From Glycomyces amatae (GTDB lineage: Bacteria; Actinomycetota; Actinomycetes; Mycobacteriales; Micromonosporaceae): a DNA stretch of 64,000 nt. The notes beneath the pieces are model-generated. The model was not told the origin of the DNA. It ran no database searches and saw nothing but the letters and a program-made list of their open reading frames with translations. The position numbers and the translations under genes are program-made. Positions 1-64,000 of the stretch are shown here, in pieces; the first letter of the stretch is position 1; each line of letters opens with the position of its first letter. The stretch covers positions 1 through 64,000 of the forward strand of contig NZ_JAJLQZ010000019.1 of the NCBI RefSeq assembly GCF_020991375.1, in the 5' to 3' direction.

Positions 1-2440
1 CGACGCCGGTATGGGACAAGAAGCAAGCCAAGCTGGGTTCCCCGCCTACGCGGGGGTGGACCGATTGGGCTTCCGATGGCACGTAACAGCGTACGGGGTT
101 CCCCGCCTACGCGGGGGTGGACCGGTCCCTTGCGGGGTTCCGGCTCGTCTGGCAGGGGGTTCCCCGCCTACGCGGGGGTGGACCGTTCGACTCCCCGTCG
201 TGCGTGACGTGCCAGGTGGGTTCCCCGCCTACGCGGGGGTGGACCGCGGTTCCTCTTCGAGCGCTGCATCGAGTGCGGGGGTTCCCCGCCTACGCGGGGG
301 TGGACCGCTGCTGGACGAGCTGGAGGCCGCCCGTGCCGAGGGTTCCCCGCCTACGCGGGGGTGGACCGTCCTTCACGACGATTTCTCCTTCAGGGATTTC
401 GGGTTCCCCGCCTACGCGGGGGTGGACCGCCAGAACGGTCAGAAAGTGGCCGGCGCGGGCCGGGTTCCCCGCCTACGCGGGGGTGGACCGCCGATCGTCA
501 CCTGACCGCCCTCACGGCCGGGGGGGTTCCCCGCCTACGCGGGGGTGGACCGACGGCGATGTGCGAGAACGCGCACGGGGCCGGGGGTTCCCCGCCTACG
601 CGGGGGTGGACCGCCGTGGGCTACAACGTCGACCACCGGGTCGACGGGTTCCCCGCCTACGCGGGGGTGGACCGCCGCACCGGGCCCGAGGGTCCCTCGA
701 TGATCAGGGTTCCCCGCCTACGCGGGGGTGGACCGCCGCGGCCCCAGCCCTGGCCGCCCCGATCGCCGGGTTCCCCGCCTACGCGGGGGTGGACCGTGGT
801 CGGCCCATTCGATGTGCGCGGCGGCCTGGGGTTCCCCGCCTACGCGGGGGTGGACCGGTCCTTCTTCTCCTGCTGTGTCACGCTGCTTCCGGGTTCCCCG
901 CCTACGCGGGGGTGGACCGGCGTCGGGGAAGGCGTCCTGGAGGCTCACGCCGGGTTCCCCGCCTACGCGGGGGTGGACCGATGCTGTCCGACCGCGCCGA
1001 GAGTGACGGGGAGGGTTCCCCGCCTACGCGGGGGTGGACCGCCACCACCACCGCCGACCTCCACGAGTGGATCGGGTTCCCCGCCTACGCGGGGGTGGAC
1101 CGAGGCTCCGGTACAGGCTGTTCTGGACCTCGGCGGGTTCCCCGCCTACGCGGGGGTGGACCGCCGGTCCCGCCTCGCAGCGCATGGCCACCGGGGGGTT
1201 CCCCGCCTACGCGGGGGTGGACCGCCGCTGCGCCCTTCGGCTTCGCCGTGCTCGCCGGGTTCCCCGCCTACGCGGGGGTGGACCGCGGGTGACCTGCCCC
1301 GGCAGGTAGGTCCAGGTGGGTTCCCCGCCTACGCGGGGGTGGACCGGTGATCGTGATCCGAGACGGGCGGCCCGTGGTGGGTTCCCCGCCTACGCGGGGG
1401 TGGACCGCAGACCATCGACACCGCCATCGCCGCGCAGAAGGGTTCCCCGCCTACGCGGGGGTGGACCGGCATCCCCGTGACCGATAACCACACCGAGCCG
1501 GGGTTCCCCGCCTACGCGGGGGTGGAACGCGCAAGTTCTCCTCCTGGTGGTCGGCAACGAAGGGTTCCCCGCCTACGCGGGGGTGGACCGCCGCCGGTGG
1601 CGAACTTCGAGGTGTCGTCGGTGGGTTCCCCGCCTACGCGGGGGTGGACCGGAAGACCGCCTCGGCATCTCGCCGTTCGAGCCGGGTTCCCCGCCTACGC
1701 GGGGGTGGACCGGAAGACCGCCTCGGCATCTCGCCGTTCGAGCCGGGTTCCCCGCCTACGCGGGGGTGGACCGGTCATCTCGTCCGACTTCGACGCGGAC
1801 GCGCCGGGTTCCCCGCCTACGCGGGGGTGGACCGACGGCCTCCTACCTCGAGGTCATCACCGCCGAGGGTTCCCCGCCTACGCGGGGGTGGACCGGACTG
1901 GATCGACCTCTGCGAGGAGCTGAAGGAGGGTTCCCCGCCTACGCGGGGGTGGACCGGCGCTTCTCCAGCGCGAAGATAACGCCGCGGGGGGTTCCCCGCC
2001 TACGCGGGGGTGGACCGGCAGCCGGATTCACGACCCCCTCAGGCTCGTCGGGTTCCCCGCCTACGCGGGGGTGGACCGACGAGGTGGACGTTGTAGATGG
2101 TCATGTCGTTGGGTTCCCCGCCTACGCGGGGGTGGACCGACGAGGTGGACGTTGTAGATGGTCATGTCGTTGGGTTCCCCGCCTACGCGGGGGTGGACCG
2201 GCGCTTCTCCAGCGCGAAGATAACGCCGCGGGGGGTTCCCCGCCTACGCGGGGGTGGACCCCCAGCTTGGTGAGCAGGTGCCCCACGTGGGTCGGGTTCC
2301 CCGCCTACGCGGGGGTGGACCGGAACAGGGCGGGCTGGTCGAGGGCCATGAGCAGGGTTCCCGCCTACGCGGGGATGGACCACCACTGTCGCGAGCCCCG
2401 CTGGGGTACGCCGGATTCCCCGCCGTGCGGGGGTAAACCG
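1..2440 (+). CRISPR. Type I-E-like CRISPR array, about 40 repeats, left end outside window
   Basis: A 28-base repeat beginning GGTTCCCCGC and ending GGGGGTGGACCG recurs every 61 bases from 36 to 2322 (38 near-identical copies, spacers of about 33), followed by decayed copies at 2356-2382 (one base lost) and 2413-2440 (several changes, ending AAACCG); a further remnant is near 2473. The first bases are the end of a repeat plus a spacer, so the array continues to the left. The repeat resembles type I-E repeats, and in the crRNA sense it reads on the plus strand. The decayed copies mark the trailer end, so the leader and any cas genes should lie left of position 1. One repeat (about 1502-1529) reads GGAACG instead of GGACCG. 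Three spacers are present twice. Open frames inside the array are artefacts of the repeat. Confidence 0.98.
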
Positions 2441-2538
2441 TACCCGAACCGACTCAACTCGGCCTGAGCCTGGGATTCCCCGCTGCGATGGCATTGCGAT
2501 CCGGTCGCCTACCGTTGACCGGGTTCGCCCCGGGTGCT

Positions 2539-3027
2539 TTAACTCAGGTTCACCAGATCGGTGACGGTGCCACGGGCAAGGACCGGGTCGAGGTGGTGGT
2601 CATGGTTGCCGTCAGTGGGGTCGGCGAGACTGGTGTCAAGCAGAGTCGAGCCGCCGGGGGGCCGTTCGATCACCACATCAACGTCGCCGATCACGAGCAG
2701 CCCGGTCAGATCGGGTGTCGCATTGAGATCGTCGACGACGGCGCCGTAAAGGTCAATGTGGGCGCGGTAGTACCCCTCAGTGGAAAGGAATTTGCGGAGT
2801 TCGAAGGTGACGACCGCGATGTCGCCGGCCGGGTCAATGCCGAGCCGTGCGGCTTCCTCGTCGAACTCCGCAGCCGTGTCGATCATGCAGCTGCCCCACC
2901 AGCGTTCACCGGTGATCGGGAAGGGCGACACCGGGTCGCTCCAAGTGAGGTCGAGCCGGGCCGTGAAGTAGGTCGAAAGTGCCGCTGCAGGTGCGACGGG
3001 ACGGTAGTAGCGGTAGTCCATGGTCAT
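2539..3027 (-). CDS. Hypothetical protein, 162 aa
   Basis: I do not recognise the family. The start (MTMDYRYYRP) has a good ribosome-binding site, GGAGAGG, eight bases upstream. The protein is acidic, has no signal peptide or membrane segment, and looks like a small soluble alpha/beta protein with a D/H-rich C-terminus (GNHDHHLD). It ends about 100 bases from the CRISPR trailer and points towards it. No partner gene is adjacent. Confidence 0.75.
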   Translation of the reverse strand: MTMDYRYYRPVAPAAALSTYFTARLDLTWSDPVSPFPITGERWWGSCMIDTAAEFDEEAARLGIDPAGDIAVVTFELRKFLSTEGYYRAHIDLYGAVVDDLNATPDLTGLLVIGDVDVVIERPPGGSTLLDTSLADPTDGNHDHHLDPVLARGTVTDLVNLS

Positions 3028-3399
3028 CGCGGTGGCCTCTCCAGATCCAGATGACGGACATGACGGTCCTTGGGCACGGTCACTGCGGAGCGTCCGCTGT
3101 TCAGCGCACGTTGTGGCAGTGCTTCGGTCGCTTCCGGGGCGAGGACAATACCGTGCTTGCGGTGAAGCCTGCCGACGCCCTCAACGGTCATGACCGCAAC
3201 CCGCTACGGCGGTCACGGCAACAAAAGTACCCCTCGCACGTATGCGGAACGGGGCCGTCGCCCTGATACTGATTGCCGAAGGCGTGTCCCACGGTACTGG
3301 TGGGGCCGCGGGGGCAGCAGGGATCGGTGTCACCGGACAACCGCCGACGCCTGAGCAGCACATCAGCGGCAGGGTGTCCTTGTCCAAGACCCAGCCGTT
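3028..3399. other. Intergenic stretch with one doubtful small ORF
   Basis: No convincing gene is visible. A minus-strand frame at 3181-3387 (68 aa, MDKDTLPLMCCSGVGGCPVT..., proline- and cysteine-rich at its start) has reasonable third-position GC in its first half and lies just downstream of the next minus-strand gene. It has no clear ribosome-binding site and I treat it as doubtful. Confidence 0.3.
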
Positions 3400-3858
3400 T
3401 CATTGGCGCAGCTCAAGACGTACCCACAAGCCGTGCACCGAGCGGACCTCGCCCGCTTCCAAAGTCGCGCCGACACCGATCGCGGTTCGTTCCCGCCGGG
3501 TCGGCCGGCCGCCAGCGAACCGTTCGCGCAGCCGGACAGGTCCATGACCGAGGACGATCGCCGCCCCTTCGTCGGGAATGTCGGCGCCGCGACGTGCGTG
3601 CTCGTCAATCCAGCTCAACCGTCGGGTTTGGCCTTGCGCCTTTGCCTGCCGTCTGGGCGCAGCGGTGACCACGGCAACGAGTGTGCCTTCAATGCCTGCA
3701 AGTTCAGCGGGAAAGGCGACGTCGGGTTGGTCGTATCCGGTGCTGGGTGTCAGCGCTACGACGTCGGTCCACACGTACTGTCCAGGGTCAAGGAGGTCCT
3801 GAGGGAACTCGATCCCGATGAGGCCTTCGCCGAGTGCGGTCGTAGTGGTTGCAGACAT
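3400..3858 (-). CDS. Hypothetical protein, 152 aa
   Basis: Unrecognised soluble protein. It has a hydrophobic N-terminal half (GLIGIEFPQDLL, VWTDVVALTPSTGYDQPDVAF) and a basic C-terminal half that ends LWVRLELRQ. An AGGAC-like ribosome-binding site lies upstream of the ATG. Codon use is typical of the window. No function is proposed. Confidence 0.6.
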   Translation of the reverse strand: MSATTTTALGEGLIGIEFPQDLLDPGQYVWTDVVALTPSTGYDQPDVAFPAELAGIEGTLVAVVTAAPRRQAKAQGQTRRLSWIDEHARRGADIPDEGAAIVLGHGPVRLRERFAGGRPTRRERTAIGVGATLEAGEVRSVHGLWVRLELRQ

Positions 3859-4365
3859 GGTGGGCAGGTCCTGTCCTGTGCAGTGGGCGCTGTAGCGGCA
3901 ACACTGTATCGAAGGTCGGCCGAGTTGTTCTTCGCTCTGGCGTTCGATGTTGCGTAGGTCTGATCGATGCGCATGTCCGATCCGTGGGTTTTCAGCGACG
4001 CTTGCTGCAGCGCGGGTGGCAGGTGCGGCGGTGGGTGGGGACGCGAGCGAGTGTCAGGCCGTGCTGCTGCCTCACTGCGCGCAGGTCGCACGCTTCGAAC
4101 GAGCAACGCGAACGGTCGACTGGACGCACCGGTGCCGACTGGTGCTTGGCGTCGATACGGCGTTGTCGGCGTTCGGGAACGAGGGCCTCCATGGTGCTCG
4201 CCGCGACCGTGCGGGTCGCCGGCGGCAGCATCGCGTGGGGCGCATGCCGCTGGGGCGACTGGGGGCCAGTGCCTGCCAACGGTGGTGCTGCTCCCGGCTC
4301 TGACGCTCTACGCTCGGTGTGCGTCGCTGTCACCGGCGGCATGACCGAACAGGAGTGACCTATTC
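3859..4365. other. About 500 bases without a supported gene
   Basis: Several open frames cross here on both strands, but all are rich in Arg, Cys and His, overlap each other and lack ribosome-binding sites. The longest minus-strand candidate is 3992-4342. I see no repeat, strong hairpin or promoter motif that stands out. Confidence 0.4.
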
Positions 4366-4965
4366 ATGACTGAGCTTGCTGGTACCGCCGGGTACCTCTT
4401 TGAAGCTGGATTGCTGAAACGCGCCAAGCGCACCGGTTGGTGGGTCACCGGGGTCAAGGACCCTGAGAGTATCGCCGAGCATTCGTGGCGGGCCGCTGTC
4501 ACCGGCATGGTTCTGGCGAGCCTCGAAGGTGCCGACCCGGCCAGGACGGCCCTGCTGTGCGTCCTCCATGACACTCCCGAGACCCGCATCGGTGACATCC
4601 CGAAGCTCGGACGGGACTACTTGACCGCTGCGGACTCGGCGACGGTCGTCGCCGACCAGACGGCCGCGTGCCCTGAACGCGTCACGGCGACCATCCAGGA
4701 GGCCATCACCGAGTTCGAGACCGGCGAGACACCTGAAGCCACCTGCGCACGGGACGCGGACCGCCTCGAATGCCTCATCCAAGCCGTCGAGTACCGCCAT
4801 CAGGGTGTGGCGACCGTTCAGCGGTGGATCGACACCAGCTTCAACGCGTTGGAGTCCGCAACCGCACGGGGGCTCGCGCAGGAAGTGCTGGAGGCCGACC
4901 CGCTCGCGTGGGAACTGTTGCGGCAGGACCCGCCGCGCGCCGCAAATGGGAGCGCCCACGGGTAA
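4366..4965 (+). CDS. HD-domain phosphohydrolase, YfbR/HDDC2-like
   Basis: The 199-aa protein carries the HD metal-binding signature: AEHSWRAAV near residue 40 (first His), LLCVLHDTPE near residue 65 (the HD doublet, followed by TRIGDIP) and DADRLE near residue 125 (the distal Asp). This order and spacing match the YfbR/HDDC2 family of 5'-deoxynucleotidases, which dephosphorylate nucleoside monophosphates. Length fits the family. The ATG follows a CAGGAG ribosome-binding site. It stands alone between hypotheticals, so a role in nucleotide pools, phage response or something else cannot be told from context. Confidence 0.88.
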   Translation: MTELAGTAGYLFEAGLLKRAKRTGWWVTGVKDPESIAEHSWRAAVTGMVLASLEGADPARTALLCVLHDTPETRIGDIPKLGRDYLTAADSATVVADQTAACPERVTATIQEAITEFETGETPEATCARDADRLECLIQAVEYRHQGVATVQRWIDTSFNALESATARGLAQEVLEADPLAWELLRQDPPRAANGSAHG

Positions 4966-5146
4966 CGCACGCTGGTAGTGCGATGCCCATGGTGTAGATC
5001 CGGTCGGGTGATCGCGACGCCAAGACGATGTTGTCCGTTCATGTCCTGTCGGAACCGCGAATCAGCGCCGACCACACCACACAGTGATTACCATGAGTGT
5101 TCACAGCGATACGAATAATTGTCGTGTCATCGGAGAGGAGCGCATC

Positions 5147-5317
5147 ATGTCCGCATGGCGCACATCAACCCGAAGTGCCGGTGAGATGAACTGCGTGGAG
5201 CTCCGCAGCACCGCTGAGGGCTTCCAGATCCGCGACAGCAAGCTGGAGGAGCGGTCGCCGGTGCTCAACATGACCGACGCCGACCTCATCAGCTTGCTGC
5301 ACGCAGCCAAGGCCTGA
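5147..5317 (+). CDS. DUF397 domain protein, 56 aa
   Basis: The sequence MSAWRTSTRSAG..NCVEL.....FQIRDSKLEERSPVL matches DUF397, a very common small actinobacterial protein: an aromatic N-terminus, then NCVE, then the IRDSK core. An upstream in-frame ATG exists at 5084, but the ATG at 5147 is chosen because GGAGAGGAG lies six bases before it and the family begins there. DUF397 genes usually sit beside an XRE-type regulator; none is adjacent here (the window's XRE gene is about 50 kb away). Confidence 0.9.
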   Translation: MSAWRTSTRSAGEMNCVELRSTAEGFQIRDSKLEERSPVLNMTDADLISLLHAAKA

Positions 5318-5443
5318 TCATCCACCTTGCCGAGGCTCACGCACACAGGCGTGGGCCTCGATGTCGCATGCATCGTCACCCGACGCCCGGTATAGCTGGC
5401 GCCATGCCGGGGTCGCAATGGTGCATGAAGTCTGGCCGTTCGT

Positions 5444-5460
5444 TAACAACATGCTTGTTA
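5444..5460. promoter_or_regulatory. Inverted repeat upstream of mazE-like gene, probable operator
   Basis: TAACAA-catgc-TTGTTA is a perfect 6-base inverted repeat with a 5-base spacer. It ends 11 bases before the ATG at 5472 in an AT-richer patch. Antitoxins of this class normally repress their own promoter, so this is the likely binding site. Confidence 0.5.
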
Positions 5461-5471
5461 GCATTTTGAAC

Positions 5472-5708
5472 ATGAAAACCCTGAGCTTGAGTGTCTCTGA
5501 TGAGACCTACAACAGTCTCAAGGAAGCAGCGTCCCGCCTCGGCCGTTCCGTATCTGACCTGGCCCGCGGCCCGCTCGACGCCGAAGCGGTTCGCCTACGC
5601 TTCGCGGACATCACCCCGGTGTCCGCAACGGGCGGCGCTGACGCGGTACTCATGGCCGAACTGGACACCGCCGCCTCCGCCGCGAACGACCCGCGGAACC
5701 TTCGGTGA
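5472..5708 (+). CDS. MazE/RHH-type antitoxin, 78 aa
   Basis: The start MKTLSLSVSDETYNSLKEAA with LGRSVSDLAR is a beta strand followed by two helices, as in ribbon-helix-helix DNA-binding domains of antitoxins. The acidic, flexible C-terminus would bind the toxin. The ATG at 5472 is preferred because the family starts with this strand; an in-frame ATG at 5451 lies inside the inverted repeat. The stop codon overlaps the GTG of the downstream MazF-like frame by four bases, the usual coupled arrangement. Confidence 0.75.
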   Translation: MKTLSLSVSDETYNSLKEAASRLGRSVSDLARGPLDAEAVRLRFADITPVSATGGADAVLMAELDTAASAANDPRNLR

Positions 5709-6035
5709 GCCCAAGGCCCGGAGAGGTCTACGCGCGGCGACCTACCCGGAGACCACCGAGTCGTGGTGCTCTCCCACTCCTCGTACAACACTGCGGCCGA
5801 ACGCGTCTTCGTGTGCCCCCTCGTGTTGACCGAGCAGGTCGGCACGATGCCGCCTCCCGAACGGTTCCACACCCTGTCGGCGTCCCCGGGATACCTGGCA
5901 CACGGCCTCGCCCTGCACCTGCCATTGGGAGCACTCGCGCAACTGGTCGGCGAAGTCGAAACCGGTGCGTTGGAGGCATGCCGAGACCTGCTGAAAGCCA
6001 CGCTCACCGGCGGCCTCCGCGGTGCCCCCGCCTGA
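5705..6035 (+). pseudogene. MazF/PemK-like toxin, frameshifted
   Basis: From GTG 5705 one frame reads SPRPGEVYAR, the typical MazF start. About 30 bases in, the family signal moves to another frame that reads GDLPGDHRVVVLSHSSYN, then RVFVCPLVL, LALHLPLGALAQLVGEVE and a normal C-terminus ending at 6035. Joining the two needs a skip of one base near 5735. MazF toxins are mRNA interferases; the two halves together would give a protein of normal length (about 109 aa). The toxin is therefore either inactivated by a one-base deletion or insertion, or the assembly has an error there. The second half alone could start at GTG 5763 but would lack the first strand. Confidence 0.72.
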
Positions 6036-6079
6036 GCCTCGCGCACCTGCTCCCTCACGCCGGGGTCCTCCAGTGTTGC

Positions 6080-6209
6080 TCACATGAGGTACTGCGCCCA
6101 TGCGCGGGCGTGCGCGGCCATGTCGCGCAAGTTCGCTCGCCCGGAGGCGAAGATGCGCCAGGTAAGTCCATGTCCCGAGCATCTGGACGGCGAAGCCGCG
6201 GCGTTCGTC
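6080..6209 (-). pseudogene. Decayed gene fragment
   Basis: On the minus strand the start of the stretch reads MLGTWTYLA in one frame, while the end reads RIFASGRANLRDMAAHARAWAQYLM-stop in another. The second part has the helical, alanine-rich pattern of a real actinobacterial C-terminus. A one-base shift would join them. It lies directly behind the gene at 6210-6491 and may once have been its partner or extension. Confidence 0.35.
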
Positions 6210-6491
6210 CTAGGCAGGTACAAGGTCGGGGATCTGGTCAAGGCGCCATTGATTGGCCTTCTCGCAGGTATGGCCAGCGGCGACCAGACGCATCGTGACC
6301 ATCTCAGCGTCGACCCAGACCGCGACAGGCCTGGCCCACGCCCGGTCGATGAAGTGCACCCGGCCGTTGGCGCTGAGCATGTTCAGCTCGTGAAGATCGG
6401 TAGGCGCCAAGAACCGTCCGGTGATGGCCGCGAGCGCGTCAGGTTCGGATGCCGCAAAGTCCACATCCGTGGAGAACAAGCCGGCAGGCAC
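6210..6491 (-). CDS. Hypothetical protein, 93 aa
   Basis: Unrecognised. The C-terminal two thirds (LAPTDLHELNMLSANGRV, FIDRAWARPVAVWVDAEMVTMRLV) looks like genuine protein. The GTG start has only a weak ribosome-binding site, so the gene may be 5'-truncated. It is followed by a decayed fragment, which suggests an eroding locus. Confidence 0.5.
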   Translation of the reverse strand: MPAGLFSTDVDFAASEPDALAAITGRFLAPTDLHELNMLSANGRVHFIDRAWARPVAVWVDAEMVTMRLVAAGHTCEKANQWRLDQIPDLVPA

Positions 6492-6618
6492 GCCCTGTGG
6501 CGCTTATTGAGACTATCGCCAATGCCCGACACTTTCGACAACCGTTACGAGGATTGAGCCGCCGATGCATGTGCATGAGGGGACGAAATACCACGGTGGG
6601 ACACGCAGCTCTCCACCG

Positions 6619-7182
6619 TCATCTCCACCACGGCCATCGCCAGAAGGAGACTTGGTCGTCGCACGAGCCGATCCTCGCGGCAACCTGAAAATCGTAAAGG
6701 ATCTTCCAGCGTCGACGCATGCGCCAAACAGGAGTCTCCAACAGCGCTGCTGCCACACTCAAGATTTCTGCCTCTTGAAGCGCGCGGCTCTCGCGACGTG
6801 TCTCTCCGTGCTCAAGTCTCGCTACCTGCCGCATCATGATTTCCGTTATCTCCTTGAGCGCTCGCTGGTTGTTCGCGTTCCGAAGCCGAGGCATCCGAGC
6901 CCGCAACGACAGAAAGTTCCGGCGAAGCTCGGGAAGCTCTACGTCCTCATACTCCAGCACCGTGACTTCCAGCCGCCAAGATTCTTCACGCGCAGCAGCG
7001 ACAAGCTCACGAAAAACCTCGTGTCGCTTGAGAATCCGTTCCTTGCGCGCTTCAAGGGTGGGTTTAGCGAACCATTCGAGGCCGAGGGCAACGACCGCGG
7101 CGGTGACTGCAGAGATGATCGCGGTTAGCAGCAGAGACTGCGCGGTCGGGTCTCCGGCAGCGAGGGTGGTGAAGGGTGGCAT
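6619..7182 (-). CDS. Membrane-anchored coiled-coil protein, 187 aa
   Basis: One N-terminal membrane segment (about residues 14-36, SLLLTAIISAVTAAVVALGL) is followed by a long charged helical region rich in E, R and L with heptad character, including RKERILKRHEVF and NNQRALKEITEIM. The C-terminus ends in aromatic residues (FWRWPWW). No family is recognised. It lies 47 bases downstream of the methyltransferase on the same strand and could be the last gene of that operon. Confidence 0.7.
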   Translation of the reverse strand: MPPFTTLAAGDPTAQSLLLTAIISAVTAAVVALGLEWFAKPTLEARKERILKRHEVFRELVAAAREESWRLEVTVLEYEDVELPELRRNFLSLRARMPRLRNANNQRALKEITEIMMRQVARLEHGETRRESRALQEAEILSVAAALLETPVWRMRRRWKILYDFQVAARIGSCDDQVSFWRWPWWR

Positions 7183-7229
7183 AGGGACATGCTCTCAGCC
7201 GGAAGGCCGCCGGTGGGAACGGTCAGCGA

Positions 7230-8312
7230 TCATGCAGCGAGAACTGGCGCCCGCTCGTACAGGTCCTCAACATAACCGTCGATCACGGCACTAGCTTCGA
7301 TGCCGAGCGCTGCGGCGATGACGTGTGCCGCCATGGGTGGCGCGACGACGTCAGCGGCCTGTTGGAACTGCGCGGAGCGACTTCCCTGCCAGGGATAGTC
7401 GAGGCCGAATCCGTTCAAGTACCCCGCTTCACCGGGGGTGAGCCGGAGGCCGTCGTCGCGGTGCCAGCCGCGGGCTTTTCCGGTGAGGCACCAGGCAGGT
7501 CGGTCCGCTCGGAACGTCCCACCTCCCGTTGGCCTGCGGTTGCCGCGCGTTACCACGTGATGTCCCGGTCCCCAACTAAGCGCCGACGCCATCGACCGCG
7601 GTGTTCCTTCGGTTGGCGTCGGTAGACAGCCGGGCCCGAAGGGTGTGTATTCAGGGGCGAAGCGGCGAGCGGTGCGGGTCTGCCCGTGCCGGGAGGCGAC
7701 CAGGTACGCCCGTTTGCGCCGCGACGGCAGGCCGAAGTTGACGGCGTCGAGCACGCCGACGTTCACGCTCGCGCAGCCGATCGCAGTGAGTTCAGCGGCG
7801 AGGTCTTCCCATGCGAACTCGACGGCTGGAACTTGTTCCATGGCAACGAATTCGCACTGTCCTGCCGTCAGCAGGGTCAGGGCCCAAATACCCGCGACCG
7901 TCAGGAGCGCAGTGCGTTCGTCTTGGACATCCGCAACGCACCGCATGGCCTCTGCCGCAGTCGCTCCCCAACCGACACTGGTCCACGAGTCAAGCACTGC
8001 CTGGTAATCCTTCCCCAGGCCGGTGCGTTTCCCGGAGACACTGAAGGTCGGGCATGGTGGCGAGGCCAAATAGCCGCCGCAGTGGAGGTAGTCCGCGGGG
8101 GCCACAGCCCGGACGTCAGTGTGCCGGCGCCTGTGCCCGGCGGCGCGAGCAGTCGCGCACGCGTCCTTGTTGATCTCGATCCCTTCGATCCCGAGGTCGA
8201 GGCCGAGGAGGCGGGCGCCTTCGTCCCAGCCGCCGGGGCCCGCGAACAGGTCGACGGTGCGACACGCTGGGGAGTGCGGCTCCAGCAGGGCCGGTTGCCG
8301 GTAGCCGGTCAC
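7230..8312 (-). CDS. DNA (cytosine-5) methyltransferase
   Basis: The 360-aa protein has the C5-methyltransferase motifs in order: I (VDLFAGPGGWDEGA, residues about 17-30, AdoMet binding), IV (SPPCPTFS, catalytic Cys), VI (a MEQV variant of ENV), VIII (PSRRKRAYLVA) and X (QQAADVVAPPMAAHVIAAALG). The frame is open upstream to 8717, but that part is antisense-like and overlaps the kinase gene. GTG 8312 is chosen because it lies just behind the kinase stop and just before the first homologous residues. No restriction endonuclease is adjacent. The neighbours are a split polynucleotide kinase/phosphatase, so a phage-type nucleic-acid cassette is more likely than a classical R-M system. Confidence 0.9.
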   Translation of the reverse strand: MTGYRQPALLEPHSPACRTVDLFAGPGGWDEGARLLGLDLGIEGIEINKDACATARAAGHRRRHTDVRAVAPADYLHCGGYLASPPCPTFSVSGKRTGLGKDYQAVLDSWTSVGWGATAAEAMRCVADVQDERTALLTVAGIWALTLLTAGQCEFVAMEQVPAVEFAWEDLAAELTAIGCASVNVGVLDAVNFGLPSRRKRAYLVASRHGQTRTARRFAPEYTPFGPGCLPTPTEGTPRSMASALSWGPGHHVVTRGNRRPTGGGTFRADRPAWCLTGKARGWHRDDGLRLTPGEAGYLNGFGLDYPWQGSRSAQFQQAADVVAPPMAAHVIAAALGIEASAVIDGYVEDLYERAPVLAA

Positions 8313-8361
8313 GACGCCCGGCCAGTCAACGTCTCCACATGTGGCGGCAGCGCATCCCCTC

Positions 8362-8880
8362 TCACGGCTGTGCCGGGCCTCGTGGGCTGACGTCGATGAC
8401 GTCAGCGAACCCTTCGGCGAGCAGGCCCGCTCGCGTAAGCATGGTCGTTTCTGCCCATGTCCCCTCGATGACATCGATGGGGACGACGCGGTCTTGGGCC
8501 GCGTTGCGCTGCAAGCAGAGATGCAGCGGGGTGCGGAACACGATTGCGCGGGCGCGCACGCCGAACCGGGCGGCGGTCTCAAGGTGTACGGCGCGCTGCC
8601 ATGCGACGGTGCACGTGGCGTCGATGACGGCGAGGCGGCCCGCCAGGAGGTGTGCGTGGAGGTCTCGCTGCTGCCATGCGACCGCTTCGGGGTTCCGGGT
8701 CTGGTCGGTGGCGTCACCGGTCAGCCAGAGCCGGTACGTGTCGAGGTTGAACAGGTCTCTCTCGGACCGGTGCTCAGCACACCAGGTGGATTTGCCGGAT
8801 CCGGGCGGGCCGATGAGGACTTCCATACGCAAGGGCGCGGCGACGTGCGCGGCCAGGCCCGCGGGCGGGACAGGGTGCAT
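8362..8880 (-). CDS. Polynucleotide 5'-kinase, T4 Pnkp kinase-domain type
   Basis: The 172-aa P-loop protein has Walker A GPPGSGKST at about residues 24-32, then NLDTYRLWL (the catalytic Asp-Tyr-Arg region), VIDATC and CLQRNAAQDRVVPIDVI, which line up with the kinase domain of T4 polynucleotide kinase. It would phosphorylate 5'-OH ends of DNA or RNA. The 3'-phosphatase half of T4 Pnkp is encoded by the gene just upstream. The homologous region begins at MEVLIGPPG, so translation may start there (8826) instead of 8880. The methyltransferase follows after about 50 bases. Confidence 0.85.
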   Translation of the reverse strand: MHPVPPAGLAAHVAAPLRMEVLIGPPGSGKSTWCAEHRSERDLFNLDTYRLWLTGDATDQTRNPEAVAWQQRDLHAHLLAGRLAVIDATCTVAWQRAVHLETAARFGVRARAIVFRTPLHLCLQRNAAQDRVVPIDVIEGTWAETTMLTRAGLLAEGFADVIDVSPRGPAQP

Positions 8881-8904
8881 CGAGGGTCTGCTTTCTGCGC
8901 TGGG

Positions 8905-9366
8905 TCAGAAGTCGCCGAAGGCGACCTGGTAGACGAGGAGACCGAGTGTGCGCCACCGGTCGACGACGCGGTCGCGGTCGTCGAGGACGAGAACGACGGT
9001 GTACTGCGGTTCGATGTGCTCTCGGTAGAAGCCTTCTTTGAGGTCGCCGTCGTGCTGGCTGTCGCCGACGGCCCGCATGTGGAGCGCGGCGTAGTCGACG
9101 TCGAGGTGCTGCTTCAGCCACGTCTCAGTGTCAGCGCGGCAGGCGTCGGTGCGGCCAGAAGTGATGACGATCTGGAGGCCTTGCGCGGCGAGGGCACGCA
9201 CGTTACTGATGACAAGTTCGTGCGGTTCGTCAGTGATGACTCGGGACTCGTCGTAGGGGCTGCGGTGCGCATGGAGGGCGAGGGTGCCGTCAATGTCGAC
9301 GATAACGGCCCGTGGTTTCACGGGGGATGCGGCGGCGGTCATATCGCTCCAGTTCAGTTGCGTCAT
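8905..9366 (-). CDS. Polynucleotide 3'-phosphatase, T4 Pnkp phosphatase-domain (HAD) type
   Basis: HAD-superfamily motifs are clear: AVIVDIDGTLA (motif I, DxDGT), IVITSGR (motif II), a Lys in DGDLKEGFY, and VLDDRDRVVDRWRTLGL (motif IV). The closing YQVAFGDF matches the end of the T4 Pnkp phosphatase domain. It would remove 3'-phosphates at nicks or cleaved RNA ends. Start is ATG 9366 (153 aa); ATG 9342 with GGAG four bases upstream is an alternative. The frame is open upstream to 9774 but has no coding character there. It is the first gene of a minus-strand cassette with the kinase and methyltransferase. Confidence 0.88.
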   Translation of the reverse strand: MTQLNWSDMTAAASPVKPRAVIVDIDGTLALHAHRSPYDESRVITDEPHELVISNVRALAAQGLQIVITSGRTDACRADTETWLKQHLDVDYAALHMRAVGDSQHDGDLKEGFYREHIEPQYTVVLVLDDRDRVVDRWRTLGLLVYQVAFGDF

Positions 9367-9374
9367 GTTCTGTC

Positions 9375-9389
9375 CATTATGACATAATG
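9375..9389. promoter_or_regulatory. Perfect 15-base palindrome, probable operator/promoter
   Basis: CATTATGACATAATG is a perfect palindrome around one central base, eight bases upstream of the phosphatase ATG. It is AT-rich in a GC-rich region and contains CATAAT, which resembles a -10 box on the minus strand. It sits in the divergent gap to the plus-strand operon at 9511. Confidence 0.5.
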
Positions 9390-9510
9390 AAGTAACGCTC
9401 AAAATAACGAAACACCATGGTGTGCAATAGCTCTCGATACCAACTGCAGCGGTCGAGCTGCTGTTCGACGCACCAACGGCCATCGAGTCCACTCCAGGTT
9501 CAGGAGGACA

Positions 9511-9753
9511 ATGCACCACTGGTTCGACGTGCTCGCTCTCGCGCTCACGCTCGGGGCCGGCGCTGCCGCCATCCCGGTCACCACAGCTGCATCCCGGTGC
9601 GCAGCGGTCCTGGGCCGCACGGTTCGCAAGGCGACCCATCAACGCTCGCACCATCTGGCCATGGGCAGCAGGGCACGCACAAGTCAAGCCGCGCACGACA
9701 TCCCGTTTGCGGCACCGCAGGAACGCCCTCACACAAACCGGAAGCAGTCGTGA
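9511..9753 (+). CDS. Small membrane protein, 80 aa
   Basis: The ATG follows a near-ideal AGGAGGACA ribosome-binding site. One N-terminal membrane segment (FDVLALALTLGAGAAAIPV) is followed by a basic, hydrophilic tail. No family is recognised. The stop codon overlaps the GTG of the next gene, so it starts a three- to four-gene operon that includes DUF6221. Confidence 0.7.
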   Translation: MHHWFDVLALALTLGAGAAAIPVTTAASRCAAVLGRTVRKATHQRSHHLAMGSRARTSQAAHDIPFAAPQERPHTNRKQS

Positions 9754-9992
9754 ACAGGCATGCATTCGCTGCACGCATTTCGAACCACTGGCTCGTACGT
9801 GCGGCGTTCCGCTGTAGCCGCCCTCGCGCCCGGCCCCTGGGACAGGGAGCGTCTCCCGCCATAGCCGCTATCGGGGTTGCGTGCCTGCCGGTCGCAGTCC
9901 TCGGGTTGAGCACTGTACTCGCGCGCATGGTCCGTGCGGAAGTCGACGGCACTCACGAGACTTCCGGATTCACCGCCGTGATGGAAGGATAA
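9750..9992 (+). CDS. Small membrane protein, 80 aa
   Basis: GTG 9750 overlaps the TGA of the preceding gene. The protein has an Arg/His-rich N-terminus and one membrane segment (SPAIAAIGVACLPVAVLGLSTVLA, about residues 36-59). It ends four bases before the DUF6221 start. The frame is open far upstream, but coupling to the previous gene decides the start. Function unknown. Confidence 0.6.
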   Translation: MNRHAFAARISNHWLVRAAFRCSRPRARPLGQGASPAIAAIGVACLPVAVLGLSTVLARMVRAEVDGTHETSGFTAVMEG

Positions 9993-9996
9993 GCAG

Positions 9997-10515
9997 ATGA
10001 CAGACCTGGACCTCATCGCATTCCTCCGCGACCGGCTCGACGAGGACGAGAAACTGGCAACGGAAGCCGCCGACGAAGGAGTCGGGGTCATCCTCGGGCG
10101 CATCTGGGCCGCGGCTCTGGACGCCAAGGAGATGATGCAGGAACCGGACGGTACCGAGGAGCGCTACCTCGACCAGCAGCGGCAACAAATCAGCCAGGCC
10201 CAGAAGATGCTTGCACTCGGCGAACCCCGGCGCGCCCTGCGGGACATCGATGCTAAGCGGAAGCTTCTGGATCGGTTCAGGCGGGCCGTGATACTGAGGT
10301 CGCACCCCGGCGGGAAGAAGGTAGGCAACAAGCACCATGCCGCGCTGGGGCCGGTTCTGGAGGTCCTCGCTACCGTGTACTCAGACCATCCGGACTACCG
10401 AGAGAAGTGGCTCGTCGGCGGCACCGACAACGCGACCGCCGAGCCCACGACCGCGCCGGGCTCGCCCATGGACGAGTTCGAGGCCGGCGACGACACCGAC
10501 CGGCGGTGGGAGTGA
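9997..10515 (+). CDS. DUF6221 family protein, 172 aa
   Basis: The pattern DLIAFLRDRLDEDEKLA, then RALRDIDAKRKLLDR, then LATVYSDHPDYREKW is characteristic of DUF6221, a family common in Streptomyces and its phages and plasmids. GAAGGA lies upstream of the ATG. No biochemical role is known. It is the third gene of an operon with two small membrane proteins, and a 26-aa frame (10515-10595) overlaps its stop. Confidence 0.88.
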   Translation: MTDLDLIAFLRDRLDEDEKLATEAADEGVGVILGRIWAAALDAKEMMQEPDGTEERYLDQQRQQISQAQKMLALGEPRRALRDIDAKRKLLDRFRRAVILRSHPGGKKVGNKHHAALGPVLEVLATVYSDHPDYREKWLVGGTDNATAEPTTAPGSPMDEFEAGDDTDRRWE

Positions 10516-10659
10516 TGGCGACCGACCTGATTCCCGGGGGCAAGGCAAGGACTAGCCCGGCGTGCCTGCCGCTCGGGCAGTCCGCCCGGCGCTAACCTGG
10601 CGCCTCGTCCGGGCCTCCGGTGATCGGTGGGGATCGACCCGTAGAACCCGGACACGGCA

Positions 10660-10691
10660 AAGACCCCCGCTCCATGCGGAGCGGGGGTCTT
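10660..10691. terminator. Bidirectional intrinsic terminator
   Basis: A perfect 14-base stem (AAGACCCCCGCTCC paired with GGAGCGGGGGTCTT) closes on the loop ATGC. It lies between the convergent DUF6221 operon and the antirepressor gene, with A residues before and T residues after the stem, so it can serve both strands. Confidence 0.9.
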
Positions 10692-10721
10692 GTCTGGCTA
10701 CCGGAGCCGCAGGCGCACGGT

Positions 10722-11546
10722 CTAGTTGCGTCGGTTCCGGGGCCGACTCGCCCCGCCCTCGTTCCGGTTGAGCGACCGCCACACGTCATCGAACAGCGGG
10801 CGGTGCTGCTCCTGGTATTGCGCGACCTTGACCATGTGCCTGTCCACGAGGTCTTCGATCTGCGGCGGGTTGGTCCCGTACACGTCGATGTACTTCGCCT
10901 TCAGGCGCTTCCCGAAGACGCCACGCACCTTCTTCACCTCAGCGGACTTGAGGTTGAGACCATCGAGGTAGATCGACACCGTCAGCGGCTTGATCCGCTC
11001 GTCGTACTCCGGGCTCTCGCCCAGCACGCGCCCGGTCAGCTGCCGCGCTTTAGTGTCCCAGAACCCGGCGTCGCCGATGCCCGCCTGGGCGAACACGGCG
11101 ATGACCTTCGCGGCCTGCTCCACGGACACCCGGGGGTTGATGGCGATCCCTTGAGTCCAGTAGTCCCGGAGGGCCTTGGCGCTCTCGCGCTGGTAGGCGA
11201 TCACGAGCGAACGGGCAGCGAGGCTGACCTTGTTCTCGTCGATGTTCGCCAGGAGCATCGACCAGGTTTCGAGGTCGATGGTGACCATCATGTAGGTCTT
11301 GCCGTCAGTTCCAGTTGTGGGCGTCTCGCCCATAACTGCCCAGGACCTCGACTTGAGCTTCCGGAGCTGCGTCGAGTAGTCCAGCCCCATCGCCTCGATG
11401 GTCGGCTTGAGGACGATGGCGGGCTCGCCGTCGATCCCCAGGGTGGTGTGAATGACGCGTCCGTGAAAGGGCACGTGAACGATGTCGCTCGGCGTGTTAA
11501 AGCCCCCTTGGGGGTTCCCGCCTGCGGAAACGGTGATAGAGTTCAA
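10722..11546 (-). CDS. Phage antirepressor N-terminal (P22_AR_N) domain protein
   Basis: The segment VPFHGRVIHTTLGIDGEP, LKPTIEAMGLDYSTQLRKLKSRSW, MVTIDLETWSMLLANIDENKV and YQRESAKALRDYW is the P22_AR_N domain of phage antirepressors. The C-terminal part is helical and ends basic (GGASRPRNRRN). TTG 11546 is preferred because GGAG lies five bases upstream; an in-frame ATG exists at 11627 without a ribosome-binding site. Such proteins counter phage repressors, or act as DNA-binding proteins in prophages and plasmids. No repressor partner is adjacent. Confidence 0.85.
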   Translation of the reverse strand: MNSITVSAGGNPQGGFNTPSDIVHVPFHGRVIHTTLGIDGEPAIVLKPTIEAMGLDYSTQLRKLKSRSWAVMGETPTTGTDGKTYMMVTIDLETWSMLLANIDENKVSLAARSLVIAYQRESAKALRDYWTQGIAINPRVSVEQAAKVIAVFAQAGIGDAGFWDTKARQLTGRVLGESPEYDERIKPLTVSIYLDGLNLKSAEVKKVRGVFGKRLKAKYIDVYGTNPPQIEDLVDRHMVKVAQYQEQHRPLFDDVWRSLNRNEGGASRPRNRRN

Positions 11547-11629
11547 CTCATCTCCATGATTTAGATATGACCTTAAGCGGAGATTTCTGCCCGGCGTCGA
11601 GTTGCCGCTCGCGTCGGGCTTCTCCATGT

Positions 11630-12034
11630 CCGGAGACCAGCGGTTCGCTGGCTGGCATGCGTCGTGGTCTTCCCCTAGCCCTTCCCCCGGGGGTAGATTT
11701 CTTCGGCCCGCCGGGGAAGTGTGGCGGGCCGGAGCCTCGCCCGGAAGCTACCCGGGCGGTCCGACGGCGGCGATACGAATCGCGGTCGTCGAGAATCACA
11801 CTACCATTCCCGACCGACTCCGGAAAGCGCCCGGGCGTCCGCCGGGAACCGTCGCTCTAGGAGATCCCCTACAGAAAGCCTTAAGAGTTTCCCTACGTAT
11901 CCCGTGGTGTCCCGCAGTGACCCGGCAGGTCCAAGCCACGCAACCTGTGTGATCTGGGCCATCTTCGTAAGCTGCGCAAACATGTTCTGCTCTATCCTCT
12001 CGCCTGCGTGTAAATAGAACGTAACGTGCTCCGC
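11630..12034. other. Gene-free stretch with one hairpin
   Basis: No supported frame. A 9-base perfect stem, CGGCCCGCC (11704-11712) with GGCGGGCCG (11723-11731), is present. From about 11880 the base composition becomes less GC-rich and continues so to about 12230. Confidence 0.4.
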
Positions 12035-12217
12035 TCATCCTACGGACTGAGCGGACTGATCAGACTGAGCGGTTCCATCGGGAGCATCGGAATCAGTAGA
12101 CAGAAATAGATTTTCGTAAACTGGAATAGGCAGATGTAGGCGCTTGTCTGTACGTGTCAGTGCAAGGCCGTATAACGACATGCGGAAGTATGCGGCGATA
12201 AAATAATCCGAATCCAT
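12035..12217 (-). CDS. Small hypothetical protein, 60 aa
   Basis: The frame MDSDYFIAAYFRMSLYGLAL..HLPIPVYENLF has a protein-like alternation of hydrophobic and polar residues, unlike neighbouring frames, and lies in a lower-GC patch. GGAG is close to the ATG and AGGAGG lies 13 bases upstream. No family is recognised. Lower GC than the neighbours suggests a different origin. Confidence 0.35.
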   Translation of the reverse strand: MDSDYFIAAYFRMSLYGLALTRTDKRLHLPIPVYENLFLSTDSDAPDGTAQSDQSAQSVG

Positions 12218-12239
12218 GCTCCGAAGATGCCTCCTGGGC

Positions 12240-12713
12240 AAGTTGAGCCCTCCGCGCGGGGTTGCAGTACTCCCTCAAGCGTAGGCGCTGGACGTGACAG
12301 GTTCAGCCGTCCGACCGTCAGATCCACGACGGCCCGACCCCGGAAACCGCTACGAGCAGAGCGAAGACCCCGTCTTCTACGCGTGAACAGGGCGTCCACG
12401 GCGGTCCGGCCGTCACCAGGTCTGGTGAGGAAGGAGAGGTCAGCGAATAGGATGAAGTGGTCGGTGACCCGGTAGAGGCAGGTCTTGAGGGCAGCGGTCG
12501 TCTACGGATAGTGCCAGGAGCACCCCTCGAGTGAACTCCTCGGTGGTGAAATACCGGACCGCGGGCACGACGAAAGGCCCCAGCCGAAGCCGGGCCCATC
12601 TGCCGCTGGTTGAGCCGCCGTCCCCACCGGAGACGGCGGCCTGGGAGTCAGTACCCCCAAACCTCCACCCGCGGCAGCCGTCAAGCCATCGCCTGAACGG
12701 GTGAGGCCGGAGG
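12240..12713. other. Non-coding or decayed stretch
   Basis: A minus-strand frame reads VTDHFILFADLSFLTRPGDGRTAVDALF for a short distance, then turns into Arg-rich noise, so a degraded gene is possible. A 9-base stem, GCCGCCGTC (12614-12622) with GACGGCGGC (12632-12640), lies near the right end without a T-run. Confidence 0.35.
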
Positions 12714-13075
12714 CTAGCGGAAACGCGTCCAGTCTTCAGCGGACATCCTCCGCAGAACCTCCTCGGCCACCGCGTTGCTGTCCACCTTCACGGTGAGCGC
12801 CTGCGTCTTGCGGTAGTTCGGCTGCATGGTCGGTCCCAGCAGGACACCGAAGACCGGCCGCTTCCACTGGAGCAGCAAGGCTGCGGCGTAGTGGCGTCCT
12901 CGACCGGATGCTCCGCGAAGTACGCCTTGACCGCCTCGAGAACCCGCTCATCGGTCGGCGGCACCGGCACCGGCTCAGCCGGCCCCTCGTACCCCGGGTC
13001 CTCGATCAGCTCCTCAGGTTCCGGGGCGACCGGGTCCTCCCCGGCGGCCTCGACCGCCGACTGCTCTTGACAAGT
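12714..13075 (-). pseudogene. Frameshifted hypothetical gene
   Basis: Reading leftwards, one frame gives PTDERVLEAVKAYFAEHPVEDA. Near 12893 the protein-like signal moves to another frame reading HYAAALLLQWKRPVFGVLL, then YRKTQALTVKVD, ending MSAEDWTRFR-stop at 12714. Together they would be one acidic protein of about 115 aa. Upstream there is an E/P-rich stretch but no ATG before an in-frame TAG, only GTG codons. A one-base indel is required to join the halves, so the gene is dead or the assembly is wrong here. Confidence 0.55.
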
Positions 13076-13139
13076 TGGTCCTGGCGCCGACGGAAGCTAC
13101 AGGCTTGCGTACGTCCTTCACGTCTGGGACGCTGCACCC

Positions 13140-13772
13140 GTGACATTGAACAGTGCCAGCACCCCTCAACCCGGGGCCAACGCTGCCTCCGCGCCTTCAG
13201 CGGTTGACCAGCGACTAGGTGGCTGGACCCACGGTTGGGCAGCCGCAGCTACCGAACTCTACAACGTGATGGCGGGCTTTGAACCTGGCGACTTCACAGC
13301 GATCGGTCGACGCGATGTGTTGGCGCTGTTGCTGGTCAGCGCCGCACGGAACGTTGAACGTGGCGCCGCAGAACTGATCGGCGAACACAGTGCGCCCGTC
13401 AAGGGTTTCGCCCAGGCGCATCCCTCGCTCAAGGTCCTGCGCGACAGGATTGAGCACTTCGACGAGTACATTCGCGGCACGGGCCGCTTCCAGACGACCA
13501 GAGGTGCCCAAGGTCTCGCGGTGGACTTGGGAGGGGCCGCCGGATTGGATTTCCACAGCGCGTATGGCGGCGGCTCTGAAGGACACACCATCACGTTCCA
13601 GAGCACCGAACTGGATAACGGCAAGACCGTCAAGAAGCAGTATGTGGTGTCGATCCGTGCGGTGACCGTTGCCGTGCGGGCCCTGGCTCGGGACACCCTG
13701 AGCGAGGCTGGTCAACTGGACGACGAGCATCTTGCCAGGTGTCCGATGTGTCAGGCTCCGGAGAGGATCTGA
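13140..13772 (+). CDS. Hypothetical protein with HEPN-like motif, 210 aa
   Basis: The protein is mainly helical. Near residue 100 it has LRDRIEHFDEYI, which fits the R-x(4-6)-H signature of HEPN-fold ribonucleases and of LRNRxEHFDE families. A long helix, GRRDVLALLLVSAARNVERGA, precedes it. The C-terminus has CPMC. GTG 13140 is the start. HEPN proteins are often toxins or RNA-cutting defence effectors, but no minimal-nucleotidyltransferase antitoxin is adjacent, so a toxin role is only a possibility. Real-gene confidence is high; family assignment is moderate. Confidence 0.75.
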   Translation: MTLNSASTPQPGANAASAPSAVDQRLGGWTHGWAAAATELYNVMAGFEPGDFTAIGRRDVLALLLVSAARNVERGAAELIGEHSAPVKGFAQAHPSLKVLRDRIEHFDEYIRGTGRFQTTRGAQGLAVDLGGAAGLDFHSAYGGGSEGHTITFQSTELDNGKTVKKQYVVSIRAVTVAVRALARDTLSEAGQLDDEHLARCPMCQAPERI

Positions 13773-13859
13773 GGGAGGTCCGAGGCCGTAGTCTCGGCGG
13801 GCGTCTTGGCGTCTGCTTTTCGTCGGGCTCCGGCGTAAGCAGCGACGATGGCTGCTCTC

Positions 13860-13884
13860 AGCTATAATATGTTATCGTATAGCT
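13860..13884. promoter_or_regulatory. Promoter with operator over the -10 box of a toxin-antitoxin operon
   Basis: A consensus -10 box, TATAAT, lies at 13863-13868. It is overlapped by a perfect 7-base inverted repeat, AGCTATA (13860-13866) and TATAGCT (13878-13884). The antitoxin ATG follows immediately at 13885, so transcription would start about 10 bases before the ATG, leaving little or no leader for a ribosome-binding site. Confidence 0.7.
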
Positions 13885-14151
13885 ATGGCTACGGTTCCCA
13901 TCTCCATGACCCTTCCCTCCGAACTCGCCCAGATGCTGCGCGAGAAAGCCGACAACGGTGAGATCCGGTCGGTGTCGTCCTACGCCGCGGACGCCATCGC
14001 CGAGCGCCTTCAACGTGAGGCCGATGCCGCACGGGGGCGTGCCCGTGTCGATGACTATCTCGCCAAGTACTTGACCGCTCCCGATGAGGAATCGGATGCG
14101 TTCGTCGCCGACGTCATCGCCGACCTCACCAAGAAGGCCGGCAACGCGTGA
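13885..14151 (+). CDS. RHH-type antitoxin, 88 aa
   Basis: MATVPISMTLPSELAQMLREKA..IRSVSSYAADAIAERL fits a ribbon-helix-helix domain (strand, helix, helix) of a VapB-like antitoxin; the acidic C-terminus (PDEESDAFVADVIADL) would wrap the toxin. No ribosome-binding site is visible, consistent with a near-leaderless transcript. Its stop overlaps the toxin GTG by four bases. Confidence 0.82.
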   Translation: MATVPISMTLPSELAQMLREKADNGEIRSVSSYAADAIAERLQREADAARGRARVDDYLAKYLTAPDEESDAFVADVIADLTKKAGNA

Positions 14152-14546
14152 TCGGCGTCGTGTTCGACACCGCCGCACTGATCCACCTGGGCGCCAACAA
14201 GCGCGTCTCGGCCTTCATCGCCGCGGCCGCTCGCGGGGAGCTCCACATCTGCGTCCCCGCCTTGGCTTTGGTGCACCTCGCCTCGGACTCCCCTACCGCC
14301 GACCTCGCCGTACATGCCCTCCGGCTGTGCTTGGAGGTACCCGACCAGCGCATGTACGTCGCACCGGTCGCCGAGAACGCCCTCGCCATCGGTGAGTCCA
14401 TGCAGCAGCAGGACATGACGGCGGACCTGGTCCTCGGGCAGACCACGTTCGAAGCCAGGGAGCTTCGCTGGCCCGTGATCACCACCGCCGACCGCCTCGA
14501 CACCTTCACTGTTGCCAAGGTCGAAGCGATCGCCGTCGATCGCTGA
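14148..14546 (+). CDS. PIN-domain toxin (VapC-like), 132 aa
   Basis: The first PIN acidic residue is in VVFDTAALIHL, the third region is QQDMTADLVLGQ and the fourth is ITTADRLDTF, in the usual order, and the length is right for VapC. The position that normally holds the second acidic residue (a ...LAEL-type helix) reads VPALALVHLA here, with His-Leu where Glu is expected. The enzyme may be weakened or use another residue. GTG 14148 overlaps the antitoxin stop. VapC toxins cleave tRNA or rRNA. Confidence 0.8.
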   Translation: MIGVVFDTAALIHLGANKRVSAFIAAAARGELHICVPALALVHLASDSPTADLAVHALRLCLEVPDQRMYVAPVAENALAIGESMQQQDMTADLVLGQTTFEARELRWPVITTADRLDTFTVAKVEAIAVDR

Positions 14547-14652
14547 ACTCGACGCGTCGTTCGACAGGCCACACTGCCTGCAAGTTCGGGCACGATGCAC
14601 TCCAAAGCCACCTGAGCAACCCTGTCGACGATCACCGAAAGCGAACATAAAC

Positions 14653-15141
14653 ATGGCCGACCTGCGTTGGGAGAAGATGCGGTACTGCTTCGACCCCGAG
14701 TTGATGGGCGCACTGCCCGATCTTCATGTGCCGAGCACGTCAACCGCTGACTGGCAGGCGGTGCTCGACCTGGTCCGGGAACGAGAGTGGACGCACGAGT
14801 ACACCGAAGGACGCTCGGTACTGTCCGTGCCCTCAGCGCAGACAGTGCTGTCGCGACCCGCTGATGCCGAGTGCGCGCAGTTGCGTGTCTGGTTGACGCC
14901 GGTGATGGTGGCGATCTTCCGCTTTTACGCAGAGGACCGGATTGACTTCGATATCGACCTGCGGGTGTTCCGAGGGCAAGCCGACCTCGACGTCTTCTGC
15001 GAGTTCCTCACCGTACTCGGGCAGCGGCTGGGGAAACCGGTGCTCATGGACGCCGAAGGCGGCGACGGCAAACACTCCGTACTCGGGTACTCCCCTACTC
15101 ATGACAGGGTGGTGTGCTTTGTCGAGCCGGTTCGCCGCTGA
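14653..15141 (+). CDS. Hypothetical protein, immunity-like, 162 aa
   Basis: Start at ATG 14653 (MADLRWEKMRYCFDPELMGALPDL). The protein has many aromatic and acidic residues (DWQAVLDLVREREWTHEY, FYAEDRIDFDIDLRVF), an alpha/beta pattern and no membrane segment. Such orphans in actinomycetes often belong to polymorphic-toxin immunity families, and a MafI-type immunity gene follows, but I cannot assign a family. The frame is open upstream into the toxin gene without coding character. Confidence 0.7.
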   Translation: MADLRWEKMRYCFDPELMGALPDLHVPSTSTADWQAVLDLVREREWTHEYTEGRSVLSVPSAQTVLSRPADAECAQLRVWLTPVMVAIFRFYAEDRIDFDIDLRVFRGQADLDVFCEFLTVLGQRLGKPVLMDAEGGDGKHSVLGYSPTHDRVVCFVEPVRR

Positions 15142-15178
15142 TGCCGATGTCCCCGGGGCACATTGCAGGAAAGGTGCC

Positions 15179-15781
15179 ATGCTGCACGTCGGAGCGCTGA
15201 AGCGCCTCCTGCTCGATCTCCTCGCTGACTCCTCGATCGTGCGCGAGGCCATCATCGATGACGTACGCGACCTCGTGCACGCCGGCGAAGAGGTCCTCGG
15301 GTTCGAGTTACTGTGCTCATGGCTCTTCGAAGACGACCTTGCGATCACCCAGGCGTACTACGGCCGCCTCGTGGCGGCCGCCGAGGAGCTGGATGCGCCC
15401 GAGCCGATCCGGCGTTTGGACGAACTCATCCGTGTCAGCGATCGCTTCGAGGCCGAGCTCGCCCGGCACGACTGGCCCGCTCTCGACAGCTACGGTGATG
15501 CCGCTGATCTACCGGAAGCGCTTCGTGCGCTTGCGGCCGCCCGCACCGTCGTCGATCGCGTCGATCAGATCGTGTTCGCCGACGGGTTCCGCTTCCCGGC
15601 CGCGACTACGGTCGCTTCCGTACTCGCCCACTCCCTCGAGGTCTTCTCCCCCACCGCGCGCCCCCACGCACTCAATCTGCTCACTAAGCGTTGTCCTGTA
15701 AGCGTTCAGCGGAGCCGGTCAGTTGGCGTCCGGAGTTGCCGATGTCGTGCAGGCGTGGCGGGATGCTGGGGGACAATATGA
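15179..15781 (+). CDS. MafI-family immunity protein with C-terminal extension
   Basis: Residues 1-90 (KRLLLDLLADS, VRDLVHAGEEVLGFELLCSWLFEDDLAITQAYYGRLV) match MafI-type immunity proteins, which are normally about 90 aa and neutralise contact-dependent toxins. Here the frame continues through a second helical segment (VVDRVDQIVFADGFRFPAATTVASVLAHSLEVF) to about residue 170, then an Arg/Cys-rich tail that looks out of frame. The extension may be a fused second domain with a frame change near 15690. AGGAAAGG precedes the ATG. No Maf-type toxin is in view, so it is an orphan immunity gene. Confidence 0.72.
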   Translation: MLHVGALKRLLLDLLADSSIVREAIIDDVRDLVHAGEEVLGFELLCSWLFEDDLAITQAYYGRLVAAAEELDAPEPIRRLDELIRVSDRFEAELARHDWPALDSYGDAADLPEALRALAAARTVVDRVDQIVFADGFRFPAATTVASVLAHSLEVFSPTARPHALNLLTKRCPVSVQRSRSVGVRSCRCRAGVAGCWGTI

Positions 15782-15937
15782 GCGTCCGGCTCGAATCCGC
15801 GCTCGGTGGGCCTATCCGATCGAGGCGGTGGCTCCGGGGAAGGGATGGCCGCTGGGTTCGCCGCGTTCGGGGGCGTGACGGCCAGCAACGACCACAGGGC
15901 AATAGCGGATGTGCCGGAGTGAACAGAGGATCTGGGT

Positions 15938-16309
15938 ATGCATCAATGGAGACCGGTCATCGAACGCGGTGACGGAGCGTGGATCGGTCGGATGGTCGAC
16001 GGACGCCTTGGTGTCGGCGTTCTCGGCGAGGAGCGGGTGAGCCTGGTGCAGGCGAACATGGTCCCCATGTGGCCGTTCATGGAACGCCCGCTGGCCGATT
16101 GCCTCGGTGAGTTCTCCCAGCACTGGACTGACTTGTGTCCGGAGGAGTTTCGTTCCCCGTCGCATTTGCTGTCAACGGTCATCGGTTCGGCGCGACGATC
16201 TTGGTCGCCGTACTGGAGGGAGCGTGCTGCGCAATGGCTCCGGCAGGCCGCCGAGATGCAGGGATTCGATTCCAGTGAACTCGAATCCGTTCGCAGCGAG
16301 GTCTACTAA
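15938..16309 (+). CDS. Hypothetical protein, 123 aa
   Basis: MHQWRPVIERGDGAWIGRMVDG begins the frame, with GAGGA upstream of the ATG. Tryptophan-rich and soluble, with LADCLGEFSQHWTDL and WRERAAQWLRQAAEMQ as probable helices. It has the feel of the neighbouring immunity-like orphans, but no family is recognised. Confidence 0.65.
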   Translation: MHQWRPVIERGDGAWIGRMVDGRLGVGVLGEERVSLVQANMVPMWPFMERPLADCLGEFSQHWTDLCPEEFRSPSHLLSTVIGSARRSWSPYWRERAAQWLRQAAEMQGFDSSELESVRSEVY

Positions 16310-16438
16310 CGCCTCCAGGTTCCTGCCCGGTGGGCGCTGACCACTCGCTCATCTCGGACCCGCCGGATCTGAAGCGCAACGGATCACGGTGTGGTGGCAG
16401 AAGTGATCACGGCGAAGGACGAGAATTTGGTGCTGTTG

Positions 16439-16615
16439 TTCAGCGGGCTGAGTCCTGGCCGGTTCGCCAGGTTGGTACGCCAGTAAGCCGCGACCGGCAG
16501 CACCCGGTCTTCGGAGGCGAGTTTCCAAGGTCGGCCCCGGAGCGCAGGATCGGCGACCTTCGCGGCGAAGCTGGCGGACCAGCTTGGCGAACCGGCCAGG
16601 ACTCAGCCCGCTGAA
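16439..16615. repeat. 31-base perfect inverted repeat inside a transposase relic
   Basis: The 31 bases at 16439-16469 are the exact reverse complement of 16585-16615, and similarity continues with a few mismatches for about 10-15 bases on either side. The repeated segment is the 5' coding end of an IS5-family transposase (FSGLSPGRFAKLV), so part of the gene start has been copied in inverted orientation. Confidence 0.85.
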
Positions 16616-16627
16616 CAGGAGCACCAT
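16440..16627 (-). pseudogene. IS5-family transposase N-terminal relic
   Basis: From ATG 16627 the minus strand reads MVLLFSGLSPGRFAKLVRQLR. After a frame change it reads VADPALRGRPWKLASEDRVL and VAAYWRTNLA, the conserved N-terminal region of IS5-family transposases of actinomycetes. After that the sequence meets the inverted copy of its own start and ends. Catalytic parts are missing, so it is inactive. Confidence 0.75.
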
Positions 16628-16783
16628 CGATTCGCCTTCGCCGCGATCATTCCTGACACAACATCATGATCTATTGCGTTCCAACGGCGTCCGATTCGGA
16701 AGGCTGGAGATGAGCGAGCGGTCGCACGCTCACCAGGCGAGATACCCGTTCGATCTGCAGGATGTCTGTGAGAATCTGTCGCG

Positions 16784-17203
16784 ATGAGTACGTATAGCGA
16801 GGTTGAGGTGGGCGAGCGGCTGCATCAGGACGGCTGGCGGAAGGCGTTCACCGTTGCTGAGATGGTCGACAAGTGGGAGCGGCTGGCGGGCGAGGTCGAA
16901 CAGGGCTATAGCCACACCATCTACGAGTACACCAACGACCTCTACAGCCGGAACTGGCTCCGGGAGGCATCCGGGCTGCTTCATGATTTCGTCGTCCAGG
17001 ATTGGATGCCGAGGCTGATGGCCTTGGACAACCGCTTCACGGCAGCGACCATCGCCGACGACGGCGCAGCGCTCTCCCAGTTCCATAAGCTTCGTGAGCC
17101 TGACTGGTGGTGGTGGCGCCGGTATCCCCGCATCCTCACCGGGCCGCTGGGGAAGTCGCTGCGCGATGCTGGCGCCACCGGAAGCGCCCCCGAAGCGAAC
17201 TGA
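16784..17203 (+). CDS. Hypothetical protein, 139 aa
   Basis: The N-terminal part is well ordered (KAFTVAEMVDKWERLAGEVEQGY, IYEYTNDLYSRNWL) and the C-terminal part has WWWWRRYPRILTG. Mainly helical and soluble. The acidic, aromatic style resembles immunity-type orphans around it, but I do not recognise the family. Confidence 0.72.
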   Translation: MSTYSEVEVGERLHQDGWRKAFTVAEMVDKWERLAGEVEQGYSHTIYEYTNDLYSRNWLREASGLLHDFVVQDWMPRLMALDNRFTAATIADDGAALSQFHKLREPDWWWWRRYPRILTGPLGKSLRDAGATGSAPEAN

Positions 17204-17321
17204 CCATGGTCCACCCACCGCTTACGGGACAACGCTTGGGATCGCCAGCCGCGAAGCATCCGACGACCGGCACCCCCGTCACGGACCACTGTTGTCCCTA
17301 CGATGCGTCGAGGAAGTCGCG

Positions 17322-17546
17322 GTGGCGTTCGACCGCTACTGCGAATTGCTGCACACCAGCACCGACGAGTCCACGCTGCAATCCTGCGTCAGCATCGTCA
17401 CCGTCTGCGGATCAGCGCTCCTGTCCTTGCACAAGCACGCACGTGCCGAACTCGCGGCCGGGCTCGAACGGTTGCATCGCAAGTGCCTGCACACCATGCT
17501 CGTGAACTCGATTGCGGAGCTGGAGACTTTCGCAGCTGGTAGATAA
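17322..17546 (+). CDS. Small hypothetical protein, 74 aa
   Basis: Within a longer open frame, only the part from GTG 17322 looks coding: AFDRYCELLHTSTDES, ALLSLHKHARAELAAGLERL, MLVNSIAELETF. AGGAAG lies five bases before this GTG, which decides the start. All-helical; function unknown. Confidence 0.5.
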   Translation: MAFDRYCELLHTSTDESTLQSCVSIVTVCGSALLSLHKHARAELAAGLERLHRKCLHTMLVNSIAELETFAAGR

Positions 17547-17594
17547 CCGATTGGCTGATCGTCGTCATGAGTGCAACACGATAGCGTCGGCACC

Positions 17595-18008
17595 ATGACG
17601 ATATCGAGTGCACGACAGCGCAACGCGGTATCTGAAGGTATGGCGCTCGGGTTGGTGATGCACGGCCGCTGGTCACTGCCGTTCGACAAGCTCGCAGTCG
17701 ACCTCGCTTTCGAGAGCGCCTGGCGGCGTTGGCTCTTCACCGGTCAGTTCCCGCAGGTGGACACCGATCTTCGGAAGGGCACAGACCCAGTCTGGGTAAT
17801 CACCCACACCGACGAGCAGAAACATGTCCTCAGGCTGTACTGGGGCGAACCGGGACGGGAGCTCGCCATTCACGCTCGCCCGATCGTAGCAACAAGTGAT
17901 GTTGACGCCGACGAGATCGCGGAGCTGATCGACGGTGATGTCCCGGCGAGCGGATGGCATGAGCTTGCAACCGCGTTCCTTGAGCGCTTTGAGCGCGACC
18001 GTCAGTAG
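17595..18008 (+). CDS. Hypothetical protein, 137 aa
   Basis: Begins MTISSARQRNAVSEGMALGL (an in-frame GTG at 17571 is possible). VWVITHTDEQKHVLRLYWG and ATAFLERFERD suggest an alpha/beta protein. No domain is recognised and there is no membrane segment. It lies between immunity-like orphans and the pentapeptide-repeat gene. Confidence 0.6.
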   Translation: MTISSARQRNAVSEGMALGLVMHGRWSLPFDKLAVDLAFESAWRRWLFTGQFPQVDTDLRKGTDPVWVITHTDEQKHVLRLYWGEPGRELAIHARPIVATSDVDADEIAELIDGDVPASGWHELATAFLERFERDRQ

Positions 18009-18064
18009 CAGGAGGCGCCCCGTGCCGAACCCCAGGTCGGGCTGTTCTCTGATAGAACCGTTCC

Positions 18065-19231
18065 ATGCCCTCCCCGCTCCGGTCAAGCCCTTCCCGTCTT
18101 CCCTTGTGGCTTCATGTCCTGCTCGTCATGGCGGTCGCGGTCGCAGTCCTCATCGGCATGTGGGTGCTGTTCACAAGCAAGCCAACCACGCCGCTGGCGG
18201 CCCCGCCGACCGACGCACTGCTGCTGGAGATCCTACGGTTGATCTTCTACGCCATCGCCGGCATCGGCGGTGTCGTGGCACTGACCATCGCCTACCGTAA
18301 GCAGCGCCTCGGGGAAGCCGCTGAAGCCAGGGAAGACGCAAAGCTGTTCACTGAGCAGTTTGCGGCCGCAGCTGACCAGCTCTCCTCCGACCAGGCCGCG
18401 AACCGGCTCGCTGGCGTGTACGCCATGGCCAGCCTCGCCGACGACTGGAACCGAGGCAGACAGCAGTGCGTCAACGTGCTGTGCGCCTATCTACAGTTGC
18501 CCTATGAGCCGCCGACACTACCGGAGGATCCCACTGCCGAACAGCAGGCAGCGTACAAACTGACCGCTCAAGAACGGCAAGTGCGGCACACGATTGTAAA
18601 CATCATCGGCGAACGACTCCGCTTCGAACCGGTTCGCGGAAAAACGTGGCATTGGTGCACGTTCGATTTCGAACGGGTCACCTTTGACGGCGGTAGCTTG
18701 CACGGAGCGTCGTTCAAGGGCCATGTGTCCTTCAACCAGGCGCAGTTTCCAACGGGTTTCATCGGCTTCGTTGGAACGGAGTTCCCTACCGGTGTCGGGT
18801 TCTTCCAAGCTGAGTTCAGCGGCGCTACCGTCAAGTTCATCGACACCAAATTCGCTGGCGAAGTATGCACGTTCTACAGCGCGAAGTTCACTGATGGCAT
18901 CATCAGTTTCCGGCACGCACAGATCACGGCCGACCTCTTCAACTTTTCACAAGCCAACCTGTCAGGCGGCAGCCTGCACTTCTCGCCGAACGGCAACCTT
19001 AACGGTGCTCGGTTCAGCGAAGGATCGGCCTTGTTCGAGGGCGCGTGCTTCTCGGGCGCCGTCGTCGACTTTCAAGGGGCACAGTTTGCAGGCGGCATTG
19101 TCGACCTCCGTGAGGTCGCCGACTGGTCGGTGCCGCCGAACTTTGATGCCTTCCCCAACGGGGTTCCTGCCGGGCTCTTGCTCCCCGGTAAGGCAACGGA
19201 CGCTCCAGCGCCGCCGCGATCCCCATCATGA
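18065..19231 (+). CDS. Pentapeptide-repeat membrane protein, 388 aa
   Basis: Two membrane segments lie at about residues 14-38 (LWLHVLLVMAVAVAVLIGMWVLF) and 53-74 (ILRLIFYAIAGIGGVVALTI), followed by a cytoplasmic helical linker with AADQLSSDQAANRLAGVYAMA. From about residue 190 to 350 a run of A(D/N)FxxAxF-type pentapeptide repeats appears (FKGHVSFNQAQF, FFQAEFSGATV, FRHAQITADLFNFSQANL), which should form a right-handed beta helix. This layout is a known actinobacterial class. The role is unknown; in such proteins the repeats are thought to bind other proteins. Confidence 0.88.
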   Translation: MPSPLRSSPSRLPLWLHVLLVMAVAVAVLIGMWVLFTSKPTTPLAAPPTDALLLEILRLIFYAIAGIGGVVALTIAYRKQRLGEAAEAREDAKLFTEQFAAAADQLSSDQAANRLAGVYAMASLADDWNRGRQQCVNVLCAYLQLPYEPPTLPEDPTAEQQAAYKLTAQERQVRHTIVNIIGERLRFEPVRGKTWHWCTFDFERVTFDGGSLHGASFKGHVSFNQAQFPTGFIGFVGTEFPTGVGFFQAEFSGATVKFIDTKFAGEVCTFYSAKFTDGIISFRHAQITADLFNFSQANLSGGSLHFSPNGNLNGARFSEGSALFEGACFSGAVVDFQGAQFAGGIVDLREVADWSVPPNFDAFPNGVPAGLLLPGKATDAPAPPRSPS

Positions 19232-19446
19232 AGTGACCGTTCATCTCATCGAGGTGGCGGCGGCAACGTCGCGCAACGGATGCAGCGAATGTGGTTGATA
19301 TGTGGGTGTCATCCGCTCAACGGTTATCTTCGACCACGTCAGGGCGCCCTGTCGTGGTCATGCCTCCGGAAGGATGTCCCCTCGGATGCTGACGAAGCGC
19401 TCGATACAGGACCTACCAGCGGTTCTTTCCTGCTGAGTGCCGCCAG

Positions 19447-19734
19447 CTACTCCTCAATGCGCTCATAGGTCGCTTGGAACTGTTCGTCGCGGCAGGTGTA
19501 GTAGTCGCCGTGGGCGTTGCGCACGATCCAGTCGCCGACGCGGGCGCGCAACGGTCCGTGCTCGGTGGCGAATACCAGGCCGCCGCCGGGTAGAGTGCTG
19601 CAGCTGCCGCCGACGAACTGTTCACCTACCGTCAAGTTGCCCGCGTTCACACGGACGGCGTGCACGGTCATGGCGCCGTTGCGGTAGGCCGCGACGCCGG
19701 TAGCGGCATTGGGACGCAAGGAATCAGGGGTCAC
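19447..19734 (-). CDS. Phage-type hypothetical protein, 95 aa
   Basis: The C-terminus GDWIVRNAHGDYYTCRDEQFQATYE matches a short module common at the end of small phage and plasmid proteins (GDWIVRGVKGEFYPC...F..TYE). The middle has LPGGGLVFATEHG. GTG 19734 has GGGAG seven bases upstream. Function unknown. Confidence 0.7.
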   Translation of the reverse strand: MTPDSLRPNAATGVAAYRNGAMTVHAVRVNAGNLTVGEQFVGGSCSTLPGGGLVFATEHGPLRARVGDWIVRNAHGDYYTCRDEQFQATYERIEE

Positions 19735-19831
19735 AACACGGCTCCCTAGTTTGATACATGTGGAGTGTCCATCGTGCCCGGTCTAGCGTTGTGTCGCAAC
19801 GTGGTGTTACGGCAATATGCCGTGTTGGTCG

Positions 19832-20488
19832 TCACGTGTAACGGTGGTAGGCGTCGGCGTCATCCTCGTCAAAGTCATCACCGGCATCGTCACCAGGCGC
19901 ATAAGATCGCAGCGCAGGTCCACCCGATTGGTCACGGTAGCGACGATGGTGCGCGGTCACGAACGTGTAGCCGTCCGGGAGGGGACCATGGTTGGCGATC
20001 TGCCCGTGCTCTTGCGCTTCCTGGTGGGCTCGTTTGGCGTCGTCGCTCGCTCGCTGCCCTGGCTTGAGCTTTCGCGTATGCCCGTAAACGCCCGCTTCAT
20101 TGTCGTAGCCGTCGCTTGCATGACCGTCAGACCAGGCACGGTACCGATCTGCTTGGAACCGCAGCAGCGGCACCTCGGGCATGCCCGCCACCGGTGGAAA
20201 GGTCACCGTGCCGTCGGGTCGACGGGACCCCGTGACGTCCTCGATCACGTTCCGGTGCAGGAGATCCTGGATCGCGAGCGTGATGGTGCGCCGGGTGACC
20301 AGGCTGCCGTTGATGGCATCCAACGCGCCCCGGATCGCGTCCTCGTGGAGGTATACCCAGCCGTTGACATCAAGGTAGCCGCGTTCGGTCAATACGAGTG
20401 CAACGATGACGTCGGCGAGCCGGTCGGCGGCCACCCGGTCAAGTCGTCCCTGATAGTACGCACGGAGTTGCTGGCGTGAGCGTGTCAT
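19832..20488 (-). CDS. wHTH-containing hypothetical protein, 218 aa
   Basis: ATG 20488 (MTRSRQQLRAYYQG) has AGGGG directly upstream; the frame is open further up without coding character. Residues 15-105 are helical and suggest a winged-helix domain (LADVIVALVLTERG, RRTITLAIQDLLHRNVIEDVTG). The C-terminus is hydrophilic and very acidic (GDDAGDDFDEDDADAYH). It could be a replication- or transcription-associated DNA-binding protein; I cannot tell which. Confidence 0.65.
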   Translation of the reverse strand: MTRSRQQLRAYYQGRLDRVAADRLADVIVALVLTERGYLDVNGWVYLHEDAIRGALDAINGSLVTRRTITLAIQDLLHRNVIEDVTGSRRPDGTVTFPPVAGMPEVPLLRFQADRYRAWSDGHASDGYDNEAGVYGHTRKLKPGQRASDDAKRAHQEAQEHGQIANHGPLPDGYTFVTAHHRRYRDQSGGPALRSYAPGDDAGDDFDEDDADAYHRYT

Positions 20489-20604
20489 GACCCCTAATTG
20501 AACTGCACTAAGGGCCGAAGCAGCAACCCGTGCGTGCACGCTGCCCTTACGGCAGCAACGGGACGCGGGTGCGTTGTGCCAGCTGATGTGGTGAACGGGT
20601 GGCC

Positions 20605-21408
20605 TCAAGCGAGCGTTGCACGGCCCATGTAGAGGGCCGCTCCGATCGCGTCGCCTGTTTCCTCGTACGCGTCCCTAGCGGCGGCTTCGGTTGCAGCATC
20701 GATCACGGTCGTCGACCCGAAAACGGTGATCACTGCCCACCGTTCGGTGTCGTCGACCGGGTCGGTGTATCGCCGCAGTTCCAGCACGACGTCTGGTCGC
20801 TCCGCCGGTGCGGGCCGGAAGGTAACCAGGGCCCCAGTGCGGGCGGCGGCGGTGCGAACGGCGGCGTGTTCAACCTGGTCTGCATCGCCGTTGGAGGCGT
20901 ACAGGAGCCGCGGCCGGTCGGGCGTGGCTCGGCCTCGTTGTGCACCGTCAGGCCAGACGATGGTGACGTTCATGCTGCGTTGACGGGCGGCGTTGACAAC
21001 GTCGGCGGTGCCGCCGGGGCCGCGGGGGGCTTGGCCGTCCCATACGGCGATTAGGTGGTCGGCGGCCTCAAGCATGACCAGGGAGGCGGCCATGTGTGCG
21101 GTCGCATCGGACGTGCGGTAGTCCAATGCGGTCACGGTGCTGGCGTTGGCTAGGAGGCGGTCGTAGTCGACGACGGCGACCGCGTTGAAGTCGTCACGGG
21201 TCGCTGATGCGGGCACGATCGCTTCGATGGTGCCACCGGCGTGCAGGACCGCGTCGGCGAACATTTGGTCGGCGCCTGCGGCGAGGCAGGTGATGCCGAC
21301 CAGTGCGCGGCCGTCGTCGAGTGCGGCGAGAGCGTCACTGAGGCCGACGTTGACCAGATCGACGGTGGCGCCGTAGAGGTCGCGATGTCCGGAGATGGCA
21401 ATGCGCAT
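20605..21408 (-). CDS. SLOG-superfamily (Rossmannoid nucleotide-sensing) protein
   Basis: The 267-aa protein opens with MRIAISGHRDL (GxxxL strand-turn), then VGITCLAAGADQMFADAVL, IEAIVPA, YDRLLANASTV, HLIAVWDGQAPRGPGGTADVVNAARQR and VTIVWPDG. These are the elements of SLOG-type Rossmannoid domains, which bind nucleotide-derived ligands and occur in defence and signalling systems. The C-terminal 90 residues form an alpha/beta extension without a recognised domain. The wHTH gene follows on the same strand after about 115 bases. No effector such as a nuclease or membrane pore is adjacent. Confidence 0.78.
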   Translation of the reverse strand: MRIAISGHRDLYGATVDLVNVGLSDALAALDDGRALVGITCLAAGADQMFADAVLHAGGTIEAIVPASATRDDFNAVAVVDYDRLLANASTVTALDYRTSDATAHMAASLVMLEAADHLIAVWDGQAPRGPGGTADVVNAARQRSMNVTIVWPDGAQRGRATPDRPRLLYASNGDADQVEHAAVRTAAARTGALVTFRPAPAERPDVVLELRRYTDPVDDTERWAVITVFGSTTVIDAATEAAARDAYEETGDAIGAALYMGRATLA

Positions 21409-21445
21409 GGGGCGGTCGAGTCCTTACACACCTACAGGGAGAGCT

Positions 21446-21655
21446 TCAATCATAACGGCGCCACCACCGGGCCGGAGCACTCTGACGTTGGCCCACATCC
21501 GGTTTGCTGGTGGCCTGCTTGACGATGACGTTCCCAACGCGCCATGGTGCAGTGGTGCCGGAAACGGTGGCGAAGCGCCGCTCCAGCCGCGATCGCTTCC
21601 CAGGCTCGGCATCCAGTCCAATGGTTTGCTCCAGAAGCCAAGTCGAGTCTGCCAA
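21446..21655 (-). CDS. Small hypothetical protein, 69 aa
   Basis: The frame from TTG 21655 (STWLLEQTIGLDAE, RRFATVSGTTAPWRVGNVIVKQ, ARWWRRYD) has better codon use and residue pattern than the overlapping frames here. There is no clear ribosome-binding site, and it may be the end of a longer lost gene. Function unknown. Confidence 0.4.
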   Translation of the reverse strand: MADSTWLLEQTIGLDAEPGKRSRLERRFATVSGTTAPWRVGNVIVKQATSKPDVGQRQSAPARWWRRYD

Positions 21656-21685
21656 CGTCGGGACGATAAACGGATGGCCTGGCGC

Positions 21686-21964
21686 TCACCTCGTTTTCCA
21701 CCGCTCGAAAGACTCGCGGATCCATGCCGCATCGTGAACGTAGACGCCCGGCCCGCCATGTGCGATCCAGGTACGCTCAGGATCGGTGTAAACCATGTCG
21801 AATCCATGCAGGGATTGGAGCACGTTCTCGATCGTCGGATCAACCTGCTCGAAGAATTCTTCAACCCATGGCTTCGCCCAGGCGTGCGCTTGCTCGCGTG
21901 TGATCTCGCCGCGGATCAGGTCGACCCACTGGCGTTCCACCTCCGCTCTCATCGGGGGTTTCAT
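21686..21964 (-). CDS. Hypothetical protein, 92 aa
   Basis: MRAEVERQWVDLIRGEITREQAHAWA..WVEEFFEQVDPTIENVLQSLHGFDM is a well-ordered helical protein of a type seen in actinomycetes near toxin-immunity loci. GGAAAGGAAG precedes the ATG; MRAEVE at residue 5 is an alternative start. It is followed closely by the small frame at 21446-21655. Confidence 0.75.
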   Translation of the reverse strand: MKPPMRAEVERQWVDLIRGEITREQAHAWAKPWVEEFFEQVDPTIENVLQSLHGFDMVYTDPERTWIAHGGPGVYVHDAAWIRESFERWKTR

Positions 21965-21999
21965 GTCACGCTTCCTTTCCGCCCCGGAACGAGGTCAGC

Positions 22000-23493
22000 T
22001 CACCGCGGATCGTCATTGGAAGGCTCGTTTTGAGGCCGATCCGCGTGAGCAAGGCAAACCTGGCGCTGTGACGGGTCAACCTCGACGATCCTCACCGCGA
22101 TCATGTCACCGGTGACATAGTCCGGTCCCCCATCGGGCTCGTTGAGCACCAGACCTTCGAAGCCGTCGTCGCGGTCCTCGATGCGCACGAACACTCCGAA
22201 CGGCACCACCTTCGTAATGGGGCCGCTGACGGTCTGGCCGACCCGATCTACAAGAACCTCCAGCGGGTTGCGGTGGGCGGCCCGCAGTGAGAGCGCCACC
22301 CGTTCGCGCACCATGTCGACGTCGAGAATCTTGACGGTGATCTCCTGACCAACCGAGACGACGTCGGTGGGGTGGTCGATGTGCCGCCAGGACAGTTCGG
22401 GAACGTTGATCTGCCCGGTGACGCCGCCGATGTCGACGAACGTGACATGGAACGGAGGGATGGCGGTGACGGTTCCGGTGCAGATCTGGCCCTTGCGCAG
22501 TGTCGTCAAGACGGCCCAGCGTCGGTCGCTCGCAGTGGGTTCGGTTCGCCACCTGGCCCGTAGCACCCCGTCCCGATCGGGGAGAACCGCAGTGAAGAGC
22601 GGCCGGCGTTCGCTGCCGTCGAACCAGACGGCTGCGGCCCGGGCGTTGCGAATGGTCGCGGCGAGCTCGGGGAATGCGGTGTCGTCGGCGAAGGCGCTCG
22701 TGAGCCGCCCGTGGTGGTCTTCCCAGACGAGTTCGGCCACGCCTGCTTCGGGAAGCTCGGTGATGACCGCTGCGGGGTCGGTGGAAAGGTCGGGCCACAC
22801 GGTCAGCATCGCGCGCGGGGCGAGGCGGGCTCGCACGTCGTCTACGGTGTCGCGTGTGAGCCGGTGCCAGCGCGCAGCGCCCGCTACGGCGGTCTCCTCG
22901 AGGATCGCCGCCTGGCCCACGGCCACCGACCACTGGAGCCGGGCCCAGAAGTCGTCGTCGGCGGGTCGCTGAGCGACCTCGTGGTCGTCACCGGAGGGAT
23001 CGTAGGGGGAGGCGTCCACGGGTTCGGGGAACAACCCGAGCGCGCGGGTTCGGGTCAGAGCGGCGTCGCTGGCGGCGTGCGTGCCGAGGTAGACGTACTG
23101 GTCCCCTCCGACGTGCACGGCGAACGCGCCCTCGGCTTCCAGGCGGCACCAGGCCCCGGTGTCGCGCAGCATCGCCCGGACCAGTTCCAAACCGACCTCG
23201 AGCGTGACTGTCGCTCCGTCGTGGTAGCCGGTCAGGTCAGGCGGGAAGATCCCGGCCAGGCCATGACCGGACACCTTCGGTGTGGCACTGCATCGGTGCA
23301 CGCTGGTGACGCTCGGCTCCCGGATGGTGAGGCGGTCGATGCCGGCGTCGTCGGCGAAGGCGGCCACCGCGCGGAGATACGCCGCTTCGACCGGGCCGTG
23401 GTCGCTGTCGGTGTCTTCGGCACCGATGTAGTGGCCTGAGTCGTCACGGTCGGCAGGATCGTACTTGGTGAGGCGATAGCGGTAAGGAAGCAT
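22000..23493 (-). CDS. S1-domain RNA-binding protein, 497 aa
   Basis: The C-terminal third holds two S1/OB domains: LRKGQICTGTVTAIPPFHVTFVDIG..VKILDVD (about 330-405) and VGQTVSGPITKVVPFGVFVRIED..VRIVEVD (about 415-480). The N-terminal part (RYRLTKYDPADRDDSGHYIG, DHGPVEAAYLRAV, LELVRAMLRDTGAWCRLE) matches a Streptomyces family annotated only as RNA-binding protein. ATG 23493 has GAAGGA upstream and replaces the much longer open frame. It overlaps the 3' end of the preceding gene by 50 bases, so the two are probably coupled. Confidence 0.82.
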   Translation of the reverse strand: MLPYRYRLTKYDPADRDDSGHYIGAEDTDSDHGPVEAAYLRAVAAFADDAGIDRLTIREPSVTSVHRCSATPKVSGHGLAGIFPPDLTGYHDGATVTLEVGLELVRAMLRDTGAWCRLEAEGAFAVHVGGDQYVYLGTHAASDAALTRTRALGLFPEPVDASPYDPSGDDHEVAQRPADDDFWARLQWSVAVGQAAILEETAVAGAARWHRLTRDTVDDVRARLAPRAMLTVWPDLSTDPAAVITELPEAGVAELVWEDHHGRLTSAFADDTAFPELAATIRNARAAAVWFDGSERRPLFTAVLPDRDGVLRARWRTEPTASDRRWAVLTTLRKGQICTGTVTAIPPFHVTFVDIGGVTGQINVPELSWRHIDHPTDVVSVGQEITVKILDVDMVRERVALSLRAAHRNPLEVLVDRVGQTVSGPITKVVPFGVFVRIEDRDDGFEGLVLNEPDGGPDYVTGDMIAVRIVEVDPSQRQVCLAHADRPQNEPSNDDPR

Positions 23494-24514
23494 GCCGTCC
23501 TTCATCGTCGGCGAGGTCGAGGGTGTACCAGTGTCCGTCGGTCGTGATCCGGTGAAGCTGGGCCCCTTGGGCGCAGGTGTGGAGCAGGTCGTGGACGGGG
23601 CTGGCCCATGCGACCTCGATTCGACGGGTGTCCAACGTTGTCGTCCTGCCGTCCTCGAGCGCGGCCACGGTGAGGACGTCGCCGCCGAAGCCGTAGCCGC
23701 CGACGAAAGCAACGGTCGCATGGTGAACGAGAAGGTGGTGAGCTCCAGCGGCGAGTTCGTTGCGCCAGACGGCAATCTCGTCATCTTCGATGCGCAGCAC
23801 CGGGAAATCGGTGTAGGGGCAGGCCCAAACGGTCTCACCGACAATGTTGAGCGTGTAGCAGTCGATGGTCGGCGGCGGTGACTCCTCCCCCACCGGGTAC
23901 GTCCAGACCTGCTGCAGGTCGGCGTCGAATTCGACGAGACCGGGCGCGCCGATTGGGTCGGGTCCGTTCGGGCCGCCCCACCCGAGGTTCCCGAATACAC
24001 CCTCGTCGAAGTAGCCGACGATGACGCGCCCGCTGGTGGTGGTCCGGACGTCCTCGATGCCGTCGCCGAGCACACCGGTCCGCAAGGTCGACCCGTCCGG
24101 GCCTATCACCACAGCGTTGTGCTGGGGGCCTGCAGCGGTGTATTCGCAGCGCGGACCGACCATCAGGAAGGCGCCGTCTGGCAGCGGCTGGATCATCGGG
24201 AACGTGATCGTCAAGCCGCCGATGTAGAGCACGTGGGTGCGACCGTCAGGGTGGGTGACGACCAGGCTCGCGGTCCATGGCGCGTCGGTGGCGGTTGCAG
24301 GGAAGCTCGGCTGGTGTTCCCCTCCGGTTCGGGCGTGCAGCCGTGGGTTGAGCGAGGCTGGGCCCCAGAGTGCGAGCGCTTCCCCGGCGGGGCCGATCGC
24401 AGCCGCGAGTGCCACCAGGTCGGGCTGCGGCGGGACAATGCGAGCTTGGAGTGTCATGGGGATCGTTTTGGCGTTCTTGAGTGCTCGCTCGTCGGTTCGG
24501 GGTTGGTGCTGCAT
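23444..24514 (-). CDS. Hypothetical protein, beta-propeller-like, 356 aa
   Basis: A series of beta-rich segments with turns (SLVVTHPDGRTHVLYIGGLTI, NAVVIGPDGSTLRTGVLGDGI, TSGRVIVGYFDEGVFGNLGWGG, ETVWACPYTDFPVLRIEDDEIAVW) suggests a repeating beta-sheet or propeller fold. No catalytic motif is evident. ATG 24514 is chosen for a GGAG seven bases upstream. Its 3' end overlaps the S1-domain gene, which suggests the two proteins work together. Confidence 0.72.
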   Translation of the reverse strand: MQHQPRTDERALKNAKTIPMTLQARIVPPQPDLVALAAAIGPAGEALALWGPASLNPRLHARTGGEHQPSFPATATDAPWTASLVVTHPDGRTHVLYIGGLTITFPMIQPLPDGAFLMVGPRCEYTAAGPQHNAVVIGPDGSTLRTGVLGDGIEDVRTTTSGRVIVGYFDEGVFGNLGWGGPNGPDPIGAPGLVEFDADLQQVWTYPVGEESPPPTIDCYTLNIVGETVWACPYTDFPVLRIEDDEIAVWRNELAAGAHHLLVHHATVAFVGGYGFGGDVLTVAALEDGRTTTLDTRRIEVAWASPVHDLLHTCAQGAQLHRITTDGHWYTLDLADDEGRHASLPLSPHQVRSCRP

Positions 24515-24685
24515 CGATCGGCTCCAGAAGGGGTTTTGCATTCAGTGCACGAGCGAGAGTGTCGCACGCGTGCCACTGGTGTCCCCGGCTCCGGCCGGGA
24601 CTGCGGTCGACACGGCAACGGCTGGTCTCCGAAAACACGGGGTTTATGTATGCATACGGTGTGGCATCAACTGCGGAGAGCTATT

Positions 24686-25330
24686 TCAACTGGTCGTTTT
24701 CGGGCATCGTTCTAAGCCCTCGGCGCCGCGTTCGGTCCGTGCGATCGCCGAATACAACCGTTCAAGGGTGACGCCGTGCCGGCTCCCGTGGTCAAGTATC
24801 CCGGCGTAGATCATCGTGTGCGTGTCGAACTCGTCCGGCAGCGGCGGCGGCTCCCCCAGCGGCAGCGCCTCGACCTTGCCAGCGCGAACGCCCCAGTGCG
24901 CGGCTACCGAGCCTGCTCCTTCGTCGGCGACCAGCCACGATTCGAGCTCAAGGTAGGGAAACGCGGCGGCGATCGTGGCCCATTCGGCAACAACGACTTC
25001 CGGTGCAGGCCACTTGCCGAGGTTGTACGTGTTCGTGCCGACCGCGCCCGTCCAGTCGCACCAGCCGTGCGGGCCACCGATCCACGACGTAGCGATGCGT
25101 TTGTTCGCGAGGTACCGGACGCGGAGGTTCCGGGTACGTTGCAACGCGTCGCCGATACGGTCGTTCACGATCCCGAACGCAACGTTGACGGCGTTCTCCC
25201 ATTCGGGATCGTTGCACGTCAACCAGTTCAGGTCAGTGGTTCGGATGATGATCTCGTCGGCCTGCGTTGGGGTGACGTCGGTTCCGGTGACGACCAGCCG
25301 CGGCCATTTGCCCGGGTCGACGGGGCTCAC
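24686..25330 (-). CDS. Conserved phage/plasmid hypothetical protein, 214 aa
   Basis: VDPGKWPRLVVTGTDVTPTQADEIIIRTTDLNWLTCND, ATSWIGGPHGWCDW, YNLGKWP and FPYLELESWLVADEGAGSVAAHW belong to a family widespread in Streptomyces phages and plasmids with no known function. GTG 25330 overlaps the TGA of the upstream DUF6283 gene. It is the last gene of the minus-strand operon that begins at 27896. Confidence 0.8.
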   Translation of the reverse strand: MSPVDPGKWPRLVVTGTDVTPTQADEIIIRTTDLNWLTCNDPEWENAVNVAFGIVNDRIGDALQRTRNLRVRYLANKRIATSWIGGPHGWCDWTGAVGTNTYNLGKWPAPEVVVAEWATIAAAFPYLELESWLVADEGAGSVAAHWGVRAGKVEALPLGEPPPLPDEFDTHTMIYAGILDHGSRHGVTLERLYSAIARTERGAEGLERCPKTTS

Positions 25331-25716
25331 GGCCGCCGCATCCCTTCAGCGTCGGTGGCCTCGTTCGCCTCGGCCATGGCGTCATACGACTCGTACAGTT
25401 CGGGCCAGTCGGCGCCGGGCTGGAGCGCTTCGGCGGGCAGCTGGTCGAAAGCGACGGCCAGGCGAACGGAGAAGTTCTGGCCGCCGCACGTCGCGAGCCA
25501 GCCAGCGCAAGCAACAGCGTCTTGCTCCGGCCGTTCGGGAACCATGTGGCATGCGAACAGTGCTTGCGGGGCACCGTCCCAGTTCTCGGGCTGCTCGCTG
25601 GTGTTCTTGAGCGCTTCGAACCGCTCGGGTGGGAACTTGCCCGGTTCAGCGGCGGTCTGCCACGGGCATTCGGTGCAGGGCCGCTTCTGACGGGGCAGTT
25701 CACGCTTGTCATTCAT
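25327..25716 (-). CDS. DUF6283 family protein, 129 aa
   Basis: RPCTECPWQTAAEPGKFPPERFEALKNTSEQ, LFACHMVPE and CAGWLATCGGQN give the conserved Cys/His set of DUF6283 (CxxCPW, ACH, CAG), probably a metal-binding site. The ATG lies four bases after the stop of the neighbouring DUF6283 paralogue, and its own stop overlaps the next start. Found mostly in actinobacterial phages and plasmids; role unknown. Confidence 0.85.
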   Translation of the reverse strand: MNDKRELPRQKRPCTECPWQTAAEPGKFPPERFEALKNTSEQPENWDGAPQALFACHMVPERPEQDAVACAGWLATCGGQNFSVRLAVAFDQLPAEALQPGADWPELYESYDAMAEANEATDAEGMRRP

Positions 25717-25719
25717 CGG

Positions 25720-26157
25720 TTAGCGCTGCTTTCTGGCGTTGGCGGCCCGGTTCGCTGCGGCCATCGCATCGTAGGAGTCATACAGTTCGGGCCAGTCCTC
25801 CCCGGGTTCGAGCGCGTCGGGAGCAATCGTGCCTTGCAGTACCGCCATGCGCACGCTGAGGTTGTCACGGCCGGCGACGGCCAGGAACCCAGCGCATGTC
25901 AGGGACGCGGGTGCACCTGTGGAGGGCGCGCTGGCATGGCATCCGAACTGGGCTTGCGCCTGCCCGTCCCAGTGCTCGGGTTGCACGCTCGTGTGTCTGC
26001 TGGAGTCGAATACCGAGTCGGGGAAGGCACCCAGGGGGGCGTCTTTGCGCCATGGGCACGTCGCGCACGGGCTTCGGCGGTATCCGGCGACGTTGTCTGT
26101 GCGGACGACGCCCCATTCGCCTGCGGGGTCTTCACAGACCCATTCGGGTTCGGTCAT
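25720..26157 (-). CDS. DUF6283 family protein, second copy, 145 aa
   Basis: Same signature as the next gene: SPCATCPWRKDAPLGAFPDSVFDSSRHT, FGCHAS, CAGFLAVAGRDN, and a similar C-terminus (WPELYDSYDAMAAAN against WPELYESYDAMAEAN). The two are tandem paralogues. ATG 26157 with GAAGGACC upstream replaces the longer open frame to 26304. Confidence 0.85.
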   Translation of the reverse strand: MTEPEWVCEDPAGEWGVVRTDNVAGYRRSPCATCPWRKDAPLGAFPDSVFDSSRHTSVQPEHWDGQAQAQFGCHASAPSTGAPASLTCAGFLAVAGRDNLSVRMAVLQGTIAPDALEPGEDWPELYDSYDAMAAANRAANARKQR

Positions 26158-26291
26158 GGCGATGCGGTCCTTCACATGGTTCGGTGCGGGGGGCGCTGTC
26201 GGGCGTCCGTTCATTCTTCCTGATGCGCGGGGCGGTGTGCGGGCCAGCGCGGGCGGTGGGGTGCGTCTGCGGCGCCTGGACCGCACTGGTC

Positions 26292-26705
26292 TCAGAAATG
26301 CCACCAGCGGTCGTAGCCGTCCGGCACGGTCGGGAACGCCGCGAGCATCGGCCGCAGGATCGCCAGGTGCGCAGCCATGGTTACCGGTTCGTCGGCACCC
26401 CAGTAGGTGTGGCCGTCCCAGCGGCCGGTGCGCTTAGCGCCGCAGCGGCCGTCGAGGCCTGCGGTGAGCACCGAGCGCGGGCTGGATACGTCGACCGGTT
26501 CGGTGCGTGTGTGGCTCCACAGGCGCAGGGGCCCGAGGCAGGCGGGCGTGTAGCCGTGTTTGCGGCGGTACCAGAGCGCGTCGACGGTGCCGTTGACGGT
26601 GTACCAGGTGCGGCCGTACTCGATGGTGGCGTGCTGTTCGGCGGTGAGCGTGGCGAGGTCGCGGGCGTAGTGTCCGACGATGCGGCATCGGTCGGTGCGG
26701 TACAT
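26292..26705 (-). CDS. Hypothetical protein, 137 aa
   Basis: IVGHYARDLATLTAEQHATIEYGRTWYTVNGT and WDGHTYWGADEPVTMAAHLAILRP are the readable parts; the C-terminus is aromatic (YDRWWHF). The ATG has GGAGCC upstream. No family is recognised. It belongs to the same minus-strand operon as its neighbours. Confidence 0.68.
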   Translation of the reverse strand: MYRTDRCRIVGHYARDLATLTAEQHATIEYGRTWYTVNGTVDALWYRRKHGYTPACLGPLRLWSHTRTEPVDVSSPRSVLTAGLDGRCGAKRTGRWDGHTYWGADEPVTMAAHLAILRPMLAAFPTVPDGYDRWWHF

Positions 26706-26792
26706 GGCGGCTCCGTGCGGTTCGGTGCGCGGCGGTGGCGGGGCGCGGGCGCCTGGCGGCCCGGGTGCGCGGGCCGCCAGCGCGGCGGTGAA

Positions 26793-27605
26793 TTACGCGG
26801 CAGTGGCGAGCGTGCGGGCAGCGTGACGGCGGCGGCGTTCGATGAAGCTGCGGTGGACCTCGCGGGCCGCGGTGAGCGTTGCTTCGCGTCCGTTTGCGAG
26901 GTGTTCCCAGCGGGCGACGTCGGCTTCCGCGTTCGCTTTGGCGGTGACCAGGCGGGTGATCGTGTTCGGTGCGGTGGTGCCGTGTTCGGCGTCCCACAGG
27001 TCGCGGGCGGCCTTGGTAATTGATGCTTTCGCGTTGCGGACCTGTTGGCGCGCGTGGCGGAGCCCGTCGATGGCGTCGGTTTCGCGTGCGGCGAGCGCAG
27101 CGGCTGCTTTGTCAAGGATCGCGTCGAGGTCGTCGACGTGCCAGATCGTGGCCAAGGCCGCGCGTTGGGCGGGGTCAATGTCGGGGTCGGCGAGCCAGAG
27201 CGCGGTGTCGGCGCGGGCCTCGATGGTGGCGGCGTGGAACTTGTCGGGGCCCGGCAGCGGCAGGTTCGGGTCGTGCGCCCAGGCGGGCCCGGTGGGTGTC
27301 CACTGTCCGGCGGCCGGGAGTAGCAGGCCGCCCCAGGGTGTGGCGGGGCCGCGCGTCTCGCGGTGGCGGGGGTCGACGGTGGCGGCGACTTTCCGGATGT
27401 TGGCGGCGTGCCAGCCTTTGCACTTAGGGCGGTCGCAGCGGCAGGCGACGATTTCGGCTCGGTAACGGTCGGCGGCGGGGTCGATGCCGGTCACGGTCCA
27501 GGTGCCGGAGTCGGGACCCCACGTGTCGGCGCCGTTCGCGGTGCCGGTGAGCGGGTGCGGGTAGTGAGTGAGGGTGTAGCGGGGGGCGGCGGGTGTGCGT
27601 GCCAT
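26793..27605 (-). CDS. Hypothetical protein, 270 aa
   Basis: The N-terminal part is beta-rich with one CRCDRPKCKGWH cluster (residues about 55-66) that could bind a metal. The C-terminal half is an Ala/Arg-rich long helix (LDAILDKAAAALAARE, HARQQVRNAKASITKAARD, KANAEADVARWEHLANGREATL), probably coiled coil. AAGGA precedes the ATG. Function unknown. Confidence 0.7.
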   Translation of the reverse strand: MARTPAAPRYTLTHYPHPLTGTANGADTWGPDSGTWTVTGIDPAADRYRAEIVACRCDRPKCKGWHAANIRKVAATVDPRHRETRGPATPWGGLLLPAAGQWTPTGPAWAHDPNLPLPGPDKFHAATIEARADTALWLADPDIDPAQRAALATIWHVDDLDAILDKAAAALAARETDAIDGLRHARQQVRNAKASITKAARDLWDAEHGTTAPNTITRLVTAKANAEADVARWEHLANGREATLTAAREVHRSFIERRRRHAARTLATAA

Positions 27606-27659
27606 GTCGGAGGGTCCTTCCGTGGTGTGCGGTGCGGCGGGTCCGGCCGGACCAGTGGG

Positions 27660-27896
27660 TTACGCCCAGGTGCATCCGGGGAAGGTGAGGACGGTTGCGG
27701 AGGTGCCGTTGGCGGCGCGGCCGAGGGCGGCCCCGGCGCGGTCGCCTGCGGCGGCAGCGGCGGCGAACATGGCGCGGAATTGGTCGCAGGCGAGCGGTGT
27801 GCCGGTGACGGCGGGGGTGCCGCCTTCAGTGCCGGTGGCGAGCGCGAGGCCGGTGCTGGCGATGAGCGCGGCGAAGGCGGTGCGGTTGAGGGTCAT
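27660..27896 (-). CDS. Small alanine-rich protein, possibly exported, 78 aa
   Basis: It starts MTLNRTAFAALIASTGLALATG, which resembles a short signal sequence, and has one Cys pair (LACDQF, FPGCTW). GGAG lies nine bases before the ATG. It is the first gene behind operator copy 1 and leads the operon that runs to 24686. Confidence 0.6.
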   Translation of the reverse strand: MTLNRTAFAALIASTGLALATGTEGGTPAVTGTPLACDQFRAMFAAAAAAGDRAGAALGRAANGTSATVLTFPGCTWA

Positions 27897-27947
27897 GGGG
27901 TGGTGCTCCGTTCAGTGCTTGTCCGTGTAGGTCAAGCATAACCGAAG

Positions 27948-27965
27948 TGAAGACAATTGTCTTCA
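27948..27965. promoter_or_regulatory. Operator copy 1 of the TGAAGACAATTGTCTTCA family
   Basis: A perfect 18-base palindrome, 52 bases upstream of the ATG at 27896 (minus strand). Read towards the gene it is followed 17-18 bases after its left half by TATGCT (a -10 box), then CTACACGGACAAGCA and a GGAGC ribosome-binding site. The same series is found at copies 3, 4 and 5. Confidence 0.85.
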
Positions 27966-28004
27966 GTCGTTGCGGTGTTGTGGTCAGTTGCGACCGTTTC
28001 GTTG

Positions 28005-28346
28005 TCAATGGCGCGGTGGCAGCGAATCCCGCCCCACATACCACCGGGCAAACCGCGTCACCAGCTCGCCCCGGGTGAAACCGTCGTGGTCGGCCAGTGC
28101 CCCGAACTGTTCCCACACGCCCGTCGGCAAGGGCACCGTGACCGAGAGCCGCTCGTCGCGACTGGCGCTGCGACCGCTCCATTCGGGGCGCACCGGGGGG
28201 CGTCCCTCCCCGCACCACCATGCGATGAACGCACCGATGAGTTCGGGTGCGCGGGCTTCGACCGAGGCGGCGGCGGCGGTGAAGTCCGCCGCGAGCGCTG
28301 GCGGCAGTTTGACGACGGCGCGGGTGCCTTTCAGGTGGTCGGTCAT
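28005..28346 (-). CDS. Tandem ribbon-helix-helix protein, candidate regulator, 113 aa
   Basis: Two halves share one pattern: strand plus two helices. The first is RAVVKLPPALAADFTAAAASVEARAPELIGAFIAWWCG, the second LSVTVPLPTGVWEQFGALADHDGFTRGELVTRFARWYVG, ending DSLPPRH. This is what a fused RHH dimer should look like. GGGAGGGG precedes the ATG at 28346, and operator copy 2 lies only 18 bases upstream of that ATG, where a bound repressor would block its own gene. Paralogues are at 32971-33321 and 49194-49541. Confidence 0.75.
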   Translation of the reverse strand: MTDHLKGTRAVVKLPPALAADFTAAAASVEARAPELIGAFIAWWCGEGRPPVRPEWSGRSASRDERLSVTVPLPTGVWEQFGALADHDGFTRGELVTRFARWYVGRDSLPPRH

Positions 28347-28363
28347 GCGTGGCCCCTCCCAAT

Positions 28364-28381
28364 TCAAGACGATCGTCTTCA
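28364..28381. promoter_or_regulatory. Operator copy 2, close to the RHH start codon
   Basis: The core AAGACGATCGTCTT is a perfect 14-base palindrome. Unlike the other copies it lies just 18 bases from the start codon, between the ribosome-binding site and any upstream promoter, which suits autorepression. Confidence 0.75.
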
Positions 28382-28471
28382 ATGGTAGCGGATTCGGGGC
28401 GAGCGCGCTCCCGGGCGCGCCGGCAGGGGGCGCCGGCCCCCGCAGCACCGGGACCCGGGCCCAGTGGCGGC

Positions 28472-28503
28472 ACGGGGCCGCCCGCACACGCGGGCGGCCC
28501 CGT
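28472..28503. terminator. Hairpin terminator
   Basis: A perfect 13-base GC-rich stem, ACGGGGCCGCCCG with CGGGCGGCCCCGT, around a 6-base loop, directly behind the minus-strand gene that ends at 28507. No strong T-run. Confidence 0.7.
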
Positions 28504-28506
28504 CGT

Positions 28507-28815
28507 TCACTGCTGCCGGTGGCCGAACGCGGGCGCGAGGTTCACGCGGGGCCTGCCGGTAAGCAGCGGGGCGGGTGCATGTTCCATAAGCGCCCCTATG
28601 GCCGCGAACGGCATCTCGAGCCACAGTGTCGCGCCTGGGCACCGGCGCGGCAGCGGCCGCGCGGGGCGGTGGGCGGCGACGCGATGCAAGGCGACGTTGA
28701 CACCAACGGCGGCGAAGTCGGCGCCGTACATGCGGTGGTCGCACTCCTCGCAGTGCGCGACCCAGTCGCCCGAGGTCCGGCGGGGGCGGTGGATAACGGT
28801 CTTGTCGCGGGTCAA
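28507..28815 (-). CDS. Small protein with C2H2-like motif, 102 aa
   Basis: TTG 28815 is chosen because AAGGAG lies at correct spacing upstream. Near the N-terminus HCEECDHRMYGADFAAVGVNVALHRVAAH has two Cys and two His at zinc-finger spacing. The rest is basic and Pro-rich (RPARPLPRRCPG). It follows the ArdC-like gene by about 70 bases in the same operon. Confidence 0.6.
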   Translation of the reverse strand: MTRDKTVIHRPRRTSGDWVAHCEECDHRMYGADFAAVGVNVALHRVAAHRPARPLPRRCPGATLWLEMPFAAIGALMEHAPAPLLTGRPRVNLAPAFGHRQQ

Positions 28816-28883
28816 AGCAAGCTCCTTGATCAGATCAGCGGAAGTCGGGGCGGCCCGGCCGAGCAGGCCGGGCCGTCTGCGCG

Positions 28884-29543
28884 TCAGAACCGGTCGAGGG
28901 CCGCCTCGGCGTCGGTCGCCAGCGGCGCGGCGGCGGCGGCCGCTTTCGCACTGGCGGCAGCGTCGGCAAGTGCGGTCACGACGGCGAGCAGTTCGGCCGG
29001 GCATCCGGTGATCTCGACGCCGAAGCGTTCGCGCGCCTGCGTCCGCATGGCGTCGGCGAACGCCTCCAGGCAGGCCGCGCCAAGGGTGCGCGCGTCGGGC
29101 AGTTCGACGCGCTCCAGTCGCTTCGCGGCGAGCATGTCGGCCCATTCGGCCGGTCCCATCGCGCGGGTCTGCGAGATGTCGAACACCGACCCGACCGGGC
29201 GGAAGCACCGCTGGCCCTGGACGGTCTTGGGCACGAACACTTTCGCGGCTTTTTCGCCGTGGATCACGACGCGGCCGCGCTGGACCCATCCGGCCCACGT
29301 GTCGAGCGCAGTCGGCGCGATGGCCCGGCGGGTGAACTGGCGGTAGACGAAGTGGAGGTTGCGGGCCGAGTAGCCGGTCACGGCCGGGGAGGCGGCGACG
29401 AATCCGAGGATCGCCTGCTGGGCGGCGCGGTTCGAGTCGGCGAGCGCGACGGAGGCGTCCTGTTCGGCCTCGTGAGCCTCGGCCGCTTTGAGGAGGGCGG
29501 TAGCGCCGCGCTCGGCGGCGGTGCGGGTGGTGCTGCGGTACAT
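28884..29543 (-). CDS. ArdC-type N-terminal (ssDNA-binding) domain protein, 219 aa
   Basis: TGYSARNLHFVYRQ, TWAGWVQRGRVVIHGEKAAKVFVP and FRPVGSVFDISQTR form the N-terminal domain of ArdC/LtrC-like antirestriction proteins, which bind single-stranded DNA and protect incoming plasmids. The metallopeptidase domain of full-length ArdC (with HExxH) is absent; the C-terminus is only helical. The ATG at 29543 has GGAG seven bases upstream. It is the first gene behind operator copy 3. Confidence 0.8.
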   Translation of the reverse strand: MYRSTTRTAAERGATALLKAAEAHEAEQDASVALADSNRAAQQAILGFVAASPAVTGYSARNLHFVYRQFTRRAIAPTALDTWAGWVQRGRVVIHGEKAAKVFVPKTVQGQRCFRPVGSVFDISQTRAMGPAEWADMLAAKRLERVELPDARTLGAACLEAFADAMRTQARERFGVEITGCPAELLAVVTALADAAASAKAAAAAAPLATDAEAALDRF

Positions 29544-29595
29544 GGTGTCGCTCCGTTCGTTGCTGGTCCGTGTACCGCCAAGTCTAATTTGATCT

Positions 29596-29609
29596 AAGAC
29601 AATTGTCTT
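29596..29609. promoter_or_regulatory. Operator copy 3
   Basis: AAGACAATTGTCTT, a perfect 14-base palindrome 53 bases upstream of the ArdC-like ATG (minus strand). It is followed by TAGACT as -10, then CGGTACACGGACCAGCA and GGAG, as in copies 1, 4 and 5. Confidence 0.85.
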
Positions 29610-29727
29610 CACTTGTTGTCGTATTGCGATCGGACGTTGCGGAGTTGTTGCACCGCGATCGTCCGTAATTTTCGAGGAAACGAACGGATCGCAGCACGAC
29701 TACAAGTCGACTACAACCCCCATCAGA

Positions 29728-29758
29728 TGAAGACGATTGTCTTCATATCGAGTAGGCT
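29728..29758 (+). promoter_or_regulatory. Operator copy 4 with -10 box
   Basis: TGAAGACGATTGTCTTCA (29728-29745, one mismatch from a perfect palindrome) with TAGGCT at 29753-29758. The leader GCGGTACACGGACAACCA and GGAG follow before GTG 29794. Copies 3 and 4 face away from each other about 120 bases apart and drive divergent genes. Confidence 0.85.
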
Positions 29759-29793
29759 TGCGGTACACGGACAACCAACCGAACGGAGCCACC

Positions 29794-30741
29794 GTGATCA
29801 AGCCAACCGCAGCCGCCGCACTCACCGCCGCCGCCGCCGCATTCGCGATCTGCCCCCAGGCCGCGCACGCCGCCACCCTCACCGGCGACGCCGCCCTCGT
29901 CATCGGCGGCACGCCCGCCACCGTCACCGTCACCGCACCCGCGCCCCTCAAGCAGGCCGTCACCGTCACCGTCGCCGTGACCGGCCTCGACGCCTACGCC
30001 ACCGCAACCACCGACACCGCCGGATGCACACCCACCGCACCGGCCGTCATCACCTGCACATTCACCGACTCCAAGCAGGACATCACCATTCCCGTCCAGA
30101 TCACCCCCGCCCCGGACGCAGGCCTGTATGAGTCCGAGACCGTCACCGGCGCGCTCACCGCGACCGACGCCACTGGAACGGCGACGCTCCCGGTCACCGT
30201 GACGGGGAGCCTCCCCGACCCGGACGTCTCCCCGTCCCCCTCGCCCGACCCCTCGGACTCGCCCCACCCGATCGACCCGACGCCGAGCCCGAACGACGAG
30301 CCGACCGACACACCCGAGACGAACACCGCCACCGACACCGAAACGGTGTTCCTCCCCGACCCCGCCGACCCCGGGACCGGCTACCACTACCCGACCGGCA
30401 GGACGGACCCGGGCACGGGCAGCGAATACGCGGCTCCCTCGGTTGCCGATGCGTCCCCGGCGGTCACCGAGTGGCCCTCGTACTCCCCCGAAGCGCCGAG
30501 CGCGGACACGTTCGTCATGCCCGCCGCCGCCACCGGTGACGACGGCGGCGGCATCAACTGGTGGATCACCGGCGGCATCGCTGCCGCTGCGGTCGGCGCA
30601 GCGACTGCCGTCGCCGTGCTCAAGCGCCGCCGCGCGAAGCGCGGCGCCGACGCCGGGGACACCGTTGCGGACGATGCCGAGGACACCACGAAGAAAATGC
30701 CCACAGTAGAGGCTGAGCGCGCGGCGGCACCCGCGAAGTAG
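29794..30741 (+). CDS. Secreted, C-terminally membrane-anchored protein, 315 aa
   Basis: A signal peptide ends at AAHA (about residue 26). It is followed by two beta-sandwich-like stretches (VTVTAPAPLKQAVTVTVAVTGL, CTFTDSKQDITIPVQITPAP, YESETVTGALTATDATGTATLPVTVTG), a Pro/Ser/Asp-rich spacer (about 155-250), one membrane helix (INWWITGGIAAAAVGAATAVAVL) and a basic stop-transfer sequence. This is a surface protein with its head outside the cell. GTG 29794 has GGAG upstream. A paralogue in opposite orientation is at 46418-47335. Confidence 0.85.
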   Translation: MIKPTAAAALTAAAAAFAICPQAAHAATLTGDAALVIGGTPATVTVTAPAPLKQAVTVTVAVTGLDAYATATTDTAGCTPTAPAVITCTFTDSKQDITIPVQITPAPDAGLYESETVTGALTATDATGTATLPVTVTGSLPDPDVSPSPSPDPSDSPHPIDPTPSPNDEPTDTPETNTATDTETVFLPDPADPGTGYHYPTGRTDPGTGSEYAAPSVADASPAVTEWPSYSPEAPSADTFVMPAAATGDDGGGINWWITGGIAAAAVGAATAVAVLKRRRAKRGADAGDTVADDAEDTTKKMPTVEAERAAAPAK

Positions 30742-30745
30742 ACCG

Positions 30746-30775
30746 TACGGGAGAGCGGGGCACCAGCTCCGCTCT
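30746..30775. terminator. Hairpin terminator behind the surface-protein gene
   Basis: GGGAGAGCGG paired with CCGCTCTCCC, a perfect 10-base stem with a 10-base loop, five bases after the stop codon. Confidence 0.75.
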
Positions 30776-30828
30776 CCCGATCGAGACAGCTTTGAGCTGG
30801 TAATCAACTGTCTATAAGCGACGACAAC

Positions 30829-30926
30829 AAGTCGACTACAACGCACCCGGATGCTTGCGTTTGTGGGTGCGCCACGACAGGATTGGTATATCGCAAGCAA
30901 GCAAAAAGTGTTGTTAGACAACTCAA
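30829..30926 (+). promoter_or_regulatory. Upstream element A, copy 1
   Basis: A block of about 95 bases containing AAGTCGACTACAACG, GCTTGCGTTTGTGGGTG, ACGACAGGATTGGTATATCG and TGTTGTTAGACAAC. It recurs upstream of two other operons (46238-46330 inverted, 47567-47650) with about 60-80% identity. It lies about 100 bases before the gene at 31018 and probably holds its promoter. Confidence 0.65.
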
Positions 30927-31017
30927 CAGGGACATCACAACGACAACGGGACCGCTCGCGCTGCCACGCGAACCGCCCCGAAAGCACGCCTCAACACCAT
31001 TGTAAGGGAGCGAAACA

Positions 31018-31511
31018 TGGCTCTTGAATGGACACACCTCGCGATCCCCTACCCGGGCAACCGGACCGTGATCGAAGCGCACGCCACCCACTGCCGACAC
31101 GCTGCGCTCGGCTACGCCGCCGATCCCGCCCGCGACTGTGCCGACATCGAACACCGGCTTACCGCACTCGCGGCCGAAACGGCCAACCTTGCGCACCGCC
31201 TTACCGGCACCACACCGACCGTCACCGTCTATCAAGGCCGATGCCTGCTCGGCACCGACCGCCAATGCGTCACCGGCGACGGCATCCCGACCGACGCCCC
31301 AGCGCAGGCCGCCCCGGACACTGACGCTGCCGTTCGCGACCGCGCAATCGACGCAGTCATCACCGCACTCGGCGGCGACGAGACCCGCAACGGCCACACC
31401 GGCGACCTCGGCACGATCAAGGCGTATCGCGCGCTCGCGGCCGCCGCCGTCGACGCGCTCGGCACCCGCTTCACACTCACGCCCCGATCGGCCGACACCG
31501 CCGCACGCTAA
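31018..31511 (+). CDS. Hypothetical protein, 164 aa
   Basis: MALEWTHLAIPYPGNRTVIEA begins the frame behind AAGGGAGCG. The N-terminal half is helical (DIEHRLTALAAETANLAHRL), and the middle has VYQGRCLLGTDRQCVTGDG with two Cys. No family is recognised. It opens a plus-strand operon driven from element A. Confidence 0.65.
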
Positions 31512-31579
31512 CCACCGGGCGGGCACCGCTCGGCGGTGTCCGCCCCGCCGTCAACCGCACTCACTGAAAGCGACCCAGT

Positions 31580-32011
31580 ATGACCGCATCCGTCACCACG
31601 GCTCACGCCATCCTCGTCGGACACACCACGCGCCGTGCCATCGAACTTGACGCCGCACTGGTCTCGCTCTACCGCCAAGGCCACACCTGGGGCGAAACCT
31701 GCGTGAACGATGCCGCCGACCGCTTTCGCGACACCCGCATGAACCTCGCCGCGCTCGCCGGTCACGACCGGCTCCGCCGCGCCTGGCGTGAAGACATCAG
31801 AACCCTCGCGCTCCGCCATCACTGCGGCGTCCTCACCACCAGTGAGATCGCCGCGCTCGCGGTAAACATGCTCCACCCCGGGCCGCCTGGTCGCCTCGTC
31901 CGCAAGCGCGGCATGGTCGGGTTCCATATCGAACACGACTTCGACTATCTGATGACTCGCGCGCTCACCTCAGGCGCCATCGTCCACGCACTGAACGCCG
32001 CGCCGCGCTGA
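31580..32011 (+). CDS. Hypothetical protein, 143 aa
   Basis: Helical soluble protein (RRAIELDAALVSLYRQGHTWGETCVNDAADRF, LRRAWREDIRTLALRHHCGVLTTSEIAAL). GAAAG lies upstream of the ATG. A GC-rich hairpin (31517-31545) separates it from the previous gene and could tune expression. Function unknown. Confidence 0.65.
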   Translation: MTASVTTAHAILVGHTTRRAIELDAALVSLYRQGHTWGETCVNDAADRFRDTRMNLAALAGHDRLRRAWREDIRTLALRHHCGVLTTSEIAALAVNMLHPGPPGRLVRKRGMVGFHIEHDFDYLMTRALTSGAIVHALNAAPR

Positions 32012-32073
32012 CCACCACTGCTCCCCCGCCGGGCCCGGCTCCCGACGGGGGCCTCCAACGCACAGGACGCGCC

Positions 32074-32289
32074 ATAACACACACCTGCCCCGATGCGACA
32101 CTCGCACTCCGGCCGCGAACCTTCACGCCGACACCAACCACCGCGGCCGCACTACCCCGGGCGCCGACCCTCAGCAATCCCCCGGGCTCGCACATGCATC
32201 CACCGTCTCCCGACACCGACGCCCTCGCACCCGCGCTCCTGGCGCTCACCGACGACAGCTACACCATCGCCGACACCGCCGCTCAGTAA
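32074..32289 (+). CDS. Possible small gene with ATA first codon, 71 aa
   Basis: A frame ending TIADTAAQ-stop at 32289 has good codon use back to an ATA at 32074, which is preceded by AGGAcgcgcc at normal spacing. The first ATG in frame (32191) would leave only about 31 residues. Either ATA is used as a rare start, or an ATG has mutated and the gene is silent. The sequence is Thr/Pro/Ala-rich with no recognised motif. Confidence 0.3.
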   Translation: MTHTCPDATLALRPRTFTPTPTTAAALPRAPTLSNPPGSHMHPPSPDTDALAPALLALTDDSYTIADTAAQ

Positions 32290-32302
32290 GGAAGGCACAC
32301 CC

Positions 32303-32866
32303 GTGCACAACGGCCGCATCATGACGCTCATCGCGCACTGCCCCACCTGCGCTGACGACATCATCACCACCGCTACCGTCCGGTACGCGAATGACGGCAC
32401 CGCCGCGGCACACGGCACGTGCGCGTGCGGTACCCGCGTCATGCGCCCCGTCCTCGGCGGACACCTGCCCCTCCGGCCTGTCTGCGCCTCCTGCGCACCT
32501 AGCCCCAGCCCCACCCGCGCCCACGCGCTCCCCGCCAAGGCAGGCGACACCTACCGGCTCGACCTGCCCACGGTCCCCGGCAACCCGACCTGGCCCGCTG
32601 ACCTTTCCGCCGCCGTCCGCGACGTCGCCGCCCTCCTCGCCGACAACGCCGGCCACAACAACGCCAGCATGTACGCCCCGCTCGCGGCAACGATCGTCGA
32701 AGGGGTCTTCGGCCACGTGGCCGCAACCGCGTTCCACGCCGCCGAAGCATGGTTCATCGAACACCGCAAACAGCCGTTCATGGGATGGGGACACGACGCG
32801 TCCAAAATACTGCGGGACTGGGCCTGGGAGTATGAAGCGACACTGCCTGAACACGTCGACCGCTAA
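32303..32866 (+). CDS. Hypothetical protein with zinc-ribbon-like N-terminus, 187 aa
   Basis: From GTG 32303, behind AAGGAAGG, the N-terminus has HCPTCADDI, then CACGTRV and PVCASCAPS, four CxC/CxxC-type pairs typical of a small zinc ribbon. The C-terminal part is helical (LSAAVRDVAALLADNAGHNNASMYAPLAATIVEGVFGHV). No family is named with certainty. Confidence 0.68.
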   Translation: MHNGRIMTLIAHCPTCADDIITTATVRYANDGTAAAHGTCACGTRVMRPVLGGHLPLRPVCASCAPSPSPTRAHALPAKAGDTYRLDLPTVPGNPTWPADLSAAVRDVAALLADNAGHNNASMYAPLAATIVEGVFGHVAATAFHAAEAWFIEHRKQPFMGWGHDASKILRDWAWEYEATLPEHVDR

Positions 32867-32885
32867 CCGCCGCTACCGCGTACGG

Positions 32886-32915
32886 ATGGGGCGGCGCTTG
32901 CGAACGCCGCCCCAT
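32886..32915. terminator. Hairpin terminator
   Basis: ATGGGGCGGCG paired with CGCCGCCCCAT, a perfect 11-base stem with an 8-base loop, between the genes ending at 32866 and starting at 32971. Confidence 0.6.
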
Positions 32916-32970
32916 GACCGCCCGGCCCTGCACCGTCCCGCTGTCCTTACCGCAATGGAGACCACCCGGC

Positions 32971-33321
32971 ATGTCCACCACCGCATTCCGTGTCACCTTC
33001 CGCATCGACCGCGCCCTGTGGCAGGCCTACAGGGACGCTGCCGCCAGTGCCGAACGCGACCCGACCGGGGTCCTCGTCGCCGTCCTCACCGCATGGGCGG
33101 AGGCCGCCCCGCTCCCCCACCGGCCGACACCCCCACCAATCGCCATCGCATGGGGCCGCGGCCGCAACGTCACGGTCACCGTCGACCCCGACTGGTGGAG
33201 CGCGTTCGCAGACGTGACCGAGGACGCCGGGTACACACGCGCTGCCGTGATCGACCGGGCGTGCCGGTGGTGGCTCGGCATTGACACGCTGCCGCACTCC
33301 CCCGCACCGACTAGCGGTTGA
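32971..33321 (+). CDS. Tandem RHH-like protein, paralogue 2, 116 aa
   Basis: Two RHH-like halves: FRVTFRIDRALWQAYRDAAASAERDPTGVLVAVLTAWAE and VTVTVDPDWWSAFADVTEDAGYTRAAVIDRACRWWLG, ending IDTLPHSP. The second half aligns with that of the candidate regulator at 28005-28346 (TRxxxxxRxxRWxxGxDxLP). GGAG lies 14 bases before ATG 32971. It closes the plus-strand operon from 31018 and precedes the SARP-like gene. Confidence 0.72.
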   Translation: MSTTAFRVTFRIDRALWQAYRDAAASAERDPTGVLVAVLTAWAEAAPLPHRPTPPPIAIAWGRGRNVTVTVDPDWWSAFADVTEDAGYTRAAVIDRACRWWLGIDTLPHSPAPTSG

Positions 33322-33351
33322 CGCTGTTGCAGACCCCGGTCAGACTGCACT

Positions 33352-34587
33352 ATGGGCACACGCACTGAAGCAACCACCGACCAGCGTGAGACGGACTTCC
33401 ACATGTTCGGGCCGGCGACGCTCATCAGAGAAGGGCGCCCCGTTGACTTGCCTACCGGCGGCCCGCGTGAACTGATGGCGCTCCTCCTGATCAATCCGGA
33501 GCGCACGGTTCCAGCATCATTGTTCGCGGCAGTGGTGGCCGCCCCTGGAGGGAATGGCACCCAGATCGCCGAAAACAGCTTTGCTGCACTCCGCACCGCT
33601 TTGAACGGCAGTGGCGTTGATATCACCCGGTACACGGTCAACCGCGACGGGCACCACCGACGCGAGGAAGGGTTTGCACTTGTCGGCGACGCGGACGTCG
33701 ACCTCGACCGGTGCAAGTCGCTTCTCGACAGCGCGTTTCTCACGCTGCGCAGCAACAAGGCATCGCGAATCGTCGAGGCCGCCGCGTTTTCCATCGTCGG
33801 TGAACCGCTGATCGGACTGACCGGCCCCTACTTTGGGAACCTGCGCGTCCAACTCGAAGCAGCACAGGCACTCCTCATTGACCTTCTCGAGGACATGCGT
33901 GAATCTGGGGAAACCTCGCTGGCAAGGGTGTGGAGGAGGCACGCTCCCAAGCTCGAACCGAACGTGTTCGTCGACCACTGGTGTAGCGCCGTCGGCAACC
34001 CCGGCACTACGCTCATCACATCAGCGGTGTACGGCACGACCGATGCCAGTCGGAACGTCTGGGTGAGGCGAGATGATGACGTCGCTGAGACTTCGATCTA
34101 TCTCGGCCGCGGCGACAACGCCGCAGCAGCGCAGCGGGCACTGGTGCGGCTGCTTGACGAGGCGGGCCTCGAAGGGTCCTGGCATGCACCACCCCGTCGC
34201 GGCTCCTGGTACCGCAAGCTCTGGGTTCGGACACGCAAGCAGACGTCGCACCTGAGCCTGGAGCAGATCACCGCTGAAATCGAACGCAAGGTCCGCATGG
34301 AGGTTTTCGACAAGGACCAAGCAGCCATTGACAACCAGGAAGCCACCGGCGCCGCCGCGCTCATCGCTGCACTCCAGGGCGAGGATCGCGCTTGCATCCG
34401 GGTCGGGACGTTGCTCGTCATCAAAGTAGACAGGCAGATCGTGGTGAACAACCTGACGCAGTATCAACTGGCATGGCTTGAACGGCACCAGGCACTGCTG
34501 CTGGATCCGGCAGGGCTGCTGCGCGGCCTTGAAGCGTTGCTGGCTTCCGAGCCGTTGGCGGAACTTCCACCGTCCAGTGCGCATTGA
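33352..34587 (+). CDS. SARP/AfsR-type regulator-like protein, 411 aa
   Basis: The N-terminal 130 residues follow the SARP pattern: a winged-helix DNA-binding domain beginning HMFGPATLIREGRPVDLPTGGPRELMALLLINPERTVPASLFAAVV, FAALRTALNGSGVDITRYTVNRDG and then DADVDLDRCKSLLD. SARPs activate secondary-metabolite or adaptive genes. The middle is helical, but the C-terminal third does not show the usual NB-ARC P-loop. No biosynthetic genes are in view. Confidence 0.6.
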   Translation: MGTRTEATTDQRETDFHMFGPATLIREGRPVDLPTGGPRELMALLLINPERTVPASLFAAVVAAPGGNGTQIAENSFAALRTALNGSGVDITRYTVNRDGHHRREEGFALVGDADVDLDRCKSLLDSAFLTLRSNKASRIVEAAAFSIVGEPLIGLTGPYFGNLRVQLEAAQALLIDLLEDMRESGETSLARVWRRHAPKLEPNVFVDHWCSAVGNPGTTLITSAVYGTTDASRNVWVRRDDDVAETSIYLGRGDNAAAAQRALVRLLDEAGLEGSWHAPPRRGSWYRKLWVRTRKQTSHLSLEQITAEIERKVRMEVFDKDQAAIDNQEATGAAALIAALQGEDRACIRVGTLLVIKVDRQIVVNNLTQYQLAWLERHQALLLDPAGLLRGLEALLASEPLAELPPSSAH

Positions 34588-34757
34588 CATGCGCGCGTGT
34601 CGAGAGCAGCGGTAGCCGACGCAGGCTGAACGTTCACGCTGTGCGTTGCAGCGGGGCATTCGTGGGGAGTCGGGCCCGGACGTTCACCGCGTGAACATTC
34701 GGGCCGAGCGGCACTCGATGCAACGACAGTGTTTCCCGCGGGACACCCGGCACCGGT

Positions 34758-35417
34758 TCACGAGGCGACGGTGAGGATGTATGACGCCGAGACGCTGAAT
34801 CCGCCGGATTCGCCTTCGAACGCCACCGTGTGCTCCCCGGCCGGCAGCGGTTCGAGCGCCACCCAAAGTCCACACATGGTCACTTCGAAGGTGCCGCCGT
34901 CACCGAACATGGCGTTGCCGTCGACCACATCGATGATGGCCGTGGTTCCCGGGAACTCATGGGCTTGGACCGACGCCCCGCCGACACTCGCGGCGCCTGC
35001 CGCTGCGGACAGGAAACCGTCGCAGTCGTCCGGGCCGCCTGCCATGTTCATGAGCGGGAACACGATCGGGACGTCAGCGGGAATGTCGCAGGCACGGTCG
35101 GCATGGCCGCCGAACGTTCCCGCAAGGAACCAGACATCCTCGGGTTGGTTCGCAGCGCAGTTGGCGCCGGTGGCGTCCTCTACCGGGCCTTGCCCGTGCA
35201 GTTCGCTGCCTGCCCACGTCCACCAGGCTTCCTGGTCGATCAGTGCCGGGTCAGCGCCGGTGAGCGGGGCCGGTGAAGTCAAGTCAGAGGCTGCAACAGT
35301 GGTCGGCTCCTGCGCGGCAGCAGTCGGGCTTGGGGTCGATTCCCGTTCAGCCGTGCCGCAAGCGGACAGGAGAACTATTGCCGCAGCGGCAGTGAGGGAG
35401 ATTCGCATGAGAGACAC
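34758..35417 (-). CDS. Lipoprotein, 219 aa
   Basis: MRISLTAAAAIVLLSAC is a lipoprotein signal with lipobox LSAC. A Ser/Thr/Pro linker follows, then a globular part with four Cys (NCAAN, ACDIP, DCDGF, MCGLW) and GSELHGQGPVEDATGA. It should be anchored to the outer face of the membrane. The function is unrecognised. It lies between the first two parS-like sites. Confidence 0.85.
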   Translation of the reverse strand: MSLMRISLTAAAAIVLLSACGTAERESTPSPTAAAQEPTTVAASDLTSPAPLTGADPALIDQEAWWTWAGSELHGQGPVEDATGANCAANQPEDVWFLAGTFGGHADRACDIPADVPIVFPLMNMAGGPDDCDGFLSAAAGAASVGGASVQAHEFPGTTAIIDVVDGNAMFGDGGTFEVTMCGLWVALEPLPAGEHTVAFEGESGGFSVSASYILTVAS

Positions 35418-35740
35418 GGCGAGAACCTATCAGGCCCCGTCAGTGCAGTCCCAATTCTCCCTCCGGCGTGACAAGTGGCGTTCGCCGAGGGGCATCGTCG
35501 ATGCGTAGGCGCTTGGCTGCCGGCCCGCCATTCAACGGGGTATCGATGCACCTCAGCGCTGCACTGGCGACGGCCTTACCGTGGCAGGCATCCTCCCTGA
35601 GCACCTTCTCGACCGTCGGCGTCGTCGCCCAGCTGATCAGGCGCGGGCGGTGACTCAGATCCGGATCCCGGTAAGGTTCGTTGTCGCGAACGTTCACCGC
35701 GTGAACGTTGCGGCGCTGCGGCGTTCGCCGACGCTGCCGG
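35418..35740. other. Stretch with a possible gene remnant and one parS-like site
   Basis: A minus-strand frame ending at 35440 reads SWATTPTVEKVLREDACHGKAVASAALRCIDTPLNGGP, which looks like genuine protein, but no start codon with a ribosome-binding site is visible, so it is probably a truncated gene. The palindrome AACGTTCACCGCGTGAACGT lies at about 35689-35708. Confidence 0.4.
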
Positions 35741-36112
35741 TCACGACATTGCCGACGGCATAGCAATGACAACACTGACGACCACGACAACCATCCAGCG
35801 GGGTGCCAGCCATGTGTCGGGCCGCATCCACGGGTACCAGTCACTTTGCTGACGGTCGGTGAGACTGGCTCGCAGCGGCAGCTCGAGGTGCGGTTTCGCT
35901 GCGGGGATCGTCGCAAGGTCATGATCGGGGCACGTGCGTGCGGCGGCACGCGTGCGGTGGCGGCAGACGCGTTGGATTTCCAGCGAGCCGATGAGCGGCT
36001 GGGGCAGTTTGGCGGCGAAGGAGTGCACTTCTCTCGGGGACAGCCAATGCGCCCACGGGTGCTCGTGACGGTCGAAGGTCAGTTGCCCAAGGTTTCGCTG
36101 CGGCGCCATCAT
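35741..36112 (-). CDS. Tail-anchored hypothetical protein, 123 aa
   Basis: Soluble N-terminal part (LTFDRHEHPWAHWLSPREVHSFAAKLPQPLIGSLEIQRV) and one hydrophobic segment at the very C-terminus (RWMVVVVVSVVIAMPSAMS). No clear ribosome-binding site. Codon pattern is acceptable. No family is recognised. Confidence 0.5.
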   Translation of the reverse strand: MMAPQRNLGQLTFDRHEHPWAHWLSPREVHSFAAKLPQPLIGSLEIQRVCRHRTRAAARTCPDHDLATIPAAKPHLELPLRASLTDRQQSDWYPWMRPDTWLAPRWMVVVVVSVVIAMPSAMS

Positions 36113-36625
36113 GGCGTGACCGTAACTAAGGTCCGGGCCGTAGCGTGGGAGGCGCGGCGGTGCGCGTCAGGCAGTCGCAGTGCACTGCCGCGGTTGAGCG
36201 CGGCATGAAACCTTGCACGACCACTGTCAGACGGCGCGGTGTTCGCGAAAGACGGAGGTGTGCTTTGACGTGTTCGCGCGGCGTATACACGACGGGGCAC
36301 CCGGGCACCGGATCTGTTGTTCACCGGGTGAACAACAGGGCGCGCCGCTTGACGTGGTCGTGTCAGCATGGGAGGGGCCGGTGGCACCAGTGGAGCAGTG
36401 TTCCTTGCACGAAAGGGGTGTCTCCTGTAGGAGACACCCACGGTAATGACGTGGGCACCATTGGCGCCCTGACCCTGGCGGCAGCCAACGGAGCACACGT
36501 CACCGCTCGCAATGCTCGTTACCGGTCCTCCATCAAGACCTGGTGGTGCTCCCCCGTACTTGGCCGGAGCGTCGACGAGCGTCCGTAACATGCCCCAACG
36601 CAGGAGGCGCGGTCCGCTGACGTGC
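36113..36625. other. Non-coding stretch with parS-like site and hairpin
   Basis: No supported gene. A parS-like site is centred at 36326. A perfect 10-base hairpin, GGGTGTCTCC-TGTA-GGAGACACCC, lies at 36416-36439 and could be a terminator or operator. Confidence 0.5.
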
Positions 36626-37081
36626 TTACAACGCGACGCCGTCCAATTGCTCGGCGGTGATGTTCATCCATCCGGTCGCCATCGCTTCGGTGAACTCGGC
36701 CGTTTGCATCCCGAGCGCCGCAATGGACCAGTCGAGTTGTGTTTGCAGCAGGCGCATGCATTCAGCGGCGATGAACACGGCTGCGGTCGTGCCGTGCAGT
36801 GCGAAGGCAAGCGTGTCCGGTTGCGGCGGTGCCTCCTGCGTGGCGGTCACCCCGGTGATGCGGGTGGTGAGGTCGAGGGCGTGTCGTCGCGCGGTCGTGC
36901 CGGCGCCGGCGATGGTGATGGTGTGTGTCGCGGCGTCGCCGGCAGTGTCGCGGCAGTGTGCGGCGGCGATCGCAGCGAGTTTGCGTCGTGCCGCGTACAT
37001 GCCGGGCCTTTCCTGGAGTGCGATCACGGCGTCCACTTGGTCCGCGAAGAGGTGGTACGTCGGGCCAGGGGCAGCATTCAT
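36626..37081 (-). CDS. Hypothetical protein, 151 aa
   Basis: Helical soluble protein (YHLFADQVDAVIALQERPGMYAARRKLAAIAAAHC, DLTTRITGVTA, AAVFIAAECMRLLQTQLDWSIAALGM). It occupies the gap between two parS-like sites. No family is recognised. Confidence 0.65.
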   Translation of the reverse strand: MNAAPGPTYHLFADQVDAVIALQERPGMYAARRKLAAIAAAHCRDTAGDAATHTITIAGAGTTARRHALDLTTRITGVTATQEAPPQPDTLAFALHGTTAAVFIAAECMRLLQTQLDWSIAALGMQTAEFTEAMATGWMNITAEQLDGVAL

Positions 37082-37206
37082 GCCGTCATGATACGGGTGA
37101 GCGACCGTGTGAGCGGCGCAGAGCGGCAGTGCGCGACGGTGTCATGCCATGGCGCGGTGTCGTTGTTCACGGGGTGAACATGGCTGCCGGTGTCAACGCT
37201 CACCAG

Positions 37207-37234
37207 AAAAGATGTCATACCTTAGACATCTTTT
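37207..37234. promoter_or_regulatory. 10-base inverted repeat upstream of the 522-aa gene
   Basis: AAAAGATGTC (37207-37216) and GACATCTTTT (37225-37234) are perfect inverted repeats around 8 bases, ending 10 bases before ATG 37245. The symmetry and position fit an autoregulatory operator. Confidence 0.6.
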
Positions 37235-37244
37235 GGAAGTCGTG

Positions 37245-38813
37245 ATGGACGCCCAGAACCCACCTCATGTTGGCGCTCCCGCGCGCTTCGAGTCCCCCAC
37301 CGTTGCAGCCGTGGGTGACTACTGGGCCGATGCCACCGGCGACGACGTTCCAACGGTCACTGCGATGCGGCACTGGGCCTACGTCGGCGAGATCGGCACC
37401 GGCATCGCCTACGTCGACGACGACCACGGTTGGCTCTGGGTCGCCTACCCCGCCGACAACGGCGACACCGATCGCGCGCTGCGTGCGCACTTTCCCGAAG
37501 CACCCGTCCACCGATTCGGTCGCGGCGGCCTCATACGGCTCCTTCGACGACCGCTCACCAACGATGACAACACCAACCTCGACGACTTCCAGCCATGGCC
37601 GCGTCCGGTGTTCCACAACGAAGTCCCCGACTGGTGCAACCCGGTCTACCTGTACCGGTTCGCCAACGCCGGTTGGATCAGCGCCGACACCGACGATGCC
37701 GCGCTGCATGTGCCGTGGACCGTCGCCACTGACGCCGACGCGGACGCGCTCCTCGCGCGCCCCCGTACATGGTGGGCCGACCACGGCTGGCTCGACCTTG
37801 ACACGGCGCCCGGTGACTCCGAACCGCCTCCCGCACGGCACCTGACGGCACTGGTCGACCGGGGCGTCCGCGCCGACGTCGCCATCGCGGCCTTCGGTGC
37901 GGGCCTCACGGACGTGGACGCCATTGCGGCACTGGAAGCGCCAGCCGTGCCGGAGGCAGCGACGCGAGTCGTCGTTGAACAGGTCGGGTGGCTGTCACGG
38001 TTGCGCCGCGCCGGTCTCGCCGCCGTGTTCGCGGACGCCGCCAGTGCGACCGCCGTCTTGGCCGAGAATCCCTCCTGGTGGTTCCGTCCCCTCGTGATCG
38101 ACACCGATCCGGCAGTGCAACTCATCCATGACAGCGATGACTGGTCAGCGTGGTCAGATGGCTTGTTCGGGCCGTTGTGGCAGCCGGCAGCAAGCGAGCG
38201 GCCGAAGGCGCTGCAAGGTGTCACCGCGCTCATGGACATGGTGTGCGCGAGCGAGAACCTGACCGAGCTTGACGCGGCGGGCTTGTGGACGCAATGGATT
38301 AACGCGTCGGGTTTCCGCAGTGTCATCATCGACACGGTCGTGCACTCGCGGTCGATCGCGGTCGCGCCGGACAAGGTTGCCGAGCGGACGCTGACGCTCC
38401 TCCGCCATGACGTCGGCGTTCTCTCTGGCGCACCGGTGTCGGCTTGGCAGTTGCGTTCGTCGTTCGCCGTCCGGTATGGGGTCCAGGGGCTCGGGGTGGA
38501 CCGCGGCGGCCATACGGCGTTCTTTCCCACGGCAGCCTCGGCTCGCGCGGCGTGGCAGGAAGCGGCCGGTCTCGAGCAGCCGGTCATGTCGCTGGAGGAG
38601 TTGGCGTCCGTGATCGGGGTGCGGCACACGGCGCTGTACCGTGCGCTCAACCGGGCGACGCAACCGGACGTGATGTATCGCGGGCCGGTGCCGACACTGA
38701 CTATGGAGGACGGCCGCCGGTGGTTTGAGCCGTGGCCGGTCATCACGTGGCATCGGGGCCGGCCGGGCCGGGGACCGGGCCGCGGCCACCGGTCCGTGTG
38801 CCGCGGCCGCTGA
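37245..38813 (+). CDS. Large HTH-containing plasmid protein, 522 aa
   Basis: N-terminal half: YWADATGDDVPTVTAMRHWAYVG, AYVDDDHGWLWVAYPADNGD, RFGRGGLIRLLRR. The middle is helical. Near the C-terminus LEELASVIGVRHTALYRALN is a good helix-turn-helix. GGAAG precedes the ATG. It lies between parS-like sites at 37165 and 38835, next to parAB, which suggests a maintenance role (partition accessory, replication or copy control), but I do not recognise the family. Confidence 0.7.
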   Translation: MDAQNPPHVGAPARFESPTVAAVGDYWADATGDDVPTVTAMRHWAYVGEIGTGIAYVDDDHGWLWVAYPADNGDTDRALRAHFPEAPVHRFGRGGLIRLLRRPLTNDDNTNLDDFQPWPRPVFHNEVPDWCNPVYLYRFANAGWISADTDDAALHVPWTVATDADADALLARPRTWWADHGWLDLDTAPGDSEPPPARHLTALVDRGVRADVAIAAFGAGLTDVDAIAALEAPAVPEAATRVVVEQVGWLSRLRRAGLAAVFADAASATAVLAENPSWWFRPLVIDTDPAVQLIHDSDDWSAWSDGLFGPLWQPAASERPKALQGVTALMDMVCASENLTELDAAGLWTQWINASGFRSVIIDTVVHSRSIAVAPDKVAERTLTLLRHDVGVLSGAPVSAWQLRSSFAVRYGVQGLGVDRGGHTAFFPTAASARAAWQEAAGLEQPVMSLEELASVIGVRHTALYRALNRATQPDVMYRGPVPTLTMEDGRRWFEPWPVITWHRGRPGRGPGRGHRSVCRGR

Positions 38814-39059
38814 ACCTACCCGTACATGGCTGTTGTTCACCGGGTGAACAACAGCAGGGCCGCCAAGGTTGCCGCTGCCTCGATAGTCGAGGTGTTGTTC
38901 ACGGCGTGAACAACGGTGGGTCCAGTGGCGTCCGGTGGCGCCGCACGGCGTTCCTATCAGGAGCGGCTGCCGCCACGGCAACGCCAGAAGCGCCACGCCG
39001 TAGTATTGGTGCAGGTGGAAGCCGCTCTGTGCAGGCCCCGGTTGCATGAGCTTGGCGCG

Positions 39060-39926
39060 CATCGACACCGACCTCGGCCGGTAAAATAATGTTTTACTGC
39101 GAATGCTCGTGAATCCAAGGGCGCGTTTAGCATCGTCGATCAACGCTTGCACGTCACTGTCATCGGTGGTCAACGCGGGTAGAACCTGGCCGTCATCGGT
39201 GAAGTCGACACTGCTGAGCAAGTACCGCACATGCTGCCGCAAGTCCTCCATGGCGCCGAGGTCCGACCGATCCTCAGCGGCGACCTCGAACAGTGCCGCC
39301 AGTTCCGCGACACCCCCCGCTTCACTGAACCGAAGTGCGCGACGTCGCAACACCAATGCCCGCACTTGCGCGAACCAGGCCGCGCCGTCGTCGCGGGCCA
39401 CCGGCCGGGCATCAGGTGACGCGGGCTGCGCTGGCAGCGTCGGTCGGGCCGCAGCGGACTCCGCATACTCGTTCGGACGTGCTTCGCTGCGGCGCAGGAA
39501 CCGTTCCGCAACCTTGAGGCGGCCGTTGAACGCTTGCTTCGACAACCGGCCGAAGCAGTGGTACGCGAACGTCCCCAAGTCGATTTGGCCGACGCCGGTG
39601 CGTTTCTTCCGCCGTACCGCTTCGGCGAGCGCCAGACGTCGCTGGTGCGCGCGCCGCTCGTCGACGAACAGTCGCCATTCCAGCCATGCCGCGAGCACGC
39701 CCGCGTCGAACAGGTCCTCTTCAGCGAACCGGTCGACGTGTGCGATCACTAGTGAGCAGACGGCGGCGGCATCGTCAAGGTCGCGACTCAGGCGGGCTTC
39801 CAACGGGTCGTCAAGTGCGCGCCGCCGGTCGGCAATGGCGTCAAGGGCGGCCTGTGCCGCATCGCGGTCAACCGGATGCACACGCGTCGCCGGTCGCCCC
39901 GGGGTGCGTCCGCGGGCTTTCTCCAC
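39060..39926 (-). CDS. Hypothetical plasmid protein, 3' end uncertain
   Basis: GTG 39926 follows an ideal AGGAGG. The protein is helical and basic: DRDAAQAALDAIADRRRALDDPLEARLSRDLDDAAAVCSLV, WRLFVDERRAHQRRLALAEAVRRKKR, FAYHCFGRLSKQAFNGRLKVAERFLRR. Protein-like character ends near 39060, but the frame stays open to 38154, antisense to the 522-aa gene, so the true stop may have been lost by a small indel or the protein may run on. It could be a replication or maintenance protein; no domain is recognised. Confidence 0.6.
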
Positions 39927-40641
39927 TCGGCCTCCTGGTTCCCGTTCGCTGCTATCGTCACTGAGACTGACGCTACAGGCACGGCGCCGTACCCGATGAC
40001 GTACACCGCCGTCGTGACACCTGCACGGCATGGGGCCAGTGCGGCTCACTTCGTGACGCTTGCTTCGGCCGTGCCGTGAGGAGCGATGGGGCAGGAGAAA
40101 TGCTCGATCTGGTAGTGCCCACGGGTATGCCGTCGTCACGGCGAACTTTGCACCGTGGGAGTGCCGTGATCGTTCACCGCGTGAACATGCCGTCCGTGCG
40201 ATGGTCGCTGGAAGGCGGGGGACGTCAGCAGCCATGGTTGTTCACGCGATGAACAACCGGGCGCCATTCGCGCATGCCATCACCCGTCTCCAGGGTGCAC
40301 CGTCTAGGCTCGGAGCAGCCACATGGAGGCAGTCCGCCAATGCTGCCGCCAACGGGAGCGTTCGCGGAGAGCTGCGCATACGCCGCTGGCGTGTTGTTCA
40401 CGCGGTGAACAACCACAGGTGCGACCCGTGTACGCCGACGCGAAGCCGCGCGTTCACCCCGTGAACAACAGCGACACCCAGCAGCTTTCGAAATACCCGA
40501 AATATGGCCTCTTGTGTAACGCCGCCAACGGGAAAGAGCCCTACAACTCAAAAAATACGCGTGTCAGGGGTGTGCGTGCTTTCCGCCGATGGTTATGCTC
40601 GACCTCGTGACCACGTCCCAACCTGTGAAGGTGCATCAGCC

Positions 40642-41454
40642 ATGACCGTCCCTCTCCGCCAGCAATGGATGATCCGACACGGCATCGCCCCCTCCGACCT
40701 CGCCGGGAAGATCTTCACCGTTGCCGCCTACAAGGGAGGCGTGGGCAAGACCTTCCTCGCCACCGAACTCGCGTACCTCCTCGGCGCGATCCTCATCGAC
40801 TTCGAATGGGATGAAGGCTCCGCGTCCATCGCCTTGGGCTACCACCCTGAGGACCGGCAGCGGTCCATCATCATCGACGCGATCAACAACGAGCGCACCC
40901 CCCGTCCCATCTGGGCCGGTGACCATGAGCAACCCGGACGGCCCGCGCTCATCCCCGGACACTCCGACTTCGAAGACCGCCAGCCTTCCGCGGCCGCGAC
41001 CGCGAAGCTCCTCAACGCGTGGGCCGCCGAACTCGGTACCAAGTACGGCCGCCCCATCGTCCTCGACACCCACCCCGGCGGGTCCCCCTCCACCTTGGGA
41101 GCGATCAGCGCCGCGAACCTCACGATCATCCCGACCGTGTTCAAAGAACGCGAAATGCAAGCGCTCGAAGGCATGCTGAAAGAAGTCGGCGACTACCCGC
41201 TCCTCATGGTCCCCAACATGACCTCGGCCTCCCCGCCCGACCGGTTCCTCACCTGGGCCGTCCGCCTCTCCGAGACCTACCAGGTCCCGATCGCTGACGA
41301 CTTCATCCGCAACTACGCGTGGCTGCCCAGCCGCGCCCTGCGCATGGTCAACAGCTCGGTCGACCACGCCCCCGTGAAGAAAGCCGCCCCGCTCGTCGCA
41401 TCGTTGAACACCATCGCCAAGGAGGTCGCCGTCCGGTGTCTGGCAACGCAGTAG
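40642..41454 (+). CDS. parA: ParA-type partition ATPase
   Basis: The 270-aa protein has a deviant Walker A box (YKGGVGKTFLATELAYLL, residues about 28-45), IDFEWDEGSASIALGY as the Walker A' region, and IVLDTHPGGS as Walker B. This is a ParA/Soj-type ATPase that moves ParB-bound DNA. ATG 40642 has GAAGG upstream. Four parS-like sites lie within 470 bases before the gene and ParB overlaps its 3' end. Confidence 0.92.
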   Translation: MTVPLRQQWMIRHGIAPSDLAGKIFTVAAYKGGVGKTFLATELAYLLGAILIDFEWDEGSASIALGYHPEDRQRSIIIDAINNERTPRPIWAGDHEQPGRPALIPGHSDFEDRQPSAAATAKLLNAWAAELGTKYGRPIVLDTHPGGSPSTLGAISAANLTIIPTVFKEREMQALEGMLKEVGDYPLLMVPNMTSASPPDRFLTWAVRLSETYQVPIADDFIRNYAWLPSRALRMVNSSVDHAPVKKAAPLVASLNTIAKEVAVRCLATQ

Positions 41455-42719
41455 AGAAACTGAAAGCGAAAAAGGAAGCGGCGAAGCGCGGTCGGGGAGC
41501 GCCACCGCCGGCACACCCGAAACCGCCCATGGACCTGGGCGTCAGTGACAGCGGCGGCGGCACGGTGCCGCCCGCGGACGTCCCTGACGGACCCGGCGAG
41601 TACGGGGCACTGCCGATCAAGAAAGTCGCCGCGAACCCGCGAAACCCACGGAAGGTCTTCCGCGGCCTGGACGGCCTGGCGAACTCGATCCGCACCGACG
41701 GGCAACTGCAACCGGTCACCGTCGTCACCCGCGCCGCGTATCTCGCGCTGTTCCCCGACGATGCGGCCGCCATCGCGAAAGCCGAATGGGTGGCGTGCAT
41801 GGGGTCGCGTCGCATCAACGCCATCCAGCAAGCACCCGACCTCACCACCGTGAACGCGGTCGTGGACGACCGGTTGGCCGAGTCCGCGCTCAGGTTCCAC
41901 AAAGCGGCCGTCGAGGAGAACCAGAACCGCGCGGACCTGACGCCCATGGAAGAAGGCCGGGCGTTCATCGAGATCGCCGACGTTATTGGCTACGGCGGGC
42001 AAACCAAAGTCGCCGAGATGTTCATCTTGTCCAAAGCGTACGTGTCGCAGCGGATCAAGTTGCTGAAACTCATCGACCCCATGCAGGCGATCCTGGACCG
42101 CTCGGACTACAAAGAGCTCGTGCCGCTGTCGACCGCGGTCACGCTCGCGCAGCTCGACGCTGCCGAGCAGGAAACGGTGGCGAAGCCGATCCTGGCGCTC
42201 CCCGCCGAGGAGCAGTACGCGGCATGGAAAATGTGGGCGGCGTCGTCGCGAGACGCGTCCACGGTCGCACCAGCGCCGGCAGCGCCTGAACCTGTTCACG
42301 ACGTGAACAACATTGAGCCCGCTCGTTCAGCACCGGCCGCACCCGCAGCGCCCGAACCCACACCGGCAACGCCCAGCGCCGACGGCGCAACGCCACCCGA
42401 GGTGTCGGCCGCGCCCGTTCCTGCGGCCGCCGAGCCGCCAGCGGCACACGCACCAGCTGCTGGCCTGGCTGTTCCCTCGGCACCGCCGCGCCGTACCGCC
42501 GAGGACACCGCTGCGGCACCGGTCCCGAATGTGCCCGAGCAAACCACACCAGTGGCAGCGGCGCCCTCGGCGAAGGACGACACTGCCGTGCGCGCTGCCG
42601 TGTCGGTGCTGAAACGGTACGACGCGGAGACGATCGCGACCATGCTCATCGCCGAATGCGACCCTGATGACGTCTCACGGCTCGCTGAGGTCCTGTACGA
42701 ACGCGTCAGCGCCGCTTAG
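41436..42719 (+). CDS. parB: ParB-type partition protein
   Basis: ParB/Srx-fold motifs are NPRNPRKVF (about residues 67-75), LANSIRTDGQLQPVTV and GSRRINAIQQ (the ParB box), followed by a helix-turn-helix (TKVAEMFILSKAYVSQRIKLLKL). A long Pro/Ala linker (about 275-390) and a short C-terminal helix, probably for dimerisation, complete the 427 aa. GTG 41436 has AAGGAGG upstream and overlaps parA by 19 bases. A parS-like site (42294-42308) lies inside the gene. It should bind the GTTCAC-NNN-GTGAAC sites. Confidence 0.92.
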   Translation: MSGNAVEKLKAKKEAAKRGRGAPPPAHPKPPMDLGVSDSGGGTVPPADVPDGPGEYGALPIKKVAANPRNPRKVFRGLDGLANSIRTDGQLQPVTVVTRAAYLALFPDDAAAIAKAEWVACMGSRRINAIQQAPDLTTVNAVVDDRLAESALRFHKAAVEENQNRADLTPMEEGRAFIEIADVIGYGGQTKVAEMFILSKAYVSQRIKLLKLIDPMQAILDRSDYKELVPLSTAVTLAQLDAAEQETVAKPILALPAEEQYAAWKMWAASSRDASTVAPAPAAPEPVHDVNNIEPARSAPAAPAAPEPTPATPSADGATPPEVSAAPVPAAAEPPAAHAPAAGLAVPSAPPRRTAEDTAAAPVPNVPEQTTPVAAAPSAKDDTAVRAAVSVLKRYDAETIATMLIAECDPDDVSRLAEVLYERVSAA

Positions 42720-42750
42720 ACCCGACAACCACGGTCGCTTCGCGTCTGCA

Positions 42751-42794
42751 ACGAGTGCGGCCCCGGGGGATGACTCCTCCGGGGCCGCACTCGT
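42751..42794. terminator. Strong terminator behind parAB
   Basis: A perfect 16-base stem, ACGAGTGCGGCCCCGG with CCGGGGCCGCACTCGT, around a 12-base loop. It lies between parB and the convergent gene ending at 42797. Confidence 0.9.
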
Positions 42795-42796
42795 TC

Positions 42797-43147
42797 CTAT
42801 GCGGGAGGTTGTTCACCGGGTGAACACTGCGGCCACAGGACCCGCCCGTCCCACACCTCGACGGCCCAACCGGGCCGGGCACGCCACTCGGTCAGGGTCT
42901 CCTGGAATCCCGGCGCGTCGAACACGCCGGAGCGCACACCGACGTATTCGCGTTTCGTCTCGTTCGGGTGTTCGGTCATGACCACTTCAATCCACACGTC
43001 CAGGTGCGGATCCAGGTTGAGGCCGGTGAGTGCGCATTGGTTGCAGCCTCGTGCGCACACGAGGTGGATCGTGGCGCGGCCTTCAGCGGTCCGGTGGTCG
43101 ATCTTCTGCGTGAGCGCATCCATCATGTTCTGTGCGAACGGGTCCAC
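42797..43147 (-). CDS. Hypothetical protein, 116 aa
   Basis: IHLVCARGCNQCALTGLNLDPHLDVWIEVVMTEHP and TLTEWRARPGWAVEVWDGRVLW are well-ordered; three Cys in a CxxxCxxC spacing could bind metal. A parS-like site at 42811-42825 is embedded in its 3' end and encodes CSPGEQ. Convergent with parAB. Confidence 0.7.
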   Translation of the reverse strand: MDPFAQNMMDALTQKIDHRTAEGRATIHLVCARGCNQCALTGLNLDPHLDVWIEVVMTEHPNETKREYVGVRSGVFDAPGFQETLTEWRARPGWAVEVWDGRVLWPQCSPGEQPPA

Positions 43148-44035
43148 GAGGTATTCCTTTGCAAGCGGTAGGCACCGGCAGGTGGCCGCATCGACAGTGC
43201 TGCCGAGCGCGTCGGGGAAGCGGCCGACCGCGAGGTGCAGCGGCTCGGTGGCACGCGACGACGGCGGACGAGGGCGTCAACGGATCGAATGAGCGGGGGA
43301 GGAGCGGCCGGGGCCCCGTTGCGGTCCCGGCCGCTGCGGCGCCGCTGGTGGCGTGCCGGTCCCGCAGCGGTCCATGCGGCAGGGATGGCCTTCGTCATGG
43401 TGCGACTCGCCGCCGCGACAGCCGCATCGATCGTGCGGCTTGCCTGGGGACACTGCAATATTGTCGTCCGCTATAGGTATGGACCAGCGAAACGGCCGCT
43501 TGTAGCGCAGCTGTTGCGCGGTCGTGGTGCCTGGTTGATCGCCGGGGGAGGGGGTCCGGCAATCTTTTCCGGACCTATCGGTGGCCTCGTCTTGTGGGCG
43601 CGTGACGCCGTTCCCATCAGCGGCTCTCGCGCTCACGCGAGCCGGACCGTGGTGCGGCGTTGTCGTGGCCGACTCGATCGACGGGACCGGGCATGCGAAC
43701 GGCCCGCAGACCCCGCATCGAGTCTTCGGGCCGTTCCACGGACACGAACCGTGGCCGGGCCTGCCCCTCAACAGACCCGGCCACGCGAACGAACGGGCGC
43801 AAGCACCCGCGTCCCCAGGGAGCGGCAGGGCTCCCGTCGGCAGGGGCACCTACCGTATTCCCTGCTGCCTCGCACCACTCGGAGCACTACTCGTGATGCG
43901 GTTTCCCTTGGGACGGTGCAATATTGTCGTGTCTCAGCCCGCCGCACCACCTGTTTTCCCTGTTCAACAGGGTTGTAGTGCGATCGTTGTACCACGTCGC
44001 ATCATCCGATCCGAGGCGTGAGCCGCGGTGAACAC
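43148..44035. other. About 890 bases of non-coding, hairpin-rich DNA with a duplicated element
   Basis: Frames here are Arg/Pro-rich noise. Two copies of a segment of about 34 bases ending GCAATATTGTCGT lie at 43434-43467 and 43898-43930. Between them are perfect inverted repeats such as AACGGCCCG with CGGGCCGTT (about 43699-43737) and CGTGGCCGGG with CCCGGCCACG (about 43749-43784). It could be a transfer origin, replication site or recombination site. Confidence 0.5.
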
Positions 44036-44062
44036 GTTCACCGCGTGAACAGCGTCCCGGGG

Positions 44063-44425
44063 TCAGTACCCCACGGGCGGCCCGGCAGGGTCGCTCCAGT
44101 GCAGTACCGGCCTGACCGGGACCGTGTACCCGGTGCGAACGTACAGGCGCCACTGGTCGACCGTGTCACTGTGGGATTCGCATGCCAGGTAGCCGAGGAA
44201 CCGGCGCGCGTCGACGGCAGGCGTGCGGGCCAGCACGCGAACGACCGCTTGTACATCGTCCTCAAGGTCGTAGGCTTTATAAGGCTCATCGCCGGGAATA
44301 CCGGTGATGGCGACGACGTGACGCGTGATGATCTCGCGGCCGTTCGGTGTGTGTTCGCGGTGTTCGTCGAGGCGGAGCGCGCACGGTCGGGCGATGAGGG
44401 AGTCCGGGGTTCCCGGGTCGTGCAC
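44063..44425 (-). CDS. Hypothetical protein, 120 aa
   Basis: LRLDEHREHTPNGREIITRHVVAITGIPGDEPYKAYDLEDDVQAVVRVLARTPAVDARRFLGYLACES is protein-like throughout. GTG start at 44425, 24 bases after a 34-aa gene. Function unknown. Confidence 0.65.
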   Translation of the reverse strand: MHDPGTPDSLIARPCALRLDEHREHTPNGREIITRHVVAITGIPGDEPYKAYDLEDDVQAVVRVLARTPAVDARRFLGYLACESHSDTVDQWRLYVRTGYTVPVRPVLHWSDPAGPPVGY

Positions 44426-44449
44426 GAATCCGGTGGCAGTGGTGACCGC

Positions 44450-44554
44450 CTAATGCGGCCGCGTGGCAGGTCTGCCGAACGCGGCCAGGATTTCAGGCCA
44501 CGTGGCGGGCGGGTCGAGCCGGATGGCTTCGGTCACGTGTGTGGTGAAACCCAC
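44450..44554 (-). CDS. Very small protein, 34 aa
   Basis: GTG 44554 has an excellent AAGGAAAGG ribosome-binding site seven bases upstream. The product FTTHVTEAIRLDPPATWPEILAAFGRP is compact and helical with good codon use. It precedes the 120-aa gene in the same operon. Confidence 0.55.
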   Translation of the reverse strand: MGFTTHVTEAIRLDPPATWPEILAAFGRPATRPH

Positions 44555-44727
44555 GAGTATGCCTTTCCTTGAGATCTTGCATGCGGGGGAGTAGCGGTGG
44601 CGCCGGTCGGTTCCAGCGAAGGACCCGACCGGTGTGGTGGTGCATCGCAGCGGGCGTCGACCGGTGGTGTGGCCTGCGGCCGGTCGCCAGCGCGGTCATG
44701 ATCGCAGCGGGGTATCGATGAGTTCGG

Positions 44728-45150
44728 TTACACCGGGATTGGTGTGGGCACTGGCGTCAGGACCGCGCGGCCGCCTTGCACGGTCAGCTCGTCGCATCGG
44801 ACCGGGCGGGGGGCGTCGGTGTGGTACTCGATGGTGATCGCGCCGGACCATACACGAGCGACGCCCGCCTGGGTCGTGTGACAGTCGGCCAGGAGCGCGT
44901 CAAGGGCCTCGGTGACGCCCTCGCCGGTGGCATCGGGTCCGGGCCAGCCGCACACGAACGCGATCGTGTTGTCGAGGACGTGCAAGGCGAGATTGCCGAT
45001 GCGGATCACGTGTCCTTCTCCGGTGCGGTGGAACACGGTGGCGGGGACGGCGCTCCATGCGCCGCTATCGAGTTGCGGTTGGAAGTCAGTTCGCTCGAGC
45101 GGCGGTTCGATGTAAAGGGCGTCAAGGAATTGCACGTGTTCACAGGTCAT
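44728..45150 (-). CDS. Hypothetical protein, 140 aa
   Basis: Starts MTCEHVQFLDALYIEPPLERTDFQPQLDSGAW. Beta-rich middle (VFHRTGEGHVIRIGNLALHVLDNTIAFVCGWPG) and C-terminus (WSGAITIEYHTD). An ACGACAACATTG box lies about 40 bases upstream (45190-45201), as seen in element A. No family is recognised. Confidence 0.65.
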   Translation of the reverse strand: MTCEHVQFLDALYIEPPLERTDFQPQLDSGAWSAVPATVFHRTGEGHVIRIGNLALHVLDNTIAFVCGWPGPDATGEGVTEALDALLADCHTTQAGVARVWSGAITIEYHTDAPRPVRCDELTVQGGRAVLTPVPTPIPV

Positions 45151-45270
45151 GCCGTTGTTGTTCCGTTCAGGTGGATCGTGTACAAGGGTCAATGTTGTCG
45201 TGTTGGATGGGGCCGCTGCATGCGTTGAGAGACGCGACAGCGACCAGTGCGGAGTCAACGGCGAGGTTGT

Positions 45271-45567
45271 CTATCGGATGCGCGGGTGTGGCGGGCGGCG
45301 GGCCGGGTTCGTAGGTTTCCCTGAGTCGTCGTATTCCTCGTCGTACCACAGGTCGAGGTTGTCTTTGAGTGCTACGGCTGCGAAGACGCGGCAGTCGAGG
45401 TGTTCGCGTGTGAACGCGGCCGTGTCCTCGGGAAGGTCGCAGAAGGCGACGCCGACGCACTGGCCGAGCAGCAGCGCGGGCCGGGTGAGTTCCATGTTGA
45501 CCGTGGCGGTGATGTCCAACAGCGCGAGCGCGGTGTCGTCGCCGTCGAGGTCTTCAAAGTCGTCCAT
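45271..45567 (-). CDS. Hypothetical acidic protein, 98 aa
   Basis: MDDFEDLDGDDTALALLDITATVNMELTRPALLLGQCVGVAFCDLPED is well-ordered, and the C-terminus is basic and Pro-rich. No good ribosome-binding site is seen; it may be translated by coupling. Function unknown. Confidence 0.55.
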   Translation of the reverse strand: MDDFEDLDGDDTALALLDITATVNMELTRPALLLGQCVGVAFCDLPEDTAAFTREHLDCRVFAAVALKDNLDLWYDEEYDDSGKPTNPARRPPHPRIR

Positions 45568-45622
45568 GCAGGTGCGACTTTCGTAGGCGGGGCGGTCCCG
45601 TGTCGGGCCGTCCCGTTCGGTG

Positions 45623-46066
45623 TCAACGTCGGGTGTTGATGAGTGCGATGGTGAGGGCGAGCGCCATGTGGCGGTAGGCGTCGTTTTCGGCGCTGGTCGC
45701 GGGGCGCACTTCGCCGTAGACGTCACCGGCGACGGGGCCGTACACGACCATGGCGGCGGCGAGGTTGGCGAGCCGGACCGTGTGGAGGCCGCCAGCGCGC
45801 CAGGCCCGTGCGGCTCGGCGGATGTCGCCGCGCCACCAGTCGGGGTTCACGCCGATCTGGTCGGCAAGTGCGGCTTTGACCTGCCGGAAGTGGTCGTAGG
45901 CGGCGTTCGCTTGTGCCAGGTTGAACCGGAACGTGCAGCACGGGCAGCCGTCGTTGCCGTACCGGTCGTAGGTTTCCTGCGGCGTGAGTTCGCCGAAGGG
46001 GATGAGTGGGGCGTCAGCGGCGATCAGGTCGCGGAGTGTCCGGGCGATGGTCACCGGGTCGTGCAT
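45623..46066 (-). CDS. Hypothetical protein, 147 aa
   Basis: TIARTLRDLIAADAPLIPFGELTPQETYDRYGNDGCPCCTFRFNLAQANAAYDHFRQVKAALADQIG is well-ordered, with a CPCC pair. AAAGGA precedes ATG 46066. It is the first gene behind element A copy 2. Confidence 0.68.
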   Translation of the reverse strand: MHDPVTIARTLRDLIAADAPLIPFGELTPQETYDRYGNDGCPCCTFRFNLAQANAAYDHFRQVKAALADQIGVNPDWWRGDIRRAARAWRAGGLHTVRLANLAAAMVVYGPVAGDVYGEVRPATSAENDAYRHMALALTIALINTRR

Positions 46067-46237
46067 GTGGGTTCCTTTCACGGCGTGGCGTCAGGCCTGC
46101 GGTCGGGGAGGTCGCGCAGCGGGAGTCGGTCGGCCGCGCGGCGTGTCGGATGGCCTTCAGGGGGCCCGGGGCGATGCGGCCGCGAAACGCGGCCGTTCGG
46201 CGTCGATGCTCCGGGGTCTCATTCACTCTGTTGCGTT

Positions 46238-46330
46238 GTCTAACAACGCATCTCGCTTGCTTGCGATATACCAATCCTGTCGTGCCACACCCACAAACGC
46301 AAGCGATCGGGGGCGTTGTAGTCCACTTGT
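46238..46330 (-). promoter_or_regulatory. Upstream element A, copy 2 (minus strand)
   Basis: Reads, on the minus strand, AAGTGGACTACAACG, CGCTTGCGTTTGTGGGTG, ACGACAGGATTGGTATATCG and GTTGTTAGACAAC, nearly identical to copy 1 at 30829. It lies between the surface-protein gene end and the gene at 46066, the same relative place as copy 1. Confidence 0.7.
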
Positions 46331-46381
46331 TGCCATCGAATTCGGACAGTGTTCTCGCAGGTGAAGGCATACATCATGCCA

Positions 46382-46407
46382 GGGGCGAGGACATGCGTCC
46401 CCGCCCC
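46382..46407. terminator. Hairpin behind the second surface-protein gene
   Basis: GGGGCGAGGAC with GTCCCCGCCCC around ATGC, one mismatch in an 11-base stem, 11 bases after the minus-strand stop. Confidence 0.6.
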
Positions 46408-46417
46408 GCATTGCTCG

Positions 46418-47335
46418 CTAGGCGGTAGTTGCGTCCTGCTGCTCAGCATCCACTGTGGGCGTCACTTCCGTAGCCGTGTCATCGCGCGCATGGTCTGCCG
46501 CTGCCGCCTCGCGGGCCGTGCGCCGCCGTTGGACGATGCCTGCGCCGACCGCCGTGGCGGCGGCCGCGCCGAGGACCCCGGCCACGATCCACCAGTTGAC
46601 CCCGCCCGGTGCCGAGGCGTGTACTAGCGCCACCGGTTCAGCGGTGGACGCAGGCGCGCTCGGCAAGGTCCAGGTCACAGGATCGCTCTCGGTCACGGTG
46701 GGTGTCTCGGACGGCAGCGGTGTACCGGCAGCGGGAAGCGCACTACCTGAGCCCTGGTCGGCAGTCGGGGCAGCGGGGTCGGGGAGGTAGACCGTTGCAG
46801 TCTCGGTCGCCGTGACCGCAGGCTCGGTAGGGGCCTCGGTCGGTACCGGTGAGGGCAGCGGCGTCGGCTCCAGCGGCCCGGACGGCTCGTCGGGCGTCGG
46901 CAGGTCGTCGGCCGGGTCGGGCCGGTTCCCGGTGACGGTGACCGGGAGCGTCGCGGTTCCGGTGGCGTCGGTCGCGGTGAGCGTGCCGGTGATGGTCTCG
47001 GACTCGTACAAGTGCGCGTCCGGTGCGGGCGTGATCTGGACTGGAATGGTGATGTCCTGTTTGGAGTCGGCGTAGGTGCACACGAGGGTGTTCGCGGCAG
47101 GGGCAGTGCACTCGGGCGCGTCGGTGGCGGCGGTCGCGTAGTCCTCCATGCCGGTGAGGTGCACCGTGATGGTGACTGTGGATTTGAGGGGGGCCGGTGC
47201 GGTCACGGTGGCGGTGGCGGCTGTGCCCGCGATGGTCAGGTCGGCATTGCCGGTGATGTCGGCGGCGTGCGCTGCCCGTGGGCAGAGGGCGAGTACGGCG
47301 GCGGTAATGGCGACTGCGGCGGATGGTTTTGGCAC
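46418..47335 (-). CDS. Secreted, membrane-anchored protein, paralogue of 29794-30741
   Basis: Same architecture as the first copy: signal peptide ending AAHA, then ATVTAPAPLKSTVTITVHLTGMEDYATAATDAPECT, CTYADSKQDITIPVQITPAPD and YESETITGTLTATDATGTATLPVTVTG, a Pro/Thr-rich spacer, a membrane helix (VNWWIVAGVLGAAAATAVGAGIV) and RRRTAR. The head domains are about three quarters identical by eye, while the spacers have diverged. GTG 47335 has GGAG upstream, and operator copy 5 lies 50 bases before it. Confidence 0.85.
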   Translation of the reverse strand: MPKPSAAVAITAAVLALCPRAAHAADITGNADLTIAGTAATATVTAPAPLKSTVTITVHLTGMEDYATAATDAPECTAPAANTLVCTYADSKQDITIPVQITPAPDAHLYESETITGTLTATDATGTATLPVTVTGNRPDPADDLPTPDEPSGPLEPTPLPSPVPTEAPTEPAVTATETATVYLPDPAAPTADQGSGSALPAAGTPLPSETPTVTESDPVTWTLPSAPASTAEPVALVHASAPGGVNWWIVAGVLGAAAATAVGAGIVQRRRTAREAAAADHARDDTATEVTPTVDAEQQDATTA

Positions 47336-47384
47336 TGGAATGCTCCGTTCAATGCTTGTCCGTGTACCGCAATCGTAACCAATA

Positions 47385-47402
47385 TGAAGACAATTGTCTT
47401 CA
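47385..47402. promoter_or_regulatory. Operator copy 5
   Basis: TGAAGACAATTGTCTTCA, a perfect 18-base palindrome identical to copy 1. Read on the minus strand it is followed by TACGAT (-10), GCGGTACACGGACAAGCA and GGAGC before GTG 47335. Confidence 0.88.
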
Positions 47403-47566
47403 CTTTATGCAAGCCGTAGTCAACTTGTTGTGCATTTCCCCAACGCGATCGCACCGTCAATGCCTATCGCCCCATCACGCACGTCTTTGCAGGTAGGAAC
47501 GGTCAGACCTTGACAGGACCATGCAATGGCGCCGCACACGGACACCGCGATAACGACTCGACTACA

Positions 47567-47650
47567 ACTCGTTGATGCGCCGTACAGAAGCTTGCATTTG
47601 TGGGTGTACAACGACAGTATTGACCTATCGCGGCAACGCGGGAAATGTTG
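47567..47650 (+). promoter_or_regulatory. Upstream element A, copy 3
   Basis: CTCGACTACAACTCG, GCTTGCATTTGTGGGTG, ACGACAGTATTGACCTATCGC and TGTTGTTATC correspond to the blocks of copies 1 and 2. It lies about 110 bases before the gene at 47757. Confidence 0.65.
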
Positions 47651-47756
47651 TTATCAAACGCCATAGGGCAACGACGCCATGCACAGCGCCATAGCGGCAG
47701 ATCGCACCGCCAGGCCCGCAATGCCAGCACACCGCTCACCGGAAAGGAGCCCCCAT

Positions 47757-48227
47757 ATGCGACACCGCCGCGCTCGCCGGCCCCAGGCGCTCCGGGGGTA
47801 CCACTGGGCGCACAGCACCTGGCGGTACGGCACCATGCCGACCCCCGACTTGAGCGACCTCACCGGTTTCCCGCGCGCCTGGGTCACCGACTACCTCGAT
47901 CAGTACCACTCGAACGGACTGTGCCCTGACTGCCGCACCTTCGACAACGACGCGGCCGCCGACCGCATCGTCCACGGCGCCATGACCGCGTGCTTGGACG
48001 AAGCCACCCATGCGGCGTGCACGGACCCGGACGTGACCGCACGACCCCGCCAATACCAGGCCGCACTCGTCATGCGCCTGATCGTCGCGTGCGAAGCCGA
48101 CATCATCGCGCAGGAAGCCGCGCCCGAACCCTGGGAGCGGGTGATCGCCGCGCACGCCAGCGCATGCCCCGCCCTCGCCGCCGATGACGCCGACGACGCA
48201 TGGGCCTGGCGCCACGCAGGCCGCTAA
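47757..48227 (+). CDS. Hypothetical protein, 156 aa
   Basis: AAAGGAG precedes ATG 47757. Readable parts: YHWAHSTWRYGTMPTPDLSDLTGFPRAWVTDYLDQYHSNGLCPDCRTF and QYQAALVMRLIVACEADIIAQE. CPDC could be part of a metal site. Function unknown; first gene behind element A copy 3. Confidence 0.68.
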   Translation: MRHRRARRPQALRGYHWAHSTWRYGTMPTPDLSDLTGFPRAWVTDYLDQYHSNGLCPDCRTFDNDAAADRIVHGAMTACLDEATHAACTDPDVTARPRQYQAALVMRLIVACEADIIAQEAAPEPWERVIAAHASACPALAADDADDAWAWRHAGR

Positions 48228-48277
48228 CGCCGAGCTCGGCACACCGTTCCCGTCACCACTGGAGCAAGCGCACCCAC

Positions 48278-48523
48278 ATGACCGACACGATCACACCCGA
48301 ATGCATCGACGCCGACACGGCCTCCGAGCCGTGCACCGGCCCGGCCTACGACCGCCCGGCCCTGTCCGGTTCCGGGTTCACCTATGCCCGCTGCGACCGC
48401 CACTACGACGCCTACGCCGCACGCCTCGCACCCATCCTGGCCGACTCGCCCGATACGGACACGCCGCCGTGGTGGTGGGACACCAGCTCCGACGAGACCT
48501 GGAACGATCCCTACGACTGCTGA
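48278..48523 (+). CDS. Small phage-type zinc-binding-like protein, 81 aa
   Basis: EPCTGPAYDRPALSGSGFTYARCDRHYDAY matches a small family frequent in actinobacterial phages (C.G.....ALSGSG....RC..H....), probably one zinc site. GGAG lies upstream of ATG 48278. The C-terminus is acidic and aromatic. Confidence 0.75.
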   Translation: MTDTITPECIDADTASEPCTGPAYDRPALSGSGFTYARCDRHYDAYAARLAPILADSPDTDTPPWWWDTSSDETWNDPYDC

Positions 48524-48529
48524 ACCCCA

Positions 48530-48566
48530 GCGGGGCCGCACGGCACCGGTGCCCGTGCGGCCCCGC
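48530..48566. terminator. Hairpin terminator
   Basis: GCGGGGCCGCACGG paired with CCGTGCGGCCCCGC, a perfect 14-base stem with a 9-base loop, six bases after the stop of the previous gene. Confidence 0.85.
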
Positions 48567-48769
48567 CATCACGCCAGGCACCTCACCACATGCACCACCC
48601 GTACAACGCCGTCCACAGCCGCGTCCGCGCCGGCATGATCAGCGACCCGTTCACGCCCTGCTGTATCCCGCCGACCGGTCCATGATCTGCGGCCGATACG
48701 CATAGACCGTCACCGACCCGGGCACGATCGGCTCTGTCGCCGCCCATCTCAGGCCCCGCGCTGCAGGCC

Positions 48770-49154
48770 ATGGCCGCCCCCGGCTCCTGGGTGTATGTCC
48801 TCGCGCCAACCCGCGTCGACATCATCGCGGCCGACCGCGACACCACCACCGGAGCCACTCGCACGGCTCCGGCCACCTGGTGCACCATGGCCCACGCCAA
48901 CGCGGCCGCTACGCTCACCGCCGCGAACCACGACCGGCACCTGCTCCTGTCGTGACCGCCGGCCCACCCTGACGACACCTACCGCGGCCACCGCATCATC
49001 CTCATCGGGTTCGGGTCCACCGGGGTGTGCGATGACGACCGGTTCCATGACATGCTCGCCACAGACTGGACTGCCGTGGACGCGCACGAACCGGTCCACT
49101 GGGTTCGGCATCGGCAACACCGTAGCCGTCGACGACCGTGTCCCGCCACAATGA
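48770..49154 (+). pseudogene. Broken hypothetical gene (in-frame stop and frameshift)
   Basis: The frame MAAPGSWVYVLAPTRVDIIAAD...ANHDRHLLLS is cut by TGA at 48953-48955. The same frame continues with DDTYRGHRIILIGFGSTGVCDDDRFHDMLATDWTAVDAHEPVHW. Near 49100 the signal moves by one frame to GIGNTVAVDDRVPPQ-stop at 49154. One gene of about 128 aa with two lesions explains all three pieces. Confidence 0.55.
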
Positions 49155-49193
49155 ACCCGCACCCTGCATCCAAGACCTCCAGGAACCCGCGCC

Positions 49194-49541
49194 ATGAACA
49201 CCACCACGGTCCGCACCGAACGCGTCAACGTCCGCCTTGACACCCACGTGTCCGCCGTACTCACCAGCGAAGCCGCATGGCGGCGCTGCACACGCTCCGA
49301 CCTGGCAGCCGCACTCATCGCATGGCACCTCGACACCGGGCCCGCACCCGCGCTCGCCGACCCGCCGCGGCCGCGCCCGACCGGACCCGCACCAACGCTC
49401 CACACGAGCTTCACACTCCCCGCAGGCCTCTGGAACACCTTCCGGGACACCTGTTGCGCAGGCGGCCGGACCGCGCCCGCGACCCTGACGCGGCTGCTGC
49501 GGTGGATGCTCGGCGACGAAACCCCGCCACCGCGGCATTAA
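49194..49541 (+). CDS. Tandem RHH-like protein, paralogue 3, 115 aa
   Basis: Halves: RVNVRLDTHVSAVLTSEAAWRRCTRSDLAAALIAWHL and HTSFTLPAGLWNTFRDTCCAGGRTAPATLTRLLRWMLG, ending DETPPPRH. The ending and the second half align with the proteins at 28005-28346 (DSLPPRH) and 32971-33321. AGGA lies 9 bases before the ATG. Confidence 0.72.
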   Translation: MNTTTVRTERVNVRLDTHVSAVLTSEAAWRRCTRSDLAAALIAWHLDTGPAPALADPPRPRPTGPAPTLHTSFTLPAGLWNTFRDTCCAGGRTAPATLTRLLRWMLGDETPPPRH

Positions 49542-49980
49542 CCCCCTGACGCAGTGGGGGAGTGGAGTCCCGGTCCGCTACACGGACAAGGTGTGAACGG
49601 AGAGCGGCATCTGACCGCCAACGCGCAGACCGGGACGCCGACCACCATAACGCAACCGCGAACCCCCGCATCCGCACCGGCGTAGGCACACCCGCCCGCC
49701 GTCAACGTCGTTGCCACGCACACCGACACGACGATACGATCACCCACGCCCACCCTCATGCGCGCCACCGCGGACACGACCAGTGGACACCATCACGCGC
49801 CCCTCACCAGCACCACCACGCTCGCGCCACCGATCACGATGGAAACCACTCCGCGGCAGCACCCTCACCAGCACCAACACCCCGGCATGACGTCCACTGG
49901 ACACCATCACCGCCACCACCAGCACGTGCCACCGAACCCGCCTCCGGCACGCGCACACCCCCCTATGGGATCCTGAACCC
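49542..49980. other. Non-coding stretch with degenerate His-codon-like repeats
   Basis: No supported gene. Near-repeats of GGACACCATCAC (about 49792 and 49918) and CTCACCAGCACCA (about 49804 and 49866) occur in a CAC/CCA-rich tract just before the PriA-like gene. Confidence 0.4.
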
Positions 49981-51924
49981 ATGGCAGCGCCCGCCACCGA
50001 CACCACCACCTCCAGTCCCGAACCGGTCACGATGATCGCCGCCGTCGTCCTCAACGACCTCCCCGCCCACCTCACCCGCACCTGGGAATACCGCATCCCC
50101 GCCGCACTCACCGCCGACGTCCGCATCGGCTGCCGCATCAAAGCCCACCTCGCCCGACGCTCCCGCACCGGCTACGTCACCGCCCTCCGGCCCGCCACAC
50201 CCAACGACACTGCCCTCAAAACCCTCACCGGACTCATCTCGGCGCAACCGGTCCTCACCGCCGAAACCCTCCACCTCACCAAAGCCATCGCCGACCGGTA
50301 CGCCGGCACCCACGCCGACGTCCTGCGCCTGGCCGTCCCCGAACGCCGCGCCAGCGCCGAACACCAACCCGCAACAACACCGCTACCCATCACCGCGCCG
50401 CCCCTCGACGCCTGGGCCCCCTACACGCACGGCACCGCCTACCTCCGCGCCCTCCACACCGGCAAACAGGCCCGCGCCGTATGGAACACCCGGCCCGGCG
50501 AGGACTGGGCCACCCGCCTCGCCGAAGCCGCCGCCGCTACTGCCGCCGGCGGCCGCAGCGCCGTCCTCATCGTCCCTGACCAAATCCACCTCGAGCTCCT
50601 CGACACCGCCCTCACGACACTGCTCGGCCCCGGTCGCCACGTCACCCTCACTGCCAACATGGGCGCCACCCCCCGCTACCGCGCCTACCTCCAGGCCCTC
50701 CGCGGCGACGTCCGCATCGTCGCCGGCACCCGCAGCGCCGCCTACACTCCCGTCACCAACCTCGGCCTCGTCGCCATCTGGGACGACGGCCACCCCGCCC
50801 ACGTCGAACAGCGCGCCCCCTACCCGCACGCCCGCGACGTCATCCTCACCCGCGCCCACCACACCGGCGCCGCCGTCCTCATCGCCGGCAACGCCCGCAC
50901 CCCCCAGGCGCAACTCCTCGTCGACACCGACTGGGCCGCCTCCCTCACCCCCACCAAACAAGGACGGCACGAACTGCGGGTCCTGGCGACCGGCACCGAA
51001 ACCCACCTCGCCAGCGACGGCACGAACGCCCGCATCCCCACGTTCGCATGGAAAGCCGCCAAAGCCGCCCTCGCAAACGACCACAACGTCCTCGTCCAAG
51101 TACCCCGCGCCGGCTACCTGCCCGCACTCGCCTGCCAGCAATGCCGCACCCGCGCCACCTGCCCCCAATGCGGCGCCACCCTCGCCCGCACCGGACCGCA
51201 CTCGCCACCCACCTGTACCCGATGCCAGCACACCGTCGACGACAGCCGATGCGGCACCTGCGGCTCCCGGCACATCACCGCCCGCGCCATCGGCACCGAA
51301 CGCACCGCATGGGAACTCACCCAAAGCTTCCCCAGCACCACCGTCACCGAGTCCACCGGCGCCCACCGCTTGCACACAGCCCCTGCCGGGCCCGCCATCG
51401 TCGTCGCCACCCCCGGCGCTGAACCGCCCACCGCCGGCGGCTACGGCGCAGTCCTCCTCCTGGACACCTGGACCCTCCTCACCCGGCCCGAGTGGAACGC
51501 CAGCGAAGAGGCCGTCCGCTACTGGATGAACGCTGCCGCGCTCGCCGCCCCGGACGGCACCGTAGCCGTCGTCGCCGACCACGCCCTCCCGCAAGTCCAA
51601 GCGCTCCTGCGATGGGACGCGACCTGGTTCGCCGCACGGGAACTGACCGACCGTGCCGCACTCGGATTCCCTCCGCTGAAGCGGTTCGCGGCGATCACCG
51701 GCCCGGCCGGTGCACCCGAGCAGGCCGCCACCGCCCTACCGTCGAGCCTGAACGCCGAGCACTTCGGCCCCTTCCCTGTCGACGACGACACCGAACAGAT
51801 CCTGGTGCGCGTCGACCGCCAGCACGCTGCCAAGCTGGCACGGGAACTGTCGGCACTGCGGATCCAACGCCAGCTCGACCCCGGCCACCTCCAAGTCCGG
51901 ATCGACCCGCTGACCATCGCCTAG
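49981..51924 (+). CDS. priA: PriA-like primosomal protein N', actinobacterial (non-helicase) type
   Basis: The 647-aa protein has the PriA N-terminal DNA-binding domain (VVLNDLPAHLTRTWEYRIPAAL, RIGCRIKAHLARRSRTGYV), then the helicase-like core with GGRSAVLIVPDQ, VRIVAGTRSAAYTPVTNLGLVAIWDDGHPAHVEQRAPYPHARDV. It lacks a proper Walker A GKT and reads WDDG where DEAH/DEEH is expected, as in actinobacterial PriA. Four CxxC-type pairs (about 393-445) would bind two zinc ions. It should help load the replisome. A PriA gene outside the chromosomal core and next to iteron-like repeats points to plasmid replication. Confidence 0.88.
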   Translation: MAAPATDTTTSSPEPVTMIAAVVLNDLPAHLTRTWEYRIPAALTADVRIGCRIKAHLARRSRTGYVTALRPATPNDTALKTLTGLISAQPVLTAETLHLTKAIADRYAGTHADVLRLAVPERRASAEHQPATTPLPITAPPLDAWAPYTHGTAYLRALHTGKQARAVWNTRPGEDWATRLAEAAAATAAGGRSAVLIVPDQIHLELLDTALTTLLGPGRHVTLTANMGATPRYRAYLQALRGDVRIVAGTRSAAYTPVTNLGLVAIWDDGHPAHVEQRAPYPHARDVILTRAHHTGAAVLIAGNARTPQAQLLVDTDWAASLTPTKQGRHELRVLATGTETHLASDGTNARIPTFAWKAAKAALANDHNVLVQVPRAGYLPALACQQCRTRATCPQCGATLARTGPHSPPTCTRCQHTVDDSRCGTCGSRHITARAIGTERTAWELTQSFPSTTVTESTGAHRLHTAPAGPAIVVATPGAEPPTAGGYGAVLLLDTWTLLTRPEWNASEEAVRYWMNAAALAAPDGTVAVVADHALPQVQALLRWDATWFAARELTDRAALGFPPLKRFAAITGPAGAPEQAATALPSSLNAEHFGPFPVDDDTEQILVRVDRQHAAKLARELSALRIQRQLDPGHLQVRIDPLTIA

Positions 51925-52490
51925 ACCTCCTGGCCTTGCAACAGCGTGCCATGGGCCGCTGAACGCCCCGCTCACGATCGCCATCGGCAACATCGAAGAG
52001 GGACAGGGGCCACGGCAGTTTCGTATGCGAGGAGGCTCGCTAGGGCCCGCAAACACCAATGCCGCCAGCGGCAGTGACGCTCGGTCTTCGCGTCAGTCGC
52101 GCCCGGGCCTGGCCGCTGTGGCAGCACTGGGCCATTCCGCGGCCCGGCCGCTTCGCCTCCGTTGCCGACATGCCCCTTGACCTGCAAACTTCCTGCTCAA
52201 GCCGGGCTGCACCATCGCTTCGCGCGCGGTCGGTGGCCCGGGACGGTGGCCCGGGAGGTCACCCCTACCACCGAACAGGTCAGGAAACACAGGTGCAGCA
52301 CTCCACACCGATACCCGCCTACCTGAGGACGGACACCGACCGAAACCTACACAGGTTCACATTGCCGTGGTTCCGTGCAGCGATTCACTGCCGAAGATCA
52401 GATGCAACGGTTCAAAGGCGAAGGTTCCCTGCATGCGTTCCGATCGGGCAGGTTCAACTGCAGAGGTTAGATGTAGAGGTTCTAGCGGAA

Positions 52491-52790
52491 GAATCTTCCG
52501 GACCCGCCCGGAAACCTTTACCGGACCTGCCCGGAAAACACTTCCGGACCCCACCGGAAGCCGCTTCCGCACCCTCCGGAAAAACCTGCCGGACCCCGCC
52601 GGAAAAATTTGCCGGACAGGTCCGGAAGTATTTACCGGACCCTCCGGAAACCACTTCCGGACGGGTCCGGAAAATTTTGCCGAAGGGTCCGGAAGTGGTT
52701 TCCGGACCCTCCGGCAGTATTTTCCGGACCTCTACCTCCGGAAAAATCTTCCGCACCCCCACCGGAAAACTCTTCCGGACCCCTAACCAG
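52491..52790. repeat. Iteron-like direct repeats, probable origin
   Basis: About 13 imperfect tandem units of 22-23 bases. Each contains TTCCGGACC or a variant followed by CCGGAAA, for example at 52496, 52517, 52540 and on to about 52790. Spacing of two helical turns is typical of iterons bound by an initiator. Just before them (about 52345-52486) GGTTC boxes recur irregularly. The array lies directly downstream of the initiator-like gene. Confidence 0.75.
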
Positions 52791-52795
52791 CGCAA

Positions 52796-52833
52796 ACGTC
52801 AGGGCCCGGGTCAACAGACCCGGGCCCTGACGT
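52796..52833. terminator. Strong hairpin between initiator-like gene and iterons
   Basis: ACGTCAGGGCCCGGGTC paired with GACCCGGGCCCTGACGT, a perfect 17-base stem closed by AACA. It overlaps the last codons of the initiator-like gene and separates it from the iterons. Confidence 0.88.
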
Positions 52834-53530
52834 GCCGATGCCGTAACTTCTTGCTGTGCTGGTTCCTCGGCGCCTCAGTCGACAGCTCCGTCTCCTTCGG
52901 CAGGTCCCGAATACTCAACTCCATCGCAAACGCACGCTCACGCACCTCAACCACCCGCCGCAGGAGCGCCGGCCGGTCCTCCAACACGTCATCAAGCCAC
53001 CCGTCGACGTTGAGCACATACACGCACCCTGAGGGCTCCTTGCCCCGCCACAGGTACAGCACGCCGACCACGTGCTTGTCCTCAAGATCGCGAAGCGCCG
53101 TCCGCACCGACCGGCTCGTCGAGCACACATCCGCCGCCAACCGCTCCTGTCCCGGCCAGCACACCAGCGTCTCGTCAAGGCGCAGCGCCAACGCCATCGC
53201 CACGGCGACCGCTGTCGTGGCCCGCGGCCAGTCGACGGCGTCCCGAGCCCACTCGACCGCGCCCAAGCGGGAGGGCACCCGCTCACCGCTGCCGTAGGTG
53301 AGGGACTTCTTCTCACCGTCATAGGTGCGACTCGGACGCGAGGGCCGCGACCCGGTCCCCTTCTTGGCTTTACTGGAGCGAGCTGGCGCGGACTTCTTAG
53401 CCGCAGGCGCTACCGCGGCCTTGGAGGCGGCATCGGCCGCGCGGGCGCTTGCCGTGGGTGGGAACAGCTCCTCACGGAAGAACGCGGTGTCCAGCAGCGT
53501 GTCGCCACTGGTTTCGGTCGTGTCGGTCAT
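52811..53530 (-). CDS. Replication-initiator-like wHTH protein, 239 aa
   Basis: ATG 53530 has GGAGAAAG upstream. The N-terminal 75 residues are acidic, then Ala/Lys-rich and probably flexible. The middle holds a winged helix-turn-helix (RLAADVCSTSRSVRTALRDLEDKHVVGVLYLWRG). The C-terminus is basic and helical. Evidence that it is an initiator is positional: iteron-like repeats follow its 3' end, and an antisense-type control region precedes it, as in IncFII/IncI replicons where Rep acts in cis. By sequence alone it could be an ordinary transcription factor. Confidence 0.65.
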   Translation of the reverse strand: MTDTTETSGDTLLDTAFFREELFPPTASARAADAASKAAVAPAAKKSAPARSSKAKKGTGSRPSRPSRTYDGEKKSLTYGSGERVPSRLGAVEWARDAVDWPRATTAVAVAMALALRLDETLVCWPGQERLAADVCSTSRSVRTALRDLEDKHVVGVLYLWRGKEPSGCVYVLNVDGWLDDVLEDRPALLRRVVEVRERAFAMELSIRDLPKETELSTEAPRNQHSKKLRHRHVRARVC

Positions 53531-54312
53531 GGCTTTCTCCACATCGGTTGACGCGGAAGTTGCCGACCCTGTAGCATGGCGACTCGAACGTAACGGAGTT
53601 CGCGGATGCTCGGTCCGCAACTTCACTCCGAGGGCCGGTGTTGACGCACCGGCCCTCAGTGCTTTCTTGGGCAGTTGCAGTCCACGCGCCCGCGAGACGG
53701 CCGCAGTCGGCCTCTCCATGCGCAGCGTGAACTGGGAACAGACGCCAGGAACAAACCATGTTCGACCCGGCGGGGCTTTGAGCAGCGCAGACGCTGCACA
53801 TGCCCTGGTCAGCGCTGCACCACATCGGGGAGCGATAACTTTGACCAGGGAAAACAACCTCAGGACCGCATATCGTGGCTGATCGTGAGGTACGCGACAG
53901 GGAGTGAACTGTCAGGTTGGATCGACGCGGCAGGGCAGCGTCATGTACTCTGGCAGACACAAGACCTCCCTTCGCGGGGGTTGAACAACCTTCTTGCGAA
54001 GGATCTCGAAGAATCGAGCGAGGAACGGCCGCCAAACCAGCCTCGCTCTTTTCTTTTGCTCTCGGTTAGGTGATCATACACAGTACCCTGCCAGTCAAGG
54101 TCCCTGTGTCCGATTCTGAAGGCCGTACGCATCTGCCCGTTCCTGCAAGGAATCCCAGCGTGCAGCCGGGGAACACCCGCCGTTGACGGCGCTGCACCGG
54201 CCGGGGCGAGGCCCCGGCCCGGCCGTGCACGAAGGCCCGAGTTCGACTGCCGCATCGAAAACCTGGGGATGGAAGTGCTCACGTGGGCAGCGTCGTGTAC
54301 GCTGACAGACAA
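53472..54312 (-). promoter_or_regulatory. Leader region with two overlapping leader ORFs upstream of the initiator-like gene
   Basis: Two similar starts on the minus strand: AGGAGG then TTG 54312 (frame to 53941) and GGGAGG then GTG 53960 (frame to 53472). Both begin SxxVHDAA. The first frame stops 20 bases inside the second, and the second stops 58 bases inside the initiator-like gene, an arrangement suited to translational coupling. TATGAT (54073-54078) lies upstream of the left unit and TAAGAT at the matching place of the right unit (about 54413-54418); both could be -10 boxes. The encoded sequences look unlike normal proteins, so they may be leader peptides only. Confidence 0.5.
53957..54057 (+). 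ncRNA. Candidate antisense RNA, left module
   Basis: TACTCT (53946-53951) could be a -10 box. The transcript would end in a perfect 8-base hairpin, GAGCGAGG (54016-54023) with CCTCGCTC (54041-54048), followed by TTTTCTTTT. An internal hairpin CCTTC-TTGC-GAAGG is present. It is fully complementary to the leader of the initiator-like gene, including the second leader ORF start. The hairpin loop contains CGCCAA, so the opposite (target) loop reads UUGGCG. Confidence 0.6.
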
Positions 54313-54399
54313 CAGGGACCTCCTTCCGAGGTTCGTGTTCCAATCCCGCAGGTCGACGTTCGCCAAAACAGGACGACCTAGCGGGATTAACTTTTGTCT
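54309..54399 (+). ncRNA. Candidate antisense RNA, right module
   Basis: Same layout as the left module: TACGCT (54298-54303) as possible -10, then a two-part stem, AATCCCGC/GGTCG (54342-54355) with CGACC/GCGGGATT (54374-54388), followed by a CTTTTGTCTT tract. The loop again contains CGCCAA (54361-54366). Stem sequences differ from the left module while pairing and loop are kept. Confidence 0.58.
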
Positions 54400-54723
54400 T
54401 CCTCTGGTCAGCTGATCTTACACAGCTATGATCCTTTTCCACGGGCCGAGTCCGGATTCCACGGCAGAACCTTCCGGACCCGGCCAGTTCGTGCTACCGC
54501 AACCGGTTTCGCGTCAGAGCGCTCCGCGGCATCACCTTCCGAACAGGGCTGGCACGGCGACACCGCTGCGACCGTGACCTGTGCTGCTGCCGCACTACTG
54601 TCGCGTCACGAGCTGCCTGCCACGCTTCCATACGCATGACGGGTAGCCCCGCATGCGTTCGCTGCCGCAGCCAGGTCACGTCCGCGTACTTGTCCACAGT
54701 GTCCACAGCACCCGCAACGTCAC
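54400..54723. other. Non-coding stretch
   Basis: The left end belongs to the right antisense module (CTGATCTTACACAG, matching TGATCATACACAG at 54071-54083). Beyond it I see no gene, repeat or hairpin that stands out. Confidence 0.4.
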
Positions 54724-55263
54724 CTACGCGAACGTGAACCCGACCCGGTGCGCCGGGTAGAACGACTCGGTCACCGCCAGGACCTGCCCCGACGTCGCGT
54801 CCTTGACCGTCCACACCTCACGCCACAAGGCCTCGCCCCGGTCGACGTCCAGCTTCGTCGACACGTCGCTCCTGCCGCGGTCGCCCGCTTCGGCGTGCGT
54901 GAGGCTCGCCGACATGTCCAGGTCGAACCCGGCATCCTCCAGGCGCGAGAGGAACCCGCCAGCGCCAGTGTCCTGCTCGGCGATCTGCGGCGCGGCCGCG
55001 ATGACTTCCGGAGGAAACACGCTCGTCGACACCTGGAACGGCACGCCGTCACTAGCGGCCACGCGCCGGCGGACCACCCCGGGGTTCGTCAACCAGTTCA
55101 CGGCCCCGAACACGGCAGCGGCGTCACCGCCGAGCGTGCCGCCGGGCATCGCTGTCGTCGACAGGTCCGTGGTGACCGCGACATCGGGCGCGTCAGCGTA
55201 GACGCCCCGCTGGTCGGCACGTTCGGTACGACCGGACATGGTCCGGTTGATGAAGATCGTCAC
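54724..55263 (-). CDS. UTRA-domain regulator lacking its DNA-binding domain, 179 aa
   Basis: RRRVAASDGVPFQVSTSVFPPEVI, LSRLEDAGFDLDMSASLTHAEAGDRGRSDVSTKLDVDRGEALWREVWTVKDATSGQVLAVTESFYPAHRVGFTF follows the UTRA ligand-binding domain of GntR/HutC regulators. The usual N-terminal winged helix is missing; the first residues are a short tail. GTG 55263 has GGAAGGAAG upstream. It is 13 bases from the XRE-TPR gene, so the pair may act together. Confidence 0.75.
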   Translation of the reverse strand: MTIFINRTMSGRTERADQRGVYADAPDVAVTTDLSTTAMPGGTLGGDAAAVFGAVNWLTNPGVVRRRVAASDGVPFQVSTSVFPPEVIAAAPQIAEQDTGAGGFLSRLEDAGFDLDMSASLTHAEAGDRGRSDVSTKLDVDRGEALWREVWTVKDATSGQVLAVTESFYPAHRVGFTFA

Positions 55264-55276
55264 AAGGTCTTCCTTC

Positions 55277-56503
55277 CTAGTTCGGCAGCAGTCGCATTCT
55301 CGCGGCCAAGTCAAGCGTCTCGCGTCCGGGGACCCGGGCGCGCAGCGCATGGCGAATGATTTCACGACCCATGCGGTGCGCTCGGGCCTGCTCGGGCGCG
55401 ACCTGCTCAGCGGACCGGATCTCACTGATCGCGCCCGCAAGGTCACCGGTTGCGAACCTTGCTCGGGCGAGTTCCAGCCGGTGGCGCACATGCCGTTCCA
55501 CCGGCATCGCGGTCACGTCCAAGCGCTCACCGAGCACCAGGGCCCGCTGCGGGTTGTCAAGTTCAGCTTCGACCGCGATCGTGTGCATGGCCGTGTTCGT
55601 CGGCCCGAACGCCGAGTACCCGAAGTTCGCATCAACGCCGAGCCGGACCGCCAAACGCCCGGCCTCACCGATGAAGTCCTCAGCTGAGCGTCGGTCACCG
55701 GCTTTCGCGGCCGCGAGCCCGCCGACGAGCCACAGCATGCCGCTCATCGACAACGCATGCCCGTCCGCGTCACTGCGCTCCAGCACCGGCGCGAGCGTCG
55801 TCGCGGCCTGTTCACACAATGACGCCGCCCCTTCGAAATCACCCGTGGCCACGAGCGTGTGCCCCGCAGACCGGTAGAGCGCCCCCAAAAGCGCCGAATC
55901 GTCGACGTCGCGAGCGAGATCCAAACCCCGGCATGCGGCCGACCACGCGAGATCCCCTTCGCCGAACTTCGTGAGGAACACGGCCGCCAACTGATGGGTG
56001 AGCGCCGCGAGCCGTTTCGCGTCGCGCCGCTCGGGCCCCGAGGTCGCGCGCACCGCACTGCCGGTTTCACGCAGCAGCGCCGGCAACCGGTCATGCACCC
56101 GCGCGTACCGCGATTCTTGATAGTCGGCCCATACGGCGTCGACCACGGTCGCGAGCCGCGACAGGTCAGGAGCGGGTTCAGGAGTCAGACCGGGAATGAG
56201 GCCCCGCCAGTCAGTGAGTGCCGCTCGCAGTGCCGGGATCGTGTCCTGGCGTTTACCAGACACGACCCACTCCGCCGGAAACGGCTCTCCCAGCAGATAG
56301 GCGAGCGACACGTCAAGCGCCCGTGCGAACGCACGAATGGTGTTGATGTCGTTCAAGGGCCGCTCACCGGTTTCGATGCGACGCAGCCAGCGCGTGTCAC
56401 CTTTACCCACCAGCGCACACAGGGCCTCCTGCGTCATGCCGCGGCGCTGGCGCACGTGCCGGAGGCGTTCGCCGATCGTGAGCGTGCCGTCTCGAACGTC
56501 CAT
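55277..56503 (-). CDS. XRE-family regulator with TPR-like C-terminus, 408 aa
   Basis: N-terminal helix-turn-helix: LTIGERLRHVRQRRGMTQEALCALVGKGDTRWLRRIETGERPLNDINTIRAFARALDVSLAYLLG (residues about 7-72). The rest is a series of helical pairs (ALLGALYRSAGHTLVATGDFEGAASLCEQAATTL, AGRLAVRLGVDANFG) as in TPR-type peptide-sensing regulators common in actinomycetes. ATG 56503 begins just before the HTH. Operon with the UTRA protein. Confidence 0.88.
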   Translation of the reverse strand: MDVRDGTLTIGERLRHVRQRRGMTQEALCALVGKGDTRWLRRIETGERPLNDINTIRAFARALDVSLAYLLGEPFPAEWVVSGKRQDTIPALRAALTDWRGLIPGLTPEPAPDLSRLATVVDAVWADYQESRYARVHDRLPALLRETGSAVRATSGPERRDAKRLAALTHQLAAVFLTKFGEGDLAWSAACRGLDLARDVDDSALLGALYRSAGHTLVATGDFEGAASLCEQAATTLAPVLERSDADGHALSMSGMLWLVGGLAAAKAGDRRSAEDFIGEAGRLAVRLGVDANFGYSAFGPTNTAMHTIAVEAELDNPQRALVLGERLDVTAMPVERHVRHRLELARARFATGDLAGAISEIRSAEQVAPEQARAHRMGREIIRHALRARVPGRETLDLAARMRLLPN

Positions 56504-57085
56504 GGTGACGAGTCTGCCAAACCGTGATGGCACAAGCCGGGCCAAATTGGCCCGGTAGCGGACCGTGACCGGTCGTATGGTGTGACCAGTGTCCGTACCG
56601 CAGCGGACGCGATCGATGTCGAACAACAGCACAGTGTGCATCGCAAGCCCACGTCGCCAGGCCCGTCACATGTTCACGCGGTGAACAATGAGGCCGCTAT
56701 CTCGGCGACGGGACCGCCGCGTTCATCACCATGTATCACCCGCGCGGGCACATGCCACGCCCGCGCCCTCGGGTCCTCGCCCAGACTGAGCGCACCGCCG
56801 ACGTCAGCGACCGCAACCGGCACGCACCCCTGGCAGTCCTCCCGCGCTCCTGGTGACGCTTGCGCCTGCGATGCACCTGCTTGCACGTACGACCATGAGC
56901 AGACCACCGTTCGTGCACGGCGCTGGCCCTGCCAAAGCCGCCACGAGGACCGAACACTGACCTTTAACAGCGTGACGTGGCAGGACACCGCCGTTACCGA
57001 ACAGCGAGGAGCACCGCATGGACACCACCTGCCGCCAACACTGCGCCGCCACTGCCAGCGCGACCCCACGCCGTGGCGGGACCGC
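56504..57085. other. Gene-free stretch with an outlying parS-like site
   Basis: GTTCACGCGGTGAAC at 56672-56686 is identical in form to the parS-like sites 12-22 kb to the left. A 41-aa frame (from ATG 56731) and longer frames cross the area but none has a ribosome-binding site or recognisable sequence. Confidence 0.6.
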
Positions 57086-57805
57086 ATGAACGTCACCGCC
57101 CGCCTCACCGGGCGCCGCCGCTCCCGTGTCCTCCGACGTGAAAACCAGCGCCTGGCCGACCAGAACACGGTCTTGCGTGAACGCATCGCCGCGCTCGAAT
57201 ACGAGCGCACCCGCGACCAGTTGTGCCCCGCCATCCGCAACCGGCGTGGCTTCGACCTTGCCGCCGCCGACCTTGCCGCCCGTACGCAAGACAACGACAC
57301 CACCGACTACTGGGTGGGCATCGTCGACCTCGACGACTTCAAAGACGTGAACGACCGCTTCGGGCACGCCGTCGGCGACTGCGTTATCCAAGCCACCAGT
57401 GGCACGCTGCTCAACCTGTTTGCGCACTCAAGCGACCGCACCATCGTCGCGCGCCTCGGCGGCGACGAGTTCGGCTTCCTCACCAACGGCACCGGACTTG
57501 ACGCGCTCAACATCGCGCACTACGCCCACATGCTCACGGTGACCGCCGAGCCCGCGACCTGCAACGGCCTCCTGGACCAGCCGGTCACCGTCACCATGTC
57601 CATCGGTGTTGCCGCATTCCACCCATGGGCGCCGTGGAGCATGCTCAAACACGCCGCTGACTGCGCCATGTACGAAGCCAAACAAATGCATGGCACCGGC
57701 AGTCTCGTCATACACACCGCACTTGACGGTGTCGCGGTCGACGCCCGGCCGACCAGCCGGATTCGCGACCAGCGGCATGCGCACCCCGTTCCGTTGCACG
57801 CGTGA
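57086..57805 (+). CDS. GGDEF-domain protein, probable diguanylate cyclase, 239 aa
   Basis: A short helical N-terminus (RENQRLADQNTVLRERIAALEYE) leads into a GGDEF domain: DQLCPAIRNRRGFDLA, VGIVDLDDFKDVNDRFGHAVGD (metal-binding Asp), IVARLGGDEFGFL (intact active site), VTMSIGVA and HAADCAMYEAKQ. It should make cyclic di-GMP. No RxxD inhibitory site precedes GGDEF, and no membrane or sensor domain is attached. ATG 57086 follows GGGA; the frame is open upstream without coding character. GGDEF proteins are known cargo of actinomycete conjugative elements. Confidence 0.88.
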   Translation: MNVTARLTGRRRSRVLRRENQRLADQNTVLRERIAALEYERTRDQLCPAIRNRRGFDLAAADLAARTQDNDTTDYWVGIVDLDDFKDVNDRFGHAVGDCVIQATSGTLLNLFAHSSDRTIVARLGGDEFGFLTNGTGLDALNIAHYAHMLTVTAEPATCNGLLDQPVTVTMSIGVAAFHPWAPWSMLKHAADCAMYEAKQMHGTGSLVIHTALDGVAVDARPTSRIRDQRHAHPVPLHA

Positions 57806-57845
57806 CGCTCCGATACGTCGAGCGGGGGTCGCTACGATGCGGTGC

Positions 57846-58265
57846 ATGGGTGCATGGGGCGTCAAGGCGCTGGAGAGTGACGAAGGCCTTGACGTACTGG
57901 CCTTGGTCGAGGAGCTAGCCGCCGGCAGGGACCGGGTCACGGCTGACGAACTGGTGGACGCGGCCCGCGCGGCGGGTCTGCTCGGTGACGACCCGACTGT
58001 TGACGAGTACTTGTATGACGTGACCGCGTTGGCGCTCGCCGAGATCCTCACCGGGGACACTGAGCAGCTTGCCGACCCGACCTTCGGTGGGACCGCGTTC
58101 GTGGCGACGCCTCACGGCACCGCTGCACTGATCGCGTGGGTAACGCAGCTGCGCGGCGGCGATGCTGACCGCGAGTTCTGTGAGCTGCGCATGCATGACC
58201 AACGACAGCTCGGCCACGTCATCGCGGTATTCGACGCGTTGGGGCGCTTGCGGCACGCCCGCTAA
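57846..58265 (+). CDS. DUF4259-like protein, 139 aa
   Basis: MGAWGVKALESDEGLDVLALVEEL matches the start of DUF4259 proteins (MGAWG...F.ND.A.D). The rest is helical and acidic. It follows the GGDEF gene by 40 bases. No function is known for the family. Confidence 0.65.
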   Translation: MGAWGVKALESDEGLDVLALVEELAAGRDRVTADELVDAARAAGLLGDDPTVDEYLYDVTALALAEILTGDTEQLADPTFGGTAFVATPHGTAALIAWVTQLRGGDADREFCELRMHDQRQLGHVIAVFDALGRLRHAR

Positions 58266-58702
58266 CTCTGTGGCGGCAACGTGGATGCCGTGGCGGCACC
58301 TGGGGGCGTTCGCGCCAGCTCGGTCCGTTGCTCATCCACGTTCCAGAGCCCACCGGGTCGCGTGAACGCCTCGCGAGCGCGGATGCGGATTCAGGACAAC
58401 GAGGCGACTACCGTGTCCTTGCCGTACATAAACCAACGCAATGTTGTTATATCGTCAACGATGTATGCACATCGTCATGGCCCACCGCGTTGACGCCTCC
58501 GATAATGACGATCCGGGCTCCGCCCGGAGCAGCCACACACCCAACCCTGCGCCAGTCCGCATCTGTCTCAACGCTTTATGTGACCCTCGAATGAGGCCGC
58601 CCGCCGCTTCGCCAGGTTGTGTTGCGAAGCGGCAGGCAGTTCCCGTTCTGAGCACCGGTCCCCTCGACTTGGAACGAGATCGGATCGGTCATACGGTCCG
58701 AG
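58266..58702. other. Non-coding stretch with a variant ACGACA-ATTG box
   Basis: CAATGTTGTTAT (58439-58450) is a weaker version of the box found in element A and at 45190, reading ATAACAACATTG on the minus strand. A short hairpin, CCGGGC-TCC-GCCCGG, lies near 58513-58527. No gene is supported. Confidence 0.4.
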
Positions 58703-59176
58703 CTACCACCACCCGGTCTGGTGATCGGGGTGGCACGGCCGCTCCTCGTGATAGTCGAGCCTGGCGCAGGCCTTAAACGCCCGGTCGCTCGACGACGACG
58801 CATAGAACAACCGGGAGACACCGTCCCACGCGCCGTCCGCGCCGCAGGAGACGTCGACGATGCGGTCGCCGTTCAAGTCGACCTTCATGACCACGCCCGA
58901 GACCACGTCCGCGTTCAGGACGCGCGCCCACCCCACGAGCTGCCCGTTCCGATAGCCGGCACGGAGTTGGATGGTGCCTCTGGAGGTGGTGAGGCTGCGG
59001 ACGGTGTGCTTCCCGGTGATGAGCGAGTTCCCTTCGGCTCCGCCGCTCACGCCGAAACAGGTTTGCTGCACAGCGACGTCACCGGCCGCGGTCGTCGGTA
59101 CGGCGGCTGCAGCCGCCGCCGGGATGGACAGGATGAGCGCGGCCGCTACGGCGAGCGCTGGAAAGATCCGTTTCAT
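58703..59176 (-). CDS. Secreted hypothetical protein, 157 aa
   Basis: MKRIFPALAVAAALILSIPAAAAAA is a clear Sec signal peptide. The mature part has Cys residues and a beta pattern (TVRSLTTSRGTIQLRAGYRNGQLVGWARVLN, VVMKVDLNGDRIVDVSCGADGAW). GAGAGGAC precedes ATG 59176. It resembles small secreted actinomycete proteins of unknown role. Confidence 0.82.
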   Translation of the reverse strand: MKRIFPALAVAAALILSIPAAAAAAVPTTAAGDVAVQQTCFGVSGGAEGNSLITGKHTVRSLTTSRGTIQLRAGYRNGQLVGWARVLNADVVSGVVMKVDLNGDRIVDVSCGADGAWDGVSRLFYASSSSDRAFKACARLDYHEERPCHPDHQTGWW

Positions 59177-59792
59177 GGCGGTGTCCTCTCGTGAAGGTGC
59201 AAGGCTGCCGCTGACCGTGACAGGTCGGTGCTCGCTCAGGGAGGTCAACACGACCCCGAGTCAAGCGGCGGCATTGCCGGACCAAGGTGTGCCCTGACCG
59301 TCCGGTACGTCGCGCCTGTGACCAGATGACAGACCCGCATATGTTGGATGACTTCGTTGCATTATGGAGCGAATGGCGTATCACGGTCATCCGTTGAGCG
59401 GCGTAGTTGTTCCTACGTCAGATCGCGTAGTGTGCCCGTCGCGGTGAGTAAATCATGCTGAACCGCGTTGCGCGACATGGCTATGGGCTGTCTGCTTGCT
59501 GAACGTTGACACTCCATGAGGGGACGTGATCTTCGGGCTCTCGGACCTGTGCGCCGGGGTGATGACCCCGATGCCCGGGAGATTGCCCCGCTGCGCAGCA
59601 GGCGAACGTGGTCCGGTACCTGCTGTCCGCCTTACGCGAACGTGAAGTCCACCAGAGTAGTACTGTCCGGGTATCTCTCTAAGTGATGATGCTGTTACGT
59701 TCTGCTATCTGGCGTCTCGGCGTCTGGATTGCGAGCGAAGTTGCAAGAGAACGCAAGCCGCAACTGATGATGCGTATGAAATCATCGACAGC
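59177..59792. other. Non-coding stretch with a possible transposase remnant
   Basis: Around 59527-59650 the plus strand reads VIFGLSDLCAGVMTPMPGRLPRCAAGERG, which faintly resembles the N-terminus of IS701-type transposases. A short frame MLDDFVALWSEWRITVIR (59341-59397) is also present. Neither is supported as a gene. Confidence 0.3.
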
Positions 59793-60122
59793 ATGCCCTC
59801 AGTTTCCCTCCTTCGCTTCTCTCGCCCGTCATGGAGATATCGGGATGCGATTCGCTCCTACCGCCTGGAGATCGACGGAGTCGAGCGCGGTTTCATCAAG
59901 GCTGGCGGAGAGTTTTTCCTCCAGGTTCCTTCCGGGGCCCACACGGTTCAAGCTCGGCTTGATTGGAGCGGCAGCCGTTCACTGACCATCAACGCTGAAC
60001 CCGACCAAACCATACATATTCGCGTCGAACCGAACGGCTGCGTCCTGCGTGCTTTCTACCAGGTGTTCACCAGGCAATCCTGGATTCGAATCTCGCAGAT
60101 CGATACCCCTCTTGCTGTGTAG
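59793..60122 (+). CDS. Hypothetical protein truncated by an IS element, 109 aa
   Basis: YRLEIDGVERGFIKAGGEFFLQVPSGAHTVQARLDWSGSRSLTINAEPDQTIHIRVEP is a compact beta-rich domain of a kind found in small actinobacterial membrane or envelope proteins. The stop codon (60120-60122) lies within the left inverted repeat of the IS701-family element, so the original C-terminus (often a membrane helix) has been cut off. Confidence 0.65.
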   Translation: MPSVSLLRFSRPSWRYRDAIRSYRLEIDGVERGFIKAGGEFFLQVPSGAHTVQARLDWSGSRSLTINAEPDQTIHIRVEPNGCVLRAFYQVFTRQSWIRISQIDTPLAV

Positions 60123-61654
60123 TACCGTTCGGGTTTCGCGTTGAGTCATGCGGCGAGCACAAGTCGAAGCCGGGCTTGGTGGTGGTGCCAGCGGGCGTGG
60201 GCCTGGTATCGCCGTCGCCAGATCGACCATTGCGCCTGGCGCGCTTCGGAATCTGGCGGGGAGTGCGCGATGAGAACGGCAAGGCGGGCGCGGATCTCGT
60301 AGCGGCTGGGCGGGAGCGGAGGCAGGTCGGCTGGGATCTGCTGGCCTGGTTGTTTCGGCAAGTGGAGCGCATCGTCCCATGTAGATCGTTTGTTCTCAGC
60401 GGCCTCGACGAGGGTGTAGACGAGCATCGCCATGATGGCCAGAGCCAGGTGCCGGTGGAGCGCAGCCCAGCATCGGACCTGGTAGGCATCCATGCAGGCC
60501 AGTTGCTTGGCATTGCGGTGAATCTCCTCGATCGGCTAACGGCGACCGACGATCCGCAGAAACACTGACGGCGGACAGCGGGCTCCTTCTGGTGCGGCGC
60601 ACAGGTAGAAGCCGATCTTCTCGCAGTCTCTCTCAGGCGTGCGGCGGCGCATCAGCAGCGTCGTACCGTCAGCCAAGCCCAGGTGTGCCCACTGGTAGAG
60701 CCGCATACCTTTCGATCCGGTCCCGCACGAGCGGGTTTCCCAGATCAATGATGGTGCGACCGAGGCCAGGGCTTCGGCGGCCCGCAAGTGCTCGCCCGAG
60801 TCAAGGTCGATCCAGTGGTTGGACCGGACAGCCATGACGAAGCCGAGTCCTACGGCCGCGGCGACACCGCGCAGTTCGCTAGAGGCGCCGTAGACCTCGT
60901 CGCCGGCCAGCCACCGCACCAGAAGGCCCCGCTGAAGGGCGCCGGTGAGCATCTGGGCGGCCAGGGCTTAGTCGTAAAGACGGCCTGGTCGTCGACCCCG
61001 GCACCCTGGAGTTGCGCGGTGTCACTGGCCCAGCATTCGGGCAAGTAGAGCCGGAAGTCCACCCATGTCTCCACGGTCCCGTTGTCGAAGACGGCGTTCA
61101 CGATGGTCTGACAGTTCTCAAGTCGGCCGGTCACCCCTGCATGCTGGGTAGCCACTCCTACCGACGCCGAACCATGCTTGAGCATCGCCGTCTCGTCCAC
61201 GATGAACACACCCTCCTCGCCGACCGACAGATCCTGCACCACTCGCAGGTTGACCTGTTCGATCAGACCGGCGTGGCCCCAAACCGCCTCACGCAGCAGC
61301 GCCTGGAACCGGCCCGGCGTTCGGTGCCCTGATGCCTCGGCCAGACCCCACGTCGATCCCGCCTCCGGCGCGCACACCAGCGCCCGGACATAGTCGGCCC
61401 CGCATGCAGCAGTCCTGGCCTGCGCGAACACTCCACTGATCGAGTCGATGGTCTCGGTGAAGACCCTGCGTAGACCGTCATCATCAATCGCTACGCTGGC
61501 AGCAGCGACCACTTCTTCTTTATTGCTCACACAACGAAGGATGAGTAGTCGTCTTCTCGTTGCCCCGCAACATCACCGCGTCCCCATCTGACAAGGCGCC
61601 AAGCAGCTCAAAGCATCAAGACCAGCACTCACAGTGAAACCCGGACGGCACTAC
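60119..61654. mobile_element. IS701-family insertion sequence, defective
   Basis: About 1.54 kb bounded by imperfect inverted repeats: left GTAGTACCGTTCGGGTTTCG (60119-60138, continuing to 60146) and right, on the minus strand, GTAGTGCCGTCCGGGTTTCA (61654-61635, continuing to 61627). It contains one minus-strand transposase gene broken into three frames. The limits are judged from the repeats; no clear target duplication could be fixed. Confidence 0.8.
60146..61530 (-). pseudogene. IS701-family transposase, two frameshifts
   Basis: First piece (60850-61530): LRRVFTETIDSISGVFAQA, VFIVDETAMLKHGSASVGVATQHAGVTGRLENCQTIVNAV, the conserved first-Asp region. Second piece (60536-60952): WLAGDEVYGASSELRGVAAAVGLGFVMAV, the second-Asp region. 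Third piece (60146-60493): CWAALHRHLALAIMAMLVYTLVE, the C-terminal region. All are on one strand in order, but the frame changes near 60950 and near 60500-60540. Inactive. Confidence 0.85.
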
Positions 61655-61877
61655 AGGGCGAGTCCGCCAGGGGGCTCCCTCCAATGCACTCATGGTATGG
61701 CCGTGCGGGCAGCAACAAGACAGTGACGCCCATGGATGCAGTACTCACCATGACCGTGTTCGCCCCTGAGCATGACGCGTCAGAGCCAGTATCGCTGTGG
61801 CCGCCACAACCACTACGGTCCCGGTCTGAGCAGCATTAGTGACTCAGTAAGCCCCATGCTGTCCCAAGATGCAGTTC

Positions 61878-62354
61878 CTACAGCAAGATCGAGTCTGGGA
61901 TGCCAAGTTCATGCCGTCCGCACTCGTTGACGGCGTCGACGCACTTATCAATGATTGAAAAGTCGTACATTTCAATTTCCGAGATCATTTGGACTGGAAG
62001 TTTTGCCAGCTCGCTCGAAAGATTGAGAATTGAGTCAGCATACGTGCCTCCGCCTCGTGTCGACAGCATTCTCATGAAAGCGACCGCTTCTGCAAGGGCA
62101 GCGCTGAAATCTGCTTCGCTGGTTTCTTTCCGTGTCGCCACTTGCAGTACAGCAAGGGCTCGCACTGTACCGTCAAAGGTGTGCGCGAAATCGTCGCGAA
62201 CCCATCGGTCCTGCTCAATCTTATGTTGATCGCGGGAGAGTTTCAGTTGCGCTTGGCTCGACGCCAGCTGCGTACGAGCGGAATGCATAGTGGTGAAGTA
62301 CGAGACCAATGCACCGAGCAGTGCACCAACCAGCCCGAAAATACCAGCAGTCAC
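61878..62354 (-). CDS. Membrane-anchored hypothetical protein, 158 aa
   Basis: One N-terminal membrane segment (IFGLVGALLGALVSYFTT) and a charged helical region (ARTQLASSQAQLKLSRDQHKIEQDRW) precede a soluble helical domain. Base composition is lower in GC than the neighbours. No family is recognised. Its architecture resembles the protein at 6619-7182, but the sequences are not clearly related. Confidence 0.7.
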   Translation of the reverse strand: MTAGIFGLVGALLGALVSYFTTMHSARTQLASSQAQLKLSRDQHKIEQDRWVRDDFAHTFDGTVRALAVLQVATRKETSEADFSAALAEAVAFMRMLSTRGGGTYADSILNLSSELAKLPVQMISEIEMYDFSIIDKCVDAVNECGRHELGIPDSILL

Positions 62355-62406
62355 GATCGCTCCAAGGCAGTGCGGGCAGGTGGAAGCAGGAGAACGCGGC
62401 CGGCAG

Positions 62407-63012
62407 TCAAGCGACCTCTCCCATGAGCCGGCGGTGCTCGTTCACAAGCGTCACCAGTTCATCGAAGCTTTCCACAGGGAACAGCTTCACCAACTCGAGC
62501 AGATCAATGTCGGCAGTGACCGGCGTGGCGTCGACCATGGCCCGCATCAGATGACCGCGGAGCATACGGGTGACCGCGAGCTCGGCCTGCAACTTCCGTT
62601 CATGCTGGCCGAGATGCCGTGCGGTAGCCTCCTGGGTCTCGATGGCGCGGCCGATGGCACGCAGGGACGCTGCATGGACGTTCGTGAGCTCGTCCAAAGC
62701 TGTCCGAAGTGACTGCGTCTCCGCAGGGTCGATCCCCCACGTTTCGGCGCGGTCGGCGAGCAAGTCGGTGAAATTGGGGTCGGTCATCCATTCGTGCCCG
62801 GCGATGCCCGTCAGGTAAATGTCAGGTTCGCGATCGCTTTGTTGCGCGCCGTGGGACATGTCGTTGAGGGTGACGAGCGTGCCCGTGGCACGGTCCAGGC
62901 GGGCATCAATGCCGAGGTAGGTCGAGAGCGCGGGAAGCGGCTCGGCGTCGGGCCAACGTTCGTTGCGGGCGGCAACGGCGTCGGTGAGGACAGTGAAGGT
63001 CGCGTCAGTCAT
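62407..63012 (-). CDS. Hypothetical protein, 201 aa
   Basis: ATG 63012 (MTDATFTVLTDAVAARNERWPDAEPLP). Readable parts are HEWMTDPNFTDLLADRAETWGIDPAETQSLRTALDELTNVHAASLRAIGRAIETQEATARHLG, a long helical region, and LLELVKLFPVESFDELVTLVNEHRRLMGE. No domain is recognised; possibly a coiled-coil adaptor. Confidence 0.72.
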   Translation of the reverse strand: MTDATFTVLTDAVAARNERWPDAEPLPALSTYLGIDARLDRATGTLVTLNDMSHGAQQSDREPDIYLTGIAGHEWMTDPNFTDLLADRAETWGIDPAETQSLRTALDELTNVHAASLRAIGRAIETQEATARHLGQHERKLQAELAVTRMLRGHLMRAMVDATPVTADIDLLELVKLFPVESFDELVTLVNEHRRLMGEVA

Positions 63013-63101
63013 GCTCCGCACGCTAAAGCGTGCGCCCCGAACCGTCAACCGACACTTGGTGCGATGCGGAGTGAACAGCGCTCCTGCGAGAGAATCAACG
63101 A

Positions 63102-63866
63102 GTGCCGACGACGTTCACTCAACTTGCCTTGTTCGTGCTCCTGGCCCTGCCGGGCCTACCGTATCTGGCCGTGCGCCGCCGTGAACGATCCGACCTGGAC
63201 CGGTCAGTCCTTCGCGAAACCGTGAATGTGGTTGCTGCCGGATTCATCGCGGACGTGATCGCGATCTTCCCCGCATGGCTGATCGCCACCTGGTGGCCTG
63301 CAGTGGCGTTGGACGTGGGGGCACTCATCGCGAACGCACCCGCATATCTCGCACACCACTACACGCGGGCAGGCCTGTGGCTCCTGGTGGTGCTGCTCAC
63401 CGCCGCCGCGATCGCCTACAGCCTAGGGCGGCTCGTGAACTGGCGCGTACCGACACATCCGTCGTCGGGGTCGTCATGGGACTTGCTGTGCCATGGATGG
63501 CTCCAAGGACGACCGATGCGGGTTGGCTGTGAACTCGATGACGGGTCGTGGCTGGAAGGCGATCTTGGGTCGGCGAACACGGACATAACTGAGCACGCCG
63601 ACCGTGACGTGATCCTCGTGCAACCGTTGCATGCCATCGAACCTGAGCAGATGACCTTGAAGCCGCTGACGGACTTTTCGGCAGTGTGCGTGTCAGCGCG
63701 GAACATTCGGGTCTTGTACGTCACGTACCTGGACCGGCAGGCCGAGGCGACATCGTCGGCAGCAGCGGTCGTCAATCAGATTTCATCTGCTGCGGCTTCG
63801 GACGGGGCACCGACGTCGATGCCACCGGAGCATCGACCACCGGACGTTGACCGAACTCCTCTTTAA
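63102..63866 (+). CDS. DUF6338 family membrane protein, 254 aa
   Basis: TFTQLALFVLLALPGLPYLAVRRRER, ETVNVVAAGFIADVIAIFPAWLIATWW and LWLLVVLLTAAAIAYSLGRLV give three membrane segments; the cytoplasmic C-terminal domain has WDLLCHGWLQGRPMRVGCELDDGSWLEGDLGS..RDVILVQPL. This is the DUF6338 layout. GTG 63102 is the start. Its last 95 bases overlap the convergent small gene. Confidence 0.85.
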   Translation: MPTTFTQLALFVLLALPGLPYLAVRRRERSDLDRSVLRETVNVVAAGFIADVIAIFPAWLIATWWPAVALDVGALIANAPAYLAHHYTRAGLWLLVVLLTAAAIAYSLGRLVNWRVPTHPSSGSSWDLLCHGWLQGRPMRVGCELDDGSWLEGDLGSANTDITEHADRDVILVQPLHAIEPEQMTLKPLTDFSAVCVSARNIRVLYVTYLDRQAEATSSAAAVVNQISSAAASDGAPTSMPPEHRPPDVDRTPL

Positions 63867-63951
63867 CGGTCTTGCCGCTGCCATCAGGGAACACGACGCG
63901 ATCGTTCGTGCGCGTGGTCATGGCCTGCCTGCTTGCACCTTGATCTGCCAT
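63772..63951 (-). CDS. Small hydrophilic protein, 59 aa
   Basis: From ATG 63951: TRTNDRVVFPDGSGKTVKEEFGQRPVVDAPVAST. A GAGAAGAG ribosome-binding site lies upstream. It runs convergently into the DUF6338 gene with a 95-base overlap. A small partner of this kind beside DUF6338 genes is plausible, but I cannot confirm it. Confidence 0.55.
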   Translation of the reverse strand: MADQGASRQAMTTRTNDRVVFPDGSGKTVKEEFGQRPVVDAPVASTSVPRPKPQQMKSD

Positions 63952-64000
63952 AGCGGTTCTCTTCTCACACGGCTTCACGGGCGGGTGCCGTGATCGATGA

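What the first reader, a model, noticed from the sequence alone, without database searches (positions are those of the whole stretch)
53935..54430. Two tandem antisense-RNA/leader modules with UUGGCG loops upstream of an initiator-like gene
Seen: two units of about 140 bases share their ends (GGGCAGCGTC-R-TGTAC on the left, TGATC-W-TACACAG on the right) and a loop containing CGCCAA on the plus strand. Their stem sequences are quite different but still pair perfectly, which is compensatory change. On the plus strand each hairpin is followed by a T-run (a terminator). On the minus strand each unit carries a ribosome-binding site and a conserved start SxxVHDAA. Known: IncFII and IncI/IncB replicons control Rep with an antisense RNA whose 3' hairpin is the terminator and whose target loop has a UUGGCG-type U-turn motif; Rep then acts on an origin just downstream of its gene. 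Inference: the same logic operates here in a high-GC actinomycete replicon, in duplicate.
Basis: partly seen in the sequence, partly recalled or inferred. Interest (0 to 1): 0.88.

Follow-up and report, generated by a model that had tools for sequence, protein, structure and literature searches.

The report
Tandem antisense-RNA control of phage-plasmid replication
Upstream of a replication-initiator gene on a probable phage-plasmid of the soil bacterium Glycomyces lie two (perhaps three) RNA control units in a row that look built to limit copy number, with recognition loops that change fast while most of what surrounds them stays fixed.

Summary
The two units (53933-54083, 54285-54425) share both ends, carry a + strand hairpin with a GCCAAA loop and a T tail, and on the - strand an SD and a start codon. 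An RNA model of either unit finds the other in the window. One relative was found in the collections searched, a Glycomyces sp. YM15 contig with the same two units at the same 352-base spacing. There the initiator gene and its repeat array differ, but three leader islands are kept at 79-91% identity: unit 2, unit 1, and a third segment at the rep start with its own + strand promoter-like site and hairpin. Apical loops vary (7 of 11 positions each) around an invariant UUUGGC core. Two leader frames run unit 2 -> unit 1 -> rep, open and overlapping in both contigs, product not conserved. Both contigs carry phage structural genes. Best reading: a portable antisense-RNA copy-number (possibly immunity) module with coupled leader frames, duplicated, joined to swapped iteron-type initiators. 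No transcript was seen. New variant of a known kind; the IncI-type pseudoknot was not found.

The parts
52482..52793 (.). array of about 23-bp iteron-like repeats (CCGGAA...TTCCGG) directly behind rep; candidate origin
   Evidence: 10 copies here at spacings 22-24 with one of 94; the family's 11th member (54458-54492, 63%) lies apart and is left out (D1). YM15 has a different array (GGTGCAAC/TTTCACCACC) in the same place
52811..53530 (-). rep-like gene, 239 aa, ATG with SD GGAG
   Evidence: HTH_36 E 8.7e-05 (22.7 bits, below the cut-off of 25), PHROG replication initiation O-like E 4e-05; AlphaFold model too poor to use (mean pLDDT 37.6)
53537..53558 (-). hairpin that pairs the rep SD (UUCC[G/A]CGUC-AACC-GAUGUGGAG); pairing kept in YM15 by a G-U to A-U change
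53548..53577 (+). promoter-like TTGACG-18-TAGCAT of candidate antisense RNA C
   Evidence: same in YM15; the 30-mer around the -10 found, at up to 3 mismatches, only in the own genome and YM15 among 354 family genomes
53583..53670 (+). candidate third antisense RNA (RNA C), approximate ends; hairpin 53630-53657 with weak T tail
53472..53960 (-). leader frame ORF1, GTG start (ATG in YM15), 162 codons (170 in YM15), overlaps rep start by 59 bases (92 in YM15)
53933..53959 (+). unit 1 left repeat: -10-like TACTCT and CAGCGT-N5-ACTCTG dyad
53957..54062 (+). candidate antisense RNA A (unit 1), approximate ends
54016..54048 (+). unit 1 terminator/target hairpin, 8-bp stem, 17-nt loop with GCCAAA
54073..54078 (-). 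-10-like TATGAT of proposed sense promoter P1 (TATGCT in YM15); not listed by the promoter scan
53941..54312 (-). leader frame ORF2, TTG start, 123 codons in both contigs; overlaps the ORF1 start by 20 bases in both
54285..54311 (+). unit 2 left repeat: -10-like TACGCT and CAGCGT-N5-ACGCTG dyad
54309..54400 (+). candidate antisense RNA B (unit 2), approximate ends
54342..54388 (+). unit 2 terminator/target hairpin with GCCAAA loop
54415..54420 (-). -10-like TAAGAT of proposed sense promoter P2 (identical in YM15); not listed by the promoter scan
54436..54496 (-). GC-rich inverted repeat upstream of unit 2, possible terminator that insulates the leader
   Evidence: perfect arms in YM15, imperfect in the window (read); inside the conserved island

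Best explanation
This is the replication-control leader of a phage-plasmid replicon. Sense transcripts from P2 and P1 (- strand) run into rep. Each unit makes a short + strand antisense RNA (A, B; perhaps also C at the rep start) that meets its own target hairpin in the leader through a loop with the invariant core UUUGGC and a fast-changing rim. Pairing keeps the nearby SD and start of a leader frame closed. Translation of ORF2 ends just inside ORF1, and ORF1 runs across the hairpin that hides the rep SD, so rep is translated well only when ribosomes pass. Antisense RNA dosage therefore reports copy number and shuts rep down. Rep then acts on the repeat array behind its gene. The leader is a portable module, kept while rep and iterons were exchanged. 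Shown by sequence: relatedness of the units, conservation islands, loop variability, open overlapping frames, predicted SD pairing. Inferred: the antisense RNAs themselves, the coupling, the copy-number role.
For: Same two units at 352-base spacing in YM15. Model of one unit finds the other in the window, E 3.5e-4 and 7.1e-5 in 84 kb. Islands 53511-53667 91%, 53909-54060 86%, 54285-54496 79%, against 24-52% in most spacer blocks; rep alike only over about its first 50 residues. Loop rim 7 of 11 changed against 18 of 132 elsewhere in unit 1 (P 0.0005) and 7 of 11 against 25 of 131 in unit 2 (P 0.003); core 0 of 6 in both. Consensus fold of unit 1, + strand: 42 pairs, 34 unchanged, 3 changed on one side, 5 on both (3 of these 5 inside RNA A), none broken. 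With the fold of one sequence mapped on the other, unit 1 on + has fewer broken pairs than chance, P 0.010 and 0.0115; unit 2 on - P 0.048 and 0.003. Frames open in both contigs; shuffles of the whole frames stay open in 27 (window ORF1), 40 (YM15 ORF1), 106 (window ORF2) and 76 (YM15 ORF2) of 2000; codon-position differences flat, 55/45/56 in 149 codons and 44/41/48 in 120, so the frame but not the product looks kept. Rep SD unpaired probability 0.05-0.07 (window) and 0.28-0.30 (YM15), rising to 0.64 and 0.51 when its pairing arm is occupied. Phage structural genes on both contigs.
Against: No RNA data. Only one relative, so two sequences per unit. Structure test (12 tests in all) not significant for unit 1 on - (P 0.21, 0.10), unit 2 on + (0.27, 0.54) or region C on either strand (0.10-0.26), so it does not settle which strand folds. 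In a genome-wide search the unit 1 model gives window unit 2 only E 0.026 and does not list YM15 unit 2. The promoter scan lists neither antisense promoter of units 1 and 2 nor P1 nor P2; its other + hit (54405-54432) is not shared by YM15. The terminator scan finds 1 site, shuffles 1.1 on average (unit loops exceed its limit). For the diverged middle parts alone, shuffles stay open in 1020, 801, 298 and 516 of 2000, and the other sense frames also have few stops, so the open-frame argument is moderate. SD-to-start spacing of ORF1 is short (4 nt). Occupying the anti-SD arm lowers access to the window rep AUG (0.66 to 0.21), and blocking the RNA C target leaves the window SD at 0.07, closing it only in YM15 (0.30 to 0.10). 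Rep is an initiator by weak profile hits in the window, stronger in YM15 (E 5.6e-11).
Confidence: 0.72

Rival explanations
1. The antisense RNAs serve phage immunity first: they silence an O-like initiator used in lytic growth, so that a resident prophage blocks relatives with matching loops, as RNA-based immunity does in phages P4 and P1 (recalled).
For: Contigs carry terminase, portal, tape measure and tail genes; rep matches phage O-like initiators; the loop rim, the part that would set specificity, is what differs; an anti-repressor gene lies at 10722-11627.
Against: Iteron array behind rep and ParA/ParB genes in the window fit plasmid maintenance equally; one initiator may serve both, so the two readings overlap.
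Confidence: 0.25
2. The conserved ends are DNA sites (operators for Rep or another repressor) and the hairpins act in the sense mRNA as attenuators; no antisense RNAs are made.
For: CAGCGT-N5-ACGCTG dyad in each left end, perfect in unit 2 of both contigs; the antisense promoters lack a clear -35; unit 2 pairing is kept better on the - strand.
Against: T tails follow the hairpins on the + strand, where no gene with family support follows until 56582; + folds of units A and B exceed shuffles by more than - folds in both contigs (for region C the two strands are alike); a variable rim around a fixed core is not expected of an attenuator.
Confidence: 0.17
3. RNA-based replication origin, as proposed for non-RepA extrachromosomal mycobacterial prophages (PMC7157519).
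For: Same setting: extrachromosomal actinophage with a non-coding RNA near the replicon (passages).
Against: A rep gene with an array of repeats stands beside it, and frames open onto rep are kept; the published case lacks repA.
Confidence: 0.04
4. Chance: palindromes and open frames of a GC-rich spacer.
For: Single frames stay open in 1.4-5.3% of shuffles; two further exact hits of the left-end pattern lie in DNA that shows no other part of a unit (read by eye).
Against: Kept in YM15 at equal spacing with three islands in diverged surroundings.
Confidence: 0.02

Closest known systems
REx-C control modules of Pseudomonas plasmids (RepA-PFP, RepJ; PMC5304414, passages and section 6 read)
   Same: Leader with stem-loops, putative antisense RNA, leader peptide coupled to rep and the first rep codons; exchanged among unrelated rep modules; incompatibility changed by few bases in one stem-loop; leader product dispensable
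   Different: One antisense RNA and one short leader frame there; here two related units and perhaps a third, two long frames in series, actinomycete phage-plasmid, iteron arrays; no direct sequence comparison was made
IncFII (CopA/CopT-tap-repA) and I-complex (RNAI/Inc-repY-repZ) control (PMC10724649 passages read; details recalled)
   Same: Antisense hairpin against the rep leader, UUGGCG-type target loop, leader frame coupled to rep, origin behind rep
   Different: Duplicated; no CGCCAA pseudoknot partner; Rep not of those families; leader frames of 123-170 codons
pCG1-family and pGA1 plasmids of Corynebacterium (PMC13088423 passages read; pGA1 paper PMC152619 not held)
   Same: Antisense RNA controls rep and copy number in an actinomycete
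   Different: One antisense RNA named in the passages read; other Rep type (recalled)
Extrachromosomal mycobacterial prophages (PMC7157519, passages read)
   Same: Actinophage maintained as plasmid, some with RepA, some with a non-coding RNA
   Different: There the RNA stands in for repA; here RNA units precede a rep gene

Membership tests
IncFII/I-complex antisense-controlled replicon | Antisense RNA encoded opposite the rep leader, ending in a terminator hairpin | tested here: inconclusive
   Hairpins with T tails on + and conserved -10-like ends; no transcript data
IncFII/I-complex antisense-controlled replicon | UUGGCG-type loop in the target | tested here: met
   UUUGGC in 4 of 4 loops, UUGGCG in 3 of 4
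IncFII/I-complex antisense-controlled replicon | Leader peptide frame overlapping rep | tested here: met
   ORF1 overlaps the rep start in both contigs; translation itself not tested
I-complex (IncB/I/K) | CGCCAA near the rep SD for a pseudoknot with the loop | tested here: not met
   No CGCCAA on the - strand between 45765 and 58029; CGUCAA, which needs one G-U pair, lies near the SD but is listed among the best partners only for one of four loops
IncFII/I-complex | Rep of the RepA/RepZ family | tested here: not met
   Only HTH_36 and phage initiator profiles of note
Described RNA families (Rfam 15) | Match at gathering score | tested here: not met
   0 matches in 64 kb
REx-C-like exchangeable control module | Same control leader joined to unrelated rep modules | tested here: met
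   Leader islands 79-91% identical; rep alike only over about the first 50 residues; repeat arrays different; one pair of contigs
REx-C-like exchangeable control module | Functional exchange and incompatibility | not testable with these tools
   Needs bench work
Iteron replicon | Direct repeats bound by Rep next to its gene | tested here: inconclusive
   Repeats present; binding not testable
Phage-plasmid | Phage structural genes together with plasmid replication and partition genes on one extrachromosomal replicon | tested here: inconclusive
   Genes present on the window's contig; contigs of 98033 and 111304 bases show no end overlap, so circularity is unproven

The most novel reading that the evidence does not exclude
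A relay: two antisense RNAs with separate specificities, and a third at the rep start, gate a chain of coupled leader frames (ORF2 to ORF1 to rep), so that a phage-plasmid needs two or three independent copy-number readings to agree before it replicates. The same loops set immunity and compatibility between related phage-plasmids, while the module moves between unrelated iteron initiators.
Probability: 0.3. Interest if true: 0.75.

Novelty: new variant of a known kind. Interest (0 to 1): 0.55.

Why it matters
Replicons are usually described as controlled either by iterons or by antisense RNA (so the introduction of PMC5304414). Here a duplicated antisense leader appears to sit on top of interchangeable iteron-type initiators in an actinomycete phage-plasmid. 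That would extend modular replicon evolution, described in Pseudomonas, to high-GC phages, and offers a way to predict from loop sequences which phage-plasmids exclude each other. In the listings of the 8 searches made of the open paper library I saw no report of tandem antisense units upstream of one rep gene; most subscription papers are not held.

Tried and rejected
Rep relatives: none in plasmids at E 0.01 (at E 10 only 6 records with weak partial hits), phages, viral contigs, genome contigs, the 21 other genus genomes or 100 other family genomes. The collection scans use exact 8-residue patterns and reach close relatives only. YM15 Rep: none in plasmids or in 200 order genomes, a search without a positive control. 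Leader DNA: one 33-base hit in a Nocardia plasmid, inside the rep coding part, set aside; none for YM15; viral contigs patterns 0 of 3. Unit 1 model: 1 of 397 order genomes, its own (YM15 was evidently not drawn), 2 of 22 genus genomes. The left-end pattern at up to 3 mismatches hit 5 of 200 family genomes: own, YM15, and one 3-mismatch site each in G117, G099 and G135, not followed up. Of 3 exact hits in genome contigs, 2 (L010, L011) show no other part of a unit by eye. Pseudoknot with CGCCAA: rejected. Structure models of both Reps: mean pLDDT 37.6 and 47.6, not searched further; Rep sequence in the PDB: 2 hits, E 0.42 and 4, set aside. priA-like gene as a marker of sister plasmids: of 22 genus genomes only the own and YM15 have two matches. 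Portal protein in viral contigs: nothing.

Full report
What was checked. They share a 27-base left end at 352-base spacing and a TGTGTAWGATCA sense-strand right end. Their + strand transcripts would fold into two hairpins, the last with a T tail; folding is more stable than shuffles on + in the window and in YM15. A strict search for such a long-looped terminator returns one + strand site in 64 kb, the unit 1 hairpin, and two - strand sites elsewhere.

Where it lies. The window is the start of a 98033-base contig of a 6.2 Mb genome. The window's contig has ParA and ParB genes, a priA-like gene besides another priA on contig C15, and beyond the window terminase (with an intein-like domain), portal, minor capsid, tape measure and tail genes. 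The YM15 contig has matching phage genes (portal 91%, tail 82%, terminase 72%, tape measure 64% identical; tail and tape measure families) but no ParA/ParB relative at E 1e-5. Both are probable phage-plasmids; neither contig shows overlapping ends.

The initiator. The 239-aa rep product has a weak HTH_36 match, below the curated cut-off, and weak matches to phage replication initiators. The YM15 gene in the same place matches the same kinds of family better, HTH_36 above its cut-off. The two proteins align only over about the first 50 residues (43% of 51), and the repeat arrays behind them differ. So the rep and iteron part has been exchanged or has diverged beyond recognition.

The leader. 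Against that, three leader islands are kept: 54285-54496 at 79%, 53909-54060 at 86% and 53511-53667 at 91%. Most 25-column spacer blocks lie at 24-52%; exceptions are 54106-54130 (76%) and 53884-53905 (60%). The third island reaches the first rep codons. It holds the only promoter-like site listed in both contigs (TTGACG-18-TAGCAT on +), followed by a hairpin in which a C-G pair has become U-A. It may be a third antisense RNA.

Are the two units one kind? A covariance model of unit 1 built from two sequences finds window unit 2 at E 3.5e-4 and YM15 unit 2 at 0.07 in 84 kb; the reverse gives 7.1e-5 and 0.087. Over whole genomes the unit 1 model lists window unit 2 at 0.026 only. Ends are alike, cores differ. 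They look like a duplication whose recognition parts have separated.

Structure evidence. Consensus folds show no broken pairs, but such folds are chosen for that. The fairer test, a fold of one sequence mapped on the other, gives for unit 1 on + P 0.010 and 0.0115, on - 0.21 and 0.10; for unit 2 on + 0.27 and 0.54, on - 0.048 and 0.003; region C 0.10-0.26 (12 tests). This favours structure in both units, does not settle the strand, and is silent on region C. The stronger sign is where change falls: 7 of 11 rim positions of each apical loop differ, 0 of 6 core positions, and 18 of 132 or 25 of 131 elsewhere in the unit. That is the pattern expected of antisense recognition loops that diverge for compatibility.

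Frames. ORF2 overlaps the ORF1 start by 20 bases in both; ORF1 runs 59 or 92 bases into rep. ORF1 starts with GTG in the window and ATG in YM15, and this change is matched by a C to U change at the pairing position of the consensus sense fold. Differences are spread evenly over codon positions; third-position GC is 0.58 for the ORF1 frame and 0.70 for the ORF2 frame, against 0.76 for the rep frame (frames counted from their first start codon). So the frames seem kept for ribosome passage, not for a product. Shuffles of whole frames stay open in 1.4-5.3% of cases; shuffles of the diverged middles alone in 51%, 40%, 15% and 26%. The argument is moderate, and the values are not independent where sequence is shared.

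Rep start. The rep SD is paired in the predicted leader and becomes freer when the pairing arm is occupied, as by an ORF1 ribosome; in the window the AUG then becomes less free. Blocking the RNA C target leaves the window SD as it was and closes the YM15 SD further.

Mechanism. Sense RNA from P2 or P1 presents target hairpins; antisense RNAs A and B bind them and block ORF1 and ORF2; without ORF1 translation the rep SD stays closed. Higher copy number means more antisense RNA and less Rep. Every RNA step is inferred.

Comparison. It works like IncFII/I-complex control and most like the exchangeable REx-C modules of Pseudomonas (PMC5304414). It is not a member of the I-complex type: the CGCCAA partner is absent on the sense strand near rep, no loop partner at the same place shows up in both contigs, and Rep is not of that family by profile. 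Antisense control of rep is known in actinomycetes (pCG1 family). What differs is duplication with separate loops, long coupled frames in series, and union with swapped iteron-type initiators in a phage-plasmid.

Limits. One relative only. Searches covered 354 family genomes with one pattern, 200 with another, 397 order genomes with the model under stricter filters, and the plasmid, phage, viral and genome collections as listed. No metagenome scan was available.

Noticed in passing
window 52220-52270: 51-base island, 92% identical in YM15 (L013 4867-4917), with GGTGGCCCGGGA twice in tandem in the window, between priA-like gene and iterons; possible origin part.
   Followed up: partly
window 49981-51924: PriA-like primosomal protein on the phage-plasmid (62% identical to the YM15 contig copy) besides another priA on contig C15 of the same genome.
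   Followed up: partly
window 53936-53952 and 54288-54304: CAGCGT-N5-ACGCTG dyad over the antisense -10 in each unit, perfect in unit 2 of both contigs, one mismatch in unit 1; possible operator.
   Followed up: no
L050:11285-13606 (G000 contig C11): Terminase large subunit with intein-like Hint domains; the YM15 match covers only query residues 2-449 of 773.
   Followed up: no
L049:17689-19947 and L050:335-7308: Three large genes with Phage_min_cap2 domains; the first also matches a PI3/PI4-kinase domain (E 9.8e-09).
   Followed up: no
window 40504-42719: ParA/ParB pair without a relative on the YM15 contig at E 1e-5; the YM15 contig has a DNA polymerase with no match on the window's contig.
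   Followed up: partly
L013 5001-5070: Second repeat type in YM15, TCAAGATCCCTATSTC and a variant, three copies beside the main array.
   Followed up: no
window 8905-9774 and 10722-11627: Protein with a PNKP-type HAD phosphatase domain and a P22-type anti-repressor gene.
   Followed up: no
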